NCBI GenBank assembly: GCA_015501595.1 | Contig: JADNRX010000027.1 | Span: 62,001 to 126,000, forward strand | Length of the DNA stretch: 64,000 nucleotides | Reading direction: 5' to 3' | DNA from: Hymenopellis radicata | Lineage: Eukaryota > Basidiomycota > Agaricomycetes > Agaricales > Physalacriaceae | Part shown: positions 1-64,000 of the stretch, one piece after another | Layout: every line of letters begins with the position of its first letter | Numbering within the stretch: the first letter of the stretch is position 1 | Notes under the pieces: model-generated | Seen by the model: the letters and a program-made list of their open reading frames with translations, nothing else | Told to the model about the DNA's origin: nothing | Databases searched by the model: none | Program-made: the position numbers and the translations under genes

Positions 1-1688
1 ACCACGTACCCAGTCTTTCTCGGGGGTCGTTCGCATTCTACGGCACCGCCATCATCTACGGCATCCAGGCGGCCATCGTGCAGTGCTGTTTGCCGCCGCC
101 GTCGTCTTGGTACAGGAGCTCAGCCTGTTTGAAAGGCAATCCATGCGGGTCTTTCGAGATTGCTGAGTAGCAGGACGCGCTATAGGTACCATCAATGCGT
201 CGAAAGCAGCGGAGAGCTCTTCAACGTTGGCGGAGACGATCTGGCTGTAGTTTGCCAAATGAATGGCACGGAAGCAAAATGCGGATGGGCGGACGCCGGA
301 AAAATGACGGGCACGTGATGAGCGGAAATCAAACACGAAAATAATATTAATCCTCTTGCTCACGACCACCATGGTCGGGATTTTGTCGCTCGCTGTCCGC
401 AACCCCGCAGCGCTACTTGCAGGCCGTCGGCACGCTTTACTGTAGGGGTTTATGTTACCTCTTCCTGCGCGCCGTCATCTACCGTCACCAAAGGTGTACT
501 ACCGGTCGCATACGAAGACTGACTCTGTCTCTCGGTCGTCTTTCAACACGAGTTGACACTGCGGTGCTGTGCTTGCACCGTCCGAGTCGGCCCCCGTCAC
601 ATCACTCTCAGTTCCGCCTACTCAAACATGTAAATATTCCCCTCTTTACCCTCTTTTGAACTTTTCCACCATGATGCTATATCTCTATATTTGCTACTTC
701 AGAGGACGCCGTCCGATGAGACAACTCTTCCACCAAGATCTCTGAGCTTCATATGATGGTTCTTGAATTTGATTATCATGATTTGTCTAGGTTACCGGCT
801 CTGTTCGATACGCGAGTTCGAATTACGCTCCTTCTTTGACATTATGTTATGCCTCCTCCGGTGAACAATGTTATATTTTGGAGGGATGTGCCACCAATCC
901 ATTCCTCCCGTGTCGTTCATCATTGCGCAACATCATCAGCATGATGACATGTCAGCGTCTCAATCCCGCGAAATTGAGGAATCTTCTTGCCTTCTTTCGT
1001 TCAGCACTGCACTGATCGCCTTTCCGCCTCGATTCCAGCAGTCACTAGTCACGTCCAACCATGAACTATCTTCATGAGAGTGAAACCTCCTCCTACGCCC
1101 GACGCTCTATTTTAGCCACAGCGGGTGTTTTTGAACCCGCGTTCAAATTGTACGGGCAGGAGCTTGGTAATGCGGACACAAACGGTGAGCAGGTTCCAGT
1201 TCGTCTGAGACGCTCATTCTCACAGGGAGCCTCTCAACCTCCGATCAGGTATTACCTTGAATGATAATTGGTTACTCTCATCGTCGCGATCTATCCATCG
1301 CCGACATGCGCGCCCCTCGGGCAAGAACTATAGTAATCGTTAATTCGTTCCGCCGTTTCTTTCCCACCGGAACCCAGACCCCTAACGCCTTCGTTTCCCA
1401 TCGTACCCTGGTGCCGCCATGAGGCCACCTGATTCACCGGCTCATACCAGTACCCTACACCAATCGGCAGACAGCTGTATTTCCGCACATGCTGTTATTT
1501 GGAGAAACGTTCGTTCGCGTCGGACGCGCTATTGTCGTTACGGTTCTTCAATGAAAATAAGGGGTGCTTGTGACCGAACGGCTGCGTTGGATTCGGGTTA
1601 GCTCTTCGGCCTGCTTGTCATTTTCCCACATGATCAGCACCGACGAGTACAAAACCTGTCGATTGAAATCTATGGACTGCAATCGAAC
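1..1688. other. No confident gene; small remnants
   Basis: I could not support a gene here. The first 110 bases read as a short hydrophobic peptide resembling the first membrane segment of the multi-TM genes seen later (compare the gene at 43008-44281), but it ends in a stop after about 45 codons and the upstream part lies outside the window. Bases about 290-400 weakly resemble the dispersed repeat found at 13139-13685 and 18987-19477. The remaining open frames are short and show no recognisable domain. Confidence 0.5.
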
Positions 1689-3683
1689 ATGAACGCCTTG
1701 TCTGTACTCGTCGACCAACTATCACTGTCGACCTGCTTATCCTATTCGGCACTCTTCTTGGTGCTTTTACATTTGATACCCTACCTCTTCGACCGGTACA
1801 AGCTACGTGCTTTTCCCAGGACCTCTTGGCGCAAGGTTCTCAGATGCCTGGTTGGGCGTGGTGTCTTTCCACGGACATCGCTCGGAAGTCGTTCATCAAC
1901 TACATCTGAAGAACGGTATGTCTCTTCCATTCCCTGCCATCCTCCACCAAGACTAACCACTTCTAGGTCCCTTCGTCCGACTTGCTCCCAACCACATTTC
2001 CATCGCCTCACCGGATGCTCTGCCCGTCGTCTACGGTCATGGCAACGGCGCGCTCAAATCCGGATTCTACGACGCCTTCGTCTCTATTCAGCGCGGCCTC
2101 TTTAACACCCGCGAGCGGCAGGACCATTCCAGGAAGCGGAAGATCGTGTCCCACATCTTCGCGCAGAAGAGTGTTCTAGAGTTTGAGCCGCGAATTCGAG
2201 TGTTCATCGGCGAGCTGGTGGGACAATGGGAAAGATTCTGCGATCTAGCAGTTGGAGGCAAAGAGACTAACGGGCACCGCAGGCGATGGATGGGTCGCGC
2301 GAAACGGATGGGTGTGGTTGGATTGTTTACCTTGTAAGCAGTTACAGTATTTCCATATTCCACGCCAGGCGCTGATACTTATATTCGAAGGGGTGAACTA
2401 TCTCGCTTTTGACATCGTCGGGGACCTCGCTTTTGGAGCGCCTTTTGGCATGCTCCGTGCAGGTAAAGACTCAGCCCCAGTTCCTAGGAGCAATACAGAG
2501 GCCATGAAATCTTACGGCGACTCGACTTCTGCCAACGATGTCAAGAAGATACCAGCTGTGCAAATCTTGAACGGCGCGGAGAGTACTCGATGACCATGGG
2601 CGTCTTCCCGTCGTGGTGGCGTCCGATAATGGCGAAGACGCCGTGGTTCTCACAGGGTAAGGAGGACGTGAAGACGTTGGCGGGATTGCTATTATGGCTG
2701 TCTCGAAGAGACTGGCGGCGCCGACAGATAGAAATGATTTGTTGAGCAAGTTGCAGGCGGGCAAGGACGAACATGTAGGGGTTCAACCTATCTCACTCGA
2801 TATTAATTGCTCATGTCGTCGTCGAAGGGCAACCCAATGGGACGAGAGGAACTCACAGCAGAGGCTTCAACGCTCCTGATTGCCGGCTCAGATACTACAT
2901 CAAAGTAAGTCCAATTTCTCTATCTTAGTCGACAATACTAATCATTCTTTCGATAGCTCCACATGTGCGATCCTACACTACCTGTCAAATAACCAAGATG
3001 CACACCGCAAGCTACAAGCCGAACTCGACGAGAATCTCGCACCAAACGACATCGCCACCTCCGACGAAGTCAAGGCGCTCCCTTACCTCCAAGCCTGCAT
3101 CAACGAAGGATTGCGATTACACTCGACATCCGCCTTGGGTCTCCCGCGCGTCGTACCAAAGGGCGGCATGACGGTGCTCGGTGCATTTTTCCCTGCTGGG
3201 ACGGTTGTCAGTGTACCTAGCTACACGATCCATCGGGATCAGGATATCTGGGGCGAGGATGTGGAGGCGTTCAGGCCGGAGCGGTGGTTGGAGGAGGAGA
3301 GGAAGGATAAGATGGCGAGGACGTTCAATCCGTTTTCTGTGGGGCCGAGGTTCGTTGCTCTGAAATACTGCAAGGTGACATCTCTAATGCGTTTTCCAGG
3401 GCGTGCGTCGGACGTAACCTGGCCATGATGGAATTACAGATGATCGTGGCGACGTTGGTGAAGCGGTTTGATTTCATACCCGAAGTGCCTGGAGTCCCGG
3501 TATGTGCTTATGTCTAATTAACTTTGAAGACGTGTTGATTCGTTTGCGCAGCTCGACGTTCGTGAGGGCTTCCTAAGAAAGCCGCTAGCATTCAAAATGG
3601 GCTCAAACTTGGAACATCTTGTACTAACTAATATATGCGGCCGTCCTCTATCGATATTGTTGATTTATGAGCTGGACTCCTGA
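1689..3683 (+). pseudogene. CYP53-type cytochrome P450 (benzoate 4-monooxygenase-like), frameshifted
   Basis: Remnant of a microsomal P450 of the CYP53 (benzoate para-hydroxylase) type, which hydroxylates benzoate-like lignin aromatics at the ER membrane. Visible are an N-terminal membrane anchor, the I-helix motif LIAGSDTTSN, an ExxR pair within ACINEGLRLH, and the heme loop FSVGPRACVGRN whose Cys ligand is present once the intron is removed. Six introns are recognisable: 1916-1966, 2334-2390, 2775-2827, 2905-2956, 3350-3399, 3500-3551. The frame must shift by one base at about 1815, 2250, 2575 and 2685 to follow the family sequence, so no full protein can be made. The last exon also runs about 25 codons past the usual C-terminus. 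The breaks could be sequence errors, but neighbouring genes are intact. The final exon is duplicated at 7544-7665. Confidence 0.85.
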
Positions 3684-4340
3684 GCGCATCGAGTGGGTTG
3701 ATGCGCGGATTAGATTAGGCTCGGAGGAGAAGGGGGCAGACTGGGAACACGAGCGATCCATCCTTTTCCCACAAACTCCTCGTCCAGCCCATCCAATGCC
3801 CGGTAAGTTCATGCATTCATCAATAATACACCGGGGTGATCCCCGGAGCCCGAATGCCAGTCGCTGCTATGTACGTGCTCCTGTCGCCATGATACTGGAC
3901 TCTGATTATTCTGCGAAGTGAACACTTCACCTTGCTCTCCGTCTCCAGTGGCGCGTATAACTGAATGGCGCAAGCTCCCGAGCCATCGCCAATCCGGAGG
4001 TGCTATACTGTGGACATTGCGACAAAGTGTTACCTGCCATTGTTTGACTCAGCTACGTCTTCGGGTAACCGTGGACTTCGTGGGCTTGTCGTGAAGTACA
4101 ATGGCGATGAGACCGTCTCATTCACGGCGATGGGGTGGATGTTTCCTCTATAGGAATAAATGGGAAACCAGGTGTAAAGGATGAGTTTTGGAGGTTGTAG
4201 AGATTCATCTGCCTGGTGCAGTTGAATATCTCTCCTACACGCTGGTGAGTTCAGTCTCATCTCCAGTTCCCTAGTTCCTCACCGCAGACGTGTCTTCAGG
4301 TCGTGCAAATTACCCACCTCTAACCAATCAAACATTCGAG
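3684..4340. other. Intergenic, nothing recognised
   Basis: Open frames here are short (up to 84 codons), unconserved in appearance and lack splice-linked neighbours. It holds the upstream region of the RhoGDI-domain gene that starts at 4341. Confidence 0.5.
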
Positions 4341-5047
4341 ATGTTTTCCATCCGATCGTCCCTCTTTTTGGTCGTCCTCGGACTCTCGCTTTTGTCGAAC
4401 GCTGCCCCCCTCGAAGAGGCAAGTGTGGCCATTTTCTGTCGTATTAATCTCGTCTTGACATCACTTTCGCATCTCAGCACGGTGGATTACAAGCGCGCTC
4501 CGATATCCCGATCCTTCAGACCAGACATGGATACAAGTCTACAGCTGCCAAGACAGCCGAGGACAAGAGCTTGGCCCGCCGGAAGGCGTCGCTGGGTATC
4601 GTGCCAAGAGCAGGCAGGAACACCAATGCCCCCAAGGTCACTGTCTTGACGCTCGAACTCGTCTCGCCAACACTACCGGCCGGACGAAAGATTGTCTTTG
4701 ACCTCAAGGACATCGCAAAGCTCACAAAGAAGAATCCGATTGTCATCAAGGAGGGCGTGCAGTACAACGTCCGCATCACGTTCAAAGTGAACCACTCCAC
4801 CACCTCGGGCGTGCGATACAGCCAAGTGGTCACGCGGGCGGGTGTCAAGGTCGACAGTCGAGATCAGATGCTCGGGTCGTATGGGCCTCATCCGAAGCCA
4901 TATATCAAGAACTTTGGCCCCGAAGAAGCTCCGTCCGGTATGGTCGTGCGCTCGGGTACGTACGACGTGAAAAGCCGTATTGTCGACGCCGATGGCAAGA
5001 TCTATGCCGACTGGGAATGGCACTTCAAGGTCGGCAAAGAGTGGTAG
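4341..5047 (+). CDS. RhoGDI-domain protein with N-terminal signal peptide
   Basis: Exons 4341-4418 and 4478-5047 give 215 residues. Residues about 65-215 match the Rho GDP-dissociation inhibitor fold: a DKSLARRKASLGIV helix, the KEGVQYNVRITFKVNH strand, MLGSYGPHPKPY, EEAPSGM and the C-terminal WEWHFKVGKEW. RhoGDIs normally act in the cytosol, extracting prenylated Rho GTPases from membranes. Here the first 22 residues (MFSIRSSLFLVVLGLSLLSN) form a textbook signal peptide with an AA/P cleavage site, where other family members have an acidic Rho-binding arm. The joining intron (59 nt) is of the rare GC-AG type, with donor AG/GCAAGT. The 3' half and its downstream flank are duplicated at 6876-7330. 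The domain call is strong. Secretion is an inference from exon 1; an undetected alternative first exon would remove it. Confidence 0.8.
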
Positions 5048-5140
5048 TTTTCTCGGGCGTTTGTATAGTTAATTTGACAAACATCATTCGGCCTGGAAAT
5101 CTCATATGTAGTTCACTCAGCATTCGAATTCACGAATAAC

Positions 5141-5800
5141 TCATTCGGCCAAGATTCGAATAATTGGAGCCTTTCTCTGCCCAAACATCGATAGCATTCT
5201 TGTGCAGCTCTCACTAACCTTGCCACCCTCTCTGGTCCGCCAAAATCCTCGCCTCGCAGTCCGAAGCCGCGTTTGGTCCATAGTAGCCTCGAACGTAGGC
5301 TGAAAGGTCTTCGCCACACAATTGGTGGAGAACACCGACGTCTGTAATAGCTGATAGAGCGGGGCGTGGCGGCAGAGGTCCTCCATCCGCGATCCAAATA
5401 AAGCATGAGGTGAGAACGCATAGATTTCACCACCAAAGAGTATCATCGAGGGATGGAACAACGGTATAAGGTAAACCAGCTCCAAGTACTACCATACAAA
5501 CGATTGAACCCTAGAAGGCATTTAGCGATCTTGTACTGAAGACAGGAAGACATACCTGAGTGCACATTCGCGTCAGCGAGGCCAACGACGCATGCATTCG
5601 CCCCTGATGCTGAGTGGATTGTCAGTTGTGTATTACTAGAGGGAGGCTCAGAGTCATGCTCTGGCGGCGACTAACCAACGACGCCCCAATGAGCTGCCGA
5701 TATGGGCGTGTAAAGCCTGTACACAGCCACCGACGCGGGTTTATCTCTGACCACGATCACTGACGATATTCTGCGAACGCCTGGCTTCCGAGGAACGAGT
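5141..5800 (-). CDS. Possible multi-exon gene, unknown product
   Basis: On the minus strand an open frame of 114 codons (5485 to 5141) is preceded by short stretches that read as coding when joined over GT-AG introns: about 5760-5690, and about 5620-5560 reading roughly SGANACVVGLADANVH. I recognise no family. Composition and splice signals look gene-like, but the joins are tentative and the segment overlaps the upstream region of the MYND gene. It may also be a decayed fragment. Confidence 0.25.
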
Positions 5801-6017
5801 GCAATGCCAAGCTAAAGAAAGAAACGGGTCTTCTATTCAGTCGGGCGTCATGTCCGTATTTAGTAATGCCCGATTCGGTTCCTTCCCCATCGTTCGCTTC
5901 AGCCTCTCTCTAGACTCTTCCCCAAACTCCCATCTTCGCTTTATCGGCGTAGACAGTCGTCTCTTTTCTTGCACGCGACACTGGTACGTTTCTGCTCGAA
6001 AATTGGCGCTTTAACTT
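5790..6017 (+). promoter_or_regulatory. Upstream block shared by two genes (copy 1)
   Basis: About 228 bases directly upstream of the MYND-finger start (6049) are closely similar to 7771-7999, upstream of the F-box gene starting at 8021. Shared stretches include GTCATGTCCGTATTTAGTAA, TTCCCCATCGTTCGCTTCAG and TGGTACGTTTCTGCTCGAAA. The similarity ends just before each start codon, so it covers promoter and 5' leader rather than coding sequence. Confidence 0.8.
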
Positions 6018-6048
6018 ATGATCCACCATCAACCTAAGTCCTTGAAAT

Positions 6049-6817
6049 ATGCCATCCCATGGCACAGAAACCGAGTACAAGCTCAACCTCGAGGATACAA
6101 TGGATTTTCCAGATTCCGCGCATGTGCCTGCAGCGCCACCAAAGCCGGGCGAGAGCTGGATTATCTTCGGGGAGGTCAGCTCTTTTCTCATGGTCAAGCT
6201 ACTAGCATGCCAGTGGTTTTACTTCACTACTACTTAGATCGTGCGAGACAACTCCTCGACGTGCCCGGTATTCATCATCAAAGACAAGATTGATGACGAC
6301 TTCCCCGTGGTATTCCACACCAAAAATCCCGTCCAGGACGCGACTGCTTGCAAAATCGGGCATATCCTCTGCATTACGAGCGGAATGCGCGTACCCTTTT
6401 CACGCGATGGTGGTTCGCTAAGTGGATACGTAATTACAGATCCAAGCACCGTGTTTGTACGTTCGAACATGTTAGCTGATTGTGGGTTCATTGCCGTTCA
6501 AATGGTTCCCTTTGTTTAGGTTTTGCCTTGCTCGATGGCGCAACTCCGGGCCCTGAATAAATGCCTGCGCGACAAGAATGACCGGGGAGAGATGGACCTC
6601 TGCAATTCCTGCAAGAAAGCATCGACGGAGCGCTGCTCTAAATGCCAGACACCTTATTGCAGTAGGGTAAATGACCATATTAGATGTTTGCTCTTGAGTT
6701 GATCTTACGCTTCATTTCAAGGAATGCCAGGCTGCCGATTGGAAGGAAGGAGGTCATCGGAAGGAGTGCCCAGTTATCGCCAGGCTGCACATTTGGAATC
6801 GCACAGACTGGGGCTAA
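6049..6817 (+). CDS. Small MYND zinc-finger protein
   Basis: Four exons (6049-6174, 6238-6456, 6520-6666, 6722-6817) encode 195 residues in one frame with clean GT-AG introns of 55-63 nt. Residues about 140-180 carry a MYND-type zinc finger, a protein-protein interaction module: CNSCKK, CSKCQTPYCSRECQ, then WKEGGHRKEC, giving the expected paired Cys and terminal His/Cys ligands. The first 115 residues contain no domain I recognise. It resembles the many small MYND proteins of mushrooms, whose roles are mostly unknown. The start at 6049 follows directly on a promoter block duplicated from, or to, the F-box gene at 8021. The last exon runs into a truncated RhoGDI copy, so the current 3' end may have been created by that insertion. 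Confidence 0.8.
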
Positions 6818-7254
6818 GTGTTGAGCGTCGTTTTATTCGTTTGTTTCTTGGGACCAGAATACGCATTAAGCAAGAACCGGCCAGACGAAAGATTGTCTTT
6901 GACCTCAAGGACATCGCAAAGCTCGCCGATACAAAGATGAATCCGATTGTCATCAAGGAGGGTGTGGAGTACAACGTCCGCCTCACGTTCAAAGTGAACC
7001 ACTCCATCATTTCGGGCGTGCGATACATCCAAGTGGTCAAGCGGGCGGGTGTCAAGGTCGACAGTCTGGATCAGATGCTCGGGTCGTATGGGCCTCATCC
7101 GAAGCCATACATCAAGAACTTTGGCCCCGAAGAAGCTCCGTCCGGTATGATAGTGCGCTCGGGTACGTACGACGTGAAAAGCCGTGTTGTCGACGCCGAT
7201 AGCAAGATCTATGCCGACTGGGAATGGCACTTCAAGATCGGCAAAGAGTGGTAG
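6818..7254 (+). pseudogene. Truncated copy of the RhoGDI-domain gene
   Basis: From about 6876 the sequence is nearly identical to 4675-5118, covering the RhoGDI domain from the KIVFDLKDIAKL strand to the C-terminal KEW and about 75 bases of 3' flank. The signal peptide, the first intron and the N-terminal helix are missing, and no start codon of its own is evident; the open frame runs back into the last exon of the MYND gene in a different frame. Changes relative to the intact copy are mostly conservative, and a three-codon insertion lies near the domain start. This implies recent duplication. Whether any product is made is unknown. Confidence 0.8.
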
Positions 7255-7387
7255 TTTTCTCGGGTGTTTGTATAGTTAATCTGACAACCATGCATTCGGC
7301 CTGGAAATCTCATATGTAGTTCACTCGGCCCGAGCTGATCCAACGCGACATTGTTGGCCCACAAACCATCGTGTCCAGATCGTCAAC

Positions 7388-7546
7388 GTGTTTGGACCTC
7401 AGCGGCTTGTGTAGCGAGGGCGCCCTCAGCTGCTCGTGTAGCGAGGGACGGTGTGCTTGGACCTGAGCTGTTCGTGTTTGGACGTCAGCTGCTAGTGTAG
7501 CGAGGGATTTGTTTGTCTCCCTCAGCTGCTCGTGTAGCGGGGGATG
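7388..7546 (+). repeat. Degenerate minisatellite
   Basis: About six imperfect copies of a unit close to CAGCTGCTCGTGTAGCGAGG, separated by variants of GTGTTTGGACCT. It sits exactly between the duplicated RhoGDI fragment and the duplicated P450 exon, so it may mark a recombination junction. Confidence 0.7.
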
Positions 7547-7670
7547 GAGTTGCAGATGATCGTGGCGAAGCTGGTCAAGCGGTTTGATTTCATGCCCGAA
7601 GTGCCTGGAGTCCCCGTATGTGCTTATGTCTTCTTAATTTTGAGGACGCGCCGGATTCGTTGTGAAGCTC
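7544..7670 (+). pseudogene. Duplicated 3' exon fragment of the CYP53-type P450
   Basis: This segment matches 3427-3550: the exon reading LQMIVAKLVKRFDF and the following intron start GTATGTGCTTATGTCT. Only this exon and part of the next intron are present, so it is a non-functional fragment. Confidence 0.85.
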
Positions 7671-7770
7671 ACTTGGAATGGTTTGAAACTTCTGGAGCTG
7701 AGACTCGTGATGAGAGCGAGGTGTTCGTGTAATTCAACTTACAGCACGGATATTGCGCTCGTTATGGCGC

Positions 7771-7999
7771 GAGGAACGAGCGCAAGGCCAAGCTAAAGAA
7801 AGAAGCGGGCCCTAGCCTCACAGACGCGTCAAGCGGCGTCATGTCCGTATTTAGTAATGCCCGATTCGGTTTCTTCCCCATCGTTCGCTTCAGCCTCTCT
7901 CTTCCCCAAACTCCCATCATCGCTCTATCAGCCTCATCAGTGGTCTATTTTTCGCGCGCGAAACTGGTACGTTTCTGCTCGAAAATTGGTGCTATAACT
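7771..7999 (+). promoter_or_regulatory. Upstream block shared by two genes (copy 2)
   Basis: Counterpart of 5790-6017. It covers the promoter and leader of the F-box gene that starts at 8021 and keeps the same distance to the start codon (about 20-30 bases). Confidence 0.8.
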
Positions 8000-8020
8000 T
8001 ATAAAGAATAAGCAGCAAGA

Positions 8021-9580
8021 ATGTTCGCTGACCCTGTCCCGGGTGAACGGCAGTCAAACCGCACCGCACGCGTCGCTATGCTCCTAAAGGGAAACAACGC
8101 GCTCCACGATGTAGACAGCGCGGACCTGCGTGCTTTTCTGGACGGGGCCCCAGGCCGTCTGGCCAAATACGACGAAAAGATGGAACTGCTGCTGAAGGAC
8201 GTGAACGATCTCCACAAGGAGCGCGACGAGTTTCAATGCCGCATTCAGGAAGCCCGGAATCTCCTTCATCCCGTTCGCACGCTTTCCGACGACGTCCTCG
8301 GCGAGATATTCGCGCATTGCTTTCCTGAATGGGAGGCTTTGGAGAGGAAGCTCTTGAGCGAGCCGACCACTGACTATTCATCTCTCAACTCAAGCTATGC
8401 ACCCTGGACACTTTCCCAGGTTTGCTCTCGGTGGCGTCGCGTCACGCTTTCTACCCCGCGCTTGTGGTCGACGATCATGTTTACCTCCCCAGCGTTCCCG
8501 GCCAGGAAAAAGGCGTTATCCAGAGAGTTAGGCAGGCTGAACAGATTCTGCTACAACCTTGGGTTGTTTATGTCGCGTTCAGGAAACGTTGATCTCTCGG
8601 TTGCGATCACAGTACTGGAGGATGAGACCATACCGGACATGGTATTCACACATTTGGCAGTTGGCGCCGCGCGCTGGCGTCGTCTATGTTTCCGAGCCAA
8701 TGGAAACAGATTTCCTGCCGCATTGTCGGGGCTTGATTTCGAACGTTTGGAGGAAGCCATTCTCTCCAGTGACATACGAGTCATGGATGGGAAACGTCTC
8801 GCCTCTTTCCGGGCCGCCCCACGGCTGAGAAGACTGTACCTTGATGATGAGGCCAGATCTAGAGTCTTCTTGCCATGGTCCCGGATAACTCATTATGAGC
8901 GCGTGATCTACGCTCACGAATGGACTCTCCCCGCAATGCCCAATCTTACCCATCTGTTCCTTAGGGTTATTGGGTATCCGCGTGTGCCAGTTGGACGATC
9001 AAAGCTTTCCTTCCCAAACCTTTTGTCCCTTTCTATTGAACCTTGTACCGACATCTTCTTTTCAGCCCTGCTCCTCCAGTTGGAGGTACCAGCCCTCACC
9101 GACCTTCGCCTGACGACGTACCGATTGAGCAAAAGCAAGTCCATCACTCTCAGTCTTCCCGTAACGGACATGTTCCCCAAGCAATTGACGTCGATTCACA
9201 TTGCTTACGATGCTCCAAAATTTCGCGATGCAGACTCTGCCTCCCTCACGTCGTGGCTTCAACTCGCTACCGACGTAACTGCCTTGTCCATTCATCTTCC
9301 TAACATCCTTGATGCCCTTCTCCGCGACCTCCGTGTGCACGCAAAGAATGACGTGCTGGTACCCCGCCTCAGGTCTCTCGATTTATGGGTCACTGCCAAG
9401 GATGCGCAGATGTCGCCATCGAAAGTGCTTTCTGTTTTGGAGTCCCGTTCCGGATTGAAGCAGAACGTTTCGCGTCTCGAGGAATTCTGCACGAATGTGG
9501 ACGCTAACAGGTTTTCGGAAGGGAGACTGCAGAGGTGGCAGGATGTATGCCGGAAGGTCAAGGTCATTTGCCCTCGGTAA
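8021..9580 (+). CDS. F-box protein, single exon, 519 aa
   Basis: Intact open frame without introns. Residues about 40-85 are charged and helical (likely coiled coil). They are followed by the mushroom F-box signature: LHPVRTLSDDVLGEIFAHCF, then APWTLSQVCSRWRRV and STPRLWSTIMF (about residues 83-155). The remaining 360 residues look like degenerate leucine-rich repeats. Such proteins bind Skp1 in SCF ubiquitin ligases and pick substrates through the C-terminal repeats; target unknown. The family is highly multiplied in Agaricomycetes and three more members lie in this window. The promoter is shared with the MYND gene. ATG at 8021 is chosen because it directly follows that block. Confidence 0.85.
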   Translation: MFADPVPGERQSNRTARVAMLLKGNNALHDVDSADLRAFLDGAPGRLAKYDEKMELLLKDVNDLHKERDEFQCRIQEARNLLHPVRTLSDDVLGEIFAHCFPEWEALERKLLSEPTTDYSSLNSSYAPWTLSQVCSRWRRVTLSTPRLWSTIMFTSPAFPARKKALSRELGRLNRFCYNLGLFMSRSGNVDLSVAITVLEDETIPDMVFTHLAVGAARWRRLCFRANGNRFPAALSGLDFERLEEAILSSDIRVMDGKRLASFRAAPRLRRLYLDDEARSRVFLPWSRITHYERVIYAHEWTLPAMPNLTHLFLRVIGYPRVPVGRSKLSFPNLLSLSIEPCTDIFFSALLLQLEVPALTDLRLTTYRLSKSKSITLSLPVTDMFPKQLTSIHIAYDAPKFRDADSASLTSWLQLATDVTALSIHLPNILDALLRDLRVHAKNDVLVPRLRSLDLWVTAKDAQMSPSKVLSVLESRSGLKQNVSRLEEFCTNVDANRFSEGRLQRWQDVCRKVKVICPR

Positions 9581-10271
9581 TCCCGCTTCAGATGAGATGC
9601 GCGAAGGATCGGTAAATGGGACGTATATTCTAGACGCCACACTTAATTCTTTCTCATGCACGAATGTTATGGTACTGTATATTGCAAAAATTCTATTCTT
9701 CGGGTTATTGGGCACACTTGGAGCGATATATTCGTTTGTATGTAGCCCTCCGCATGCAGCAAAGTTTTCAGCAGCGCGCGCCCCAATTTGAACCCGATCA
9801 CGTGGATGCGACACAAGTACTGAGAAGGCCACATTCTTACTCGTTCTGCATATACTTGGCATATACACGAGATTACCCAGTAGACTCTGCTTCTCCGGTA
9901 ATCCTACACCATTCTTTCATTCTAAACTCGGCCAGCTTTACAGAAATCATGGACCACTTCTGGCAGTACACCATCGTCGATCTGAAGGCATTCAAAGCGC
10001 ACGCCAAGATGACCACTGGCTACAAGGTCGCGTACTCGAAGATCGCGGCCGGTAACAGCTTGAAGCTGGACCACAAGGTCCTGTTGCGAAGTTTTCGGAG
10101 GCGGTAACGAAAGAGTTGACTCTAACGAAGGTTGAGTACGCCTATTAGAATCTACAGTAATAGCACGAATCAGTGAAAACAGTATGTACAAGATATCTAG
10201 ATATGGTACAGATGTGATAACCGCCAATAAATGCGATTCAGGAGAAAACACCCTCGCAAGTCATCCATCAA
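9581..10271. other. Intergenic, nothing firm
   Basis: A plus-strand open frame ends at 10107 with about 50 plausible codons from an ATG at 9950, but no domain or splice partner is visible. It lies between the convergent ends of two F-box genes. Confidence 0.4.
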
Positions 10272-11617
10272 TCAACGCTCGGCTAGCCAACCCTCCTCGG
10301 TGATGCAACTTGAATCTCCTTCAAACAGAAAGCGGCCACACGCTTTCAGGCGACTCCGGCGCTGAAGCATCTTGGTTACATCTTCGTGCTTGAAGAATGT
10401 AAGCTCCGGCGGCAAACTCTTCTTCTGGATACCGAAAACGAGCAGCAGTTGCTGGAGATTGGGGACCAAATCCACCGTTTCCAAATCCATCATCAACGCG
10501 GACAAAGCTTGGTCGACGCCGGAAACGAAAGCCGCCGTGTCAGGCAGGAACTGGTCGAACACAATGGTAAGGTCCTGCAAACGAGCTCGAGGACTGCTAC
10601 CAAGCCCGCCAAATCGCAGTTGATGAGTCCCAGTGACTCAAGCGGGCAGCGAGAATGTTTGACGAGGTCGAGGACCGAGGGAAGGATGGTTTCGAGCGAT
10701 ATACCGTCGATATCGCTGATGCTGAGCGTACGAAGCTGCGGAAGACGAACGAGGGTCAAGTCGGAAAAGAACTGACCGCCGAACGTGAAGTCTGTGATCT
10801 GGGAACTAACACGCTTATCGACTGGGGGTGAAGGCAATAGGAAACGCATGCCTAGCGCCTTGAGGAGGGGACAATGACGCAGTAGGTTGACAAGGGAGGA
10901 ATCATAGTAGGAGCCCTCCACACTGAATTCTGTTAGCTGGGCTTGCCCAGGAATACAGTGCACCACGACCTCCGCGGGAAAAACCAGACATATTCTCTTG
11001 AGAAGCGGGGCAGTTGTGAAGCTTAGAGTCCCCCAGAGCGCCTCGACATGGGTTTGAACATCGAGCTCCGTGAGCCGCGGAAGCCCGCCCCGAACACGTT
11101 CAAGGAAACACATGCACAGCGTATCAACCTCGATAAGTTGAATGGTACGCCATTGCGCACTGCGGTCCAACAAGACCTCAAATAAAGCAAAAGTTAGTAT
11201 AGAGAGATTGTCAGCGACATTTCCGGCGTCGTCCTCTACGGGACTGGCATCGAATGTGATGAACACATCCATCGCCTGTGCACGAGATACAATGAGGGAT
11301 AGTAGGGCGACCGGGTTTGAACATTTCGCAGCCAAAACACGCACAGGCACGTCTATGTGCCTCCACAGGCGAGGGCAGCGTGTGGCCACATCGCGCCAAG
11401 ACTGGCACAGATTGAGCAATGTCCAGCAATCGTTTCGAACACACAAGGCCTTGAAACCGTCTGGAGGCGTATGGTAGAGGAATATCTCCTCCATGAGCTC
11501 CCGCGGTAGTTCCTGGATAGGCGATACATTGTTGATAGAGGAAACGATTTGAATAGTGGGGACTGCAGGCGCGCTGCTTTCGGTTTGGTGCAAGTCGTTG
11601 TTCGCACTGATGGACAT
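10272..11617 (-). pseudogene. F-box protein with one frameshift near its 3' end
   Basis: Starting at 11617, residues 40-110 show the F-box pattern: IQELPRELMEEIFLYHTP, then NLCQSWRDVATRCPRLWRH. Leucine-rich repeat-like sequence follows. The frame is open for 374 codons, but at about 10590 the natural continuation (reading LQDLTIVFDQFLPDTAAFV) lies in another frame and runs open to 10272. One missing base would join them into a protein of about 460 residues. As it stands the last 20 or so codons are off-frame and the true C-terminal 100 residues are lost. The rest is undamaged, so this is either very young decay or a sequence error. Confidence 0.75.
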
Positions 11618-12100
11618 TGTGGTGTATTCAGGCGGGGAGGGAAGGCTGTCAATGTCGTTCAGGCAAGCCAGTACGACTTGAGGGAGCGGGGGCTTACCTT
11701 GATCGTTCTAGGAGGATGGCGGTTGCAGACAAAGAGGGCGATGATCACGTTATAAACAGAACGCTCCGAATAGGGCACCAAAGTCGGCCAAACAAATGTC
11801 CTCGGATAATACCCATTGACGCCTATATTAGGCAATGTGGACCTCTAATAAAAAACGAATTAAGCCCTGCCAAACTAAATCAAACAAACGGAGAGGCCAC
11901 CATAATTAGTTCCAAGAATCTGTGGCGCAATTTACCGCCGGTGTGATCGTGATAAAGGCGAGTAACTTATATGCTGTTAGTCTGTTGCCATGCGTACAGA
12001 GTGTATAGAGGAGACCTACCGGGATAATTGCTAGAGGAGATGCGAACGTATCGCGGCATGTTTAGTTAAACCTGCCGAACTAAGAGGAAGGATCGCCCCA
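11618..12100. other. Intergenic, nothing recognised
   Basis: No open frame with recognisable composition. It contains the 5' flank of the minus-strand F-box gene. Confidence 0.4.
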
Positions 12101-13095
12101 AATGCGATACCTAGAGAACAGAAATCGACGGAGTTCGCAAATCGGAGTGTGTTCAAAGAGACTGTAGAGGAGTGCTTGCGATTTGAGATACATTTCTCGT
12201 GAAATATCTGTGTCAGCGCCGAAGAGCCAGTCTCGGATAGAAGGGTCGCGAGGGGAAGGCTGTCGAGGAATATCAGAGACGGCTCAAAGGAGCTCTCAGA
12301 GAAGTACGACGTGGGTACGAAAGATTGACAGTGATATGAATGACTTCTCTTCCGGCCTCGTCAACCATACGAGATTTCCCCGTACCGGACAATTGAATAA
12401 TAGTCACATACCGGGCATAGAATTCGAGGTGAGGTTCAAGTTGATAATTTCGAAGGATTTTCAGAAAAAAAATTGTCTGAATCGGCTTTACAATCAATTT
12501 CAATTTGCCACGACTTCCCGACGGCTGAAACGAAAGTCAAAGAATATCGCGTACAAATAACACCCGATTTTCTCCCAGTTATAATATCTGAGCTTGGATC
12601 GGACGCAGATTCCGGCGTTGTTGTTTTTCATGTAGAACATCTAATATCTTGTTAGACACAGTCAAAAGACGGATGCGGCTTACCATAGTCCTCGCGGATA
12701 GCCTTGAACGTTCCAGTCGTAGCTGCAGAAAGGATGGCAGAGACGAGGTCGGGACTATTGTTCAGCAAACTTTTTAATTCCGATGGGGGAAAGTCGGGGA
12801 ATTCATCAAGGGAGCCTGTTAATCGAAAGTCCCACCTCAATCGGCCTTCGGAGTGCGCAACAACAACGCCAAGAACCTGCGCCGCCGCGGTGCGGCCAAG
12901 ATTCGAGGTGGGACGCAATGGTGCCATTTCTGCAGGCCCAGCGTCTCCCTTGGCGATTCCTTCAGCAAGTTGACGGTTTACTAACGTATCAAGCTGCGCA
13001 TGTTCAGCCTCAGTGAAGAGAGACGTGGGTAGCTTCTCAGCGGTATCCATCGCATCGGGAGATTTCGTGTCGAGGTGTTGATGTGGACTGGACAT
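12100..13095 (-). pseudogene. Decayed P-loop protein of a mushroom multigene family
   Basis: Exon 1 runs from 13095 to the donor at about 12686 and encodes about 137 residues. A long intron follows to about 12540. The next exon contains SGTGKSRMVDEAGREVIH, a Walker-A-like P-loop. Downstream, the segment reading RDWLFGADTDISREM and SQALLYSLFEHT is in another frame, separated by stops. I know this layout from large families of uncharacterised P-loop proteins in Agaricomycetes, sometimes linked to Crinkler-like effectors; that assignment is from memory and uncertain. At least one frame break and the lack of a C-terminal part make it a pseudogene. The dispersed repeat begins 44 bases upstream of its start. 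Confidence 0.55.
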
Positions 13096-13138
13096 GACGG
13101 TGACGGTTAACTGGCCAAAGCGTGATCGATTGAATTGC

Positions 13139-13685
13139 CGACCACAGCCACCACAAGGCCGAACGATAGATGTACTCCGTTAACAAAGCCATTCAACAGT
13201 GCTAAACGGTGACAGGCCCCGTCACGTACGACGACGACGATACCTCGTCACCACCATCTAGGAGCCCAGCGTGTCCTAGCGTGTCTTGAAAGCGCCAGCT
13301 ACAGCACTTCTTTGCCGTTCCAGTCCTAGTGGAGCTGGCCGATAAAAGCAGTGCGTCCAGGAGCACCTGCGGTGTTGTGGCTAGCAACAGTGTAATAGTA
13401 GCACATTGTTAAAGGACCTGTAAAGGACAGAACGTGGGACGAGGGCAGATGCAAAGGGACGGACACGTGACGTGCGGATCAAAAGTCAGAACGCCAACAG
13501 AACGCGAAAAAAGAAATCAAATTGTTCCCTTGCTCTCGACCACTATGGTCGGCTTTTGGTCGCCTACAGCCTCCAGGCCGCCTCGCTTTGGTCTCGCTGG
13601 CACTGGTCATCTGTGGACGCGTACGACGTTGTTTGGGTAGAGTATGATTTACCCTCTCGTACATCACCAGCTTTCATCCCCGACA
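13139..13685. repeat. Dispersed repeat, copy 1
   Basis: Similar over roughly 500 bases, same orientation, to 18987-19477. Both begin CGACCACAGCCACCACAAGG and share GTGCTAAACGGTGACAGGCC, GACACGTGACGTGCGGATCA and a terminal stretch with CTTTGGTCTCGCTGGCACTG and GACGCGTACGACGTTGTTTG. No terminal inverted repeat, LTR or coding capacity was seen. It may be a non-autonomous element. Confidence 0.75.
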
Positions 13686-15148
13686 GTCAGTCAAGTTTAT
13701 ACTCGTTGTCGTCTCTACCCTACTTTGAATAGAGATCGTCACCGCACTCTAGCGTAGGTCTAAGTGTCTTTCGACCTGCAGTAACACTGACCCGTCTGCA
13801 ACAGTTTACAACTCAACACCGTGTGGAAAGTACGCGACGACTGTCTGGAGCCGTCTCCAAAGCCTCGAGATCTCCTCACGTTGAGCACTATTCGCTCTGA
13901 CATGCGGCGAAGAATGACTCAACTCCTTGGTGAGTTTGCTAGATTTTTTCTAATTCACTTTTGAACCAAATCTACAGTCCACTGCTCGTAATGAATTCCG
14001 CGCGGCCGTTCAGGCTACACGCCAGTGAAAACAACTGTTTGGTGTGTCGCTTTGCCTTGTCTTCGCGGATATGACATTTACTTACGGTTTCGTCCTAGTG
14101 TCACCCAATGATAATGCGTCCCGTAAGTCGTTCTGCTTTGACTTTGAGTACTGTTTCGCAACTGACTGATTATAGACCTCAGTTCTCGTAAATCTTACTG
14201 TACAACTTGGGTTATACCGTGTTGACTTGAAACAGTGTACGCGCCGACTTGGTGAATGCTTGTTTCCGCGCCGAATTTGCGTGGGTTGAAACGATGGACG
14301 TCGATGACCGCTGCGGCGTGTCTGTGGACAATATGACTGCTTCCTCGAGGCCGCCCGCTGCCTGTACGTCTTGTCTTACCATTTTTTGACTTGGTGCTAA
14401 TACGTTGTAGATATTGATCTTGGTTACACGCAGACAGCATACGGAGATGGCATACGGAGACACCGTGCTACGCTCACGAGTCACGATGGCAGCTGTTAGC
14501 CATGTAGCCCCCGTGTTCGAGTAAGACATCTTTATCCGTGGTTCTTTACTAGCCTACTGTAGGTTCGCGCCTCGCGCTAGGCGCACAGTCGGTCAGCCGT
14601 CGGGACTCTCGGTCATGATAAGCTTGGACTTCACGATTAGATTACTTACACCTTCTTAATAGCACATCCCTCTAATAGCACATCGTGGTATTCATTTCCT
14701 TACTTACATGTTTCATACATTCACAACTCACTATAATAGCACGTCGTGGACTTCATTACTTTACAGTACTTATAGAGCTCTTGTCGTAGTCTACCGGTAT
14801 CGAACACCCATTTCGCACACGCACGCACTGTCCGAACTGAGCTCGCTGCACTCAGAGAAGTCTGCGTCTCTACACTACACTGTACAGAGAAGGCGCGAAA
14901 GGTCGTTGAGCGGTACTATGTAATCTGTGACTCGTCTTAGCGACGGTGTATGCCGACGTCTACACTGGGACTAAAAAATGCATAGAATATTCTGGGAAAC
15001 GAGTGTGGGAGTAAGTACTCGAATAAATAAATCTAGGCAAGCAATGAAGTATTTGGAGAATAAAGGAGACAACTTTGGTTGCCAGAACCGCGTGCGCCAG
15101 CGCATACCACCACGACCCGCTCTTCTTCAACCGGCCATCTCAACCATC
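13686..15148. other. Gene-poor region
   Basis: No supported gene. Bases 14640-14770 contain four loose copies of a TAATAGCACATCGTGG-like motif. Several short frames on both strands show no domain. Confidence 0.4.
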
Positions 15149-17116
15149 TCAAACCCTCCCAGCAGAGCCAGACGCCAGCGCGTCGGCCTCAGCGCGACCT
15201 TCGTCTCCATCCTGCTCACATGGCTCTTCTACAATCTCTTGCACCTGCGCCTCCAAATCGATGTCTGCTGTGGCATGTCCGGTGCTCGCGGACGTCGTTT
15301 GCGTGCTCTGGTTCGGCCCACCGGCAAATTGCAGAGACTCCGTGGATGAGAGCACATCGCTCCCCATGTGCGGGAGGGATGGGCGCGTCCATGAGTCGTT
15401 GGGACGCGATTGACCGGCCATGACACGGGCGATGATGAGGGTGGGCGCGATACCCTAGATGGTAAGTCAGTATGGTCGATGACTACTATGGATAAACACT
15501 TACGGTGATGCTGTACGATATCATCCTAGGATAGGGGTCGGCAGTCCCGATTGCTGCGCCAGTGTAAAACTGGTATGCATATGCAATAAGGAGAGCAGAT
15601 GTCCGACCATCATCGTCTCTCATGCCCGAATTCACGGTCCTCAAGTGCTCCTACGCACTCGTAGCTCGGAATTCTGGTGATCCTGCCGCCGGTCTTCCAG
15701 TGGGCTGTCTCTTGAGGAGTTAGTGTCGGGATTGCGCTGGATGGGTCTTATGTCGATCGGATGTCGTTGGCGGGTTTTCGTTGCATTGAGCTACGCTCTG
15801 CAGTCGTATGCATTGAGCTAGACTCTGCTACCGTGTCTCGTTGCATTGAGCGTGGCTCTGCAGTCTACCCATGCTTTGCGCTGGCGACGGTAATAAAAAA
15901 AAAATTCTGGCTGGTGCATCATCCCGCCGTCGGTTAGCAGGCCGATGACATGTATGTACCCGATTGGTACCAGTAGTTACAAGTTTGCTCTTCACTCCCT
16001 TCTCTGGTATGAGGAGGTGGTGCCGCGTGTGGCGGAGTAGGTGTTTGATGTGATGGCGGTGGTACGATACCTGAGTGGTATGTCTAAGTGTAGTTCAACA
16101 TTCATCCTCCCCACCAGACTTAATCCGGGCGTACCTTACGGGGGCTGACCTGTGTTAACTATGTTGGGATTGGATTCGGTACCGTAGCAGTATAATTATT
16201 GTAGTACGGACCCTGCTGTGTTCTTTATGGGCTAGATGCAGGTAAAAATATATCTATCTATCTATCTATGTAGATGATGGCATACATAGCGGCCGATTCA
16301 ACGAGAATCTCAATGATGCCGCGGTAGGTCTTGAGGCTGGCGCCGAGGCCGCTAACCCGCACAATGCGAAAGAGGATGAGGATGGTGCACAAGCTATTGG
16401 TCGCCACGGTCATTGAGTAATAGACCAGCGACCAATTCACTTGGCTGGCACTAACGGTGACGGTGAGGTCTTCAACATAGGAGACAATGACCATACAGGC
16501 ACTGACTAAACACAAAATATCAGCAGGACAAGTTTGTTGGGGATAGGACTCACGTGGTTCAGTGATCACACAAAGGGTGGGTATGGCAATAACTTTTAAA
16601 TTTCCGCCATACAGCACCCAGCAGCGCCAAACCTAATTGAAGCCATCAGTGGTTCAGGATTACTTGAGCACTAGCGAATGTACACACTAAGATCAGGTCT
16701 GCAACGAAGACACTAAGGGCTCGAAGTACGTCTTCAGCAATCGTCAATGCTATTTCACCGGTAACCTCAAAGTTGAACTCCGTCTCCAATGATGTCCCAT
16801 GGGCAATGAAGAGATGGTCGACATGTTTCCACTCCAAACCCAAGATGACAGTATTGGCAAACCATAGGAAGGTGATGATGCCGGCAAGAGTAATCCTTTT
16901 CCGAGTGGGCTGCGTGCTCTCGACTAGATAAGATATTGATATGAGAAGAGGAAATTGTCCGAAAGGGCACCTACTTATATAATATAAGGCGATGAAGAGG
17001 ATGCTGGTGTGAACGCCGTGGCAGAAGGCCAGGAGAATTACTGGATGTAACTTTGTGGACATGATAGTCTGAACATCGGCTACGGTGAACCCATAGTCCT
17101 CGAAAGTTGGCGACAT
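15149..17116 (-). pseudogene. Multi-TM protein interrupted by a 665-bp insertion
   Basis: Paralogue of the intact gene at 34469-35722 with the same exon plan. Exons 1-3 are 16975-17116 (142 nt, same length as in the paralogue), 16688-16923 and 16554-16632 (79 nt, same). Exon 4 starts at 16505, and exon 5 (15149-15454) carries the conserved tail MAGQSRPNDSWTRPSLPHMG. The protein has about seven hydrophobic segments and belongs to the broad class of uncharacterised mushroom membrane proteins. Exon 4 stops at 16268 inside a membrane segment (ESAAMYAIIYI) and resumes at 15602 with AYAYQFYTGAAIGTADPYPR. Between them lies foreign sequence. Even after removal, one extra base remains near the junction. 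A TATA box lies 41-50 bases upstream of the ATG. Confidence 0.75.
15603..16267 (+). mobile_element. 665-bp insertion with 4-bp flanking duplication and tetranucleotide tail
   Basis: The sequence splits exon 4 of a membrane-protein gene. ATGT at 15599-15602 is repeated at 16268-16271, consistent with a target-site duplication. The right end is a (TATC)n run at about 16250-16267, the kind of simple-repeat tail seen on SINE or LINE copies. Inside are three loose copies of TTGCATTGAGC followed by CTCTGCAGTC (15777-15870). No open frame and no terminal inverted repeats were found. I could not identify clear RNA polymerase III A and B boxes, so the class stays open. Confidence 0.6.
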
Positions 17117-17156
17117 GATAGTTTTTGGCTTGCTGACTGGTGCGGCTGTCTGCCTG

Positions 17157-17166
17157 TTTATATAAA
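17157..17166 (-). promoter_or_regulatory. TATA box
   Basis: The palindrome TTTATATAAA lies 41-50 bases upstream of the start codon of the interrupted multi-TM gene (17116, minus strand). Confidence 0.5.
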
Positions 17167-18460
17167 CTACGACGAAGCCATGCAAGTAGACGAGGACGAA
17201 GGGTTGGCTGATCCTGTGCTGATCTGAGTGAAGCGATGATAAATTACAAGATTCATACAGTCATAATCATCTTCCGGTGATGTAACGGAGCACAAGAAGG
17301 ACGGCGAAAAGTGGAGAATGGTGGAGAGCAGCAGCGATCAGGGAATCGCCTAGCATCAGCGACGACTATCTGGATCTGCGGGATGTTCACTGATATGATT
17401 CGGGAAGACGATCGCGACGAGGGCCTATCGCACCTCATGTCCTATATTGCATGAGAATTCTCAGTGAATACAACGGCGAAGACGGACCTGTGCGGCTTGC
17501 TGTCGGGTGGTAAGACGATGCACCTCGTAGTCTAACGGGAGAAGACGCGGTCAAAGTAGGCGAGCCCTTGGACGTGAGGGGAAGGCCGGACGAGATGATG
17601 CCAGAAATGTCGCTCAACATACATGATCTTTCCCCGGAGAGTGGACGTCGACTATGACGGCCTAGCTCTGTGACTTTTTGCTAGGCCGCGTGTCGTATTT
17701 GCTATGATGGTCACTGACAGAAAGTAAACCCGACTCGGTCCCAGGTCGTCGATCTTTGAACTTACCATCCTGTTATGCGTGTAGAGGCGCATATGTCTCC
17801 ACAGTCGAAGTGGCGACTCCGAGTCTCAGTGTTCAGAATTGGAGTCGACGACTCGATGCGCGCATCAAGGAGAAAGCACATCAGCGAGCTGATTGATTGC
17901 GCTCAAAGCCGCTCGACACTCGAGATTAAATATCTTCGTGACACTTCATAGATGGCAGAGGGTGGGTAAGAAAATCAGTGTATTTAAGAAAGTCAAACAA
18001 GGTAGTGGGTAGGACATGATGGGCTTCCCCGAGGCGTTCCCTGGATGGACATCTGCTGCACTGGCGGAGAAATAAGAAGCACAGCCGGCGAGGCCAAGAG
18101 ACGCTGGTTACTGGTAAGCCCACAAGGTCCTCCCGCCTCTCCGTTCCTCGAGCAATCGAATGAGCTGGCAGATGTTGATTGAAGATCTGTCAAACACGCC
18201 AAAGATCAAAGTGAAATATACGCACCTTTCTCGCCGAACCAGCGAGGCCATCCCATGGCAACGGTAGCCTGTAAACAGTAAGACAATATGATCCAGCGAC
18301 CCTCTTGAAGTCATCCGGGCAAGTCATTTGTTGCGTGTCGGGAAGGCGGGGCATCTCTATATCCCTCGCGATTGCCAGGCGCAGAAGTCAAAAATTTAGA
18401 TTCCGTCGATATTGTGGGGTCGAATGTGTCTCTTTTTCAAGTCCAGGATGATGCAGGTAC
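17167..18460. other. Gene-poor region
   Basis: Only short frames without domains. A minus-strand stretch around 18230-18280 (reading MGWPRWFGEK before a GT) could be a fragment of coding sequence but has no supported partner exon. Confidence 0.35.
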
Positions 18461-18721
18461 TTGGATGGTGGACGCGGCGGGGGTCAATGCCGGCGAGTAT
18501 CCCGCGATAGCGGACGTCAGAGTGCGAGATTAGGGAGATGGGTTCTCTGGTGAGAGTGTGTCGTTAGTTTAGTAGGACAACGTGAAAGGTCGACATGGGA
18601 TGGGATGCAGGAAATAACGGGCGAGCAAATGGGATGTCAGGCCAGCCAATATTCGCTCCACTGCGCAAAACCAGCTCTAAACTCAAAAGACAGAAACTCA
18701 CCCAATGAAACTGAGCGCCAT
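18461..18721 (-). pseudogene. 5' fragment of an LSM14/Scd6-type gene
   Basis: Exon 1 (18702-18721) reads MALSFIG and exon 2 (18461-18546) continues EPISLISHSDVRYRGILAGI. This is the start of the LSM14/Scd6 Sm-like domain, an mRNA decapping and translation-repression factor of P-bodies. The next family residues DPAASTIQ require removing one C from a run of five (GACCCCCGCC), and nothing resembling the rest of the domain or the RGG tail follows. The fragment therefore covers only about 35 residues. It is a truncated copy; a functional LSM14 would be expected elsewhere in the genome. Confidence 0.7.
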
Positions 18722-18986
18722 ATTTCCGTTCTTCTGTCCAATACGCGTTGCCCTCTCTTTGGTTAAAATTCTTCCTAATTCGCCTCGTGTTCACGTCACT
18801 GCGCACGGTCCTGGTTTCAATATAGTGTCGAATAAAAGCGAGAAAATGCCTGCAGTCCGTGCTAGTCAAAGCAAGTGAGCCTACACCGCCTACAACTCTC
18901 CGCCTGATCTACGCGCACCCTCTCGTAGGGCATGCCCGGACAAAACGGTCATCCTGACCCACGGCGTATCATGGAGCCTTGTCTGT
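18722..18986. other. Intergenic
   Basis: No gene seen; leads into the second copy of the dispersed repeat. Confidence 0.4.
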
Positions 18987-19477
18987 CGACCACAGCCACC
19001 ACAAGGATGAACAGGAAATGCACTCCGTTAGCGACGCCATCCAACAGTGCTAAACGGTGACAGGCCTCGACGACGGATACCCTCGTCACCACCATCTAGG
19101 CGTCCTAGCGTGTGTTCAAAGCGACCGCTACGGCACTTCTTTGACGTTCCAGTCCTAGTGGGGCTCGCTGTCGGTGCCGGTGAAAGCAGTGGGGCTAGGA
19201 GGCCCTGCGTTGGTGTGGGCTAACAACAGTGTATAGTAGCATATTGGTTGAGTGAATGGAAAGGACAGACGGACACGTGACGTGCGGATCAGCGAAAAAA
19301 ATCAAATTCTCCTCTTGCTCTCCACAACTATGGTGGCCTTTTCGTCGCCCACAGCCTCCAGGCTGCCTCGCTTTGGTCTCGCTGGCACTGGTCATCTGTG
19401 GACGCGTACGACGTTGTTTGGGTAGAGTATGATTTACCCTTTCGCTTGCCGCCGTACATCACCAGCTTTCGTCCCCA
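18987..19477. repeat. Dispersed repeat, copy 2
   Basis: Direct-orientation counterpart of 13139-13685, somewhat shorter because of several small deletions. It lies about 500 bases left of the candidate 8-kb element. Confidence 0.75.
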
Positions 19478-19884
19478 ACTGAGCCTTCCTCTCTCTCTCC
19501 CTATCTGCCTTCGCGGCCTGCCCTGTATTGGATATTTTGGCGGTCAATGCGCCTCCATACAATGCGGGACGAAGAATGCCGCCGACGTTCATGGACTATA
19601 TCAGTCGTCCTGCCGCGGGACTCTGCCACTTAACAGGTGAATCCCAGTGAGAAGTCTGTCTAGGGAAAGCTAGCTCAATAAAGCATAAACAAGGAACTCG
19701 ATCGAACAGTTTCTTTCGCTCTATACTTCCTCCGATATGATGCTATATATTTATTGCTTTCTAATGAGGACAAAGTCCCTAGTCTCCCTTAGGCAGACTC
19801 GATCAAAGCTGACACTTTGATCTAGAGTCTGCTTTCATACGCCGCGTCCTTATAGGAGCTCGGAAAAAGACTCCCACTTTTCTT

Positions 19885-19937
19885 AATTTGGACAAATTCA
19901 CGTGATCAAAGCCTTATTTGGACAAATTCACGTGATC
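19885..19937. repeat. Tandem pair containing CACGTG
   Basis: Two copies, 30 bases apart, of TTTGGACAAATTCACGTGAT. Each contains the palindrome CACGTG, the core recognised by many basic helix-loop-helix factors. No adjacent gene is obvious, so a regulatory role is speculative. Confidence 0.5.
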
Positions 19938-20015
19938 CACTAAGCGCCGTTTTCTTCTTCTTCCACTTTGTCGTTAACTTATGGGCTCGGGGTTTCGGGG
20001 ATTTGGTGGTTATTT

Positions 20016-20262
20016 TGTGTAAAAATTCAACTTTTAACTTAGGCCAAATGGGGCCCAGTTCAGCGAACTTTCAAGAGTTAGAATCCCGGTTGCCAAGTTG
20101 GAGTCTAACTTTTCAAAGTTGAACATCAACTAACTTGAACTTTCAAAGTTGGCAGTCTACTCCCAAAAGTTCACTGGAACCCCAGAAGTTGACATCAAGT
20201 TGAGGAAAGTTCGATGGCTGCCTCAAAGGAGGTCCGCCGCCCCGCCGTCGGGCGGGAGTTCT
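20016..20262. repeat. AACTT/AAGTT-rich array, left copy
   Basis: Starts with TGTGTAAAAATT (20016-20027), continues with a dozen degenerate units of the form GAACTTTCAAAGTTG (to about 20216) and ends in a GC-rich stretch (CCGCCGCCCCGCCG, about 20232-20245). The same three-part structure occurs in inverted orientation at 27733-27967. Confidence 0.8.
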
Positions 20263-20781
20263 AGACCCGTCACATGACTGATCGTCATATGTGGCGTGCC
20301 CGACCATGGCCCGAGTGCGTCCCGAACAAGCTCCAAAGACTGACAGCTGTCGTTCGCACACAATGGGACAATGCACTTTATTATTCTCATTCTCACAATG
20401 CAGTTTATTTGCACAGTGAATAAGTATTTGGGTGCTGCAAGCGCCTGGAGTTCGGGTTAGCACCATCTGGAAATCAGTGTAGCCTTACTTCACAAGTCTG
20501 ATGGAATCAAACTTACAGAAGCCTGGAAAGGACTCAGAAGGATACTCTAGCTCAGAATAGACATCAACACCGAGCACCAGAGGATTGGACTTAGAACATT
20601 GCCAACCAGTATAAGTAGCTGTAGAAAACACCGCCGGCGTTCTAATTCAGATGCTTTGTGCACGCTGTTTGGCTCCCATATCTTAGAATCATATAAATAT
20701 CAACAACTTGCTGGGCCTTGGGTCGTATCTCATCCTATAAACACCTCCAGCCAGCTGCCTATCCCTCTCTACGAGAAAATC
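20263..20781. other. Upstream region of the J-domain-like gene
   Basis: No separate gene recognised. The minus-strand open frame across 20143-20466 reads through the array and is not credible. Confidence 0.4.
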
Positions 20782-23700
20782 ATGCCTTTCGACCCCAAGA
20801 CTCTCGGAAAGTGCAACAAAACGGACTGTGCATGTGGTATTGCGTTTGTCGATGGCAAGGATGAGGCGGACTACAAGCCCATTGATAACTGTGGCGTATG
20901 TGGTGACCCTATCGGCATGCATGTGCAGGTACGATTTTTGATTGATTATTCTCTTTCATCACTTACATAAGCAACCTCAAGTTTTCCGCTCCTGCCACCA
21001 CCACCACCACTGCCGGTAATGCCGAGGCTGTAAAGGTATGTCTTTGTATGCCTCTTAAACTCGAGATATTGACCAGAGTTAAACTAGCCCAAGACTCAGA
21101 CTAATAAAGTCGATCCCACTACCTTTGGAGGAGCCACGGCGGAAACTCTCTTTGGTGTACGCGAGAAGCCCAAGAACGACTCAGACACTCCCTCCTTTCA
21201 CAGCTCTGGCAGCTGGAAGAAGACCGATGCTCCGTTTCGGGACTTTTCAAAGACGCGCGAAGAAAACCGAAACAAGGCCGCGGCGGCGCAAGGTATCAGC
21301 GTTCCAAAATTTGATCCCTCAGAAAAAGTAAGCAGCTCAACGGTCTCTGATTCTGTATGTCTTACAAATATCTCTTTCCAGATTACAGTCGACAAACTTG
21401 CCAACCGAACAGGACGCCCACCTGTATCCCGGAAGTCGAAGAAGGTTGACCCTGCTGCAAAGCCGAAGGCAGCTCCCCCCAAAAAGCCCGCCACAGTCAT
21501 TTTGATACCGGAAACCAAGGCGGCCCACCAAGAGGAAATACGCCGACCTTCACGCGCCAGGTAGTATGACTTTTGTCCTCTTTCACACCTTTCTTACACA
21601 GCTCTCTGTCTAGATACGAGGCTCTTGGTCGACCGGAGAACAAGTATGTTCGATCTATAGAGGTTACAGAAGACTCGACTGGGCGCGATATGGCCGGCAT
21701 CATCTTCAGCACCTTCGAGAATGTCCTTCCGACCTCCTCCACCTCGCCTCCAGAACTCTTTCATATGATGGACGTTGTTGGCAACGGTCGTGGTGCACCC
21801 TCTATTCTCATCCCTAACGAATGGGTTCAACAAGGTGCAGGATCATATGCGGACATCAAGGGGTACGTACTATACTGCAACTGTCTCCATTTTAGACTGT
21901 CAGAGCTCATATCGTCCTATAGTGTCAATTCTAAATACCACCCATCCGGAATGAAACCCGAAGAAGTCGTATTCCCGATTTATATCTGTCTGGCCAAGCA
22001 GCACGACGATCTTCCTTTCGTCGAGCCGACAATCTTCAAAGGACCAAAATCCGCCAAGGTGCGTCACTGACTAATTTGAATTTTCATGCAGGACACTTAC
22101 AGAAAGGGTTGTATAGCGCACGCGTTCCTCGATTGATGAAGACGAGAAGGAGGCCAAGCGTCAAAAGCCCGACTCCAAGGTGGACGAACAAGCGATGGAT
22201 GATACAGACGATCCGATACCTGTACCACCAATGCCTACCATCGATCATAAGGTCTTGAAGTCCTCACCGCAAGTTGCTTCCATCTCTCATCCCTTCTCTG
22301 TTAGGTCCTTGAATTCCCGAAGTCTCTACAGCAGGCTCAGCGATATGTTTTGAACACTTGTTTCCCTGCAGACAAACCCCGAGGATTCGCAAATGGATAT
22401 GGAGCAAGCGGCCGATGGGTAAGCCTCTCATTCATCGACGAGGTACTGATATCTAATTTCATTCTTACCCATATGCAGACCACACTCGCTCTTGCTCCCC
22501 CATACGACGCATTTCCCATTCAGACCGGTCGTGCTCAGAATCTTCTTGAGCTTCTGAAGCTGTCCGACATGACTGCCAGCCTGGCTTGCAAGATGCTTTG
22601 CAATGACTTCTCCCATATCCTGGCCTTTGCTCCCTTCACTGAGCTTCACGCGTGGCTGGAAGGCGCCCCGCTTGGGCATGACCTCAAACCAGAAGACAGT
22701 CCTCTATTCATGGACAAGTTCCGGTTGGGGCCAATGGGTATGTCACTGGTTGTTGAGGCGTTGCTCTTGATGTTCGGGGTGATCAAGAGGATTTCTGAAA
22801 TGCCCGGTTTGTCGGATTCCGAGTTCCAGGACCTACGCGATCGCCACACTGAGCTCTCGGACTTTGCCCAGGTCATGGTAAACCTGATGGATTTTTTCTT
22901 CGAGAATGTGGAGCGCCGATTTTGGTATCCGAAAACGGGTTTTCGTCAGCTAGAGGCGGTGGTTGCAATCAACACCCCGCTCTTGAAGGATCTTGTAAGT
23001 CTCTTCAGTCATTAATTGCTGCTCCGGTGATGATTTGTTTTCCTCAGCCCACTGCTGGAGCATTATCTCCCATTGATACCGGCCTTACTCGATTGCGCAA
23101 ACTCCTTGCAGACGATACAAGCACGGTCGTTGTCATCCGTGCCCATCTCGAGAGTTTCCTCGGCAGCGCGGAGGATCCTTCAAGAATGACCATCGACATC
23201 GTCTCCCTCGGGAAGTATGGTCTTGACAAGCTGCTGGACATTCTCCGCTGTTACGTTGAAGATCGTCCCATCCACAAGCACTATGAAGCGTGCATGGCAT
23301 TGTTGGGGAAGCTTGCTGGCGCTGTTGCATGGAAGGTCTTCCATTACCTCTCCGTAAGTCGAATGCGCGTAGACTGCGGTCCTTCTGCTGAATCAAAATG
23401 CTCTTCTCTAGCATCCCCAGCATTACAACCATCCTCCGTCTGCTACAGCTCGTGGAAGAAAGGTAAGTTCTTATTTCTGTTCCAGAGCAGCTGCTGATTT
23501 CTTCGCAGATGAAAAGGAATCCGGCGTTCGTATACTCCAAAAAATATCGTTTTGAGTACTAACAACTTTACAGCACCGGAACTTTTCATCCGGAGGAACT
23601 GGGGCTAGATTTCGACGACGGTATGTACTCATGCATGCGCTATACCAGGTCTTTATTCATTCCGCGTCCAGAGCTCCCTCCCATGCCGGACTCTCCTGAC

Positions 23701-24188
23701 TCCGAGTGGTACTTGATGCTTATCATTCCCAGTACGGTCTCCTCTCAATACGAGTCGCCTCCCCACTAATGACACTGTAGACCTTTCCAGCCAGAGATCG
23801 ACAGCGTGGAAGGATTCCACAGCGTCAAGTCCCGAACCGTCTAAACCATCTCAGAACGTAGCGTCGAGCGTCGACCCAAGACTTTTGAATGCGCGCGAAT
23901 TGGCAGGAGCCACGATGTCCAAGGATAGCCTCCTTCGTCGCCTTCGAGTGGAATTCCCCCATCCAGATATGGCAACGCGTCAGCGATTCGAAACCGCAAT
24001 TCTGGACCCAGAAGACAAAAAGCAATACTTTGCTGCTCAACGGGTTTGTACCCTTCACCTCTCTACACCTTCCACCATTGACTTTCTCGCAGGCATACCA
24101 CCCCGACAAGAACCGTTCGTCGGGTAGCATTTGGGTTGAGATCTGCACCCAGCTGAACTGTGCCATCAACAAGGCCTTCGGAAAGTAG
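20782..24188 (+). CDS. Many-exon protein with Cys-rich N-terminus and J-domain-like C-terminus
   Basis: About a dozen exons can be chained. The N-terminus (20782-20928) is Cys-rich: CNKTDCACGIAF, CGVCGDP. A proline/lysine-rich stretch follows (about 21000-21560), then a globular part (21615-22060) and an acidic nuclear-localisation-like stretch (EDEKEAKRQKPDSK, about 22130). A long helical region spans about 22480-23352. The C-terminus reads LRRLRVEFPHPDMATR, then AYHPDKNRSSGSIWVEIC to the TAG at 24188. The HPD tripeptide in a helix-loop context suggests a degenerate J-domain, as in an expanded mushroom family I know only as hypothetical proteins. Most joins keep frame. One join near 22425-22480 does not, so a frameshift or missed splice site exists. 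It lies inside the candidate 8-kb element and may be cargo. Confidence 0.55.
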
Positions 24189-26097
24189 TCAACATATTAG
24201 TGTATCTCATACAAATATGTATTTCTTGTGCGTCGAATTGTATCCCATTTCTTGTGTATCACACTAGCATGAATTGTCGGAATGAAGAAAAATCGGCCTC
24301 AGACAGGAGAGCTCACCATCTGTGGTCACAGAGTAACCGGTACGTTGGGTCCGTCGCCATAAAACGCGCTTTCTGACATCGAGGTCGTGGGGAGGATGGC
24401 GTGCTCCAGGTGCCGGTCGATGTCAAAGGATGCTGAGCGACGTCTCAGGGTCCTGGTCGCCGTGTCGAAGGAGAGAGAGGTCGCACAGAGCGGGACTTAG
24501 CTCGTATGTCTTGCCGCGATGGAGAATGTAGAGCGTCAGGTTGGCGTCAGGTCGTATCTAAAAGAGACATAAATACGGGCAGGGGAAGGGACAGAGTAAC
24601 TCACAATTACCCGTTAAATGAGGCGCAACGAACTGCTCCGAGTTACACGACGGCGACAGCACAGACAGGTGCAAGAAATAATTGCCCCGCGACGGCAGTG
24701 AACTGCTTTGGTACTAGCGTGTGCGTTCCCTTGAGACCGCCCGGGTAAGTCAGCCTAGCGCTGGCAACGTCTGCTGTCAGTGCTTACAGGCGGTCTGAGG
24801 GAGTAAACAAAACGGGCTCGCCTCTTTATACTAACACGGTCGCGTTCAACGCGTGACCATATGCATGTAGTAAACAAAGGAGAGGAGTCGGTATGTTTTC
24901 CATTGTTGTCTTACACCAGACTTACCCTTTTGGGTGCGATCTCCGCACTTCGCCTCTCGCTCTCATGTCTGAACACGTTTACTTTCAATTCGCCGTTGAA
25001 TTCTACGACGACAATGGGCTCAACAACAACGACATGTTCAACGGCGCCGACGGGTTCAACGACGACAACAGGCTCAACGACTGTACCCACCAAACACGTC
25101 GCGAGTTCTATCACGCATCCGTTGCATGTGTGGGCATCTGTACGGCAGCGAGGAAATGCCTAGGATGGTGTTGTTGTGCGTATCCTTCCTTGATCTTCAA
25201 GGTCCACTAGCTCACTATCTTTCTCTTCGACACTCAAGTTGCTTGAAGTCGGTGGCTCAGCGTTGACGACATCGGTACAACCATTCGGCCATCGCTCTCG
25301 GATTATCTCTGTCTCGTCGACGACAATGTGCCGCGGGAGGGAACAAACGGTCGTCCTATACGCCGAGTATTGGTGCCGGCAACCACAAGGTATGTCGTTT
25401 TCCGCTTTTGAACTTGCACACTGACAAACTGCAGTGACATCTCGATGCACTCACCTCTGTCAGCGCCTTTTCCTGCGGTATTCAACACCCTGGTGTCTAT
25501 CCGTTGGCTTCGTCGACGAGTAGCTCGCGTACGTTCTCCTGTTCCGCCTTCTATACCATTTGTGACCTTTTCCATAGCTAAGTACCCTGTATGTACTATT
25601 GCTACTATCGACTCGAGTCCCGGACGACATACTCGGGCGACCTTGCCCTCTAGTCTCCTATCCACACCACTCATCCTGAGACTAGCACGGACGAGCATGG
25701 ACAAATGGTAAGTAGACGTCCCTCATTCATTGTTTAGGCTTCTACTGATGTCTATGACAGTTGGGAATACGGATGCCTTGCTTTCACCCGCGACGTTTGG
25801 GATGTTGTCCTCGCGCGACGCGTCCTTGTCCCGTTTGGCTTCGCACCGGTGGGAAACGATGCCGCTTTGGATGCGGAAGACAGTTGGCATATGTTCATTA
25901 GCACAATCTCTGTTCGCAGCCTCTTCATTCCCTCTCATCTAATTTGTTACCTGTCATGTTTCACTTGTACTTGTATATAACAATAACAAGGTAGGTAGCA
26001 GCAGAACAATATTATTGGCTTTCTGATTCTACCAGCTTTGATTCGATGTGTTTCTAATCGGGTCCGTCGGATGGCTTGCTCTTGACCGTCACCTTCC
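24189..26097. other. Region without a firm gene; Thr/Ser-coding simple repeat
   Basis: No complete gene could be built. At 24990-25085 a 12-base periodic tract reads STTTTGSTT-like in one frame. Open frames at 25303-25704 (minus) and 25445-25711 (plus) mirror each other and show no domain. Possibly decayed coding sequence of the same element. Confidence 0.35.
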
Positions 26098-27667
26098 ATG
26101 GCGGACAGAGACAATGTCCAACGATTTCTCTCGCACTGCCATACTCTCTGCAATGAGGCTCGTTTCGCCATCTCCTCATTCCCAAACGCAGAAGTCGCAA
26201 CGGTGGAACGGCTCGCACATCAGCTGTACGCGACTCGCACCATTTTACATGGCCTGGACGACCCTTTTCTCACCGAGGTGCAAATCGAAATCATGCTGGA
26301 TCATCTTGATTCCTTTCTTCGCCAGCTAGATGCCTTTCTAGAGACACCACCCCACCTACCTCTGATAGTCTTCCTCGCGTCTACACGGGGCGCCCTGGTC
26401 GTCCTCGTTACGACATAGACCTAGAGAGGGTTTGTCTGCTTCATGACCTGGGAAGTACGTGGGAGGGCATCGCTGACGCGTTCGGCGTAGAGAGAAGGAC
26501 TCTCTACAACCATTTGGGCAGAGCAGGTCTCTCGTCGGCACGCAAGCCGTTCACCGAGATTACGGACAACGACTGGATGAGGAGGTTGCAAAGATCTCCA
26601 TTCAGCATCCTTTGTCGGCTCGGCCATCATCCAAGGTCATCTCGAGGTTCTTGGGATTCACCTGCCCGCACAAGAGTGCAAGATAGCCTGCGACGCGTCG
26701 ATGCAATGGAGTCCTTACAAGGTATTTCTCTGTTTTCTAAGCTTAGTGAAGCCACCTAAAAGATTGTAGATGGGCTTGTGTAACGAAAAGACGTGTATAC
26801 AAAGTACGCGGTTCAAATGCGCTTTGGCATCAGGATGGACACGAGAAGTTGAAGCATTGGGGCTTTTGGGTACATGGCTGCGTGGACGGACACTCACGTC
26901 TCATCATCTACATGGAGTGCCGTTCGAACAAGCGCTCCGACACTGTTTTCCAATGCTTCCTGGCTGGGGTGGCGCTGTTCGGCTGGCCTAGTCGCGTCCG
27001 CGGAGATTTTGGGCCAGAGAACAACAAGATAGAGAAAGCAATGGTTCGGCATTGGGGGAAGCTCATCGCGCATATTTACGGGCCGGTATGACTAATGTTT
27101 CTCATACTTCTGACCATTTCTGAGCCCTTTTGCAGGTCGACACACAATGTCAGAATCGAAAGACTTTGGGTCGACATACAAAAGGACGCACTCGAAGCTT
27201 TTCGACAGATCTTTCTGTACTTGGAGCAAAACGGCTTATGGGAGAAGGAAAACGCCCTCCATTGCATCTGTCTCTTTCTGGTTTTCCAGCCGCGCATCCA
27301 AGCTGCTCTCAACCGCGCCAAGCATGCATGGAACCATCACAAGATCCGGACGGCGCGGAATCAGACACCGGTTGCGATGTACGCCCTCAGCCGACAGAAG
27401 TTGATGAATCAGGGTGTCTGGACAGGCGACGTCGGAGACGATGTATCATGTGTCGATGGATTCTACGGGGTGGAGGGTGCAGAGGATGAGGGACTGGCGA
27501 TGCCGTCTGTTGACCCCAATGACCCGAACTCTGCACTTGCGGAGGATGCCGACATTGAAGCAGCAAGACAGGCACTGGGCGACTTTGATTTTGAGGAGGA
27601 GGATGGGAACTGGGGAATAGATGTGTATTGCAAGGCTGTTATCCAGTTACATGCTTGTATTTCATAG
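26098..27667 (+). pseudogene. Decayed DDE integrase-core transposase
   Basis: The sequence follows the integrase-core DDE family common in Agaricomycetes (also found in animals). An N-terminal helix-turn-helix-like part reads GRPRYDIDLERVCLL and AFGVERRTLYNHLG. The catalytic core shows the first Asp in WHQDGHEKL (about 26824), the second Asp in RGDFGPEN (about 27000) and the Glu in NVRIERLW (about 27150). WNHHKIRT and an acidic tail end at the stop at 27667. The frame changes at least at about 26365, 26575, 26615, 26810 and at the intron near 27080, so it cannot encode an active enzyme now. It sits next to the right AACTT array, which could be its terminal binding region. Confidence 0.75.
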
Positions 27668-27732
27668 TCGGTAACTCGGTATAGAGGTACTTTCTGGCTT
27701 TACATAAGCAGCGCACACATCCCAAATAAGCA

Positions 27733-27967
27733 GGTGGCGGCGGCGGCGCGGCGCGTAGTGGTAGAGCTTGTTTCTTTAAGTTTTATCCAACTTCCGCAAG
27801 TTCAGGTCAACTTTGGAAAGTTGGAGCCAACTTCGAGAAGTTCAATGGTACTTTGTCAAGTTCCATCAAACTCCGAAAAGTTCACTCTTACTTTCTCAAA
27901 GTTCACTCGTACTTTGCCGAAGTTCGCCAAAAAAAAGTGAGAAGTTCGCAAAAATAATTTTTACACA
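27733..27967. repeat. AACTT/AAGTT-rich array, right copy (inverted)
   Basis: Read on the minus strand it starts with TGTGTAAAAATT (27956-27967), continues with repeated GAACTT and AAGTTGG units (27775-27945) and ends with CGCGCCGCGCCGCCGCCGCC near 27755. It mirrors the left array. Confidence 0.8.
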
Positions 27968-27996
27968 GTATAACGCCCATAAGAGGATTCTCCTTT

Positions 27997-28346
27997 CATC
28001 AAGCCTGAAATATAGTTCAGTGAGCTATAACAGTGCGTAGAACGCGTGACTAACGAAAGGTGGTTGGTGGTAAGAAACAAAGTTGGACGGCAATAACAGG
28101 CCGGTGATGGAAGTGCCAAAAAAGGCAAGCACCTTCAACCTCAACATCTCAGATGATTTCCTGTGGTAGGGCGGCGACGCGCCCAGGTGGTTTTCCTTGC
28201 ATCAAGCCTGAAATATAGTTCAGTGAGCTATAACAGTGCGTAGAACGCGTGACTAACGAAAGGTGGTTGGTGGTAAGAAACAAAGTTGGACGGCAATAAC
28301 GGGCCGGTGATGAAAGTGCCAAAAAAGGCAAGCACCTTCAACGTCA
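27997..28346. repeat. 203-bp direct tandem duplication
   Basis: Bases 27997-28143 recur at 28200-28346 with about four differences; both begin CATCAAGCCTGAAATATAGT. The 56-base spacer is single-copy. The duplication lies directly outside the right end of the candidate element. Confidence 0.9.
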
Positions 28347-28472
28347 ACGTACTAGTTTATCCTCTACGACTCGGCTCTCCTCGTCAGCACTGTAAAACAT
28401 TTCCTTATAAGATTGGTACATGTCCAAGCATAGATAAGCGACAGACAATAAATATCATATACACCTGGCAAA
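28347..28472. other. Spacer before the deuterolysin remnant
   Basis: No feature recognised. Confidence 0.3.
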
Positions 28473-29035
28473 CTAATCCTCAGCCGGGTTGTTCTCAGCA
28501 AAGTACTTACTCATGGCTATCAGCATTGTCGATGGCACTGACCGGGTCACTCTTGGCCAGACTCTTGGCGCCAGACTGTCCGTAGACATGATCATCCGTT
28601 CCACCAACGATAGTGAAGTGCGACGACTCGTGGATAAGAGTACCGCCCTATAATAAGAGTCAGTTGCTGCAGCAATTCGCAGTAATATAGACAGCCATAC
28701 CCGCGTCCGTCCCCTCAGTGCTGGTCGACCAGAACACGTTACAAAGCTGAAAATCATCAGCGTACAGCTTGACAAGGACATGGAGGGACGTACTCATCCG
28801 GGTAGACATACGCGTAGACATCGCTGTCCGTACATGTACAGTCGTATGTGTAATCAGCATATGGGTGGTCAAGCATGTTGGAATAGTGTTCAGCAACAGT
28901 ATTATGGCGACTGTCAGTGAACTCTCCAAACCAGGTGACATACCGGTCGGTCGATGCGGTGTTGGAATTGAGATACCTGGCGAGGTTGCTAGAAAGAGGC
29001 CATTCGCGATTTCGAGGGATTTCACTGATAAGCAA
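28473..29035 (-). pseudogene. Deuterolysin (peptidase M35) remnant
   Basis: C-terminal two thirds of a secreted zinc protease of the deuterolysin / peptidyl-Lys metallopeptidase type. Visible are YVTWFGEFTDSR, YTYDCTCTDSDVYAYVYPDE, the zinc motif HESSHF and the third ligand motif GTDDHVYGQ, in exons near 28790-29035, 28701-28746 and 28500-28650. The signal peptide and propeptide are absent. At the second join the frame does not close. Near the end, GAGTAAGTACTTTG contains an extra four-base AGTA, so translation would stop right after the conserved HE instead of reading YFAENNP. It lies between the 3' end of QCR8 and the tandem duplication, on the same strand. Confidence 0.8.
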
Positions 29036-29182
29036 TTCTCTCGGGCGGGTTTACGCTTATGACATACGCGTGAAAGTCTCTTCACGCAAGGCACAGAGCC
29101 ACAGACATGTAAAGAACGGCATGTCGTCAACGAAGAAGATTTGACATGTCAAGGCGTAGAAAACCCAGAAACAATCCGACGG

Positions 29183-29699
29183 TCACTTGTCTCCTTCAAC
29201 GTGGTTGGCCTTGCTGTTGAGGTACGCGTAGTGGTCGTTGGCCCAGACATAGACGCCAATGCCTAAAGAAATCAGGACTTGGACCTAATCAATCCAACAA
29301 AAATTTTACCGACCGAAAAGGAAAGGAACGGTATAAAAGCGCGCTTCTCCTTTGAGGTGTCTGAGCGCGCCTTCTAGGTATCCGCGAGCCCAATTGGGTC
29401 CAACCTTGAGTTGGAAGGGAGACAGCGCTGTACGGGGAGTAAGTGAGTAACAATACCTCCCCAGAAAGTAAGACTTGTACAATACTGATAGACACCGCGC
29501 TGTACTGCAATACCCTCTTTATCACCGAACCATCTGATCTACATTGCTATGAGTTGTCGTAATCCTCTCTATCAAACTGTAGGGCCTCACCCATTCCCTC
29601 CTGGCTGTAAAAAGAATGTAAATCAAAACTGAAGCGAACGTGATCGTGAAGACACTCACGACCAGGCATACCGCTAAAGCGAATGGTAGAGGGTTTCAT
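29183..29699 (-). CDS. QCR8: QCR8, ubiquinol-cytochrome c reductase subunit 8
   Basis: Five exons (29663-29699, 29591-29604, 29496-29538, 29314-29427, 29183-29262) give exactly 95 residues, the normal size of this small inner-membrane subunit of respiratory complex III. Family features: N-terminus MKPSTIRFSGMPA, a KEGI segment followed by ALSPFQ, one membrane helix (VPFLFGIGVYVWA) and the end YLNSKANHVEGDK. Introns are 51-68 nt. Exon 2 is only 14 nt. No single open frame covers more than a third of it. The first intron-exon choices were set by the family motif, so one or two boundaries could shift by a few bases. Confidence 0.8.
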
Positions 29700-30357
29700 G
29701 GCTGAGATGCGTCACTGATGAGGGTGATGGGGCGATAGATGCACTCGATGAGTTCTTGGCTGAGATTTATACTAACGCCAAGCTCGGATGCGCTCGGGAA
29801 AGAAGCGGTCGAGGTCGTAAATCGTCGTCTTCTGACGTGACGATGTGTTCCATCCTTGAATTGAAAGGTTAAAGTCGCTGGACGACCATCAGTTTCACAT
29901 ACACCAGCGAAGTCATCGGGGGCCATTTTATCCGCTTAGTACCATTGAGCTGATTGAGCCTTTGTGAGGTGGTACACGCATCAGCTGTATGTAAAGTTGT
30001 TCAAGTCATCGGCTGCCGTCAGATCTAGAAGTCTTGACTCCGGCTCTTATGTCGTTATTCAACCGCACTGACGAGTACCTGCTCGCGAATAGGATCTTAG
30101 CATTTAAACGTGGCACATGCCGCTCAATATCAATACTAGTCACTTGGTGAGGTATCTGCGATGCTCTAGAACTCACTCATCGTTCCTGATTAACGCCAGT
30201 AGCGTGGCTTGGCTGAATTATACCGTCTCGCGCAGGTCTGGCGCATCGAAAAGAAAGCGAACACTCGAATTAGATGATGATCCGTACTTGTACACAATTC
30301 CTGTAATAAAGAAGGTAGTATCAAGAGTCCAAGAGAAAGTAAAGTCTGCGCTCGGTG
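29700..30357. other. Intergenic between QCR8 and the t-SNARE gene
   Basis: Holds the QCR8 promoter and the 3' region of the t-SNARE gene. The minus-strand open frame at 29696-29926 has no partner or domain and is probably not a gene. Confidence 0.4.
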
Positions 30358-31267
30358 CTATATCAGTATAGCCACCAGGAGCAATATGATAAGAACGATG
30401 GTGAGGATCATGATACACCAGCCACTGCCGCTCTGTTCCGTTTGCCGTACAAAACGGCGCATCTTGGTCATGGCGGAGTCCAGTTTTGTTTCTGTGCTAT
30501 CGACGCCAGACTCTAGGTCTGTCAACATTCTGGAGAACAATCAGAAAAAAAGGGCAAAAGTAAAAGTTATAACCGACTCGTTGTGTTCGCTAATTTCCTG
30601 ACCCATGAGCCCAGCTTGTTGCGCGAGATTGGACAATGTGCCTGCTATCGAGTCAATTGTCATATCTTGTTGTTGCATGAGCATCTACGCATACAAGGTG
30701 AGCATATTGACCAGTGTATGACAGAGGCACCCACCTGCTGCTCTTCCCTCGCCCACGCGCTCTGCTCGTCCTCTCTCGGTGTTGGTCGTGGCGACATTAT
30801 CTGCGAATTGGGCCGTGACCCCGACGGCGAGACGTCTGCTCGCATACCCTACTGTCGATTGTATTCCCGTGAACGCCATCCAAACAGCAGACCGCGCGCT
30901 TACCTCAATTTCGTTGCGGACACGTTCGACATAGCGGCGGCGCTCCTGGACCTGTTCGAACGATACACCAAACAGGCGCGTGTCCGATGCTGCTTCGACG
31001 ACTTTGACGCTCTCGTCGAGGTCCTCCAGGTCAGCCTCGAGGGCGGCCAAGGTGGCTTTGAACTGCAGACAACGATGAGCACTGTGCCACGCAGCGTTGC
31101 GTTTTACGCACCTCATTTCGCGCCCAAACGAGCTCCTCCGACTCCTCCGTCGTGCCCCTCATCGAATTCATGTTTCTTATGCGCATATACGAGGCCCGCA
31201 GCTGTGTCGCTGCCTGCAGCGACGTCTGAATTTCCGCCTGCACGGCATGGTAGGGGTCAGTGGACAT
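30358..31267 (-). CDS. Tlg1/syntaxin-6-type Qc t-SNARE
   Basis: Five exons (31112-31267, 30904-31062, 30735-30848, 30578-30684, 30358-30529) encode 235 residues with all phases closing. Residues 1-105 form the N-terminal helical domain (start MSTDPYHAVQAEIQ, then LEADLEDLDESVKVVE). Residues about 145-215 are the SNARE helix, ending with KLDSAMTKMRRFVRQTEQ. The C-terminal tail anchor is SGSGWCIMILTIVLIILLLV. It should act in endosome-to-Golgi membrane fusion. Introns are 48-55 nt. At the position where syntaxin 6 and SNAP-25 have the ionic-layer Gln, my alignment puts His (EISEHNEML); other members of this fungal branch may share that. Confidence 0.85.
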
Positions 31268-31411
31268 GGGTAACTGTGGCTGTGCAAGGAAGGAAAAACG
31301 CGATCATCTTCCGGGTCAAGATGCTCTCAAGCATATTTTAGAACTGTACAGCAGAGATAGTACTAATGTGTAAATAAAATATCATGTCCAGCAAACCATT
31401 ATCATCTCCAT

Positions 31412-33148
31412 CTAGTCATGGCTGAGATAGAATTCAAACCCATCCCTCTTCAACGCGGCCAGATCCGCTACATTGCTCGGTCTGAATTTAAACCATTGTG
31501 GTGCAATAATTGTCGCACGCTGAAGACAATTTGCGGTGTGGCGGGAGACTACCATCTTCACAAAAATGTCTTCAATAAGCCCCGCAGTGAGTGAGTGCAG
31601 CTCCATACTACTTTTGGATAGGTTGAAGATGTCAATTGTAAATGTGCGGAGGTGTGGAAGCAAATTCGGTGCATTATGGGGTGCAGAGGTGGGGGGCAGA
31701 GAAAGGCTGGATGGTGAAGAGATATCCAATCTCCCGGCGTCATCACGGTATGTCACCAGCTCGGATACAACAACATATGCAACGGCCTGTGAGAAGTCGC
31801 TCACACCCATTATGGACAAACTTTCGAGGGAATGGCACGCTTCATGTCGCAGCACATCGATGATCGAGTTACCAGCAAATCCGGTCAACGTGATGCCCAC
31901 AGGAAATGCGAGCGATAACTTGGTCAGGGCGCACTGAGAACGTCCTAGCGAAAACAAAGTACGCTGTACAATGCTTGTACTGCAGAGATCAATGGAGAGG
32001 CTTTTGAGACGTGGTGTCACCAGAGCCTTTATCTCCACGCCCAAATCCGCCAGGAAGTTGGCCACAGTCAACGCGGTCAACGAGGATATGTTTGGCAAAG
32101 AAACCCGCCAGTTCAAGTCGCGCAGCGCGGGCAAAGTCACCTGCTGGGTCGACTCAGATGGCGCAAGGGTCGCGTATGTGGTGTCAAGAAGGATTTTGAT
32201 GTCGACTGTAAGAGTTTGTATCTGTGACACTCTACGCAAAATTGCAACGACGCTGTCGACATACTGGTCCATGTACCGCAGATGCAGCCCGGAGCCCTCT
32301 GACGCGCGGAGCGTGAGATGTTGGATGGATTCCCAACTGAGGTTTATGCCTGGGTTGGACCAGAATCTGACAACGTCTATGGCGAGGCTGCTGAGGACGC
32401 CTTGGGGAAATATGACTTTGAGGAAATCTGGTGCGTCCCAAAAGGAATGGGAATCCTCTACCCGTATGTCAAGCGATTTCAAGTTGTGAAGGAGAGACGC
32501 AATTCGCCTGAACTCGTAAGACTCAAGCGTCGCCGGAGCCTTGATGGACAGTTTTTCCAACCGCGGTGCAGCCGATAGAAGCGGGGAGAATAATGTAGAG
32601 CCATGGTGGAAATGCTTATCCGCCTCGATGCTGATACGCCCATGCAGACCGCGTCCTGCAGAAAGATTCATGGCGAATGCCAAGCGACGTAAGGTGTGGC
32701 GAGCGGATATTCCATGGGAGGGGAAGTAGAAGTCGTGCTTGATCCACAGCGGCGAGAATGCCACAGCGGCGTGATACCAGGCGCGGCACACGCTAGCCAC
32801 GTTCCAAGGCGCGGGAGTACCAAAGGATAAGATAGGTTCATCGGACGTGGGCATACATAGGAGGAAGATCTCCCCAAGAACGTCGCTAGAGAGACGGCGA
32901 ATAGGACTCAGGATCGCGTCATATCCCTCCTTTTCCCGAACGATGCCCTTGCGCATTCTCTTCAAAGATTGCATAGTACTGTCAATCTTCTTGAGGTTAT
33001 CAAGGGCAACTTCGCGCGCAGTGGAGGCCGCAATAAAATCTTCTTCAGAGGGTTGTTCGTTGCTGTGCAAGAGCGGCGCCAGTCGACGCCAGAGATTTCC
33101 GTCGATGTTAGGCAGGGTGCCAATGGAGTCATTGTGGAACGATATCAA
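31412..33148 (-). CDS. F-box protein, single exon, 578 aa
   Basis: Intact frame from 33148. A basic helical segment (about residues 45-85, coiled-coil-like) precedes the F-box: ILSPIRRLSSDVLGEIFLLC and APWNVASVCRAWYHAAVA (about 80-145). Leucine-rich repeat-like sequence fills the rest. It has the same architecture as the gene at 8021 and is a probable substrate receptor of an SCF ubiquitin ligase with unknown target. The ATG at 33148 is the first in frame. Confidence 0.85.
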   Translation of the reverse strand: MISFHNDSIGTLPNIDGNLWRRLAPLLHSNEQPSEEDFIAASTAREVALDNLKKIDSTMQSLKRMRKGIVREKEGYDAILSPIRRLSSDVLGEIFLLCMPTSDEPILSFGTPAPWNVASVCRAWYHAAVAFSPLWIKHDFYFPSHGISARHTLRRLAFAMNLSAGRGLHGRISIEADKHFHHGSTLFSPLLSAAPRLEKLSIKAPATLESYEFRRIASLLHNLKSLDIRVEDSHSFWDAPDFLKVIFPQGVLSSLAIDVVRFWSNPGINLSWESIQHLTLRASEGSGLHLRYMDQYVDSVVAILRRVSQIQTLTVDIKILLDTTYATLAPSESTQQVTLPALRDLNWRVSLPNISSLTALTVANFLADLGVEIKALVTPRLKSLSIDLCSTSIVQRTLFSLGRSQCALTKLSLAFPVGITLTGFAGNSIIDVLRHEACHSLESLSIMGVSDFSQAVAYVVVSELVTYRDDAGRLDISSPSSLSLPPTSAPHNAPNLLPHLRTFTIDIFNLSKSSMELHSLTAGLIEDIFVKMVVSRHTANCLQRATIIAPQWFKFRPSNVADLAALKRDGFEFYLSHD

Positions 33149-34468
33149 CCATGATGAAGCTAGAGGCTAGTTGTCGTAAGTCACCCCAACAAAGATTCTC
33201 CTACGCACTCACCTGGGATGGTACAGGGAATACCTGCACTATGTTCCGCAAGTATTCTGATAATGACCGTTGCAGATCAGCAAGTGTTGCTTCGGCACGG
33301 CAATTGCCGACCCAGCTTCATGTCATACCACCGCCTTGACCACCAACAATGCGCATGCCTTACAGGCCGGCTACTCCCCCCCAATGACGGCCTTTCAGAC
33401 ATCGAAAAAATAACAGAAAGGACTTCGACGATATACCGTGATCAAGAGGGAATCCAAGGACCTTTGCATACACAGGGAGCTTCACGGTGTGGGTGACGCG
33501 TTCTGAGCAAGCTGCCACTGACCATTGGTTTCAACCGTACTTAGTGTCCTTTAAAGCTCGCGTCGGATTCGCTAGTCTGTGGACTTCCTCGATTGACCTC
33601 TTCGCCCTTGCTGCGCGCTTACCTATGCCTTTCGCCAACATTGTCTACCACGAAGCTACCTGCTTGAACTTGCGGACTATCTTGCTGTGGCAGAAAAGTA
33701 TCAATACAGCGTGCAATTCAAGGAGGTCGAGCCGAAAAAATACGACTGGAGCAGCATCATCGTCATTGTTTCTGAGCCAAACCGAACGTTTATACCAGTA
33801 TTGCTCGGTAAAACGCTTAGAACATAAGACGCTCGTTGTTCAGTTTGCTTGGGGGGCGTAGTCAGAACGAGACAATGGGCGACTACCGCTAAAGGTGCCG
33901 GGTTAAAAGTCGACCATATCCCCGGAACTTACCTGGCCACTCAGACTCGCTTTGGGACTAGCTAAGTATATGAACGAAGAATGAGTGACTATGCGCAGTC
34001 GACTCGGATCAGCTCCCGTTCATATCTTTCGCAAGTTCATATCTTTCGCATCTTTGATTCGTTCATTTGAGCTTCGGCCCATAATCACGTTGTAACCACA
34101 CGGTTCACGCAGAACTGGTTATCAGGGTTCATGTCCTACGGATATTCGGTTCGTGTCCTATTCAATCGAAAAGTTCCCTCTGCCTCGTGGATACTTGGCT
34201 TTTGTTCTCACTGTTGCATCAGGCTGCGAGCGTGCTTGATGTGCGTCCTACCTCATACTGGCCATTGACTGGCTCGGCGTATTGAATCAGCAATTACATC
34301 AGATTCTCAATGACTCCCTAGGACTTCTCGAGATCACTATTGTGATGGACGCCCAGCTAGAAGGCAGCTTACGATCCTTTGTTTTTAGTGTCGTACCATT
34401 CACCTGTACCCGCCTTTCGAGGAGCGTCTTAAAGAACGTGCAGAGCACTTTACTTGTTACAGTCCATC
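33149..34468. other. Gene-poor region with a possible coding fragment
   Basis: Around 33650-33825 one plus-strand frame reads YLLELADYLAVAEKYQYSVQ and continues about 35 codons to a stop. This looks coding but no domain or upstream exon is clear. A tandem pair GTTCATATCTTTCGCA occurs at 34018-34051. Confidence 0.35.
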
Positions 34469-35722
34469 ATGTCCTCGATTCTTGAGGAATTCGGCTTGAC
34501 CGAGGCGGACGCTCGATATATCTTTCAAACCCAACTGTACACCGACATTCTCTTCATCTTCTGCCATGCCATCCACACGTGTGTTTTCTTCGTCGCTTTG
34601 TATTATACTGGTAAGATTTCTTCACCACAAACACTCCGCCACATCGTCGTTGAGTATCCTTCTACAGTCAAGAATGGCTTCAACCGGCAAGGCATCGTCT
34701 TCGTCGGCATCATCACCTTCCTATGGTGCTCCGAAAGCGTCATTGTAGGCCTAGAGTGGGCGTTCCTCAACAACCTGTTCATTGTACATGGCGCCACACT
34801 GGACTCGAAACTACAGTATGCGCTCTTCGAACCGGTTCCCGGACGTCTTACGATCGATGTTCTCCGCGGTTTGAATGTCATCTTGGCCGACATGGTTCTG
34901 GTGAGTCCGGCGAGTGGCCCTCTCTTTGAGTCGGTGCTGACTCCGTCGATTAGATCTGGCGCTGCTGGGTGCTGTATGGGCGTAACTGGAAGGTCGTATC
35001 TGTACTCAGTCTCTTCTTAATCGCCGAGACGAGTGCGTTATTCGATTTATCCCTTGCTCTAAGCCTGTCTCATTCGTTCCGCAGCTAGTTTTGCCATGAT
35101 CCTTGCCGCCGTCTCGGCTTCCACTGTGTCCGAGACCACCATTAGCATGACCAACTGGGTCCTCGCGTATTACGCCCTGACCGTGGCCACAAACAGTCTC
35201 TCCACATTCCTTATCATATCTCGCATCGTTCGATTCAGCAATGCAGTAAACATCAGCCTCAAGACGTATCGGGGTCTTGTCGAAATCCTCGTTGAATCGG
35301 CCTTGTTATATTCGGCTATCTATATATGCCTCATCATTCTATACGCGTACGAGTTCTACTCCGATGTGGTGTTTATGGGCATGTATGCCTATACCCAGGT
35401 GATGTCGTGCAGTATCACGGTAAGTGTGGTCTTCCGGCGCCTCCCATAGTAGTATGTTCTCAAGACTAATCCCACTTTATAGGGTATCGCGCCTACCCTT
35501 ATCATCGCCCGCGTCATGGCTGGACAATCGCGCCCAAACGACTCGTGGACGCGTCCTTCACTCCCCCACATGGGTACTAACACGCGATCCATGGTGGAGT
35601 CGATGCAGTTCGCCAGCCTACCGCATTCGCGTGCGGGGTACATCGACTTGGAGGATTTCCGACACACACCTCAATCCGAAAATGAGGGGTCTCGGCGAAT
35701 TGAGTACGGGAGGGCATTTTGA
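34469..35722 (+). CDS. Multi-TM membrane protein, 342 aa
   Basis: Exons 34469-34610, 34668-34900, 34954-35032, 35085-35419 and 35483-35722, all phases closing. Seven hydrophobic segments can be seen, starting with DILFIFCHAIHTCVFFVALYY and including FVGIITFLWCSESVIVGLEW. The motif LKTYRGLVEILVESA precedes segment six. The cytosolic tail is hydrophilic and starts MAGQSRPNDSWTRP. This is the organisation of the large, uncharacterised 7-TM families of Agaricomycetes (near DUF6533/DUF6534). It is the intact paralogue of the disrupted gene at 15149-17116; exons 1 and 3 have identical lengths in both. No ligand or function is known. Confidence 0.8.
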
Positions 35723-36076
35723 AGTTGCTGCCCCCCGCAACTTCATCCATTGGTTCTGCTGTATCTATTTTGCCTATGTACCCCAATCAATCTGAACATC
35801 ATTTACAGCCCTAGCCTTTCTGCCTGGCTGCTGCTCCTGCGACCTTGGTCTCATGCACAGAAGGTTTTATTCTTTTTAGGTCTTTGTCGCTTGCTGAGCC
35901 GAAGTTCATTCGACTTGACATTCTGAGGCTTCCCCACCGGCATCACATTTTCGATCTTGTGACTGAGAAAATGCGCCACACAATGTGTGAGACGAAGAAA
36001 GGGGCTGTCACGTGCAGGCAGGTCAAACAAACTTTTATTTGTGTGTCGGCGTTCAGACAAACTAAATGGTAAAGCA

Positions 36077-37331
36077 TCACAGGACAGCACTCTCAAGCCA
36101 TTCCAACAAATCCTTATTGACCTCGTCTGCCTGTTGTATCATGACCCAATGTCCCGCGTCGTAGTCTTGGAACGTAAAGTCCGGAGCGTGCTGAAAGAGC
36201 GATGCGCGAGACGTTGCAGCGATGCAGACGTAGTCCCGGAGAGCACCTCCGAAGAACACCGGCTTGGTGATGTTGGCGTTGGCAGCTGGTATATCTACCG
36301 GCATCCGTGAGCGAGTTGAAAAAAGGGCCCACATTCGAACATACCTTGACCATCCTTCATGTCAATGTCGGATGTCACGATCTTGTACCAATTCAGCGAG
36401 GGAGTGATGCCCGACGCAAGGAATGCCAATTTAGTGGTATCATATTCCTAGGGCTTCTAAGTACTTCCATGCATGACACGTTTGGATGGCAAAACATTAC
36501 CTCTTGTGATAGCCAGAACTCTGTGGTGGAGTTGGCTTCCAACCACGCTTGGAGCACCCCAGGAGGAGACCAGTGGGGAATCGTCAGCCGCGTATCTGTG
36601 GCGTAGCCCAGCGAGAAGAACGAGTCGATGTGGTCTTTTATAATTTGAGCAGCGCCGTCTTGGGAGAAAAAGGCCCAGTATCCCCAAGGGTTGTACCCAA
36701 CCGCTGCCTCAGACTACACGACATTTTGAGTCCATAGACGCCAAATACAAACAAAATGCGTACTGATGCCTCAAATTCTTCATAAACGAACCCGGGAGGA
36801 ACGAGATAGCCAACTGCATAGAATGCAAATGCAAGGAAACGATCTGGAAAGTAATTGGCCAACCGACTAGTTGGCTTAGATCCCCTAGTAGAAAGGAAAG
36901 GAGATCAGGTTCTAGCCACTGGCGTTAGGTAGGAAGAACACCAACCAATCATGTCCAATGGCAACAACCCTCTCCGCATCCTCGTGGTCCAATATCTCGA
37001 CAAGATCCTTCGTGATGAGACTGCTTTTATACGCCTCTACATCCTCAGGCTTGCCCGTCCCACCATACCCCAACATGTCAGGTACGACCAGTCCATATCC
37101 TTGAGCGGAGAAGAATTGAATTTGATACCGCCAGTCATACGACGAGCTCGGGAAGCCATGAAGGAAGAGCAGGTACGGTTTTGTCTCATCCTGAGGGGAG
37201 GAAAAGTAGTAGTGGTAGTTGATACCGCGCGAAACATTCAAGTCCTTGTAAAAGGCGGGGTCCACGGAAGGAGAAGAGAGGACGCCACAAAACAAGGCTA
37301 GTAAGGGAATGAAGATGTGCAGGACAGCCAT
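36077..37331 (-). CDS. Secreted epoxide-hydrolase-like alpha/beta hydrolase
   Basis: Exons 36946-37331, 36764-36884, 36501-36713, 36345-36447 and 36077-36294 give 346 residues. A signal peptide (MAVLHIFIPLLALFCGVLSS) precedes the alpha/beta hydrolase core: oxyanion-hole motif LFLHGFPSSSYDWR, nucleophile elbow GHDWGS (Asp nucleophile) and catalytic His in YDAGHWVM near the C-terminus. An Asp nucleophile with an HGFP motif is typical of epoxide hydrolases, which open epoxides to diols; dehalogenase activity is the main alternative. The gene ends 354 bases from the convergent multi-TM gene. All introns are 50-61 nt and the frame is intact. Confidence 0.85.
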
Positions 37332-38182
37332 CGTCGCATCCTGTCGACATTACTCTTCCGACGTCCTTTTGTAGATCGTTCGGATGAATTAGCTCGGGTC
37401 GCTCGGATACAGCGGTAGTGCGGACGTTACGAGAACGAAGCTCGAGTCACTGGTTGCTTAAGCGAATTGTAAGCGAAGCGGGCATCTCTTCGCCTGACCG
37501 AACTTCAAGAAGGGAACGTTTGTGGGTGCAGAACTGCTCAGCGTAGGAGTTAACATGGTAATGCGCAGAAGTAGAGGGTCCATTAGGGTGATTGTGGGAG
37601 AGAAGCCTCAGCAGTCTGCATTCTTTGACATCGTTCGAACACAAAGCGTTGACTTGGCGGTCAGATACGAATCTTGTTGCTGACACACTCGTGGCCAACT
37701 CGTGGCTCATGCGACCATCCGGCCTGCTTCAGCAAATCGCCGCAGTGCTCAAGTAATCATCGCAGAACCCACAGCTCCTTTGCGTCCTCTGGCATCCAGG
37801 TTCACCATGTACGGTACCGGTTTCGACAAGCAGGCCCAGTGAAACTGACATGACTACAACATCCGCTGCTCCGCTTTTCCGTCTGGTTATGCAGGAGGAA
37901 TCACAGCTGAGCTTGAAACCTGAAAACTATCGGGCATGTACGGTTCAAAATCTTACTCTCCCCGACCGATCTCAGGACGTGCGCACGGATGTCATAACCG
38001 CGATCGGGATCCAGTTTGACGACCACGTGTAGGCACACACTTTTGCCTTCCAACGGTCATCAACAACAGCCTGAGATTTATACAAAGGCCACCACGATCC
38101 GATTACTCTTCAAGGACGTAGAGGTGTAGTATACCCACTACTTTTTTTTTTGGCTGGCATCTGAAAACGAGAACAGAGTACA
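37332..38182. other. Intergenic between divergent genes
   Basis: Upstream regions of the hydrolase (minus) and the F-box gene (plus). Frames at 37447-37710 and 37850-38032 have no domain and are not called. Confidence 0.4.
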
Positions 38183-39643
38183 ATGTCCGACAATGCCCTC
38201 CCTTCTACATGTACAAGCTCTGTGACAGACCTTCGCAATGTTGTCGCTTGTCCCGTAGAAATGCTTGACACTGTCTCCGACGCGTCGCTAAATGTAGGGT
38301 CCAATCGTGCGGACGCACAGTCCGTCCTTCCTCCCATTCATTCCGTGTCCAACGAGATCCTACACGAGATTTTCATCTACTGCGTACCATCTCGGTCTAC
38401 CTCCAGCGAGATTTTAGCAGATACTGATTCGCTTAATGCTCATGTCGCACCGTGGACTCTTATACGTGTCTGTCATGGCTGGAGGGAGCTCGTCATCTCG
38501 TCTCCCCTTCTGTGGACGTTCTTCGCGTTGGACACCGATTCGCACCCTCAGAATATCAGCCCCCAGCAATGTGCGCAAAGGACGTGTCTCTACCTAGAGC
38601 GGTCCAGAAGCCTGTCCTTGTCGATTCTTATCGTTGATCCCATGGGACGAATGCCGAATCATCCCGTGCTACCTGTCTTAAGACACGCCATGTCACGTTG
38701 CACACGTTTAACGACAGACTCGTCTACTGTCTTCCTGCAAGCGTTGTCGGGGACTGTTTTCTCCAGCCTCAGTCTTCTTGAAGTGAACAGTGTTTCTTTC
38801 AGCTATCGACAAGTGCATGTAGATACGTTCAACACCGTCAGTGCGCCTAAATTGCAGACGGTGTTTTGTCTCGATCCTCGGTGGCAAAGCATGAAGTTGG
38901 TCTCCATACCATGGTCTCAGGTGACCATGGTCTACACACTTCCTATCTTCGACGACGTTGACCTCCAGTGGCTTCGGGAGATTCCACATGTTACAGAGCT
39001 TGGAGTTACTCTTCTCCGATCATCATTCATCCCCCCCGGCACTGTTATCTCCCTTCCCGAACTCGACGAGTTCACCTTAACGGAAGATGTAGGTGCAGGA
39101 TCCGGCTACTTAAAGGAGTTCATGTCGGCTCTAGTGCTCGACGCCCTTTCCTTCCTCCGACTCCGATATCTCGCGTCAACGCGTCTGCTTTTCCCCAGCC
39201 TCACGGCCGGACTCGCAGAGAGGCTGAAAAGACTGGCCATTAAATGTACGACACATGGTCATTCCGATAACATCCGGAATCTTCTTGAATTCATCTCCCA
39301 CTGTTCACAGCTCACCGATCTCGCCCTAGCAGATAATCCGCTCGAGGCAGCGTTTGTTACCGGGTTACGGTATTCATCCATGAGTCCAATACTTCCCCAT
39401 CTTCGGTTCCTCGACATTTCACTGTGCCTCAATCCGCCAAACGATGTAACGCCGCTTTTAGATATGTTGGAGTCTAGGTGCCCGAACGTCTCAGAAGATG
39501 CTTCGGTCAGCATGATACCGCCGGCTGACGAGCAGGATGGATGTTTGGATTCTTTGTGCGTACCGCCCTGGCTATATTTCCAGAAGGATAGCCGTTGGGA
39601 GGCCATCAAGGTTCGGAAGAACGTTTATGTAGAATTGAGATGA
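38183..39643 (+). CDS. F-box protein, single exon, 486 aa
   Basis: Intact frame. The F-box is at residues about 50-120: LPPIHSVSNEILHEIFIYCV, then APWTLIRVCHGWRELVISSP. Leucine-rich repeat-like sequence follows to the C-terminus. It lacks the N-terminal coiled coil of the two larger members. The start at 38183 follows a poly-T stretch and is the first in-frame ATG. Likely an SCF substrate receptor of the expanded mushroom family; substrate unknown. Confidence 0.85.
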   Translation: MSDNALPSTCTSSVTDLRNVVACPVEMLDTVSDASLNVGSNRADAQSVLPPIHSVSNEILHEIFIYCVPSRSTSSEILADTDSLNAHVAPWTLIRVCHGWRELVISSPLLWTFFALDTDSHPQNISPQQCAQRTCLYLERSRSLSLSILIVDPMGRMPNHPVLPVLRHAMSRCTRLTTDSSTVFLQALSGTVFSSLSLLEVNSVSFSYRQVHVDTFNTVSAPKLQTVFCLDPRWQSMKLVSIPWSQVTMVYTLPIFDDVDLQWLREIPHVTELGVTLLRSSFIPPGTVISLPELDEFTLTEDVGAGSGYLKEFMSALVLDALSFLRLRYLASTRLLFPSLTAGLAERLKRLAIKCTTHGHSDNIRNLLEFISHCSQLTDLALADNPLEAAFVTGLRYSSMSPILPHLRFLDISLCLNPPNDVTPLLDMLESRCPNVSEDASVSMIPPADEQDGCLDSLCVPPWLYFQKDSRWEAIKVRKNVYVELR

Positions 39644-40090
39644 CTTTCTCTGCATTTACCTCTACGCGTCGCTTTAATACGCGTTCTGATGTTATCCCTC
39701 GAAGTCGCGGAAGCGTTTCGCTCGTTCATGAATTCAGTTGTTCTTGCACCCGGAGAATAACACCTACGGCTTCGACACCCTGCTTCTGGTTTCAATTTGT
39801 CTCCCAGTGTTCAAGATAGCGGCAGTGTCTACTGAAAGAAACAAACCATGAGGCCAACTAGCTCAAGAGATTCCAAAACTATGCTGTGTTCCTCTCCTTG
39901 TTCGCGAGCAGAACGGGCGACACGTCAAGTCTGCCTGCGATTGGTCCCTTCGCTCATAGGGCTGCGAGTCGCATTCTAGCCAGCAAGTGGAGAGCATAGT
40001 AGTCGAACGTTAGAATCATCGAGACCGGACGAGCTGTTCGTCCAAAATATTAGCGCGTCATTACATGAATATGAAGAGTGCGAAAACTAG
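39644..40090. other. Intergenic, nothing recognised
   Basis: 3' flanks of two convergent genes; no gene seen. Confidence 0.4.
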
Positions 40091-42238
40091 CTATTCCGTT
40101 CTCTTACTGTTCTTGCTATCCTTCTCGTCATCCGTAACATACTCCGCTGTCTCCAGCTCCCGAATCGTCTCAACAGGTCCTGTGAACCAATATCTGCCTC
40201 CATATCTTGGGAAGAAGTAATAGCACAGCGACAGTGCTACCACTCCCCCGACCACCACGATTGTATAATTCATACTCTCGGATGTTGGATCTGGCACGGC
40301 TGGGAAGAGGAACACGACTATCATGAAGATCATGTACGCCGATGCTATGAAAGCTATCGGTGCGCTCTAGAGTTTGAATTAGACAGGATGAACGAGAGAC
40401 TTGAACCGAGACACGTACAAGGAGTCCTAAATTGAACGGTCCAGGTGTGAACTTCGAGCCTCCTACCCATCTCGCAACGATGGGGGTCACAAAACCAATG
40501 TATTGACACACAACGGACATCGTGAAGACTGCGGTTATCGCCAATGGACCAGCAAACGATATCAATGCGAGAAGGAGAGAAAGGGTGGCAAGGAAGATGA
40601 CAGCATGTACTGGAGTTTTTGTCTGTGGATTGATGTTGTACAGAAGGCGTGATAGAGGCAGTGCGTTGTCCCGCGAGAATGCGAAGACTTGTCGTGAACC
40701 AGCAATCAACTGACGAGAGGTAAGCCTGTCAAATATTCAAGGATGAGGCGTTTATTACGAACATAGTCCATGCCGGTCATCCATAAGGTGATGATCATGA
40801 ATGCCCAAATTACGAGCGTTCCGGCTTTGCCTACACTGTTGAATACAATCTTGGACACGGTTAGCTCAGTTGAGAGCTTTGAATCAGAAATACTTACAGT
40901 AGCCATTGGCTGGCCTATGGGGTTTCCAATAACGGACGCCAGATCGTCTCCGATATAGAAGGCGAGAACAATGTTGACGACTGAACGAACATTAAAGTTT
41001 GACTAAGGGAAAAGACAAGAGACATACTCCAACCGAGCGTGGTGCTAACCAGGACTGTGCTCATAATAGCGAAGGGGACAGCCGTCGGTGCATTCCGCGC
41101 TTCTTCACTGATGTGCACACTTGTGTCAAAACCCGCTATGAAGAGTCATTTGAGAATACTCTATGAGGCCAAGGAAGTTCTTACCGACTGTCCATGCCGG
41201 CGCGAGAAAACTCAAGATAAACGAGAAGCCATTCGGCCAACCAGAAGCTACACAGAACACTTCGATAGAAATACAAACTTCGAGTAGTTGACTTACTGTT
41301 CTCGAAGTGGGTAAACGCGTACGACGGGGTATTGTGTAAGTTCGATGGTGTAGAAACCGGGAGAACAATGATAACGGCCAGGAATAGTCTGTACTCAGTC
41401 AGCAAACGAAACTCACGCGATCAGACGGAAGCCCGCTAACTCACGCTAGATTGAGGAACATGTAGACATATTGCAGTCTTGCAATTATTTTCGTAGCCAT
41501 GCTGGCGGCGATTGCATGCATAACCATGAGAGCGGCGTAAACACCACTAATCTCGATGAGTTCGGTGGAAGATGTGGGCGTGAACGAGACCTACTAGACC
41601 TGCGCATTAGTGGCCACGAATTGGCCGTCCGTCCCTATGTTTGCTGCTGCCATGATTTGCGTTGCAACACCCCAATCGACACTGGCCATGCCTGCGATAT
41701 ACGCGGCGGTGTTGACATCTGTGTAAGCAGGTCAATCAGGGCTAACGGGGATAGAGAGCATTGTGATGCGTACATCCAATCAACCATGAGAGCACCTTGC
41801 GATACCTCGGCGACGAGAACTGGAAAGTCCAATAGTACAAGCCTCCCGCTGTAGGCGCCGCTGATCCTAGTTCCGCCATCGCGAGAGCCACGGTGATTAA
41901 GAAGCAGCTGCACGTAAACCACTAATAGAAGTTTTTCATCAGAATATCGTCGGATGACGAGGTATCGATATTACCCCCCAGACCATAGCACATGTGCCGC
42001 CATACGGAATTGAGTAGAGTAAGACCGCCCTAAACAAAGGAAGATGAGGATACCGTTTTATGCGGCAACAGAAGCCACGGGCTTACGCGATCGACTGAAC
42101 CACACCAACAATCGTGAAACAAAGGCCAAACAATTCCAAGCGACCAAAGTCTCGCTTGAACTCCTGCTTGTACCCGAGGCGCGCCAAAAGGTCCTCGTCG
42201 TTGAAGGCTCCTCTTTCTACTTTGGCTGCTTGGTCCAT
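40091..42238 (-). CDS. APC-family transporter, GABA/choline permease type
   Basis: Twelve exons close in frame to 526 residues: 42087-42238, 41975-42029, 41774-41921, 41600-41718, 41445-41551, 41297-41388, 41185-41247, 41028-41135, 40898-40980, 40763-40849, 40419-40709, 40091-40366. Twelve membrane segments are expected. Landmarks: RLELFGLCFTIVGVVQSIA (TM1), AELGSAAPTAGGLYYWTFQF, AGFDTSVHISEEARNAP (conserved loop of this branch), AGSRQVFAFSRDNALP and a charged C-terminal tail. It resembles fungal Uga4 (GABA) and Hnm1 (choline) permeases, importing an amine or amino acid with protons at the plasma membrane or vacuole; substrate cannot be told. An in-frame ATG at 42283 would add 15 residues. 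Confidence 0.9.
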
Positions 42239-43007
42239 CGCTGCGTGAGAGGGAGACACGGTAAGGAAGGGTCGGCCAGCCAAGACGCAGCTGGATTATA
42301 TTTCAGTTTCAGAGTGGCAGAAACTCAAGGGATGTGAACGCCTGTGACGGTAGTCCCACGATATAGAAAAGAAGTCCCTCAGCCACATGTCACCACCGAG
42401 GACACCTGTCAGGTTGGGCTACCCCCGGCTGGAGAAAATCAGGTTCAGGTTCCACCTGCTGAATGGCCTAGCCTTCATCCGTTGGGTGGCCGACGCTGCT
42501 GCGAGGGGATATTGAGGGGATACACCTCGATATGAAGGGAGTTCGTCTCAAAAAAGGCTCCGAGTGATCGGCCTTCCTGTTTTGGTCGTCAACCGATCGT
42601 TTGTTCGATTCTGTGTCCGGGCGGGATTCGCGGTAAGTGCCAGGCAGCGAAGCCTTGAGGGTAGCTTGACATCCACAATCATCAATGCGTCAACGTTCTC
42701 GAGTTTTATGATGTCTGAGACTCTATGTACCCCCAGATTTACGGCACGTCTCCAGGTACAAGTTCACCCTCCCATTAACATCGAGCTCGGTGTGGCGTCA
42801 GGCTGTCAGGAACGAATGTAACTATTTTCGACCTCGACCACCGACCGCAGTCCGCACGTAAGTCCCGTAACGATGGATTCACTGTGTAAAGATGACCGAG
42901 ATAGGAATAAAGATAACATTGCTCGTGAAATACATGTCAACTTAGCCGATACAAAGCAATTACATTACACCTGGATACTACATAAAAGAACGAAGACCAA
43001 GAATCAT
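42239..43007. other. Intergenic, nothing recognised
   Basis: Promoter region of the transporter and 3' flank of the next gene. Short frames only. Confidence 0.4.
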
Positions 43008-44281
43008 CTACATGGTCTCTTCGTTTTTTGCTTTCAGCGCACTCTCGTCAAACTCGACGACTCGTTCTGTACCAACTTTGTCGATAGGCTGCAAATTTAT
43101 GCTAGCACTATCGTCGTCACTGCGGTCTCGAGTGTCCCCTTCCGTAAACAGGCTCGTATGTGTCTGGATGTGAAGAGCTCCAGGCGTCCGTTTCGGCCTG
43201 GGTCTATTCGAGCCGCCGAATGTCACCGTGGTCAGAGTCTCCTGAGTGAAGGTTTCCTTGGTCCACACTTTTCCTTGTGCAACTCGGAATATAATGAGCA
43301 ATGTTGAAACGATCTGCGAAGGAAAGCATTAGTCGTTGCTTGAACGCTAAAGGAAAGATGTGGGCTTACCTGGATAGGTGATAGCGCCTGTAGGAAGAGT
43401 TGTGCCAGAGGATGTCCAAAGGCAAACGGAATAAGGAATAATAAAGAGAATGTGGAATATATAGCAGCAGACTCGATGACAATCGCAGCGAGGGACGTAT
43501 ACTGCCGTCCTTGCGCCCCGCCCATGATCCTACTTATTCGGTTGCGATAGTAAGCTAGTCGCAGAGCGATGAGCAGCGTAACTAGGATATTGAGCGCAAG
43601 CGAGGTAGAGTAGTATGGGATGGTGTAGTTCACGCCGGAACTCTCCCATGGGGACTGCGAGGTGTGGCCGACCTGCTTCAAGAATAGGATACCGAGCACT
43701 AGGTGGCCTCAGTCTACTAGGCGCGGTGAAAGAGCGGAAGAGACTAACCGACGGATGCTAAATAAATCATGACTGGGACAGCAATGACGGCCAGTGCGGG
43801 CACATGCCCTCCGAGATACACCACATAGCATCTCCATACCTACATAAGCGATGTTGAATGAGAAAAGTAGATGGTGGAGCGGCAAACGTACGTTGATAAC
43901 GTCGCACATCCAACTAAGAATTACCATACCGACATTGGCGAGCATGTCGATTGGAATGGAGAACATGATCTCTTCGTAGACGTTGGGGCCGCCTGGTATG
44001 TTCCTACCATCGATGAACGACTCCTGTGTGAACTCGAAGAGCCCAGCGACATAAAGCGTCCCAAGAATGAAGATGGCGGTGATATAGATGATCAAGCCCG
44101 TGTTCCGTCTGGTGTTGGCACCCTTCCGCGCCGTGATGAGCTTGTGCATCAACATGAAGTACAGGATGGCCTGTATCCCATACGCGACGGCGCCGAGGAA
44201 CGCACCCTGCAGCCAGGTATGCTCCGCGAAGATCTCCTCGTCCGTCTCATCTGGGCGCCATTCCGGGGGGATGGGACTCAT
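43008..44281 (-). CDS. Multi-TM membrane protein, 371 aa
   Basis: Exons 43892-44281, 43749-43839, 43370-43698 and 43008-43313 join in frame. Seven hydrophobic segments are visible, among them LQGAFLGAVAYGIQAILYFM, GLIIYITAIFILGTLYVAGL and SIPIDMLANVGMVILSW. The VWRCYVVY motif follows segment four and a hydrophilic tail of about 90 residues follows segment seven. This is another member of the uncharacterised mushroom 7-TM families, distinct from the pair at 15149 and 34469. The start ATG at 44281 is the first in frame. Receptor-like topology is inferred only from segment count; no function is known. Confidence 0.8.
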
Positions 44282-45208
44282 GGCTAATGAGCGTAAGGGA
44301 AGGAGCGAAAGCTAAGAAGCTCGCACTCACAGCTGCTGCTATTAAAAACAGATTGATGTCCGGCTGATTGAGTATTGACAGAAGGAAGCAGCCTTCAGCA
44401 CCGGGTCCCATCCATCAGTATCAATGGCCTTGACGAACAGGGAGTGGTGGTATTATTTGGCATATGGCTCCAGGCCCAGCGAATAGAAATCGGGCACAAG
44501 GGGGGTAGTCATCAAACACGTCGAGTTGTCCTGAACCTTCGGAGGACAGCCTGTAGAGTCTACACTAGATTCGGTGGTTTCCTTGTTCCGGGCTGCGAAA
44601 ACTGATGGCGGACGCAGGCATCATGGGAGTACTTTTGTATTGAGATTCGAAATGAATATCAACTTGACAGACGTAGATTGAGAGGCGAGTGGATGTACTT
44701 ACGAGATGATTTGATATCCGAGGCATCGAGGACGTCGAGGTAGAATCTGGGAAGGGGAATAAAAGGGATCGATGGTGCTACTTACAGCCGCAGCGCTCTA
44801 GAGTTTGTGACCTCAAGCTCACACTCCAATGCGATCAACTCTGGAAAGGGCCAATACGTTGGTACAAACTTCCTAATCAGGCCAAGAAGAATGATGGTGT
44901 AGGGCCAGATATCAGAGATCCTTCCCATCAGCTGCAGAATATTAATGTTGTCAACAAGTGAATGGTGCATGCACACGAGCAGCTGAATGTCCTCTGGGCA
45001 TGATCAAGGAACAGTACGGAACATTGAACAATTGCAAGCGTCCATCTCTGTTATCGTCCGCCTTTATCGTGACATGACCGACTTGCAAGGATCTTTAGAA
45101 CTGTTCATCAGTCAACGTAAATCAAGATCACAAGAAGTCTGATTTCGCGTGACCAGGAGGTCTTAGGCGGCATCGTGCGGGGCAAACGCCGGTTGACCCC
45201 GCCTAACG
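44282..45208. other. Gene-poor region
   Basis: A minus-strand stretch (about 44790-44980) with hydrophobic and Leu/Ile-rich codons could be an exon fragment but has no start, partner or domain. Confidence 0.35.
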
Positions 45209-46701
45209 ATGAGCTACGAGCATGGTGTCGTGTATTCCCCAAACAAAATTGAGGCTCCCACCTCGACGCTGGAAAATCTACGCGATCATGGAGTCTGTGA
45301 GTTTCCCAGCTTCTTCGCCGTGCCCACCGTTGACATGCACAGCGTATGTGCGCGTGTACTGGGTCGACCTAGGCAACGTTCGAAGATGTCGCGTCCTGCC
45401 GATCCAGTACTTCAGCGATCTTGTCCACTCCAACCGTCCAGGCGTGAACGTCGCGAGTGTCGGGGTAGGTCTGGTCTATCTAATGATGCCCGAGGGATTT
45501 TCAGGCGTCGGCGAGTATCTGTATGTGATCGACATGAGCTCGCTCCGGATACTGTATGGGGTTGGTTCTAGGCCCATTGGGGCTGTACTAGGGCGCTTCG
45601 AGCAGAAGGATGTCGCCCGCTTGGGGAGGGAGGTCAAGTGGGATCCACGGACAGCGCTGGCCAAGGCGGTCGAGTGAGTCAATGCTCGGTGTTAAGCCCG
45701 ATATCGCCGAGCTGACTAAGTGTAGCACAGCCAAAAGCGCTGGCATCGAGTTTCTCGTTGGCTTCGAGTCTGAGTTTATCTTGCTCAAGTCCACGGACCC
45801 CGTTGTTCCCTCGAATGTGCACCAGTGGTCAGGGACAACTGCCATGCTCAATGGATCTGCGGAAGCGGCTATCCTCGAAAACATCGCCGATGCCTTGCGC
45901 GATAGTCACATCCCGCTCCAGATGTATCACGCTGAGGCGGCGCCGGGACAGTACGAGATAGTCACTGGACCAGCGAACCCTATGAAGGCTGCAGATGCCG
46001 TCGTCTATACGCGTGAAATCATAGTGAATGTCGCTGCCAAACACGGTCTACACGCGACATTCGCGCCTCGTCCCTTCATGTACAGTGCGGGATCCTCGAC
46101 GCATGCGCATGTTTCAATTCATTCCTCGATCCAAAAGTCTGCGGAAATGACGGTACACGAAAAGAGCTTCCTTGCGGGGATTCTGGACCATTTGCCTGCC
46201 ATTGCCGGGTTCACGCTGCCCACCCCGGCCTCCTACAAGCGCGTTGGCGATGGTGTTTGGAGCGGTGGTACATATGTGTCGTATGGCACGGAAAACCGAG
46301 AGGCGCCCGTGCGCTTGACCAACGCTGCGTCTCCATTGTCGAGAAACTTTGAGCTTCGGTTCATTGATGGTACGGCTAATCCATATTTCGCATTAGCTGC
46401 GATTCTGGCAGCTGGGATGAAGGGTATTGAAGCGAAGCAGGCACTCCAGATGAGTGATTGTGGAACGAAGATGGCTGCCGAGATGACAGAGGCAGACAGG
46501 CAAGAAATTGGCATCAAGAAGCGGATGCCTTTGACTGTAGAAGAAGCGCGAGACAACTTGAAGGCTGATGAAGTGTTGGTGGACGTGCTTGGTAAGGAGC
46601 TGGTTGAAAAGTACTTGGCGGTCAACAAGACGCTTGGAGACGCGTTAACGCAAGACAAGACGGATGAAGCTCAACTGACGCGATTGGTAGAATATTTTTG
46701 A
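45209..46701 (+). CDS. Glutamine-synthetase-like enzyme (type I fold)
   Basis: Exons 45209-45296, 45343-45673 and 45726-46701 give 464 residues. The N-terminal beta-grasp domain begins YVRVYWVDLGNVRRCRVLP. The catalytic domain keeps the metal-ligand motifs FESEFIL and APGQYEI, the THAHVSIH His segment, the substrate-binding NREAPVRL and the FELRFIDGTANPY Glu/Arg motif. It belongs to the GlnA-type (GSI-related) proteins found in fungi beside the normal eukaryotic GSII, near the C-terminal half of FluG. These often act as gamma-glutamyl-amine ligases rather than in bulk ammonia assimilation; the substrate cannot be told here. The complete motif set suggests it is active. Confidence 0.85.
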
Positions 46702-47362
46702 ATGCAGAGTGCTAATTTTGAAAAATAACACTTCTTTCAACTGTTCCCCACCTATATTCTTAGCATTGCGGGGTAAGTTCGTTTTACAGCAAAGTATTGG
46801 TGGCTGTGTAACGCGCATATATTTTGCTTCTTTCCATCATCATCATCGGCGCCATCAACGTTTACCACGGATGTACCGGCTCATGCGTTCTGCTTTCGAA
46901 TCCCTTTCAATGTATTCTTGTTGAATTGGTGACCTGCGGCCTTTTACTGTGACCTTTTCATAGGTTTGCTCTTTTCATAGGCTCCGTAGAACGCTGCGTG
47001 TTTTCCTGTATCACACGATAAAACCCTCAATAGCACGGCATATCATAAGCATCAGTCCTATGGCACTCGCTCTTGCGGCTGTATATCGGAAAATGCCCCA
47101 TCAGGACGCCCTCGACCGTCGCGACAGCCTTTCTAAGACACCACATTTATCCGAGCACTCACAACGACCCAATCACGCGAGCTGCATTCCGAGTTGCATC
47201 CGTTTACCATCTACGATGCCGCCCTTTTTTGGCCCCATGTTCTCTCAAAGCTTATGCTATTCAGGGCGTACAAGACAATCATTGCTGTATTTGTCGGGAA
47301 TTCTTCGCTGTTCAAGAGCATAAATACGTGTCAGTTGTGTTCCTCTGTGTCCTACTACCCCA
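46702..47362. other. Intergenic; CDH upstream region
   Basis: No gene seen. It contains the promoter of cellobiose dehydrogenase; no confident regulator site was identified. Confidence 0.4.
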
Positions 47363-50686
<3,324 letters not shown>

Positions 50687-50882
50687 CACTAGTTATACCT
50701 CAGCTTGTCACTGAAGACACGATGAATAAATATCGGATGCAAAATGGTCAACGATGTCTTACGGGAAGGCCTAATTCAAAGCATTCTGTCACTCAACGAG
50801 GCGCAAAATTGATGATTCTTGTACTAGATTTACATGTTCCACATAGGTTCCACTTTCAGTCTACAAATTTGTCTAGGGCATG

Positions 50883-53599
50883 TTACAACTTGAGTCCGAG
50901 CTCTTCCGCGATTATGACCGCGGCTTTCTCTCCGATGGTGAGCGCTGTGCTGTACGTGTTGGCAGCAACGTTGGCGGGGCAGATCGAAATCTGTACGACT
51001 GTCAGCGAAGGCTCGCAGCGCACGGGTGTAGACTCACGTCGGTGACCTTGAGGTTCTTCACATCGTAAACGTTGAGGCGAGAATCAACGACTATTAAAGA
51101 GTCAGGAGCCGAGGCGAAAACCAATAGAGGACACTTACCGCCACCATCCTCTCGTGGTTTCATCGAGCATGTTCCAAGCTACACGAATGTTATCAGTCAT
51201 CAACTACATGTCCGCCTGATGATCAGCGTACCGAATGCCAAGCCGTTTGGACTAGGGATTTCATTGAGGAATCACGGAAACCATTTTAAGCATAGACCAC
51301 CTACCGAACTGCTTATTGAATTCCTCAATCGCTTTGTCGTCCTCCGCAGAGTACTCGATGAACGGAGCTTCGACGGCGGTAAGACTAGCGCCGGTCGTTT
51401 CGTCCTTTGCCAGTGCTGCGCTGTTCGGGGAGAACTTGGGATGTCCGGGAAGATAGTCGCCACGATAAACCTCCATGCGACGGGCGATCTCGCGGGCCTT
51501 TTTATAGCCCCAGCGAAGGGTGGCGTGGTCAGCGGGACTATGACAGGCAAAGTCAGTGACTTGGGGAACAAATATCCGTATTTCAGACTCAACTCGGAGA
51601 GGAAGCCCGGGTCAAAGTCATGGCTAGCGTTCGCGTCGTCACCCGAAGTGATGTGGACGTATCCTTTCGAGATGGGGTATTGCTGTAAGTCGTCAAGTCA
51701 GCCATCAGAAAAAAATGTCACAAAGACGGAGAAGGAGGACGTACAGTGAAGTACCCGACACTGTAATATTTCCTTGCAGGAGCAATGCTGATATCCCCGA
51801 GATACCTGTTCCACCGTCATCAGAAATTATGTGCGCGATATCTCCCTGGAAAAACGACTCACGAGGAGACGGCGCCAACCCAAATAACAGGTTTGTCGGG
51901 CGCGTTCTCAAAGTACGTTTTCCATCGGTTTTCGAAGGCAGGGCCGAGTTCCTTCAAGTCAGCAGCGGTGGGCCGCATCTTGATGCCAGCATCCAAGCCG
52001 CTAGGAATTTACTCAGCGAGTGCAAAGAAGATGAGAGTAATGAGCGCACTTGTGGGCTATGAGTCCTTTTCCTTGAGGCCAGAGGTCGATCCATTCTGAT
52101 GCAAGAGTTAGCGTGACGTGAAGAGCGGTGGATGGGTGAATGTGAGTGAGTACGTACTGGCATTCTCCTCTGGGTCGCCACGGAAGACGGCGTCGAGGGT
52201 TTCCGCCTCCTCGGACGCTTGGTATGGGATGAAGCAGACGTTGTGGTCCTGATAGTTTTCACCGACTCCTGGGAGGTCGACCTTGACGTCCACTCCGACC
52301 TTCTTCAAGATGTCTTGGCGACCAATACCAGACCTAGGAATCGCTCAGTGCTTGCAATATTGCTACAGGAACGCGAAACTAACCTCTCCAAGATGGTAGG
52401 CGAGCCGAATGCACCAGCACTCACAACGACCAGTTTCGAGGCCTTCGCGGTTTCGACAGTCTGATCCGCGTCGGGTCGCAGGACCGTGTCGTTGACGAAT
52501 TCGACGCCAGTGGCTTTGTCGCCTCTGAAAATACGTCAACACGGAGATACGTGGGAAAAGAGAAAATCTTACTCGAAAATAACGCGTTTAACGCGCTTAC
52601 CAGTTTTGATAACAAGGTTTTTGTTATGTTCTTGAGTATAGATGTAATGATGCGGGACATCTGAGCGACGGCCCGTTTCGCCATCAATCCACCTATCAAT
52701 AACTGTGAGAATGTGGATCCACCGTGACTAGACTAGATGCAGGCTTACTTTTGCCAGATCTGAAATTCGATATCAGACGAGGAGTTGGAAGTGGAGTCAA
52801 CGAAAAAACTTACACCGTAGCCGTCGCACTTGTACAATCCGTTGACGTCGTCGATTTTGCCGCGGTCCTTGTCAATCTTCGAGGCGACGTCGAGGAACTG
52901 CTTCCCAACGTTGGTGACGGTGCCACCCAAAGAGACCTTCAATGGGCCGGAATAGCCATGAGTGGGTTTGTCTGCCTCCACTTGGTAAGTTTCCGTCTAA
53001 AACGCATTGTTAGCGGGCATGAACGGTATCTGAAAAAAATACGGACCTTCTTGAGTAACGGAAGGAGGTCCTGGCAAGCCCATCCTGGGTTCTTGAAGGT
53101 CTTTTCCCAGTCATCGTAGTCAGACGCCGCGGCACGCGTGTACATCGTAAACTATTCGAATCGTGAGCGCATGTTGGAATAGTCTGAGACACGAGAGAGG
53201 CTGCCCGCGCACGTTTACTGACGACCCCCCACCCAGGCATCTTCCAGAAGGCGTAACCAGAGAACGCCCACCAATCTTGTCAGATTTCTTTCCGACATTG
53301 AAAGTGACGGTCTTGCTCGTTGGCGCCAGATGGCTGAAGTAACGCGCCGGCTGGACGTGAGCGGGGAGGTCTTTGGTGTGTTCACCGGCCTCAAGAATCT
53401 GAGATGGCGTTAGGCGGCTTGGCCCTATCAGAGGATATACGCACCAAGAGCTTGAGGCTCGGATCAGCAGCAGCCAGGCGACCAGCTATAACACAAGCGG
53501 CAGCACCACCTCATAGAAACGGCGCGTCTTTAAGTGACCAAAGCTTATCCGCGAAAGAGCAGACTCACCACCGGCGAAGATGATGTCGTATGAAGACAT
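50883..53599 (-). CDS. Alcohol oxidase-like GMC oxidoreductase (AA3_3)
   Basis: FAD enzyme of the methanol/alcohol oxidase branch, turning small primary alcohols and oxygen into aldehyde and hydrogen peroxide. 18 exons close to 601 residues: 53569-53599, 53445-53509, 53213-53398, 53047-53151, 52814-52996, 52749-52759, 52573-52692, 52384-52524, 52158-52333, 52050-52095, 51863-52000, 51745-51805, 51594-51682, 51305-51537, 51232-51251, 51139-51178, 51038-51090, 50883-50990. Motifs: FAGGGAAACVIAGRLA (FAD), GGGSSVNFTMYTRAAASDYD, SAGAFGSPTILERSGIG (GMC signature 2), AWHSLGTCSMKPRE (active-site His) and NVAANTYSTAL (Asn). No signal peptide, as usual for this enzyme. Two exons are tiny (11 and 20 nt). 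It converges on CDH with 196 bases between stop codons. Confidence 0.9.
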
Positions 53600-54518
53600 G
53601 GGAAAGAGATAGATCAGGTGTAAGTGGTTCTCGTCACGGTTTGCTAAGTACCCTTGGTGAAAGCATTGTCTGGTTTAATATAGCAAGACCGTGTGGTCCA
53701 GAGCCCTTTGGGGTCGATTGGGGTCCTATCATGAAGGCGGCGCTCTCGGGGTGGTGTTGCTAGAAGGCGAAAGGAATCCCTCAAAAACCACGTTCTAAGC
53801 AAATTGAATCTGTTGAGATCTAACGATTATGATGGCCGGAGCCGGCATGCTTTTCGTCTGATGGCGATCCACATGATCTGAACGCTTGTGTGCAGTGCGT
53901 TATAGTGCACTTACGTTCTCTTCACTCTTGTAACTTGCGCAAATTGGAGAAAACTTACGTCCTTGGTAACCCCTCTTCTCAACCATCAATTGGTGTCACA
54001 CCACACACAGGAGTAAACCAAAGTCCTGGACCTTAGCTCTGTTGGAGTTCGCAAACCGCCCTAAAACGCTTGTGCTTACAATTTGGGTTTCGACCTGGCC
54101 CTGACGGAGTCCCATGAACCTTTCTCGTATTTCGATAGATAATGACTCCGGTCAGATGCATCTTCGTTGGCAAAAACACTGTTCCGACCCCTCTCTCTCT
54201 TGCGCATTTTACATCGTTGGATGACCAGAGTGGAACTCCGAAGGACTTCTCTGCCGGGTCGAAGCTACAACTTGATACGCGTGTGATTGATCTGACAATA
54301 GCTCAAACTCGACAAAAAATTTTCATCAGAACACAGGAAGCGACGAGATCCCGAATTTCACCGACCATCGCGCACCGTGTCCTACCGTGTCCCCGCGGCA
54401 TCTCATTAGCATATAAACGAGTTAGGACGCGGGCCTAAAATCTTCCACCCTGCTTTTCTCTTCCGGCCAACTTGTCGTTCATTCGCGCCTACTTGAGAGG
54501 AGGGTTCATCTTGCTGCA
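53600..54518. other. Intergenic between divergent genes
   Basis: Upstream of the alcohol oxidase (minus; a TATA-like GCTATATTAAACC lies about 80 bases before its ATG) and of the membrane protein (plus). The frame at 54142-54438 shows no domain. Confidence 0.4.
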
Positions 54519-56269
54519 ATGGCTCTCGGTCCTGCTGAAGTCGCGTAGGTCTTCAGTTCTTCTTTTAGTAACTCGCGTGTAACGAGCTTCGACCAGCCAT
54601 GGACCTATGTTCATTGGTGGTGTCCTCACTATCCTTTCCTTCGGTATTTCCGTCACTCAAACGTGCGTACTACTCGCTTTCACGCGGTTCACACCCACTA
54701 ACTGACTGTAAAAGGTACATCTACTGGAGCACATACAGACAACGGTACGCAACATTTCACTTTGGTTCATTCAACGTCCTCAAGTGCTTTTGTGATCCAG
54801 GGATCGATGGTTCATCAAGTACTTCGTGAGACTTTCTCCCGTTCAACTAAGTTCAAGCGCTAATCTTCATAACTTAGGTGGCACTGATGTTCGTCGCGGA
54901 TACAGTACACACTGTTGGGATCGTTGTCTATCTCTACATATGCTTGATCAAACACTTCGGTCGGTCTTCTTATCGACGTCCCCTGCCTATCCTTATCCTG
55001 TCCTGTGCAGATGATCCAGTCTATCTTACAACCAGTACAACGGCATTTGAAATGGGTAAGTGCACAATTGTTTCTCGGAGCGCTTCTTGTCTGAAGGTCT
55101 GCATGATTCTAGAGCCGGCGCTCTCAGTCAGTGATGTCGACATCCACAATGGTATCGTGCTAATCCTCTTGGGACTAGGGCATGATAAGCGGCATGGTGC
55201 AGGCTTTCTTCGGATGGCGCGTCAAAGTGTTGACCGGGAGCTGGGCTCTCTTCATCGTTGTCGAGCTTTGCTCGATTGCAGCCTTCCGTACGTTTTTCAA
55301 CCTGTCGGTTGCTCAGTACCGCTGACATACCACTTGTGTAGTAATGGGAATTGCAACGGCCCTTGCCTGCCATATTGTCAAATTCTTCGCCGACTTTCAA
55401 AAGTTCAGAACTATCGTGATCATATGTGAGATCTTCTGTTCCTATCCCTGTCCGTTAGAGCCATGACACGTCCTTAGGGCTAGCTTGTGCAACCTTCGCA
55501 GATATCTTGATCACGGGTTCGCTCGTTACTCACTTGGTATGTTTTCGATTCCTCGTTCTCTTCGACACTCACACATGTTCTCGTCGTGCAGCGGAAGCAT
55601 AGGACCGGTTTTCAACACACTGATTCCCATATTGACCGGATTATTCGACGTGCGTTTCTCACTCAGGAGTCGTCCTAAAAAACTGCCATTGGCTGATGTC
55701 GTGTTGCAAATTGTAGTGACTGTCCAAACTGGGCTCATAACTGCCATCTGGGCCTTTGCAGATCTCCTAGTCTATTTGTTGGATCCTACTGGAATGTAAG
55801 TCCGCGTGTGCCTACCGCGATTTCGCGCTCTGAACAAAGTCGTTAGGCATCTTCTGCTCAACTGTCTCCTCCCGAAACTCTATACGAACTCGCTGCTTTC
55901 CTCCCTCAACTCTCGCGGTGGTTGGAAATTCAACGACAGTGACAGTTTGTCGACCTCTGGGAAACGGAGCAATGCAAATGATATTCACCTCCGCAGGGTG
56001 AGTTCCTCCCTATCTTTCAGTAGTACTAGCATCCCTTGATACTTATCGTGCCCCAGTTTGGTGGAGCCTCCGAAGTTGTCAACCTGTCGCAATCTCGCCC
56101 GGAGGTGACTATCTATTGTCCACATAATCTTTCCCTCGTCCTAACCTATCGCCAGGTCTTCGTTCATGTCGAATCGCAGGAAATATCCGACGCGGTGGCG
56201 CACAAGTCCAATGATGCGTTCCAGAGTGAATGGAACGATAGAAAGGACGATGGACTTCACGCTGTTTAG
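54519..56269 (+). CDS. DUF6534-type multi-TM protein, 329 aa
   Basis: 15 short exons close in frame: 54519-54544, 54597-54662, 54715-54744, 54801-54825, 54878-54959, 55011-55055, 55113-55126, 55179-55287, 55342-55425, 55478-55536, 55592-55649, 55717-55795, 55847-55997, 56057-56104, 56156-56269. Seven membrane segments, from GPMFIGGVLTILSFGISVTQ to LTVQTGLITAIWAFADLLVY. The DUF6534 hallmark LPKLYTNSLLSSLNSR follows the last segment, then a polar tail. Exon 7 is only 14 nt and was placed by the motif EPALSGM. Widespread in mushrooms, function unknown, often proposed to be receptor-like. The longest single open frame covers only part of it. Confidence 0.8.
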
Positions 56270-56611
56270 ACTAATATTTGTTGTGAAAAGCTCTGTCCCT
56301 CTGTAGGCGTCGCAATCCTCTCGTTTCCTACGAGATGTAGAATATGATGCGTTGTATGTTTGTGGAATTCGTGTTTAATGGTCATTTATTTGAATCTTCA
56401 ATTGATATGTACACTGAAGTCTTGTTGATATGTAGCCTAGAAACTGAAACCTCGATCTCATAGCGATTCTAGCTCACTTTCCGATTTCCAGGTAGGTAGG
56501 GAGGTAGACAACCAGTCCGTTGAATCGCGAGAAGTCGGTTAGCCAAAAGCGTGTTTTGTATTATTAGACTTGTCCATGAGCATACGAAATCGAAGTTAAT
56601 CGTAAATCTAT
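56270..56611. other. Intergenic, nothing recognised
   Basis: 3' flanks of two convergent units. Confidence 0.3.
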
Positions 56612-57339
56612 CTACGTGAGGACTATGCCGCGGACGAACTTCTCTGACACTGAGGACGCCACCTCTGGCCCACTCGTCAGACAGAGAGTGAGACCGACAT
56701 CTGACAGCCCAATCATACTGATACGCAAGGCCGCTCCGGTGTAGACGTCACTTTGAGTGAACCACCTGTCTTCCACCCTCCAGGATCCGGGACTCGGTTC
56801 TTCACTAGGAAAGACGCCTAGATTGGTCAATACGAACGTGGCGGGTCTCTTCAAGGTGAGACCTGAAATACGCCACATAATTACCAAAGAGGTACTTGAG
56901 AAGGCCTGCCCTACGACCGCCTTGCCTCCGTTTGCGAAGCTGTCCCGCCACATCGCTGGCAACGTCCCAAGAAAACAAGGAAGAGATGGATGGGTTTAGA
57001 TGATGCCAGACGAAAACAACCACTCTTTCATCCACGACAATGACGCGCCACAATGGCTCATTGGTGGTCAGGTCTAACGTGAGGGCCAACTGCTCCTTGA
57101 CCCGAGCATCCAGCGCGGTTCAAATCCAAGAGCAGCATGACTCTGAATGAGGCGTGCCAGAGAACCTCCTTAGTCAAGGAAACTGGTCCGGTGGTGCACG
57201 AGTATTCTGCCGCGAAGACGACGCATACATCGAGCTGGAGGGCAGCGCGTGTCAAGTGATACTGTTCAAGACGTCCTAAAAAAAGGTCAGGAAGGACTTG
57301 CGTATAGAGGACGTGCCATTTACCTGATTTCGTGCACAT
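56612..57339 (-). pseudogene. Alcohol acetyltransferase-like remnant
   Basis: Three minus-strand pieces in different frames follow the layout of the fungal alcohol acetyltransferase / condensation-like family. The N-terminus (57339 to about 57150) reads RLEQYHLTRAALQLDVCVVF. The next piece (about 57100-57000) reads TLDLTTNEPLWRVIVVDERV followed by FVWHH, where the HxxxD catalytic motif should follow but does not. The C-terminal piece (about 56760-56630) includes VYTGAALRISMIGLSD. Several hundred residues between the second and third pieces are missing. The combination of frame changes and deletion makes it non-functional. The family call rests on general resemblance. Confidence 0.5.
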
Positions 57340-57731
57340 TGTAGATGATGTAAATGTTAGCCATAACAGTTAAAACTTGCGAAATTCGAACTCCAGGCTT
57401 GTGATGGCTGACAATGTGAGACGCAGTCAGCATTCACTGCCGTTTAGGCTAACTTGAGGCCATCGGCGCGGCTGACGAGGGCTGACGTGAGCTAGCCTAC
57501 GTAACACGTGCCTGTCTTTTGGCCTGTTTAGGCCGTCGTGTTTAGGGGTAGCGGGGTTATCTCTCGTGGATGAGGCACGAGTTCACGAGAGATTGAGGTT
57601 TCTGTTACCAACGACGCACGCCGTCGATCTCGAGGAGCCATGATGAACGTATCTCTAGACAGACGTCTGTAGTCCTAATACAGGGCTGTGCTATCATTGA
57701 AGTCATGAATGTGACACAACTTGGTCGGCCT
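57340..57731. other. Intergenic, nothing recognised
   Basis: Includes an inverted pair at about 57555-57595 (TCTCGTG with CACGAGA) that could form a small hairpin; no gene. Confidence 0.3.
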
Positions 57732-59929
57732 TCAAGCATCCAACTCCATAACTCGTCTCGAAAACTTGCTCTTGTTCCGAATAGTCGGGCCTTGGAAAAA
57801 GAGGACCTAGAAACATGGACCAGGTGAGCCATTCGTTGGGGAGAGACAATGATACGTACAAATGGGATAGGAATCATCATAGCAGCCAAGCAGCCGAAAA
57901 TCGTGGAAGCCAAGCTGATTGTACAACTGCGTCGTGAAAAGAGGAAATCCCATTGCTGCCAAGTTGCCTAGAATGAAGCGTTAGAACTTCTGATGTTCGT
58001 GGATTGCTAAACAAGCTCACGACACATGCTTTGCCCAGCTAGTGCGGATGACGCGTACGGTCCATACCTATAAAATACTATTCAGCTAAACTCGAAGTAC
58101 GGAACGCGACGTGTCCTACGTGTCTGCGAGATACGCAAACGCCGCAACGTATATGATGTAGATACATGACGATCTGCAAGAGGCGTCAATACGTGTAGAA
58201 GGAAATGTAGGAACGAGGTCCTGACCACAATTGCAAGGCAAGGTACACTCCAATGGATGTAGGAGGAAGATGTCCAGGAGTACAAGAAGATGCCGGCTGG
58301 GAGCATAACGGCGGCTGCACAGCTCGAATAGAGACGCGCTTCGGGCCCGCGGTTTGCATGGTTAGAACTGAGGCCTAAGCGTCAGAATTTGTTATCACAC
58401 GAAGGCAGAAAAGCAGGTCGTACTGGTACAGTCGTTCTTGAAAAGTGTTGGAGAGATAGCCGAGGATGCTTCCAACGCTGATGAAAAGTATCAGCGGCAG
58501 CAACGAACCGAGAAGGAAGGTGTACATCATGGTAGCAAACACGGAACCTACTTCCCCTTTATTGAAGTCATACAAAGTTTCGAACGATAATGAAATCGAC
58601 CTGAATGGAGAACAAGAAATCCATGGTAGAACAAAGGTGGTAGATGCTCAACGTACGAGACCAGGGCGTAGGTCATACCCCATGCAAAGCCGACCCATAA
58701 CTTCCTAATGAGTACAATAGCGAGTCAAAAGGCGGAAGGCACTTACACTGAAACTGAAGACAACTGGTTCTGCAAAGAGGAGATCTGAAAGTTGCAAATC
58801 AACGCCATCGCGATCGGAAGAACCAAAGGCGCGCACATATCGGTCTTGTACACGAAATGAAGACGAGTTTCTTGAGACAGGGACCCTCGACCTCAACCCG
58901 TGCGCGATATCTAGGATTCCCGGTCTCCTTCCTAGTTTTGCGTGCAATACCACGCAGTACGATCGAAGCGCGCGTTTCCTTCATGACGATGGGCAGCAAG
59001 ATGATGAAAATGGCGCAGATCCTATAAGCATGTCTTGAGGTTGATACAGTGGATCCAGCAAAAGAAGAAGGCCTACATCATGAGCACCCATTCGATCCAC
59101 TTCCACTCCAAGTCCGCATTTTCCTCTATCCAACCGGCTATCATAGGTCCGAACCCTGTACCGCTGATAGCCGCAGCGGTGAAGATGGCCATCGGTACGC
59201 CACGTCTGAGAAGAAAATCGATTACACGCGACGTCTCAAGAATGGGGCACGATAACTTACTGACTTGGTTTCCAAATATCCGAAATCGTGCCCCCAACCA
59301 TCGTATTCCATGTCGACCCAAAGCTGCCTTGTAGGAATCGACCTATCAGGACGGTTTGAACATTGGGTGCTCTGACAGATGGTTAGGCGTATACGATGGC
59401 AAGCATAGAAAAGGGCCGCACAAGGCCACCATGAGGTATAGAATGAAGAACGATCCGCCTGCGACAAAGTACAAAGGCTGCCTCCCAAATTCTTCACTGA
59501 AAGACGCAGTGACGAGGGGGACAATGCCAAAACCGAGGGTGTACATGCTGATCCCGACGGTGGCCTGAAAGTGTGTACAATTCAGGTCTGCGCACATAGA
59601 ATCCGCGCCGAGAATGTAACCTGCAGCGGTTATGGCTAAAGAAGGTGTTATTTTTTGCCACCAATGGACAGGGAGAGCGAAATAACGTACATCCTATGAA
59701 GGTGGAGAACGATGCCAGGAACGTGATAGACCATTTGCGAGGAGAAGAGAAATTGACTGGGTTGCGAGGGTCGCCGTCTTCAAATTCCACCTTGTAATGT
59801 GCATTAGTGGGTGATATACGTGAGCCGAGGACGACTCACAAAAATGGGCGCGTCGAAGGGGGTGACGGTGGTTACAGTCGTGGCAGCGGCATTATCTTTC
59901 TCAGCTTGTCCGGTTTCGATATCTACCAT
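57732..59929 (-). pseudogene. MFS (DHA1-type) transporter with damaged 3' end
   Basis: Reads as a drug:proton antiporter-type MFS protein. The N-terminus MVDIETGQAEKDNAAATT is followed by VEFEDGDPRNPVNFSSPRKW, the TM4-5 region GRFLQGSFGSTWNTMVGG, GPMIAGWIEENADLEWKW, the family motif FISCTRPIYLLFAEPVV, LWVGFAWGMTYALVS and GPEARLYSSC. At least nine exons join in frame from 59929 to about 58210. After that the exon reading IIYVAAFAYLADT does not keep phase. Near 57910, an apparent 11-base deletion between two GGCTTCCA copies shifts the frame before ASTIFGCLAAMMIPIPF. The natural stop is at 57732. Loss of the last two membrane segments in frame suggests recent inactivation, unless these are sequence errors. 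Confidence 0.65.
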
Positions 59930-61087
59930 GTAGATTATAGTAAGCTACGTGCAAGTTACCTACTTATGAAACGAAAAAGACCTTGCGAGGTACGCGTTTT
60001 TAACGCGACCTGGGGATGGGCAGCGTTCTGTGCCACGAACGGGACCATGAAGGGAGAGAACAAGGAGAGAAGACGAGGTCCCGAGTCATAACTTTCGAGC
60101 CGTTTAGCCCTTATACCCTGGAAATCATGAAGAGCCCCGGGCTGGGTCGAGTCATTTTGGGTGAGTAAGGTATAACAAGTTCACCATAACGCACACGCAG
60201 ATACGCTCAGAAGATAGAGTACTCCATTCAAGCGATTCACATAAATTGTGGGTTCCTTTATGGCTGTTTGTGTTCAAAAAGAAAACAGGAGAGCCCCTGT
60301 TCAAGATGCCAGTGCCGTAAGACGCCTGCGGCAGGCATTTCTTTCCCTTCCTCGACACGGGATGAGCTTGGGCTTGGACGCGAAGACCACAAGCAACGCC
60401 CTCATGTATCTGAAGATGAATCTGAATTCTGAGCTCATTCTTGATATCATGCACGTTTGAGGTCTCAGCCTCCCTACATCCCATACAGTAAATGAGGGGA
60501 CTCATTATTTGAGGAGGCCGAGTCCACGACATGAGTTTCCTCTTCATTGAATCGCCAGATAAAACAGTGATTGTCATCGCAACGCGTGTCTGAAGCAACA
60601 GTAATGACACTGACTATGACGAAGACGTGAATTCAGTGTCTCCTTTCTCATTTATGTATCTGTGGATTGTCATATCCTCGCGGTCGTTCTACCGAGGGGT
60701 ATCTATCGGTCGCTTGAAGAGATAAAGCGGTATGTTTCTGAAGAACATAGATAGACCGAACTGCCAGGTAAAGTCAGAATTGAAATCCTACCCTTGTCCA
60801 TAGCACCAAAATTCGACATGTCAATTGGCATTGGACGCCCGCAGAACGTGTAGTGGAGCCAATGCGATTTGTGGTCTGGCCCGGCACTGTCTCCTGATAG
60901 CAAAGAGCCAAATGGATGATGAAACCACCGCGACTTGGAGTCTCTTGGACCGCGACCATCGGTCAAATCGGAGTACACATAAATCGACCAGGAATAGGGG
61001 CGTGTTGTTGATCAAGCGCGTTGCATGCAAACAGTCAGCTTGCTTTCTGCCATCACCATCATCGTTGTGGACGTTGTTGGCGGTGAA
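59930..61087. other. Gene-poor region
   Basis: Promoter of the MFS gene and upstream region of COA6. Frames at 60152-60610 (minus) and 60703-60978 (minus) show no domain and no splice partners. Confidence 0.35.
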
Positions 61088-61435
61088 ATGTGGTGGCCAT
61101 TCTCCTCGACGAGCTCAAGCAAAAAGTCTGAAGATGGCGCTCCCACTCGGCAAGATCGACAGCAGTGCTGGGACGCGCGAGACACCTACTTTGCCTGCTT
61201 AGATCGTGCCGGAGTGGTCAAAGCTGGACAGGAAGGCGAGAACGCCTGCCGCGACGAGGCCAAGCTTTACAAAATGAACTGTGCACAGAGTTGGGTAGGT
61301 CTGCTCTGGGTTGCATTAATGTTTTGCTTACGTTGGTTGCAGATTGAATACTTCAATCAGCGCAGAGTGATCGCTGATGCACAGAAGCAGAGACTAGCTC
61401 AGGCCAGGACACAGGCTGAGAACGCTAAAAGATAA
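61088..61435 (+). CDS. COA6: COA6-like cytochrome c oxidase assembly factor
   Basis: Exons 61088-61294 and 61343-61435 give 99 residues. The twin CX9C-type core is clear: RQQCWDARDTYFACLDRAG, then ENACRDEAKLYKMNCAQSW, followed by IEYFNQRRV, exactly the pattern of COA6, an intermembrane-space protein that helps deliver copper to cytochrome c oxidase. A WWPF N-terminus and a helical, Gln/Ala-rich tail complete it. An upstream in-frame ATG (61025) would add 21 hydrophobic residues, but the shorter start matches the family. The single intron is 48 nt. Confidence 0.9.
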   Translation: MWWPFSSTSSSKKSEDGAPTRQDRQQCWDARDTYFACLDRAGVVKAGQEGENACRDEAKLYKMNCAQSWVGLLWVALMFCLRWLQIEYFNQRRVIADAQKQRLAQARTQAENAKR

Positions 61436-61860
61436 TGCTACCTTTGGCCTATGTCTCTCCGCGTATGTTGGCCAACTCAAGGGATCGGTTCTGTAATAAT
61501 CCAGCTTCAGTTTTCTTTGCGTTCGCGGTATTCTTGGACCATCAGTGCATATAGCCAGTGTTGCAATATAACATCGCCTACCTCACGACCCGAGCATAAA
61601 TGCCGCACTGCTTTTTTTGATATATCGTTGATGATATATGATACCCCGTAAGCAGCCTGTTAATATCTTGCTTCAATTAGTGCCCAGCCCGTAGGCCGAG
61701 TCAGTGTTGACCTACGTTATTCCGAAGATCGACTCGCGGGCCGCGGCGGGCGCCTTAGTGATCACGCACAGACCGACGATTTAGATGCAAGGGGCATCCA
61801 TTCAAGCGAGAGACAGGAGACCAAGTTATACCCACCTCGATCACTATGTTTTGGTTCACG
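61436..61860. other. Intergenic
   Basis: No gene seen. Confidence 0.3.
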
Positions 61861-61869
61861 TATATATAA
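61861..61869 (+). promoter_or_regulatory. TATA box
   Basis: TATATATAA about 105 bases upstream of the ATG at 61973. Confidence 0.5.
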
Positions 61870-61972
61870 CGCACTGGATCCTATCGTATCCTCATTGGCA
61901 CCCTCAGTGATCATCACCCGTCTCGCTTATATCTACAGCACTTGGGCTATACCTTTGCAACTGTTCGCCTTC

Positions 61973-62807
61973 ATGCAGACGACACGAGAAAGATTCACGG
62001 GCTACTCGGATTTCTTCGCGTCAGGCTTTCGTGCAGTCGTTCGACGCACCAGCATCAGCCTTCGCGCACCAACCAGTCCCGAAGATATCACTACTGCATC
62101 GCTGCACTCCACGCCCACCGCCTGTCACAGGCATCCTCACTCCTTCTCCTTCTCATCCAAGCGCTCCTTGATTGACATTTCTGCCGACGAGAAACAGAGG
62201 CGACGCGCTTCTTTCATGGAGTTTTCATCCGCCCTCTTCGACAAACTTACGGCTGCCGCCGCGGACAGCGACGCGCCGCCTCTTTACGGCGGAAGACGAA
62301 GGGCGCAAGGGCTTTGCAAACCGCACTCCGATGGCTGGATCACTGGTGGCGGACCTGTCTCGTACCCGTTTGTGTACGTCCTCCTTTGATCCCCAGGTGT
62401 ATTCAGTGCTCACGTATAGCGCGAATAGAGAGGTCGATTTTACATCGTTCCAGACCATTGACCCATTCACCTCGTCCCCGGACGCGAAATCCATCTTCAT
62501 CGATCTCTCGTCTGAGACATCCACCGCGTCGAGTGCGCAGAAAAGGGAATCATTCCTCTCCTTGTCTGACGGGTCCGTCGTCAGCCTTGTTGAAACTCCA
62601 CCACCGCCTCGCCCGATGTCTTTGCCTGCCCCCACTGCTGTGCGCAAATCCCCGGCCCCAAAAAGAAGAGACACTATCAATTTCCCATGGGTAGAGGACG
62701 ACGAGGAGGATAACTGGATAGGGCACACGGAGGATGATACTGTTGAGGATCCCGCAAATCGAATTGACTGGCGTCAATTCCATGTCGATGTTTTGTTGGA
62801 TGATTAA
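61973..62807 (+). CDS. Unknown Ser/Pro-rich protein with acidic C-terminus
   Basis: The frame from ATG 61973 reads MQTTRERFTGYSDFFASGFR and then a Ser-rich stretch, open to about 62388. From about 62290 a second frame is open and continues to 62807, with LSLSDGSVVSLVETPPPPRP, VEDDEEDNWIGHTEDD and the end FHVDVLLDD. Both halves look coding, so either a very short intron (25-29 nt near 62360-62395, shorter than all others here) or a one-base frameshift joins them. The product would be about 270 residues, largely disordered, with an acidic C-terminus. No family recognised. A strong TATA box lies upstream. Confidence 0.5.
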
Positions 62808-64000
62808 AACTCGTAGATGCATCTACTATATATTTTCCTTGGAGACCATTGGATCATATAATTTATTGTTTGTTGTACAACGGACTGTGTAACATCAACA
62901 CGCATATTAGAGCTTTGAAAAAGTCAGGATTCGTTGAACTTGAAGACTGAGGACATGTCAATGGAGGGCAAACTTTCCGGACTTCGCGGTGGCATTCAAA
63001 GCACATATGATAATTGTGGCGTACTGCTTCAGGTTTCAATGATTAAACAACTGAATGAGCAATGGGCCTTACCTGCGCCACAGGCGGCCCGCTGGACAGT
63101 TCCTAGATGCGTCAGTCGCTTCGATTAATACCCACTCTCCGAGTCGGATTACCCCCGTAATGGAATCAATTATGCAGATCATAGCCAAGGCATTGAATCT
63201 CCTCTTGACCGTCCGAGCTCGGGATCCAGTACGATCAGCTCCTATCGTCTCACTCACACTCCCCTCGGCTTGCGGAGACTTCGGATCCAGAAACAGTTGT
63301 GCCGTCGGTGTCGATCTTTCTTCTTCTTCAGAACCCAGAGCAGGCCGACGAAAGTCGGGAACTTTGATAGCTGCGATCGTCCTTTTGCAAAAAAGCCTCG
63401 ATATTTTGAAGAGCACCGGCAATCTGCGAGCTTCGATCTTGCTTGATGCTGGTGCGGCCTCATGCCTAACCCATTGCATACGCGACAATACACTGAGTGG
63501 CGCAACTTCTTAATGTGGACAGAGAAACAGCGTGACAAGGACAAACGTTCGGAAGGCACAGACGACGTGTGCGCTCATTTGGCGCGTGAGCTTTCGGGCG
63601 CACGGTGAGAGACCCAGCGCATTGATATATTGCATCCAGGCGACTCTGAAGCAGTGCATACTTGAAGTTGATGGTTCCGTAGGCAACGACTGTTCCTTCC
63701 TTCCTTCCTCGCTGCCGGCTTTTAAAATGAGCGGACGCGTAACTTCTTGAGTCACGCTCGTCGCTCGCAGCTCCGCAAGAAGTCCAGGATAAGGAAGTGT
63801 TCATACTCATACTCGATGTCACTCAGCTCTCGGAGACGCCAGAGAACTCTGGGTGTTGCATTGGGCCTAGATCCTTTTTTTTCAGAATGGCTGTATTTCA
63901 CTGTGCTTAAACATGTAACAAATGTTCTACATTCTCAACAGTACGAGTGGAGACGTCATTCATGGCCTCTGACACTCGGCATTGACTCGGCATGCCGACA
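62808..64000. other. No confident gene
   Basis: Opposing frames at 63055-63513 (plus) and 63069-63488 (minus) overlap and neither shows a domain. A short pyrimidine-rich tract (TTCC)n lies at about 63691-63705. Nothing firm. Confidence 0.35.

Follow-up and report, generated by a model that had tools for sequence, protein, structure and literature searches.

The window analysed here, a 64,000-nt stretch of the Hymenopellis radicata genome, carries a transposon of 7980 bp at 20002..27981, the limits where homology to other copies begins and ends. Coordinates are positions in the window, and C-numbers (C1235, C796 and so on) denote other contigs of the same genome. The element has imperfect 26-bp terminal inverted repeats (TIRs; 21/26 bases match between left and right), subterminal motif arrays and two genes, a DDE transposase and a second gene, here called the partner. 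The termini and flanks are these:

20002..20027, plus strand: left TIR, TTTGGTGGTTATTTTGTGTAAAAATT, at a homology boundary common to other copies; left-type pattern
27956..27981, minus strand: right TIR, TATGGGCGTTATACTGTGTAAAAATT on the minus strand, at a homology boundary with other copies
19778..20001, no strand: left flank, a dispersed repeat with copies elsewhere, containing TTATGGGC, mistaken for the terminus
27982..27987, no strand: AGAGGA, right-hand target duplication of an insertion whose complete form is on C1235, by comparison with that copy
28146..28210, no strand: paralogous empty site, the corresponding flanks joined without the element, reading AGGTGG in place of the AGAGGA of the filled site

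The left end had originally been placed at 19979, whereas homology with other copies begins at 20002. The outer boundary is rejected: TTATGGGC there is part of the neighbouring dispersed repeat, which continues unbroken at C736, C519 and C656. TGTGTAAAAATT, reported just inside both ends, is present at both. On C1235 the element is flanked by AGAGGA at either end. The window copy lacks a target-site duplication (TSD), as had been noted, because its two flanks come from two different insertions: the right flank is that of the C1235-type insertion and the left is the dispersed repeat. The paralogous empty site adjoins the window element.

Inside the TIRs lie the arrays and their bordering blocks:

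20028..20212, no strand: left subterminal array of AACTT/AAGTT half-sites, 13 per 260 bp vs 1.3 expected
27777..27950, no strand: right subterminal array of AACTT/AAGTT half-sites, 12 per 260 bp vs 1.9 expected
20225..20265, no strand: GC-rich block bordering the left array on its inner side, limits approximate, direct reading
27733..27757, no strand: GC-rich block bordering the right array on its inner side, limits approximate, direct reading

The predicted arrays are confirmed at both ends by half-site counts far above those of dinucleotide shuffles: neither count was reached in any of 200. In the right array, palindromic units recur 20–21 bp apart, giving six palindromes vs at most one in 200 shuffles. 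The GC-rich blocks, also foreseen, are present by direct reading at the inner edges of both arrays, and blocks resembling the left one are seen in some other copies.

The original prediction proposed as its own check a search for further loci bearing both of these ends in inverted orientation around related genes. Such loci exist, and the recurring inverted pairs support its claim that the parts form one large transposon. A TIR search under strict rules gave no match, and the rules were then relaxed. With up to two mismatches, the right-type pattern has 61 genome matches vs 0 for the reversed control, and the left-type pattern 50 vs 1. Thirteen of the 50 left-pattern matches were right-type TATGGGGG ends and were removed before facing combinations were counted; 36 such combinations lie within 20 kb, some with an end in common. 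Eight facing pairs carry TATGGGGG at both ends, a count made from the TIR pattern alone, TSDs forming no part of it, after two of ten right–right combinations (C850 and C585) had been removed because they mix different ends. Perfect 6-bp TSDs are found at six of the nine loci with both ends (C1235, C796, C1273, C484, C993 and C865); the remaining three (the window copy, C90 and a second element on C37) lack them. C1273, C484 and C993 hold short derivatives that retain TIRs, arrays and TSDs but have no partner match. Other DNA, including a CK2-like fragment, has been acquired by short derivatives. Chance, or a simple-repeat artefact that sets unrelated arrays around unrelated genes, is of negligible probability as an explanation; nothing favours it except that short motifs are of low complexity, and it is opposed by the inverted-pair copies with TSDs and by the shuffling and reversed-pattern controls.

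The genes are as follows:

20782..24188, plus strand: second (partner) gene, about 15–16 exons (exon models; NCBI protein BDZ89DRAFT_1035446, 873 aa; families compared)
20782..20928, plus strand: partner exon 1 with the Cys-rich motif CNxxDC..C...C..C..H (members of five families)
23781..24188, plus strand: last two partner exons, J-domain-like C-terminus with HPDKN (5/5 families)
26098..27667, plus strand: DDE transposase gene with rva_4 integrase core, HTH-like N-half, about three exons and five frame breaks (Pfam profile and spliced model)

The DDE integrase-type transposase read from the window is recovered by PF24764 on two exons (E 1.2e-30 and 1.4e-24). Its counterpart on C629 matches PF24764 (rva_4) at E 2.2e-59, above the cut-off, and rve at E 3.8e-4, below it; by inspection it contains D, D and E, with 34 residues separating the second D and the E. 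A GRPGRP stretch and weak, below-cut-off HTH matches mark the N-half. The gene had been called decayed. Its spliced model does contain five single-base frame breaks, but at least some are probably technical. All five fall beyond 26.3 kb. From there to the element end, the window and C1235 copies differ by 11 single-base lengths and 0 substitutions; before that point they differ by four substitutions and no lengths. Error is suspected because every break falls in the stretch where the two copies differ by single-base lengths, never by substitutions, and sequencing or assembly error is likely to lie behind at least some of the breaks. The C1235 transposase has three breaks of its own, and three of the ten transposases modelled in the genome are free of frame breaks and stops. 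The further claim that the element is now inactive is not supported, given an open partner gene, partly technical-looking breaks and these three unbroken transposases.

The second gene is confirmed to have many exons, a Cys-rich start and HPDKN near its end, the part that had been described as J-domain-like. In the window copy its frame is open. The protein is laid out as a Cys-rich N-terminus, a variable basic linker, a conserved core and a J-like C-terminus. The NCBI protein (P0001) is 97% identical to the first exon model, which departs from it at about residues 715–755; the NCBI protein was used thereafter. The Cys-rich motif is present in members of all five families, with C445/C545 standing in for the C629 family, whose C629 model is without this part. 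DnaJ is the main Pfam match of the J-like end; it appears at E<=1 in 4/5 family members, the best score of 16.5 bits lying below the PF00226 gathering score of 27.8. The HPDKN stretch aligns in register with DNAJA1 (E 0.03), and a low-confidence structure model (three sequences; mean pLDDT 36.9) places helices on both sides of HPD. An NCBIfam scan gave no match. Protein database searches with the partner returned only three H. radicata proteins among the roughly 8,000 candidates scored per search; same-genome partners of other families were likewise not matched.

At 14/16 loci of the lineage the partner sits upstream of the DDE gene in the same orientation; alleles and close copies are among these 16, which therefore do not count as independent. 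The two exceptions are C37, which begins at a contig edge, and C895, with a weak 20% match on the opposite strand. The other rva_4 clade occurs on 24 contigs, none of which has a partner match. All 18 contigs that do have one, with 50 of 91 candidates scored, carry it beside a DDE match, a TIR or a contig end. Selection was estimated by dN/dS for all pairings of the window, C1235 and C796 copies and for C956/C752, the remaining pairs being left out because dS was saturated or nearly so. Between the window and C796, dN/dS is 0.12 for the partner (804 codons, dS 0.92) and 0.07 for the DDE gene (470 codons, dS 0.17); for C956/C752, likewise a close pair (dS 0.05), the ratio is 0.38, a weaker value. 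In C796 the partner gene is interrupted: about 1.35 kb sets its J-like end apart, the NCBI model P0002 stops before that end, and the end lies outside the stretch compared. The substitution pattern shows purifying selection on the partner in one informative pair, window vs C796.

The partner had been proposed as a passenger. That it is a host gene carried along is very improbable. Short derivatives took up foreign DNA, the CK2-like fragment included, and capture therefore does occur; set against this are the fixed position and strand at 14/16 loci, in families as distant as 31% identity, the purifying selection and the company kept on all 18 partner-matched contigs among the 50 of 91 candidates scored. 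The fixed place and the selection on the informative pair are why the passenger claim is not supported, and the gene has the look of an integral helper, not of captured cargo. An IS3EU/GingerRoot-like DNA transposon whose unit of mobility comprises two genes is the preferred reading, at a probability of about 0.9.

The two proteins diverge to different degrees. Between five families, identity is 31–46% for the partner vs 65–78% for the DDE protein, whose catalytic stretch reaches 80–92%; the transposase N-half, with its HTH-like stretch, is also variable (mean 59–69% by region). The array half-site differs between families (AACTT, CACTT, TACTT, GGCTT), and the TIR stays similar. The motif scan covered 19 ends; C1235, C90, C1080, C581, left C993, right C37:2860, C484:14242 and C484:17487 lay outside it. 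C863 has direct repeats and C956/C752 a core of another kind; a few TACTT sites also occur in some AACTT-family ends. The half-site change can be assigned to neither protein because partner and transposase co-diverge.

For the two-gene element, the following mechanism is proposed. The transposase would recognize the conserved TIR and perform catalysis. The partner, perhaps via its Cys-rich N-terminus, would bind the arrays, which in many ends consist of palindromic half-sites, spaced two helical turns apart in the right array of the window element. Once bound, it may join the ends or open their chromatin, and its J-like end may recruit Hsp70 to remodel the end complex. Short copies with both ends and without the partner gene would be mobilized in trans. 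That the partner reads the arrays has about an even chance of being correct. The fuller proposal is tentative: in this IS3EU-like lineage, a fast-evolving J-like partner and the arrays may form a family-specific lock and key through which the recruitment of Hsp70 is linked to recognition of the ends or to evasion of silencing.

Binding of the arrays could instead fall to the transposase alone, through its GRPGRP/HTH-like N-half, leaving the partner another role. The GRPGRP stretch and weak HTH matches lie in a region more variable than the catalytic part; the N-halves of the window and C37 copies are nearly alike, however, and their arrays read AACTT vs CACTT, a comparison that is suggestive only because the partner of C37 falls off the contig. 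This alternative appears doubtful.

By analogy, the partner might be a sequence-specific anti-silencing factor that, once bound to the arrays, protects the element from methylation and maintains its transcription, with the transposase alone handling the ends. The model is VANC of Arabidopsis VANDAL elements, described as a fast-evolving, element-encoded protein that is paired with family-specific tandem noncoding motifs and causes loss of DNA methylation (PMC5735166); family-specific array motifs and a fast-evolving partner with a variable linker match that description. Other fungal IS3EU elements carry a TET/JBP gene that is reported as a probable aid in escaping methylation (PMC12730594), and the J-domain protein SILENZIO acts on Arabidopsis transposons, though as a repressor (PMC8616336). 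Against this, the arrays directly adjoin the TIRs in the ends read, the position expected for end recognition, and an anti-silencing role is judged somewhat unlikely.

Under the preferred two-gene reading, a J-like second gene with 31–46% identity across families and motif-switching arrays, beside a steady TIR and transposase, offers a testable case of protein–DNA co-evolution within a selfish element. If correct, it would place an Hsp70 co-chaperone-like protein in transposition or anti-silencing. Several families with different array motifs in one genome provide a ready comparative set.

Known systems share parts of this design. En/Spm elements have CACTA termini and a 3-bp TSD, and VANDAL elements are Mutator-like; to our knowledge neither TNPA of En/Spm nor VANC has a J-like domain. 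A J-like chaperone partner is not known to us from any eukaryotic transposon described so far, and literature searches listed none.

The closest likeness is to IS3EU/GingerRoot. The IS3/IS481-like DDE integrase core, a criterion of that group, is present here. These transposons have been described by transposase and ends and, in rusts, by alpha-kinase and TET/JBP genes; rust-fungus members are reported to have TAYGG..CCRTA termini and TIRs of >30 bp (PMC10045372, PMC12730594). The present element agrees in its 6-bp TSDs, TATGG right terminus, integrase-type DDE transposase and extra gene, as in fungi. It differs in the TTTGG left terminus of the window family, in a TIR match over 26 bp rather than >30 bp, and in a J-like partner where rust IS3EU has alpha-kinase or TET/JBP. 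It also has subterminal arrays, and the word 'subterminal' occurs 0 times in the text of PMC12730594. Alpha-kinase has one match in the genome, on C113, and Tet_JBP three below-cut-off matches, on C391, C1362 and C699, none of them a contig matched by rva_4. Either as a further element gene is rejected, the genome matches never occurring with the element.

In functional layout the element resembles En/Spm (CACTA), for which published work describes a transposase plus a second protein (TNPA, TNPD), motif arrays inside the termini, divergence of array motif and second protein among En/Spm-type elements, and deleted copies that keep cis sequences and are movable in trans (PMC2613891). Here too a transposase and a second protein accompany subterminal arrays, and motif and partner diverge. 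The transposases are unrelated, and the present element has TTTGG/TATGG termini and a 6-bp TSD. With VANDAL/VANC it shares a fast-evolving element-encoded protein and family-specific motifs, in a lineage that is not Mutator-like; the function reported for VANC is loss of DNA methylation (PMC5735166).

The element is a transposon. It has terminal inverted repeats (TIRs) and 6-bp target-site duplications (TSDs), and it carries two genes in a fixed arrangement: a DDE transposase and a second, conserved gene, here called the partner. Copies were sought in one H. radicata assembly (75.5 Mb, 1405 contigs, denoted by C-numbers), in which the window is C596:62001-126000. The limits of the window copy, 20002 and 27981, are the points where homology to other copies begins and ends.

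Features of the window copy (7980 bp)
Left TIR, starts at 20002: TTTGGTGGTTATTTTGTGTAAAAATT, 26 bp, 21 of 26 bases as in the right TIR
Partner, 20782..24188, plus strand: many-exon gene
Transposase, 26098..27667, plus strand: rva_4 integrase-type gene
Right TIR, ends at 27981, minus strand: TATGGGCGTTATACTGTGTAAAAATT, 26 bp, inverted relative to the left

The difference between left and right TIRs is seen again in other copies. The original prediction had set the left end at 19979. The sequence there, TTATGGGC, is ruled out as a terminus, because it belongs to a dispersed repeat, which at C736, C519 and C656 continues past this point without a break. The predicted recurrence of the ends as inverted pairs at other loci of this genome was found. 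With up to two mismatches, the right-type pattern gave 61 matches (reversed control, 0) and the left-type pattern 50 (reversed control, 1). Thirteen left-pattern rows were right-type ends and were removed, leaving 98 termini. Within 20 kb these make 36 facing combinations, among them ones that share an end or are nested. C1080 is probably the other allele of C796, as their left flanks nearly match. At C956 (positions 1-1700 of its locus) TIRs of different families adjoin, which suggests nested or clustered insertions. Both ends are available at nine loci, and perfect 6-bp direct repeats flank six of these.

Target-site duplications
C1235: AGAGGA
C796: TGTATG
C1273: CTTGTT
C484: CATTCG
C993: GAATCG
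C865: GGCGAG

No perfect 6-bp repeat flanks the window copy, C90 or the second C37 element; C90 and C993 have a left flank in common. For the window copy, where a TSD had already been reported missing, the flanks bear this out: the right one is that of C1235 (AGAGGA) and the left one is the dispersed repeat. They therefore come from two different insertions, brought together either in a chimeric assembly or through recombination between copies. At about 28146-28210, close by, is a paralogous empty site, where the corresponding flanks are joined without the element and AGGTGG replaces AGAGGA. The right flank also holds a 158-bp direct repeat (27988-28348, 97%, spacing 203 bp), with a related further copy at C596:151623-152175.

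Up to 26.3 kb the window copy and C1235 differ by four substitutions and no length differences; from there to the element end the only differences are 11 single-base changes in length. Five more such length differences lie in the right flank up to about 28.65 kb, and none in the 6.3 kb before the cluster. The stretch from 26.3 to about 28.65 kb is probably a low-quality part of the assembly. The transposase, described earlier as decayed, does carry five frame breaks (that of C1235 has three of its own), but at least some are likely technical, because the cluster fits a poorly resolved stretch.

The transposase has an rva_4 integrase core (PF24764), an HTH-like N-terminal half and D, D and E residues. 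Three of ten modelled transposases have neither frame break nor stop. The rva_4 matches of the genome fall into two groups: 16 loci in a lineage near that of the window, and 24 contigs (e.g. C1207, C697 and C619) holding a more distant set, in which some open frames are near 500 aa or longer. In 14 of the 16 close-lineage loci the partner lies upstream of the DDE gene and shares its strand. The 16 include alleles and close copies and are thus not independent events. At C37 the upstream part would fall beyond the contig edge; at C895 there is only a weak (20%) partner match, on the opposite strand. Four more loci carry the partner without a close DDE match (C1237, C445, C545, C1080), and in the last three the contig ends near the expected DDE position. 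None of the 24 distant-set contigs gave a partner match, with 50 of 91 candidates scored and a strongly diverged partner able to escape. Elsewhere in the window are a glutamine synthetase catalytic domain (45592-46701) and two F-box-like matches below cut-off (8012-9580; 10493-11707).

The partner matches the annotated H. radicata protein BDZ89DRAFT_1035446; a protein-database search, whose word-based filter misses distant relatives, returned H. radicata proteins only. The N-terminus of the partner is Cys-rich and is followed by a basic linker that varies, a core that may be helical (a low-confidence prediction) and a C-terminus with HPDKN in all five families. When the protein is compared by sequence with solved structures, DnaJ chains are the top matches (best E 0.03). 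The main Pfam match, DnaJ, falls under its cut-off, so the protein is termed J-like rather than a J protein.

Between the window copy and C796, dN/dS is 0.12 for the partner (804 codons, dS 0.92) and 0.07 for the transposase (470 codons, dS 0.17). The C796 partner gene is split by about 1.35 kb just before the J-like end, which lies outside the stretch compared, and the final few dozen aligned codons of its model look misread. In a second close pair, C956/C752, the values are 0.38 for the partner (at dS 0.05) and 0.07 for the transposase. DNA identity between the window copy and C796 is 92% in the right part (25921-27981) and 77% in the left (20002-23919); the J-like end, 93-97% identical, groups with the right. 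These identities and the unequal dS of the two genes point to mosaic elements, the right part having been exchanged more recently.

Short copies of about 2.7-3.0 kb on C1273, C484, C993 and C90 retain both ends. Three of them (C1273, C484, C993) were tested for the partner and gave no match; on C993 and C1273 the tail of the DDE gene survives. The C1273 copy (C1273:47883-50708) contains a piece matching the beginning of casein kinase 2 alpha (E 7e-5), and a similar piece was read by eye in the C993 copy (C993:16002-18707). From this resemblance, both have probably captured a host gene fragment.

The subterminal arrays were scanned in nineteen ends of 260 bp against 200 shuffles. The nine ends of the window family are enriched in AACTT/AAGTT (9-13 sites per end). 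CACTT/AAGTG is enriched in C865, C37, C1237 and C863 (six ends, 6-11 each), GGCTT/AAGCC in C956 and C752 (three ends, 6-8 each), and TACTT plus CACTT in the C629 end (nine and six). None of the shuffles came up to these numbers. Mixing is slight: the second C37 end and some right ends of the AACTT family also hold 3-5 TACTT sites. Fourteen AACTT- and CACTT-family ends were tested for palindromes of two half-sites. Twelve hold more than their shuffles do, with at most 1 in 200 reaching the count, and the C865 right and C484 left ends do not; the scanned ends of C863, C956 and C752 have none. Units of the window right array are spaced 20-21 bp, two helical turns, apart.

The TIRs are alike across families despite the change of half-site. 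Among five families, identity is 31-46% for the partner, 65-78% for the transposase and 80-92% for its catalytic stretch. The transposase would read the conserved TIR, and the partner would read the arrays specific to its family, either to assemble the ends or to open chromatin; its J-like end may recruit Hsp70. The partner may thus act in end assembly or in anti-silencing, and the arrays are possibly read by the transposase instead.

The 6-bp TSD, TATGG right terminus and integrase core fit IS3EU/GingerRoot elements as outlined in PMC10045372 and PMC12730594. Their reported termini are TA..TA, from which the left terminus, TTTGG, departs; the element, placed by its TSD, termini and integrase core, is therefore filed as IS3EU/GingerRoot-like. 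In these descriptions, TET-carrying IS3EU elements also bear an alpha-kinase gene; in the genome search neither gene accompanies the element. Open-licence literature, searched by titles and abstract starts, yielded among the matches listed no description of such an element with a J-like partner. The nearest functional analogues, as far as the cited accounts go, are TNPA/TNPD of En/Spm, two proteins that are both required and of which TNPA binds the subterminal repeats (PMC2613891), and the fast-evolving VANC of VANDAL elements, which co-evolves with tandem motifs and counters silencing (PMC5735166).
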